From: Holdemanella sp. | Lineage (GTDB): Bacteria; Bacillota_I; Bacilli_A; Erysipelotrichales; Erysipelotrichaceae | NCBI GenBank assembly: GCA_021442845.1 | Contig: JABUSD010000306.1 | Span: 1-13,165 of the forward strand | DNA: 13,165 nt | Direction: 5' to 3' | Shown: piece by piece, positions 1 through 13,165 of the stretch | Position numbering within the stretch: the first letter of the stretch is position 1 | Layout: every line of letters begins with the position of its first letter | Notes under the pieces: generated by a model | The model's database searches: none | The model's input: only the letters and a program-made list of their open reading frames with translations | What the model was told of the DNA's origin: nothing | Made by a program: the position numbers and the translations under genes

Positions 1-1715
1 CATTTTTAGGTATATTTGATATACCATTCTTAGGAATCAAATCATTACTGGCTTTGCCATTTTATTTTATACCAGGTATTCTTATATTTCTAAGATATAG
101 AAAGAATTGTCAGAAAATAAATTATGAGACAAATGTCTGTTTAGATTCAAAGGTTAAATCCTATTTTTCTATTCTTTTAGATAGGCATAAGAAACGCGCT
201 TTAAATAGTATCTTTATCTTAGGTTGTGCAATCATTGCCTTTGTTTCAAGGACTTTAGAAAGAGCGCTATTGAGTGGAATGAATCAGAATGAATTATTTG
301 TCTTATTATGGAACAATGTAATTATTCTGATCATTGGATTGATGTTTGTGATTAAAAACTATTTAGATGTGAATTATCTTCTGAATTATGTACCAGCAAA
401 GGATAAGAAAGACTTCTTTCAATTTGCTTGTAAACAGATAGGTGCTTTTTCTCTAACATTAATTGTTTTATTTGGAATTACCGCATTGAGTGGATATATC
501 CTTAAGAATCCATATCTGGTCTTATATTTATTATTTACACCAGCACTTATAATTCTTGCATGGATTACATTTAAGAAAAGAAAATCATTTGTACAAAAGA
601 ATCTTGTCATCAACAAGACAAGCATCGCATTTGGGGTTGTAGTCGCATTGGCTTTTGTAACGGTCAATCAATTCCAGAAAGATGTCTATGTATTACAGCC
701 ATATATTATGAGTACATCCGCTATAGAACATAACCAAAGTGTTATCAATTATGATAAGAAAACGGGAATCTATACAATGGAGGCAAAGGATGATTTTAAG
801 ATTTTACATTTAACGGATATCCATTTGGGAGGAAGCAACTGGTCTGCCTATAAGGATTATAAGGCACTGGAAGCTTGTAGAAAGCTGATTACCTATACCG
901 AACCCGATTTAGTTGTGATTACAGGGGATATGGTATTTCCACTAGGAATAATGTCCTTATCTTTAAATAATCAGGCACCGGTGATACAATTTGCTTCCTT
1001 TATGCGAAATATCGGAATACCATGGGCCTTTACCTATGGAAATCATGATACAGAAGCTATGGCAACAGGATCAAGAGACGAAATTGATAGCCTTTATAAA
1101 TCATTGAGCTATCAGACATCAGGAACATTATTATATCCATATATTAAGCCAGATATCACAGGACGATGCAACCAGCAGATTCATATAGTCAATGAAGATG
1201 GAAGTGTAAGGGAAGCTTTATTCTTAATCGACTCCAATGATTATATTGCAGGAGGAATCAATGAATATGATTATATCCATGATGACCAGGTAGAATGGTA
1301 TGCTTCACAGGTAAAAGAAGTCAAGGCACCATCGATGATTTTTACCCATATCCCACTCCAGCAATATCGTACAGCGTATGAACTGTATGAAAAGGGAAGT
1401 GATGAAGTCACCTATTATTTTGGAGAAAATGGTGAAGAAATGATAGATAAAGTATGCTGCTCCAAATATGCAAGCCAGTTATTTGATACAGCATTACAAC
1501 TAGGAAGTACAAAGGCAATCTTCTGTGGGCATGATCACTACAACAATATGTCATTAGAATATAAGGGTATCCGTTTAACATATGGTATGAGTATTGATTA
1601 TCTGGCAATGCCAAAAATTGATCAGGACACTAAACAACGAGGCGGAGAACTGATAACTATTTATAAAGATGCATCCTTTGATATAAAACAGATTCCACTT
1701 ACTTCCATTGAATAA
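1..1715 (+). CDS. Membrane-anchored calcineurin-like metallophosphoesterase, 5'-truncated by the window edge
   Basis: The frame is open from base 3 with no stop before it, and the hydrophobic sequence continues upstream of the TTG at 54. The real start is therefore outside the window and TTG-54 should not be used as the start. The visible part has about five or six hydrophobic segments before base ~670, then a soluble phosphoesterase domain. All the metal-binding motifs of the calcineurin-like family are present: DIH (Asp at 816, His at 822), GD (Asp at 927), GNHD (Asn at 1041), a THIP histidine at 1347 and GHDH (1530-1538). By family knowledge it hydrolyses phosphoester bonds with a two-metal centre. 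The substrate cannot be told from sequence; the membrane segments suggest action at the membrane, probably on the outer face, on a lipid or envelope phosphoester. The gene is convergent with the cardiolipin synthase gene. Family is sure, substrate unknown. Confidence 0.9.
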   Translation, partial: FLGIFDIPFLGIKSLLALPFYFIPGILIFLRYRKNCQKINYETNVCLDSKVKSYFSILLDRHKKRALNSIFILGCAIIAFVSRTLERALLSGMNQNELFVLLWNNVIILIIGLMFVIKNYLDVNYLLNYVPAKDKKDFFQFACKQIGAFSLTLIVLFGITALSGYILKNPYLVLYLLFTPALIILAWITFKKRKSFVQKNLVINKTSIAFGVVVALAFVTVNQFQKDVYVLQPYIMSTSAIEHNQSVINYDKKTGIYTMEAKDDFKILHLTDIHLGGSNWSAYKDYKALEACRKLITYTEPDLVVITGDMVFPLGIMSLSLNNQAPVIQFASFMRNIGIPWAFTYGNHDTEAMATGSRDEIDSLYKSLSYQTSGTLLYPYIKPDITGRCNQQIHIVNEDGSVREALFLIDSNDYIAGGINEYDYIHDDQVEWYASQVKEVKAPSMIFTHIPLQQYRTAYELYEKGSDEVTYYFGENGEEMIDKVCCSKYASQLFDTALQLGSTKAIFCGHDHYNNMSLEYKGIRLTYGMSIDYLAMPKIDQDTKQRGGELITIYKDASFDIKQIPLTSIE

Positions 1716-1718
1716 AAA

Positions 1719-1743
1719 AAAACTCGGAGATTTCCGAGTTTTT
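1719..1743. terminator. Bidirectional intrinsic terminator between convergent genes
   Basis: The stem AAACTCGGA (1720-1728) pairs with TCCGAGTTT (1733-1741) around a GATT loop. An A-run lies before it and a T-run after it, so a hairpin with a U-tract forms on either strand. The plus-strand stop TAA (1713-1715) lies just before it, and the last bases of the minus-strand gene (stop at 1742-1744) overlap its edge. Confidence 0.9.
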
Positions 1744-3295
1744 ATAATAGCTGAGCAACAAAGCGAAGCAGAAGCTGTTTTACCTTAAGAACAGAACTTG
1801 TTCCTGTTGCATATTCTTCGCTGACATTATGGCTTTGGACAAGCATTTCTTCAAAATCGCTCTTAATATCAAAGACAGTTTCACAATTGCATAGGAAGAC
1901 ACCATCTTCAAAGTGGTGATATAAGCTACGATAATCCAGGTTGATTGTACCGCAGATAGCACGTTCATCATCGCTGACACACATTTTACAATGACAGAAG
2001 CCAGGCGTATATTCATAAATCTGAACACCATTTTTACATAAGACATGATAGTACGATCTTGTTACGCTATAGATGATTTTCTTATCAGGAATACCTGGTG
2101 TAATGATGCGGACATCCACACCACGCTTAGCCGCTACGGTAAAGGCGTGAATCATTTCATCAGTTAAGATTAGATAGGGTGTAACAAACCAGATATAATC
2201 TTTAGCCGCTTCAATCATGCTGATATAGACATTTTCAGCCAGCTTTTCATCTTTCATTGGAGTTTCCCCATAAGCATGAACATATCCATTCTCTGCGATT
2301 GGTTCCATATGGTTGATAAAGTATGTATTTTCATCAACGACTTTGTTCTTTTTCTTATCGGTAACAGCCCACATTTCAAGGAACATGCTCACAAAGTTAT
2401 TGACGATAGGACCTGTTAATTTTAATCCAGTATCTTTCCAGTATCCATAAGGCTTTTCAAGTCCAAAGTATTCATTGGCAATATTATATCCACCAGTAAA
2501 AGCGATTTCTCCATCGATAATTGTCATTTTTCGATGGTCACGGTTATTTAAGAATACATTCAATCCAGGAACAAAGGCATTGAATACGTGGCATTGGATG
2601 CCTTTTTTACGTAAGGCCTGGGCAAAGTCTGTATTTACAAATCCAATACTTCCTAAATCATCATAAACAACACGAACTTCAACGCCTTCTTTTACTTTTC
2701 TTTCAAGAACTTTTTCAACCATTTCCCAGCTATCTGAATTTTCTACCGCAAAATATTCCATAAAGATATATTTCTTTGCTTGTGACATCGCTTCAAGCTG
2801 TGCCTGTAGACCTTCCATACCAGTAGGATAATAAGCTATATCCTGTATTCTGTTTAACTGAAACCCACTTTGCGTCTTGATATAGTGGGAAATATTAGCC
2901 GAATATGGATTGATTTCATCTAGTTCACTTTCCAATCCATTCATTTCAATCAGCTTGGAAGTGTATTTATCATGAGCAAGAAGGAAACGTTTTTTCTTGC
3001 TTCTTAGCATTGGATTAAATCCAATCATTACATAAAGTAATACACCTGCAAGAGGGAATGTTCCAATGATCAGAATCCATGGCAGTTTGACAGTGGATGT
3101 CTTATCGGAACTATATAGATTGATAATAATGATAAAGGCTACAATTCTTGTGATAATCGCTATCCATTCTGCATATTTATTCAATCCAATAAAGATTGCA
3201 TAAATAATCAGAATTTCTATCAAAAAACCCAGTCCTACAACAACAACACGGGCTATTCCATTTTTTACCGATTTTTTCTTTTCAACAGTTAACAT
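1742..3295 (-). CDS. cls: Cardiolipin synthase (phospholipase D superfamily)
   Basis: This 517-residue protein has the usual length and layout of bacterial Cls. There are hydrophobic segments at about residues 15-37, 42-61 and 72-92, then two PLD domains. Both HxKxxxxD motifs are intact: H254-R-K256 to D261 and H435-C-K437 to D442, each followed by the typical glycine/asparagine strand (GGYN and GTINLD). By family knowledge it joins two phosphatidylglycerol molecules into cardiolipin and glycerol at the cytoplasmic membrane. The start ATG (3293-3295) is supported by GAGGA on the minus strand at 3302-3306. It has its own promoter and ends at a shared terminator, so it is monocistronic. Nothing in the sequence suggests damage. 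A PLD-type phospholipid synthase with other head-group acceptors is possible but less likely. Confidence 0.93.
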   Translation of the reverse strand: MLTVEKKKSVKNGIARVVVVGLGFLIEILIIYAIFIGLNKYAEWIAIITRIVAFIIIINLYSSDKTSTVKLPWILIIGTFPLAGVLLYVMIGFNPMLRSKKKRFLLAHDKYTSKLIEMNGLESELDEINPYSANISHYIKTQSGFQLNRIQDIAYYPTGMEGLQAQLEAMSQAKKYIFMEYFAVENSDSWEMVEKVLERKVKEGVEVRVVYDDLGSIGFVNTDFAQALRKKGIQCHVFNAFVPGLNVFLNNRDHRKMTIIDGEIAFTGGYNIANEYFGLEKPYGYWKDTGLKLTGPIVNNFVSMFLEMWAVTDKKKNKVVDENTYFINHMEPIAENGYVHAYGETPMKDEKLAENVYISMIEAAKDYIWFVTPYLILTDEMIHAFTVAAKRGVDVRIITPGIPDKKIIYSVTRSYYHVLCKNGVQIYEYTPGFCHCKMCVSDDERAICGTINLDYRSLYHHFEDGVFLCNCETVFDIKSDFEEMLVQSHNVSEEYATGTSSVLKVKQLLLRFVAQLL

Positions 3296-3329
3296 ATATA
3301 TTCCTCAATTCTAAAATAACTATAAAATA

Positions 3330-3358
3330 ATCTTACTTATGTTTCCTGATAAAATCAA
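3330..3358 (-). promoter_or_regulatory. Candidate promoter for cls
   Basis: On the minus strand TTGATT (3353-3358) is followed by a 17-base spacer and TAAGAT (3330-3335). Each hexamer matches the sigma-A consensus at 4 of 6 positions. It lies about 35 bp before the cls start codon. AT-rich DNA makes such matches easy, so support is moderate. Confidence 0.4.
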
Positions 3359-3390
3359 GGATTCTAACTATTAAGCGAACACTTCTATTG

Positions 3391-3425
3391 TTTACACTTG
3401 TAAAAAATATGTTTATATATATAAA
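3391..3425 (+). promoter_or_regulatory. Candidate promoter for the family 1 glycosidase gene
   Basis: TTTACA (3391-3396), a 17-base spacer and TATATA (3414-3419) form a sigma-A-like promoter. An overlapping alternative is TTGTAA (3398-3403), 16 bases, TATAAA (3420-3425). Either would give an unusually long leader of about 165 bases before the start codon. A weak cre-like core (AAGCGAACAC, near 3373-3382) sits just upstream and mismatches the CcpA consensus at the TG of the left arm, so it is not called as a site. Confidence 0.5.
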
Positions 3426-3460
3426 AACATCATTGAGAGATTCCTATAAATACGCTAAAA

Positions 3461-3545
3461 TATAGAAAACAGACATTATGATAGCGATTTCATAGATGAT
3501 TGTAGAAAAACGGCTTACAGTGGCAATCATATAGTTTTCTCTATA
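3461..3545 (+). promoter_or_regulatory. Possible structured 5' leader (three-way junction) before the glycosidase gene
   Basis: Complementary segments nest as in a three-way junction. The closing stem is TATAGAAAAC (3461-3470) with GTTTTCTCTATA (3534-3545), with a two-base bulge. Arm 1 is TATGA (3477-3481) with TCATA (3490-3494). Arm 2 is ATGATTG (3496-3502) with CAATCAT (3524-3530), perfect over 7 bp. It ends about 40 bases before the ribosome binding site. No T-run follows, so it is not a plain terminator, and no known riboswitch or LicT/BglG antiterminator element is recognised. The rest of 3296-3596 holds only the two promoters and the ribosome binding sites. Short AT-rich helices can arise by chance, so this is tentative. 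Confidence 0.3.
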
Positions 3546-3575
3546 GGAAGGAATCATATATGAAATGAATCATAA

Positions 3576-5099
<1,524 letters not shown>

Positions 5100-5110
5100 T
5101 AAACACATAG

Positions 5111-5133
5111 GGAAGAGTTCGCTCTTCCTTTTT
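5111..5133 (+). terminator. Intrinsic terminator of the family 1 glycosidase gene
   Basis: A perfect 7-bp stem GGAAGAG (5111-5117) / CTCTTCC (5122-5128) with a TTCG tetraloop is followed by TTTTT (5129-5133). It lies 11 bases after the stop codon. Confidence 0.93.
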
Positions 5134-5148
5134 AAAAGAGAATTGTTT

Positions 5149-5328
5149 ATGAAAAAAGGTTTATTATTAGGATTTATTGCCTTACTTGCTGGTATTACTG
5201 CTTATCATCTAGTGCATCATGAAATGTATTGCAAATACCAGAAAGTACCAGGAAAGAGTCATTGTGCCAAGTGTTCTCATCGACCTATATGTCAGAAATA
5301 TCATAAGAAGAAATGGCAGAAACAATAA
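5149..5328 (+). CDS. Small membrane-anchored Cys-rich protein of unknown function
   Basis: This is a 59-residue protein starting MKKGLLLGFI. One hydrophobic segment (residues ~4-22) acts as anchor or uncleaved signal, and the tail is basic and contains Cys28, Cys39, Cys42 and Cys48 (C-x10-C-x2-C-x5-C) with several His. The Cys/His set could bind a metal, such as a zinc-ribbon-like knuckle, or form disulfides if exported; this is inference. A longer in-frame reading from TTG 5071 exists but overlaps the glycosidase gene and crosses its terminator, so ATG 5149 is preferred, with an AAAAGAGA stretch as a weak ribosome binding site. It lies between two terminators and no clear promoter is seen in the 15 bases after the upstream one, so expression may rely on read-through. 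The family is not recognised. Confidence 0.65.
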   Translation: MKKGLLLGFIALLAGITAYHLVHHEMYCKYQKVPGKSHCAKCSHRPICQKYHKKKWQKQ

Positions 5329-5331
5329 GAG

Positions 5332-5353
5332 AGTTCTCATAGAGAACTTTTTT
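5332..5353 (+). terminator. Intrinsic terminator after the Cys-rich small protein
   Basis: The stem AGTTCTC (5332-5338) / GAGAACT (5342-5348) has an ATA loop and is followed by TTTTT (5349-5353). It sits 3 bases after the stop codon. Confidence 0.9.
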
Positions 5354-5362
5354 ATTTTGTAT

Positions 5363-5368
5363 TAGAAT
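5363..5368 (+). promoter_or_regulatory. -10-like hexamer directly before the pnuC start
   Basis: TAGAAT matches the sigma-A -10 consensus at 5 of 6 positions and ends 7 bases before the ATG at 5376. No good -35 is seen at the right distance, where the terminator stem lies instead. If used, transcription would begin at or very near the start codon. Confidence 0.3.
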
Positions 5369-5375
5369 AAAATAT

Positions 5376-6038
5376 ATGAATCGATTTGAAAAAGGATTAT
5401 ATATAGGCTCTGTCTGTATTATTGTCATTTCCTTTCTTTATACAAAATCCAATGATTATTTAACTTTATTCGCATCATTAATAGGTGCTACCTTTTTAAT
5501 ATTAAATGCCAAAGGCAATGTATGGGGACAGGTATTAACGGTAGTCTTTAGTATACTCTATGGAATCATATCCTATCGCAATGCCTATTATGGAGAGATG
5601 ATTACCTATCTTGGTATGACAGCACCCATTGCCGCTATTTCTGTTTATACATGGTGGAAAAATCCATCAAAGGAAGATAAGAATGTTGTAAAGGTGAATC
5701 ATTTAAAGTTATCAGAATATATCTTTTTATTGATTATCAGTATTCCAATAACAGTATTGTTCTATTTTATATTGAAATATTTTCATACAAATGAATTGTA
5801 TTTGAGTACACTATCGGTATTTACCAGTTTTATCGCATCATATCTGACAATGCGAAGAAGTGAATATTATGCCATAGGCTATGCATCCAATGATGTAGTA
5901 TTAATAGCACTCTGGTATATTGCCACAAAAAAGAATCCAGAATATATGTCTGTACTCATCTGTTTTATTGTCTTTCTAATTAATGATTTATATGGATTTA
6001 TAAACTGGTCTAAAATGAAGAAATATCAGGAGAAATAA
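5376..6038 (+). CDS. pnuC: PnuC-type nicotinamide riboside / vitamin transporter
   Basis: This 220-residue, very hydrophobic protein has about seven predicted membrane segments. It shows the PnuC pattern: an N-terminal segment ending in LNAKGNVWGQ (residues 43-51), the LYGIISYRNAYYGEM stretch (61-75), a YTWW motif near 91-94, SNDVVLIALW (171-180) and a closing NDLYGFINW (203-211). By family knowledge PnuC proteins are facilitated channels for nicotinamide riboside; close relatives carry riboflavin or thiamine, and the substrate cannot be fixed here. The protein sits in the cytoplasmic membrane. There is no clear Shine-Dalgarno sequence before ATG 5376, unlike its neighbours, and only 22 bases separate the ATG from the upstream terminator's T-run. 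That leaves no room for an NAD- or vitamin-sensing riboswitch. The downstream phosphatase gene begins one base after its stop, so the two form an operon. Confidence 0.85.
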   Translation: MNRFEKGLYIGSVCIIVISFLYTKSNDYLTLFASLIGATFLILNAKGNVWGQVLTVVFSILYGIISYRNAYYGEMITYLGMTAPIAAISVYTWWKNPSKEDKNVVKVNHLKLSEYIFLLIISIPITVLFYFILKYFHTNELYLSTLSVFTSFIASYLTMRRSEYYAIGYASNDVVLIALWYIATKKNPEYMSVLICFIVFLINDLYGFINWSKMKKYQEK

Positions 6039-6039
6039 T

Positions 6040-6429
6040 ATGAAGAAAATTGCATTTATCTGTGTACATAATTCATGTAGGAGCCAGATGGCAGAATGTT
6101 TAGGAAAATACTATCTACAAGGTCTTTATGAATGCTATTCAGCAGGGACAGAGACAAAACCGATGATAAATCAGGATGCTGTTCAGATAATGAAAGAGAT
6201 GTATGGCATCGATATGGAAGTCAATGGACAATATAGTAAACGATTAAAGGATATACCCGATTGTGATTATTATATTTCAATGGGCTGTAATGTGACATGT
6301 CCATTCATTGGAAGAGATTTTGATGATAACTGGAGATTAGAAGATCCAACAGGTAAGAACAAAGAAGCTTTTATAGAAGTCATCAAAGAAATAGAAAAGA
6401 GGATATTGTATCTATATGAAGAAAAATAA
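6040..6429 (+). CDS. Low-molecular-weight phosphatase family protein, arsenate reductase (ArsC, thioredoxin-type)-like
   Basis: The protein has 129 residues, the standard length. The P-loop CVHNSCRS (Cys8 to Arg14, CX5R) is the catalytic signature of LMW tyrosine phosphatases and thioredoxin-coupled ArsC. The QMAE that follows is typical of the ArsC branch. A general-acid Asp is present in EDPTG (Asp102). Cys83 and Cys87 in MGCNVTCPF could be the redox pair of an arsenate reductase, though the spacing is CxxxC rather than the longer spacing of plasmid pI258 ArsC. No arsR, arsB or acr3 gene is near, so a phosphatase role stays possible. ATG 6040 follows the pnuC stop by one base, with AGGAG at 6028-6032 inside the pnuC end, which suggests translational coupling. 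Confidence 0.82.
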   Translation: MKKIAFICVHNSCRSQMAECLGKYYLQGLYECYSAGTETKPMINQDAVQIMKEMYGIDMEVNGQYSKRLKDIPDCDYYISMGCNVTCPFIGRDFDDNWRLEDPTGKNKEAFIEVIKEIEKRILYLYEEK

Positions 6430-6538
6430 AGTAACGGAAAAAAGCCTCATGATGGAATTATTAAAAGCGATACGAAAAGGAGAGATTTCCTTTGATGAGT
6501 ATGAAGATGAAGAAGATGATGATGAGGAAGAAGATTAA
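6416..6538 (+). CDS. 40-residue protein with polyacidic tail, unknown function
   Basis: ATG 6416 lies inside the end of the arsC-like gene, overlapping it by 14 bases, and opens a 40-codon frame to TAA 6536-6538. The first half is basic and helical-looking (MKKNKVTEKS, then LMMELLKAIRKGEI). Thirteen of the last 14 residues are Asp or Glu. An AGAGGA stretch (6398-6403) could serve as ribosome binding site at a long spacing of 12 bases; overlap with the upstream gene would favour coupled translation. The acidic tail might bind cations or a basic partner, but no function is claimed. It could be a chance frame in GAA/GAT-rich DNA. Confidence 0.45.
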   Translation: MKKNKVTEKSLMMELLKAIRKGEISFDEYEDEEDDDEEED

Positions 6539-6740
6539 AGGAACAATCTGTAAAGTCAAGGCGGAATTGATAGAAGATTCATTGATGCGATAAAAAGAAA
6601 GTAGGAAAGCGTATGGGAATTTTATATATCTCTAGTCAAAGATCGATTCAAAGCGGATTGGATTATCGGAAGAACAGGTACGAAACGAATTAATCAATAC
6701 ATTGGTTTATTATGAATTTGAAGATGATGAATGGTATTAG
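6495..6740 (+). pseudogene. Possible remnant of a small decayed gene
   Basis: One frame reads protein-like text broken by stops: a first part from ATG 6495 ending KVKAELIEDSLMR (stop 6591-6593), another stop at 6633-6635, then LSEEQVRNELINTLVYYEFE up to a stop at 6738-6740. A second frame fills the middle with MGILYISSQRSIQSG (6613 onward, with AGGA 7 bases before it). Shifting frame twice would give one continuous ~80-residue protein, as expected of a gene with two small indels. The upstream part overlaps the polyacidic ORF in another frame. No family is recognised. Otherwise 6539-6755 holds no terminator and no convincing promoter. Confidence 0.3.
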
Positions 6741-6755
6741 AAAAAGGAAAACTAT

Positions 6756-7496
6756 ATGAAATTTGAAGATAGAGTGCTTTATTATGAATTTCAATTGAAT
6801 GAAACAGATGATGAAGTGATTGATTATATACGAAAACATAAAAAAGAATTATCGGATATTCCGATAAAAACAATGGCTGATGAATTATATACAGTACCTA
6901 ATACGATTATGCGAGTGTGCAAGAAATTAGGGTATAAAGGATTTTCAGAACTAAAAGTATTAATCCGTAAAGAACTGGATGAGCAAGACAATCCCGATAT
7001 TATTATTGAAAAAGTACCAAAGAGTATTTCGAAAACAGTAAAATTGATCAATCATGATAAATTGCTGGAAGCAGCGGATCGAATCAAGAAATGTGACAGG
7101 TGTTATTTCATTGGAGTAGGGGATTCTACTTCGAGCTGCAATGCGATGGTAAGAAATTTAGAATGTCTAGAAAAGCGTACCAAAGCCTATTCCGATTATC
7201 ATGATATCGATTATAGAGCAGCTCATTGTAAATCCAATGACTTATTTATCTTTATCAGCGTATCTGGAAGCAATGAACGATTGAATGAAGCTGCTAAAGT
7301 GGCAAAGGAAAATGGAGCCTATGTCATTGCCTTAACGCATTTTTCAAGAAATAAGCTATCAACCATTGCGGATATGATTCTATATTTCTGGGGAGAGCCA
7401 TGTTTTGTGAATGGATATAATGTAACCGATCGTTTAGGCCTGGATTTATTATTAAGACAGCTATCAGAGGTATTCTGGAGGATATATTATCTATAG
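6756..7496 (+). CDS. RpiR/MurR-family transcriptional regulator (HTH + SIS)
   Basis: The 246-residue protein has an N-terminal RpiR-type helix-turn-helix (about residues 36-60: IKTMADELYTVPNTIMRVCKKLGYKG in two helices) followed by the usual GFSELK. A SIS phosphosugar-binding domain spans about 115-235, with the FIGVGDSTSS turn near 118-127 and the conserved ISVSGSNE core near 167-174. By family knowledge such proteins bind inverted repeats and answer to a phosphosugar. Its place immediately before the mannosylglycerate-type PTS and mannosidase genes suggests it controls them, probably sensing mannosylglycerate-6-phosphate or mannose-6-phosphate; this is inference. E. coli uses a GntR-type regulator (MngR) for the same pathway. 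AAGGA at 6744-6748 supports ATG 6756. It is followed by its own terminator. Confidence 0.88.
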   Translation: MKFEDRVLYYEFQLNETDDEVIDYIRKHKKELSDIPIKTMADELYTVPNTIMRVCKKLGYKGFSELKVLIRKELDEQDNPDIIIEKVPKSISKTVKLINHDKLLEAADRIKKCDRCYFIGVGDSTSSCNAMVRNLECLEKRTKAYSDYHDIDYRAAHCKSNDLFIFISVSGSNERLNEAAKVAKENGAYVIALTHFSRNKLSTIADMILYFWGEPCFVNGYNVTDRLGLDLLLRQLSEVFWRIYYL

Positions 7497-7522
7497 GATG
7501 TGTATTTATACACATCTTTTTT
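7497..7522 (+). terminator. Intrinsic terminator after the RpiR-family gene
   Basis: A perfect 8-bp stem GATGTGTA (7497-7504) / TACACATC (7509-7516) with a TTTA loop is followed by six T. It starts right after the TAG stop and separates the regulator from the PTS transcription unit. Confidence 0.92.
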
Positions 7523-7562
7523 CATGTTTTTTGTATCTTCGTGAATGATTTTTAATATTAAA

Positions 7563-7588
7563 GGATTAAAAAAAATCCATGTTATAGT
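7563..7588 (+). promoter_or_regulatory. Extended -10 promoter with inverted-repeat candidate operator for mngAB
   Basis: TGT-TATAGT (7580-7588) is an extended -10 element whose hexamer matches the consensus at 5 of 6; no good -35 is present, as is common for such promoters. The inverted repeat GGATT-N6-AATCC (7563-7578) sits immediately upstream, just where a repressor or activator would act. The first transcribed bases (from about 7595) carry a GC-rich run with the small palindrome GGGACCC (7607-7613), a second operator possibility. Binding by the RpiR protein is inference. Confidence 0.5.
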
Positions 7589-7640
7589 ATGACTGTAGAT
7601 GGAACCGGGACCCATAAACAGACATGAAGGAGAACAAAAT

Positions 7641-8786
7641 ATGAACTTATCAACTTTGACAAATAAGAATCTAGTTGTATTAAATAGCGATTTAAACACA
7701 AAGGAAAGTATTATTGAAGCATTGATCACAAAACTATATGAAGATGGAAAAATCACATCAAAAGAAGCTTTCCAAAAGGCAGTATATTATCGTGAATCTT
7801 TAACACCAACAGGCATTGATCAGGGATTAGCCATTCCACATGGAAAAGATGCCAGTGTAAAAGAAGCAAGCTTTGCGGTTATGACATTAAAGAATCCAGT
7901 GAATGGATGGGAAAGCGTTGTAGAAGGAAACAAAGTAAAGTATGTCTTCCTATTAGCCATTCCAGAAAAGGATGAAGAAGGAACACAGATGCAGCTATTG
8001 GCAGAAATGATGAAGAAGATGTCCAATGAAGCCTATACAAATGCATTGTATAAATCAACAACAGTGGAAGAATTCATTCGTAAACTGGATAGGGACACAG
8101 AAGCCAATGTAACAAAGAAATATGATAAATCCATTGTAGCTGTTACAGCATGTGCAGCCGGAATTGCGCATACATATATGGCAGCAGAAGCATTAATAAA
8201 AGCAGGAGAAGAAATGGGAGTTAGCGTTTATGTAGAGAAGCAGGGAGCTAACGGAATTGAAGATCGCCACACAAATGAAATGTTGAAGAATGCCGATGCA
8301 GCCATCTTTGCGGTCGATGTAGCGGTTAAAGAAGAAAGCCGATTTGCGCATTTGCCAACCGTAAAGACAAAGGTATCCGCTCCATTAAAGGATGCGAAAG
8401 GAATTATTAAACAGGCTTTGGATAAGGCAAGCCAGACGAAAAAAGGAGAGTATGTAGAAACAATGGAAACAAGAGATGAAGGATTTGTTCAGACCGTAAA
8501 GGCATCTGTATTAACAGGAATTTCCCATGTAGTACCACTAATCGTAGCCGGAGGTATGATCTCTGCACTATGTACCATCTTTGCCAGAATGTTTGGCATG
8601 GTTGATGTGTTATCAACAGAAGGAACCTGGCTATATCTGATTAAAAATATGGGTGGAGGCCTTCTAGGAACATTGATGGTTCCCGTATTATCAGCTTATA
8701 TGGCGTATTCGATTGCCGATAAACCAGCATTTGCACCAGGATTTGCAGCCGGTTATTGTGCAGGAATGATCAATGGTGGATTCTGA
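7641..8786 (+). CDS. N-terminal piece of the MngA-type permease: IIA, IIB and start of IIC
   Basis: This frame codes for 381 residues as read. The IIA domain (about 1-150) has the phosphorylated histidine in AIPHGKD (His67). The IIB domain (about 164-262) has the phosphocysteine loop VTACAAGIAHTYMAAE (Cys171) and the VEKQGANGIE strand (198-207). IIC begins near 285 (VLTGISHVVPLIVAGG) and stops after GMINGGF at 381, leaving about three membrane segments. If no read-through occurs, the product could still pass phosphate from HPr through IIA and IIB but would lack most of the channel. Confidence 0.85.
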   Translation: MNLSTLTNKNLVVLNSDLNTKESIIEALITKLYEDGKITSKEAFQKAVYYRESLTPTGIDQGLAIPHGKDASVKEASFAVMTLKNPVNGWESVVEGNKVKYVFLLAIPEKDEEGTQMQLLAEMMKKMSNEAYTNALYKSTTVEEFIRKLDRDTEANVTKKYDKSIVAVTACAAGIAHTYMAAEALIKAGEEMGVSVYVEKQGANGIEDRHTNEMLKNADAAIFAVDVAVKEESRFAHLPTVKTKVSAPLKDAKGIIKQALDKASQTKKGEYVETMETRDEGFVQTVKASVLTGISHVVPLIVAGGMISALCTIFARMFGMVDVLSTEGTWLYLIKNMGGGLLGTLMVPVLSAYMAYSIADKPAFAPGFAAGYCAGMINGGF

Positions 8787-8792
8787 GCGGGT

Positions 8793-9527
8793 ATGTTAGG
8801 AGGTATCCTGGCTGGTTATGCAACACGTTATGTAAAGAAATATATCCCTGCAAAAGGAACATTTGCTGGATTTGTAAGCTTTGTGGTATATCCAGTACTT
8901 ACTACATTGCTTGTTGGTGTTGTGATGCTGCTGATTCTAGGTAAACCAGTGGCTATGTTAAATCAGGCATTATTAAATATCTTAACATCACTATCAGGTG
9001 GAAATGCGGCTCTATTGGGTGCCATCATTGGAATCATGGTTTCCTTTGACTTAGGAGGACCTGTCAATAAAGCGGCTTATGCATTCTGTGTGGCTGCCAT
9101 GGCAGAAGGTGTATTGATGCCATATGCGGCATTCGCATCCATCAAGATGGTATCTGCTTTCTCTTGTACAATCGCAACAAAAATTCGTAAAGACTTATTC
9201 ACAGAAGATGAAATCGCAGCTGGTAACTCTACATGGTTACTAGGACTTGCAGGAATTACCGAAGGTGCAATTCCATTCATGATGGCAGATCCACTAAGAG
9301 TTATCTTCTCATTCTGTACAGGATCCGCTGTATGTGGAGCTATCGTAGCTATGTTCAATATCGGATTGGATGTACCAGGAGCTGGAATCTTCTCTCTATT
9401 CGTATTAAAAGGACCATCATTAGGATTTGCGATGGCTGTATGGCTAGGGGCTGCTATTGTAGGAGCTATCATCTCATCGGTATTACTGATTGTATTAAGA
9501 AAACAGAAATTATCAAAAGAAAAATAA
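8793..9527 (+). CDS. C-terminal piece of the MngA-type permease: remainder of IIC
   Basis: The frame continues directly after the TGA (AGMLGGILAGY) and stays open for 246 codons. It holds the most conserved IIC parts: SFDLGGPVNKAAYAF and the GLAGITEGAIPF motif that lines the sugar site in fructose/mannitol-type IIC, then NIGLDVPGAGIFSL. The first ATG is at 8793, but no Shine-Dalgarno sequence precedes it, so a separately translated product is unlikely unless termination-reinitiation occurs at the nearby TGA. Confidence 0.7.
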   Translation: MLGGILAGYATRYVKKYIPAKGTFAGFVSFVVYPVLTTLLVGVVMLLILGKPVAMLNQALLNILTSLSGGNAALLGAIIGIMVSFDLGGPVNKAAYAFCVAAMAEGVLMPYAAFASIKMVSAFSCTIATKIRKDLFTEDEIAAGNSTWLLGLAGITEGAIPFMMADPLRVIFSFCTGSAVCGAIVAMFNIGLDVPGAGIFSLFVLKGPSLGFAMAVWLGAAIVGAIISSVLLIVLRKQKLSKEK

Positions 9528-9545
9528 AGAAAGGAGTGTATGACA

Positions 9546-12116
9546 ATGGCACAACAAGTTCATATCGTACCACATTGTCATTGGGATAGAGAATGGTATT
9601 TCTCTTGTGAAGAATCAAAATACCTGTTGTTGAACAACATGGATGAAATCTTTGAAATGCTGGAAACAAGAGATGACTATCCATGTTACATTCTAGATGG
9701 ACAGACGGCGATTCTGGAAGACTACTTTCAATATAAACCGGAGAACAAGGCTCGTTTCAAAAGCCTTGTTCAACAAGGTAAACTTCGCATAGGACCATGG
9801 TATACCCAAACCGATGCGATGGTAGTAGGTGGTGAATCCATCACTAGAAATCTTCTCTATGGACATAAAGACTGCAAAGAGTTTGGTCAGATTATGAAAA
9901 TAGGATATCTGCCTGATTCCTTTGGACAATCAAGCCAGATGCCAATGATTCTAAATGGATTTGGTATCCATCGAAGCATGTTCTGGCGAGGAACAAGCGA
10001 AAGGATGGGAACCAATAAAACGGAATTCTATCATGAAAGCGCCGATGGATCCAAAGTATTATGCCAGCTTTTACCACTAGGATATGCCATTGGTAAATAC
10101 CTTCCCCAGGAAAAAGAGGCATTGGCACTACGCTGTTCAAAATATATGCCTGTTCTAGATCGCGGAGCTACATCCGATCATATTCTTGTACCAAATGGAC
10201 ATGACCAGATGCCAATCCAGAAGAATATTTTTGAAGTCATGATGACATTAAAGGAAATCTATCCAGAAAAGCATTTCTTCTTAAGTGATTATGAAAGCGT
10301 ATTTGAAGAATTGGAAAAGAAAAAGGATTATGCAACATTAAAAGGAGAATTCCTGGATGGAAAGTATATGCGTGTCCATCGCTCCATCTATTCATCAAGA
10401 GCCGATATTAAAAGTTTAAATACACGTATTGAATATAAGCTTACAAATATATTAGAACCACTCGCAACCATCGCCCATTCTTTAGGATTTGATTATTTCG
10501 ATGGAGCAATTGAAAGAATCTGGAAGGATATCATGAAAAACCATGCCCATGATTCCATTGGATGCTGCTGCAGTGATAAAGTCCATAAAGAAATCGTATC
10601 TCGTTTTACGCTTGCAGAAGAAAAGATTGATCAGATGATCACTTTCTATAAAAGAAAGATTGTTGATGCGATGTCTTTAGATCTATCATTGGATAAGTTA
10701 AGTGCATTCAATCTATTGCCATATGAAAAGAAAGGTGTCATTAAAGGACAATTCATCACAAGAATGAAAGGATTTGAAATCGTAGATGAAAATAAGAATC
10801 CAATTTCATTTAATGTTATCCATAAAGAAATAGTGGATGCAGGATTGATTGATCGACAGATTGTCCACTATGGAAACTATGATCCATTTGTGAAATATGA
10901 AATCGAATTCATAGATACATTACCCGCTATGGGATATAAGACATATTTCATTTTAGAATCAGAAAAAGAATATGATGTTGAATATATCGAAGGAAATGCA
11001 TTGGATAATGAATATTATCATATTGATATCCATGAAAATGGAACATTGAAGATTCTTGATAAAGTACGAAATACAACCTATGATAACGTGTTATTAATGG
11101 AAGATGGAAGTGATGATGGCGATAGCTATGATTATTCACCCCTAGAAAAGGATTGGATCCTGACATCCGAAAATTGTAAAGCGGATGTATCCATTCAAAA
11201 GAATGTATATAGTGATATCGCAAAAATATCATTGGATATGCACATTTCAAAAGATCTTGAAGAAAGAATCAATCATCAGATGACAGGAATGGTTCATTTT
11301 GATATACAGATTACTTTACAGAAACAATCCGATAGTATCGATATCAGGACAACTATCCATAACCAGGCAAAAGATCATAGAGTAAGAATGATATTGCCTA
11401 TGAATATTTCATCAAAGACAACACTCGCTGATAATCCATTTGGCACAATCGAAAGATCCATTGTCGATAGCGCTATGGAAGTCTGGGAAAAGGAGAAATG
11501 GAGTGAAAGACCTGATTCCATCTATCCAATGTTAAGCTTTGTAAAGATGAAGGAAGACAATCTATCTTTTATAACTAACTCAATCCGTGAATATGAAGCC
11601 ATTGATGAAAATACATTATCCATCACATTATTCAGATCGATTGGTTATCTAGGAAAGGAAAATCTTGTCAGACGACCAGGAAGACCATCTGGAATCAAGA
11701 TGGAAATCCCAGATTCACAGATGATAGGTACTTATACATTTGATTTTGCCTTAACATGCCAGAGTAATGAAACAATCGCAAAGACATCAAAGGAATATTT
11801 AACACCTGTCATTACATACAATAAGATGCCTTATAATGCGATGAAGTTAAATATACCAAAGGTAAAGACACCATATCAATATAGTTTATTGAATATTCAA
11901 AATGATGGATTCATTCTAAGTGCATTAAAATTATCAGAAAATAAGGAAGGATATATAGTAAGAGGATATAATCCAACCAGTCATCCTATAGAGGTTGATA
12001 TTGTATCACCTTATCATAAACACAACACAAATCTGAATGAAGAAATCATCCAATCCAATGTTCAGATGGTATCCATTGTACCAAATCAGGTAAAAACCGT
12101 TTTCTTATCGAAATAA
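9546..12116 (+). CDS. mngB: GH38 alpha-mannosidase, mannosylglycerate hydrolase (MngB) type
   Basis: The protein has 856 residues from ATG 9546, the usual size for MngB. This start is preferred over ATG 9540 because AAGGAG (9531-9536) is 9 bases from 9546 but only 3 from 9540. The GH38 zinc and catalytic residues are present: HCHWDREW (zinc ligands His12 and Asp14), GYLPDSFGQS (nucleophile Asp124), and NHAHDSIGCCCSD (zinc ligand His335, Asp336). Blocks that I recall as shared with E. coli MngB include LDGQTAILEDYF, IGPWYTQTD, LPLGYAIGKYLP, LIDRQIVHYGNYDPF and RPGRPSGIKM, so the mannosylglycerate branch is favoured over general alpha-mannosidases. It would act in the cytoplasm (no signal peptide), cleaving 6-phospho-mannosylglycerate to mannose-6-phosphate and glycerate. 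The gene starts 18 bases after the permease stop, and a terminator ends the operon. No damage is visible. Confidence 0.92.
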   Translation: MAQQVHIVPHCHWDREWYFSCEESKYLLLNNMDEIFEMLETRDDYPCYILDGQTAILEDYFQYKPENKARFKSLVQQGKLRIGPWYTQTDAMVVGGESITRNLLYGHKDCKEFGQIMKIGYLPDSFGQSSQMPMILNGFGIHRSMFWRGTSERMGTNKTEFYHESADGSKVLCQLLPLGYAIGKYLPQEKEALALRCSKYMPVLDRGATSDHILVPNGHDQMPIQKNIFEVMMTLKEIYPEKHFFLSDYESVFEELEKKKDYATLKGEFLDGKYMRVHRSIYSSRADIKSLNTRIEYKLTNILEPLATIAHSLGFDYFDGAIERIWKDIMKNHAHDSIGCCCSDKVHKEIVSRFTLAEEKIDQMITFYKRKIVDAMSLDLSLDKLSAFNLLPYEKKGVIKGQFITRMKGFEIVDENKNPISFNVIHKEIVDAGLIDRQIVHYGNYDPFVKYEIEFIDTLPAMGYKTYFILESEKEYDVEYIEGNALDNEYYHIDIHENGTLKILDKVRNTTYDNVLLMEDGSDDGDSYDYSPLEKDWILTSENCKADVSIQKNVYSDIAKISLDMHISKDLEERINHQMTGMVHFDIQITLQKQSDSIDIRTTIHNQAKDHRVRMILPMNISSKTTLADNPFGTIERSIVDSAMEVWEKEKWSERPDSIYPMLSFVKMKEDNLSFITNSIREYEAIDENTLSITLFRSIGYLGKENLVRRPGRPSGIKMEIPDSQMIGTYTFDFALTCQSNETIAKTSKEYLTPVITYNKMPYNAMKLNIPKVKTPYQYSLLNIQNDGFILSALKLSENKEGYIVRGYNPTSHPIEVDIVSPYHKHNTNLNEEIIQSNVQMVSIVPNQVKTVFLSK

Positions 12117-12123
12117 ACAAAAA

Positions 12124-12152
12124 GGAATTGTACATTGTGACAATTCTTTTTT
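12124..12152 (+). terminator. Intrinsic terminator of the mngAB operon
   Basis: The stem GAATTGT (12125-12131) / ACAATTC (12140-12146) has an 8-base loop and is followed by six T (12147-12152). It starts 8 bases after the mngB stop. Confidence 0.88.
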
Positions 12153-12164
12153 ATATTGTAAAAT
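12137..12164 (+). promoter_or_regulatory. Candidate promoter for the M50-like gene, overlapping the mngB terminator
   Basis: GTGACA (12137-12142, 5 of 6 to TTGACA), a 16-base spacer and TAAAAT (12159-12164, 5 of 6 to TATAAT) form a sigma-A-like promoter. The -35 lies in the loop and descending arm of the mngB terminator. It would start a transcript about 18 bases before the next ATG. Confidence 0.5.
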
Positions 12165-12188
12165 GAAGATAATAAAGGAAGTATACAT

Positions 12189-13165
12189 ATGAAAAAAAGT
12201 AAAATACAGACAACTCTATTTATGATCATTACCATGGTTTTATTTAGCTTTATTGGACTTGTGATAGGAAAAGGATTAACTGAATATGAGAAGATAATTG
12301 GAAATGATTTATCCTTTTTAGAATTGATACTCTATCTAATTCTTTCTGTAATCATCATGTATCTTTTCTATTTTATCAATACCTATGCCCATGAATTAGG
12401 TCATGTGCTATTTGGACTTTTGACAGGTTATGAATTCTCATCCATTCGATTTGGAAGTATTCTAATTTATAAAAGCGAAGGAAAATTAAAGATAGGAAAA
12501 TATCATATGGCAGGAACAGGTGGACAAGCTTTGATGATACCACCAAAGACAGATCCTTTTCATATGCCTTATGTTCTATACAATGCAGGTGGATTAATCA
12601 TCAATCTATTGATAACAATTCTTGGTGGAATCATCTATTTAAATACATCCAATTTCTATATACGCTATATATTTATTCTATTATCTTTAACCGCATTAGC
12701 CGTCTTTGTGACAAATGGTTTACCATTTACAGAATTAGGTACAGATGGAGCCAATATCATTCTATTAAAGGATAAATATGCAAGACTATCTTTTTATAAT
12801 TCATTGATCATCAATCATAATCTATATAATAATATTCCTATCAAAGATATGGATCCTAACTTATTCTATTATGATAAAAGCATTGAATTAAAGAATCCAT
12901 TAGTAACCGCATTAGCCGTTAATAAGTTTTCCTATCTATTTGTATCCCATCAGTTTGATGAAGCCTATGAATTAGGAAACTATATCAAAGAAAATGCTAA
13001 AAGCATAAACAAGCTACATGCAATTGAAATCGAACTGGATACACTTTATATGCTGATAGTCATTCAAAAAGAGTATGAAAAGGCAAAGAAGGAATTTGAT
13101 AAGAATCATAAAGAATATGATGGTATGAAAAGTATGTTACCATACAATCGTACCTATTATGCCTA
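12189..13165 (+). CDS. Membrane metallopeptidase of M50 / site-2-protease type, 3'-truncated by the window edge
   Basis: ATG 12189 with AAGGAAG (12175-12181) opens a frame that runs off the window end after 325 codons with no stop. Hydrophobic segments lie near residues 8-28, 43-64, 128-150 and 157-176. The zinc motif HELGH (His68, Glu69, His72) sits at the end of the second segment. An N-x2-P...DG motif (Asn176, Pro179, Asp186) matches the second M50 zinc-ligand region. After about residue 190 a soluble, helix-rich domain with repeated Glu/Lys/Tyr follows and may be TPR-like. By family knowledge such enzymes cut proteins within or next to the membrane; no substrate is suggested by the context. 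It has its own promoter and so is probably independent of mngAB. Confidence 0.8.
   Translation, partial: MKKSKIQTTLFMIITMVLFSFIGLVIGKGLTEYEKIIGNDLSFLELILYLILSVIIMYLFYFINTYAHELGHVLFGLLTGYEFSSIRFGSILIYKSEGKLKIGKYHMAGTGGQALMIPPKTDPFHMPYVLYNAGGLIINLLITILGGIIYLNTSNFYIRYIFILLSLTALAVFVTNGLPFTELGTDGANIILLKDKYARLSFYNSLIINHNLYNNIPIKDMDPNLFYYDKSIELKNPLVTALAVNKFSYLFVSHQFDEAYELGNYIKENAKSINKLHAIEIELDTLYMLIVIQKEYEKAKKEFDKNHKEYDGMKSMLPYNRTYYA

Follow-up and report, generated by a model that had tools for sequence, protein, structure and literature searches.

An accessory mannosylglycerate operon in an uncultured Erysipelotrichales bacterium carries an in-frame stop codon in its PTS permease gene, mngA, and we consider this gene to be probably a natural, young nonsense allele. 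The best reading of the data is a recent and recurrent loss of the operon: the stop codon is real, the frame past it is undecayed, and the closest orthologue in the genomes examined is interrupted by a different, independently arisen TGA. The stretch of DNA analyzed here (the window) is 13,165 bases long and is the whole of contig C26 of a fragmented metagenome-assembled genome (MAG; 2.2 Mb in 430 contigs, with 90% completeness and 5% contamination), here referred to as G000.

The operon genes in the window follow the order rpiR-mngA-mngB, all on the forward strand. The upstream gene (6756 to 7496) encodes an RpiR/MurR-type transcriptional regulator with HTH_6 and SIS domains, both above gathering score (PF01418 and PF01380). 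The full mngA frame comprises 628 codons, from the ATG at 7641 to the TAA at 9525, and specifies an MngA-type PTS IIABC protein. This ATG is preceded by an AAGGAG sequence and is also where close homologues start (with MNLS, MELS, or MKLS); the mechanical listing of open reading frames places the start at 7599, 14 codons earlier. Directly downstream of mngA lies mngB (9540 to 12116), which encodes a GH38 mannosylglycerate hydrolase with N, middle, and C domains and matches NF007331 at 1126.1 bits (E of 0), slightly under the cutoff of 1138. Its frame is open from end to end, as the preliminary description of this DNA had reported for the downstream mannosidase. Enzyme I of the PTS was found in G000, so an intact MngA could be energized. 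Between the regulator and mngA, a terminator-like hairpin with a T tail spans 7495 to 7518, on account of which mngA may have a promoter of its own; two terminator-like sites were found in positions 6400 to 9700, compared with 1.8 expected in shuffled sequences.

The single TGA that the preliminary description had placed within the permease is present at 8784 to 8786, as codon 382 of mngA. Counted from the ATG at 7641 to the TAA at 9525 to 9527, the frame is open for 381 codons before it (7641 to 8783) and 246 codons after it (8787 to 9527), which agrees with the earlier counts, and the GITEGAIPF motif noted at that stage is indeed part of the gene. The 5′ part encodes complete IIA and IIB domains, both above gathering score (PF00359, 1.4e-34; PF02302, 1.6e-18), and approximately the first 100 residues of IIC; the 3′ part, which encodes the rest of IIC, scores above the cutoff of TIGR01427. 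One NCBIfam model of 639 positions, NF007293 (PTS 2-O-a-mannosyl-D-glycerate IIABC), covers both halves, aligning at positions 2 to 382 with the first and at 386 to 630 with the piece that begins at an ATG at 8793; the two pieces score 481.2 and 358.3 bits, respectively, each far under the cutoff of 763. The locus thus resembles known MngA in the alignment of its pieces and in the adjoining hydrolase gene, but it differs in that IIC is not encoded uninterrupted in one frame.

The interrupted site is strongly conserved. Leu occupies it in 119 of the 120 homologues listed, in line with the earlier expectation of a hydrophobic residue in relatives, and the remaining homologue (P0053) ends there. 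Relatives encode this Leu by different codons, so more than one ancestral codon for the window is compatible with the data. Judged by hydropathy only, a hydrophobic segment of IIC spans about residues 367 to 391, and the break lies within it. A scan of 618,275 bases of G000, drawn from the window and parts of 40 other contigs, looked for a lone stop flanked on both sides by coding-like sequence in the same frame and yielded 34 candidates (16 TAA, 15 TAG, and 3 TGA). Judged by eye rather than by homology, most resemble junctions between genes, where a start codon closely follows the stop, and mngA is the sole recognizable break within one conserved gene among the three TGA candidates.

Decay of the gene was assessed against 51 full-length reference rows, in which conservation reaches 95% or more at 268 of 626 columns. 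With the stop column left out, 267 conserved columns remain, of which 2 deviate in the window (N375G and E526A) and 0 to 4 deviate in the intact relatives P0001 to P0008. Past the break, 1 of 125 highly conserved columns is changed in the window, compared with 0 to 2 in the eight intact relatives; the excess of changes expected downstream of the break in a decayed pseudogene is therefore absent from the window. The 3′ half is undecayed, which points either to a young break or to continued protection of the frame, for instance by some read-through. From the two hits, the number of neutral amino acid changes since the break can be bounded at about 15 (one-sided 95%, a rough estimate). The ratio of pN between the 3′ and 5′ parts was considered as a sign of decay and set aside: it is 0.70 to 0.78 in pairs that involve the window or the orthologue described below and 0.46 to 0.67 in intact pairs, but with more protein rows the whole ingroup, intact members included, lies at 0.67 to 0.79, so the ratio is not used as evidence of decay here. 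For mngB, at columns invariant in at least four other sequences, the window and that same orthologous locus each deviate at 9 of 189, one intact relative (L033) deviates at 8 of 188, and the rest deviate at 0 to 7; with only part of the sequence in three rows, and with L033 and L098 representing a single gene, this margin is too small to interpret.

The closest orthologue in the genomes examined, with 81% protein identity, belongs to another family of the same order. It is carried by uncultured Firmicutes bacterium SI.B24 bin 66 (G059), on contig C51 (CASETM010000051.1; loci L003 and L095), in the same rpiR-mngA-mngB order. A DNA stretch that is 67% identical to the window regulator lies upstream of mngA, and mngB downstream of it is open and encodes a protein 71% identical to that of the window. 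Like the window gene, the G059 gene has one in-frame TGA in IIC; unlike the window gene, its TGA is at codon 410, it has Leu at codon 382, and it shows more changes at conserved positions. The two stops arose independently. The piece past the G059 stop (P0125) is listed from three contigs, and intact copies approximately 98% identical to G059 mngA are represented by P0002 and P0003.

The G059 gene is truly decaying. Besides its stop it has 6 deviations at conserved columns, and it shows the excess of changes past the break that the window lacks. Of its 12 differences from intact P0002, 6 affect columns with 95% or greater conservation, whereas this holds for 1 of the 42 differences between the intact P0001 and P0002. 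Counting deviations on either side, the comparison is 7 of 12 for G059 and P0002 versus 1 of 42 for P0001 and P0002 (Fisher test, P = 3e-5, for a comparison picked post hoc). The preliminary description had named decay of the C-terminal half in relatives as a finding that would speak against its reading; G059, with its own TGA and its decay, answers loosely to that, but it belongs to another family.

The gene is sparsely distributed. Among 315 genomes of the order, five (G000, G059, G072, G074, and G076) have a match to mngA at an E value of ≤1e-130, and none of the four genomes of the same genus does. Given this patchiness, the rpiR-mngA-mngB operon appears to be accessory, and it may have been transferred between families, as the nearest relative examined is in another family. 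A plasmid search at an E value of ≤1e-100 returned a single distant mngA, from Exiguobacterium, at 48%.

These observations are most simply accommodated by a young loss. Translation would normally end at codon 382, within the hydrophobic segment of IIC, yielding a IIA-IIB-partial-IIC fragment that would probably not form the membrane channel; with the stop inside IIC, the substrate should be neither transported nor phosphorylated, and phosphorylating uptake would be abolished or almost abolished. The 3′ frame may have had too little time yet to decay, and an accessory operon whose closest examined orthologue is independently broken and decaying could well be dispensable. MngB, if made at all, would be left without its substrate supply, and the operon would be uncoupled, as judged from a hydrolase frame that remains open beside a predicted loss of uptake. 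That transport is lost, that the operon is dispensable, and that the break is recent we infer, whereas the stop, its recurrence in another contig, the ordinary genetic code, the undecayed frame, and the separate decayed allele of G059 are observed. Of the four options raised in the preliminary description (very recent loss, reversible switch, read-through, and error), very recent loss is the best supported, although a polymorphism with an intact allele was not seen among the listed representatives. Two points weigh against young loss: the absence of relaxed evolution in the 3′ half also fits a frame still in use, and no intact allele of the species is listed among representatives of 90% clusters, in which the P0053 cluster has three members.

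The observations just named are also what favors leaky read-through of the UGA, by which near-cognate decoding (as Trp, for example) would yield a little full-length permease, the 3′ half would remain under selection, and the stop would act as a dimmer. We hold this to be rather unlikely. In its support, the 3′ half is undecayed, the stop allele is the only one listed for the species, and Belinky et al. 2021 (PMC7918605) find many in-frame stops with dN/dS of <1, describe UGA as leaky, and cite 6% read-through for a catA86-TGA reporter when the host is prfB+. A merely young stop accounts for the same data, however; the residue replaced is a near-invariant Leu, the G059 allele decays, and the hairpin downstream of the TGA is no stronger than those in shuffled sequences (z of −0.44) and has a counterpart in the intact gene of G072 (L097). 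A tRNA-Trp with a short anticodon stem is one route to UGA read-through according to a 2026 paper (PMC13092985); the tRNA genes of the MAG (11 matches) are too incomplete a set in which to look for suppressors, and no tRNA-Trp is among those typed. The wider notion that the TGA is being kept, with the operon tuned down and the 3′ frame selected because either low levels of full-length MngA arise by read-through or two cooperating pieces are made by way of the ATG at 8793, we think unlikely.

An error of sequencing, assembly, or strain mixing in the metagenome, which the preliminary description had also entertained, appears quite improbable and is disfavored by sequences from other contigs. P0053, listed with a 1,899-base contig, is a first piece of 395 residues that stops at the same codon as the window and differs from it by one residue (D to A at frame residue 222). 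It is therefore a distinct sequence with the same end. P0121, a second piece of 244 residues, is listed for two contigs, neither longer than 7,805 bases. The same stop is thus found in separate sequences, and an error limited to one assembly fails as an explanation. The column of the D-to-A change is otherwise N, D, or H, so the change is a weak hint of relaxed constraint, or else an error. In addition, obviously broken genes, as judged by eye, were not numerous in the 618-kb scan, and the tetranucleotide makeup of the window is within the spread of the other sampled contigs of the MAG. On the other side, G000 is a fragmented and partly contaminated MAG, and a single sample may have yielded all the contigs that share this stop. 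No intact copy of mngA, full-length or near full-length, with >84% identity was found among the matches listed for queries with the whole gene and with the first half; these were the best 120, as representatives of 90% clusters, such that an intact copy within a cluster could be missed.

The possibility that the contig was misbinned was considered as well and rejected. The tetranucleotide distance of the window from the mean of the 40 other sampled G000 contigs is 0.120, within their spread of 0.067 to 0.276, and seven tested G059 contigs lie at 0.196 to 0.245, above the window; one G000 contig (L068, 0.276) lies beyond all seven. In favor of misbinning are the absence of mngA from the same-genus genomes and the lack of a strong match there to a neighboring cardiolipin synthase gene.

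A permease in two pieces, with termination at the UGA, reinitiation at the ATG at 8793 to 8795, and assembly of the resulting 244-residue IIC half with the 381-codon part, is very improbable. This ATG, a conserved native Met on the forward strand, is the nearest in-frame start downstream and lies 6 bases past the TGA; P0121 begins there, as do seven other listed fragments from a length-biased set. However, the break lies within a hydrophobic segment (approximately residues 367 to 391, by hydropathy) rather than in a loop, which speaks against a permease divided at this point. No good Shine-Dalgarno sequence precedes the ATG (by eye), the only candidate being a GGTGGA approximately 11 bases away, and the mngA halves are fused in the four intact relatives read as DNA (L033 and L096 to L098, of which L033 and L098, the latter from G076, are the same sequence). 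A search with the C-terminal half returned 8 proteins, among the 120 listed, that start at the conserved Met (the window's own P0121 and seven others, P0127, P0128, P0132, P0133, P0135, P0137, and P0159); these starts may reflect length bias together with contig edges, or repeated breaks just upstream.

Recoding, whether of UGA as Trp throughout the genome or as selenocysteine at the mngA site, is extremely unlikely. TGA is an ordinary stop codon in G000: of 330 long open reading frames in the 618,275 bases, 204 end in TAA, 85 in TAG, and 41 in TGA, on which ground a genome-wide change to code 4 was rejected. For selenocysteine, there is a tRNA-Sec gene (anticodon TCA; 69.8 bits) on contig C32 (L070, 1362 to 1458), and a hairpin with a GGUA loop lies 3′ of the UGA, with 15 bases from the UGA to the loop. 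Against it, SelA has zero matches in G000 (90% complete) and none above the cutoff in 60 genomes, G000 included, and SelB has no match above the cutoff in G000, the best match being IF-2. A similar hairpin occurs without UGA in G072, so the structure is not peculiar to the interrupted gene, and homologues have Leu at the site, not Cys or Trp. The tRNA-Sec gene sits on a contig end of 46 to 51% GC, and the rest of that contig has 29 to 40% GC. Matches over the 47-bit threshold were found in 3 of the 60 genomes, but no second one is equally strong (48.5 and 48.3 bits for the other two). The locus is possibly a chimera, a contaminant, or an orphan gene.

A reversible switch, suggested in the preliminary description, finds no support, as only three weak, chance-like repeat pairs (79 to 86% alike, 14 to 20 bases long) lie within 500 bases of the TGA. 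A 32-base pattern over the stop had no match in the viral_contigs scan.

An in-frame stop of this sort is of a known kind. Belinky et al. 2021 (PMC7918605) describe in-frame stops in bacterial genes as widespread and for the most part short-lived, frequently with purifying selection on the sequence around them, and place carbohydrate transport and metabolism among the two categories that rank next in abundance behind the mobilome. The window matches that description as a single nonsense codon with a conserved frame on both sides. Their paper centers, however, on stops shared at one position by at least two species, whereas here two families have stops at different codons, one gene undecayed and the other decayed. 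Most worth retaining is the pairing of independent stops in two orthologues, one of them fresh and the other in decay. Loss of mngA is not mentioned in the titles and opening lines of abstracts of the papers retrieved on mngA with mannosylglycerate or on mannosylglycerate phosphotransferase transport in Firmicutes. The window offers a clean example of the loss of a sugar operon caught early, in a copy broken yet undamaged. Together with the decaying G059 gene and the approximately 98% identical intact P0002 and P0003, it forms a small natural series with which to ask whether in-frame stops in bacterial transporters are terminal, can be reversed, or serve as dimmers. It is also a warning for annotation, as mngB and a regulator can adjoin a transporter that is probably nonfunctional.

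Nine other PTS loci with in-frame stops were read (L004, L007, L017, L018, L020, and L026 to L029). None has a stop near the IIC site of the window; their stops lie at gene ends, before starts, or at domain or gene junctions, with the exception of one stop in the IIA part of L017.

The cardiolipin synthase encoded at 1742 to 3295 has no match at an E value of ≤1e-130 in the four same-genus genomes, and its best relative among 60 genomes is 44% identical; given this lack of close relatives, the contig would seem to be largely accessory or divergent. At 3597 to 5099 is encoded a GH1 6-phospho-beta-glucosidase-like protein that scores below the cutoffs of all four 6-phospho-beta-glucosidase models; its best model stretch starts only at residue 82 to 84, and its N-terminal region looks longer than usual. 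A PnuC-type transporter (5376 to 6038) is directly followed by a low-molecular-weight phosphatase or arsenate-reductase-like protein (6040 to 6429), and the two genes possibly form a pair.
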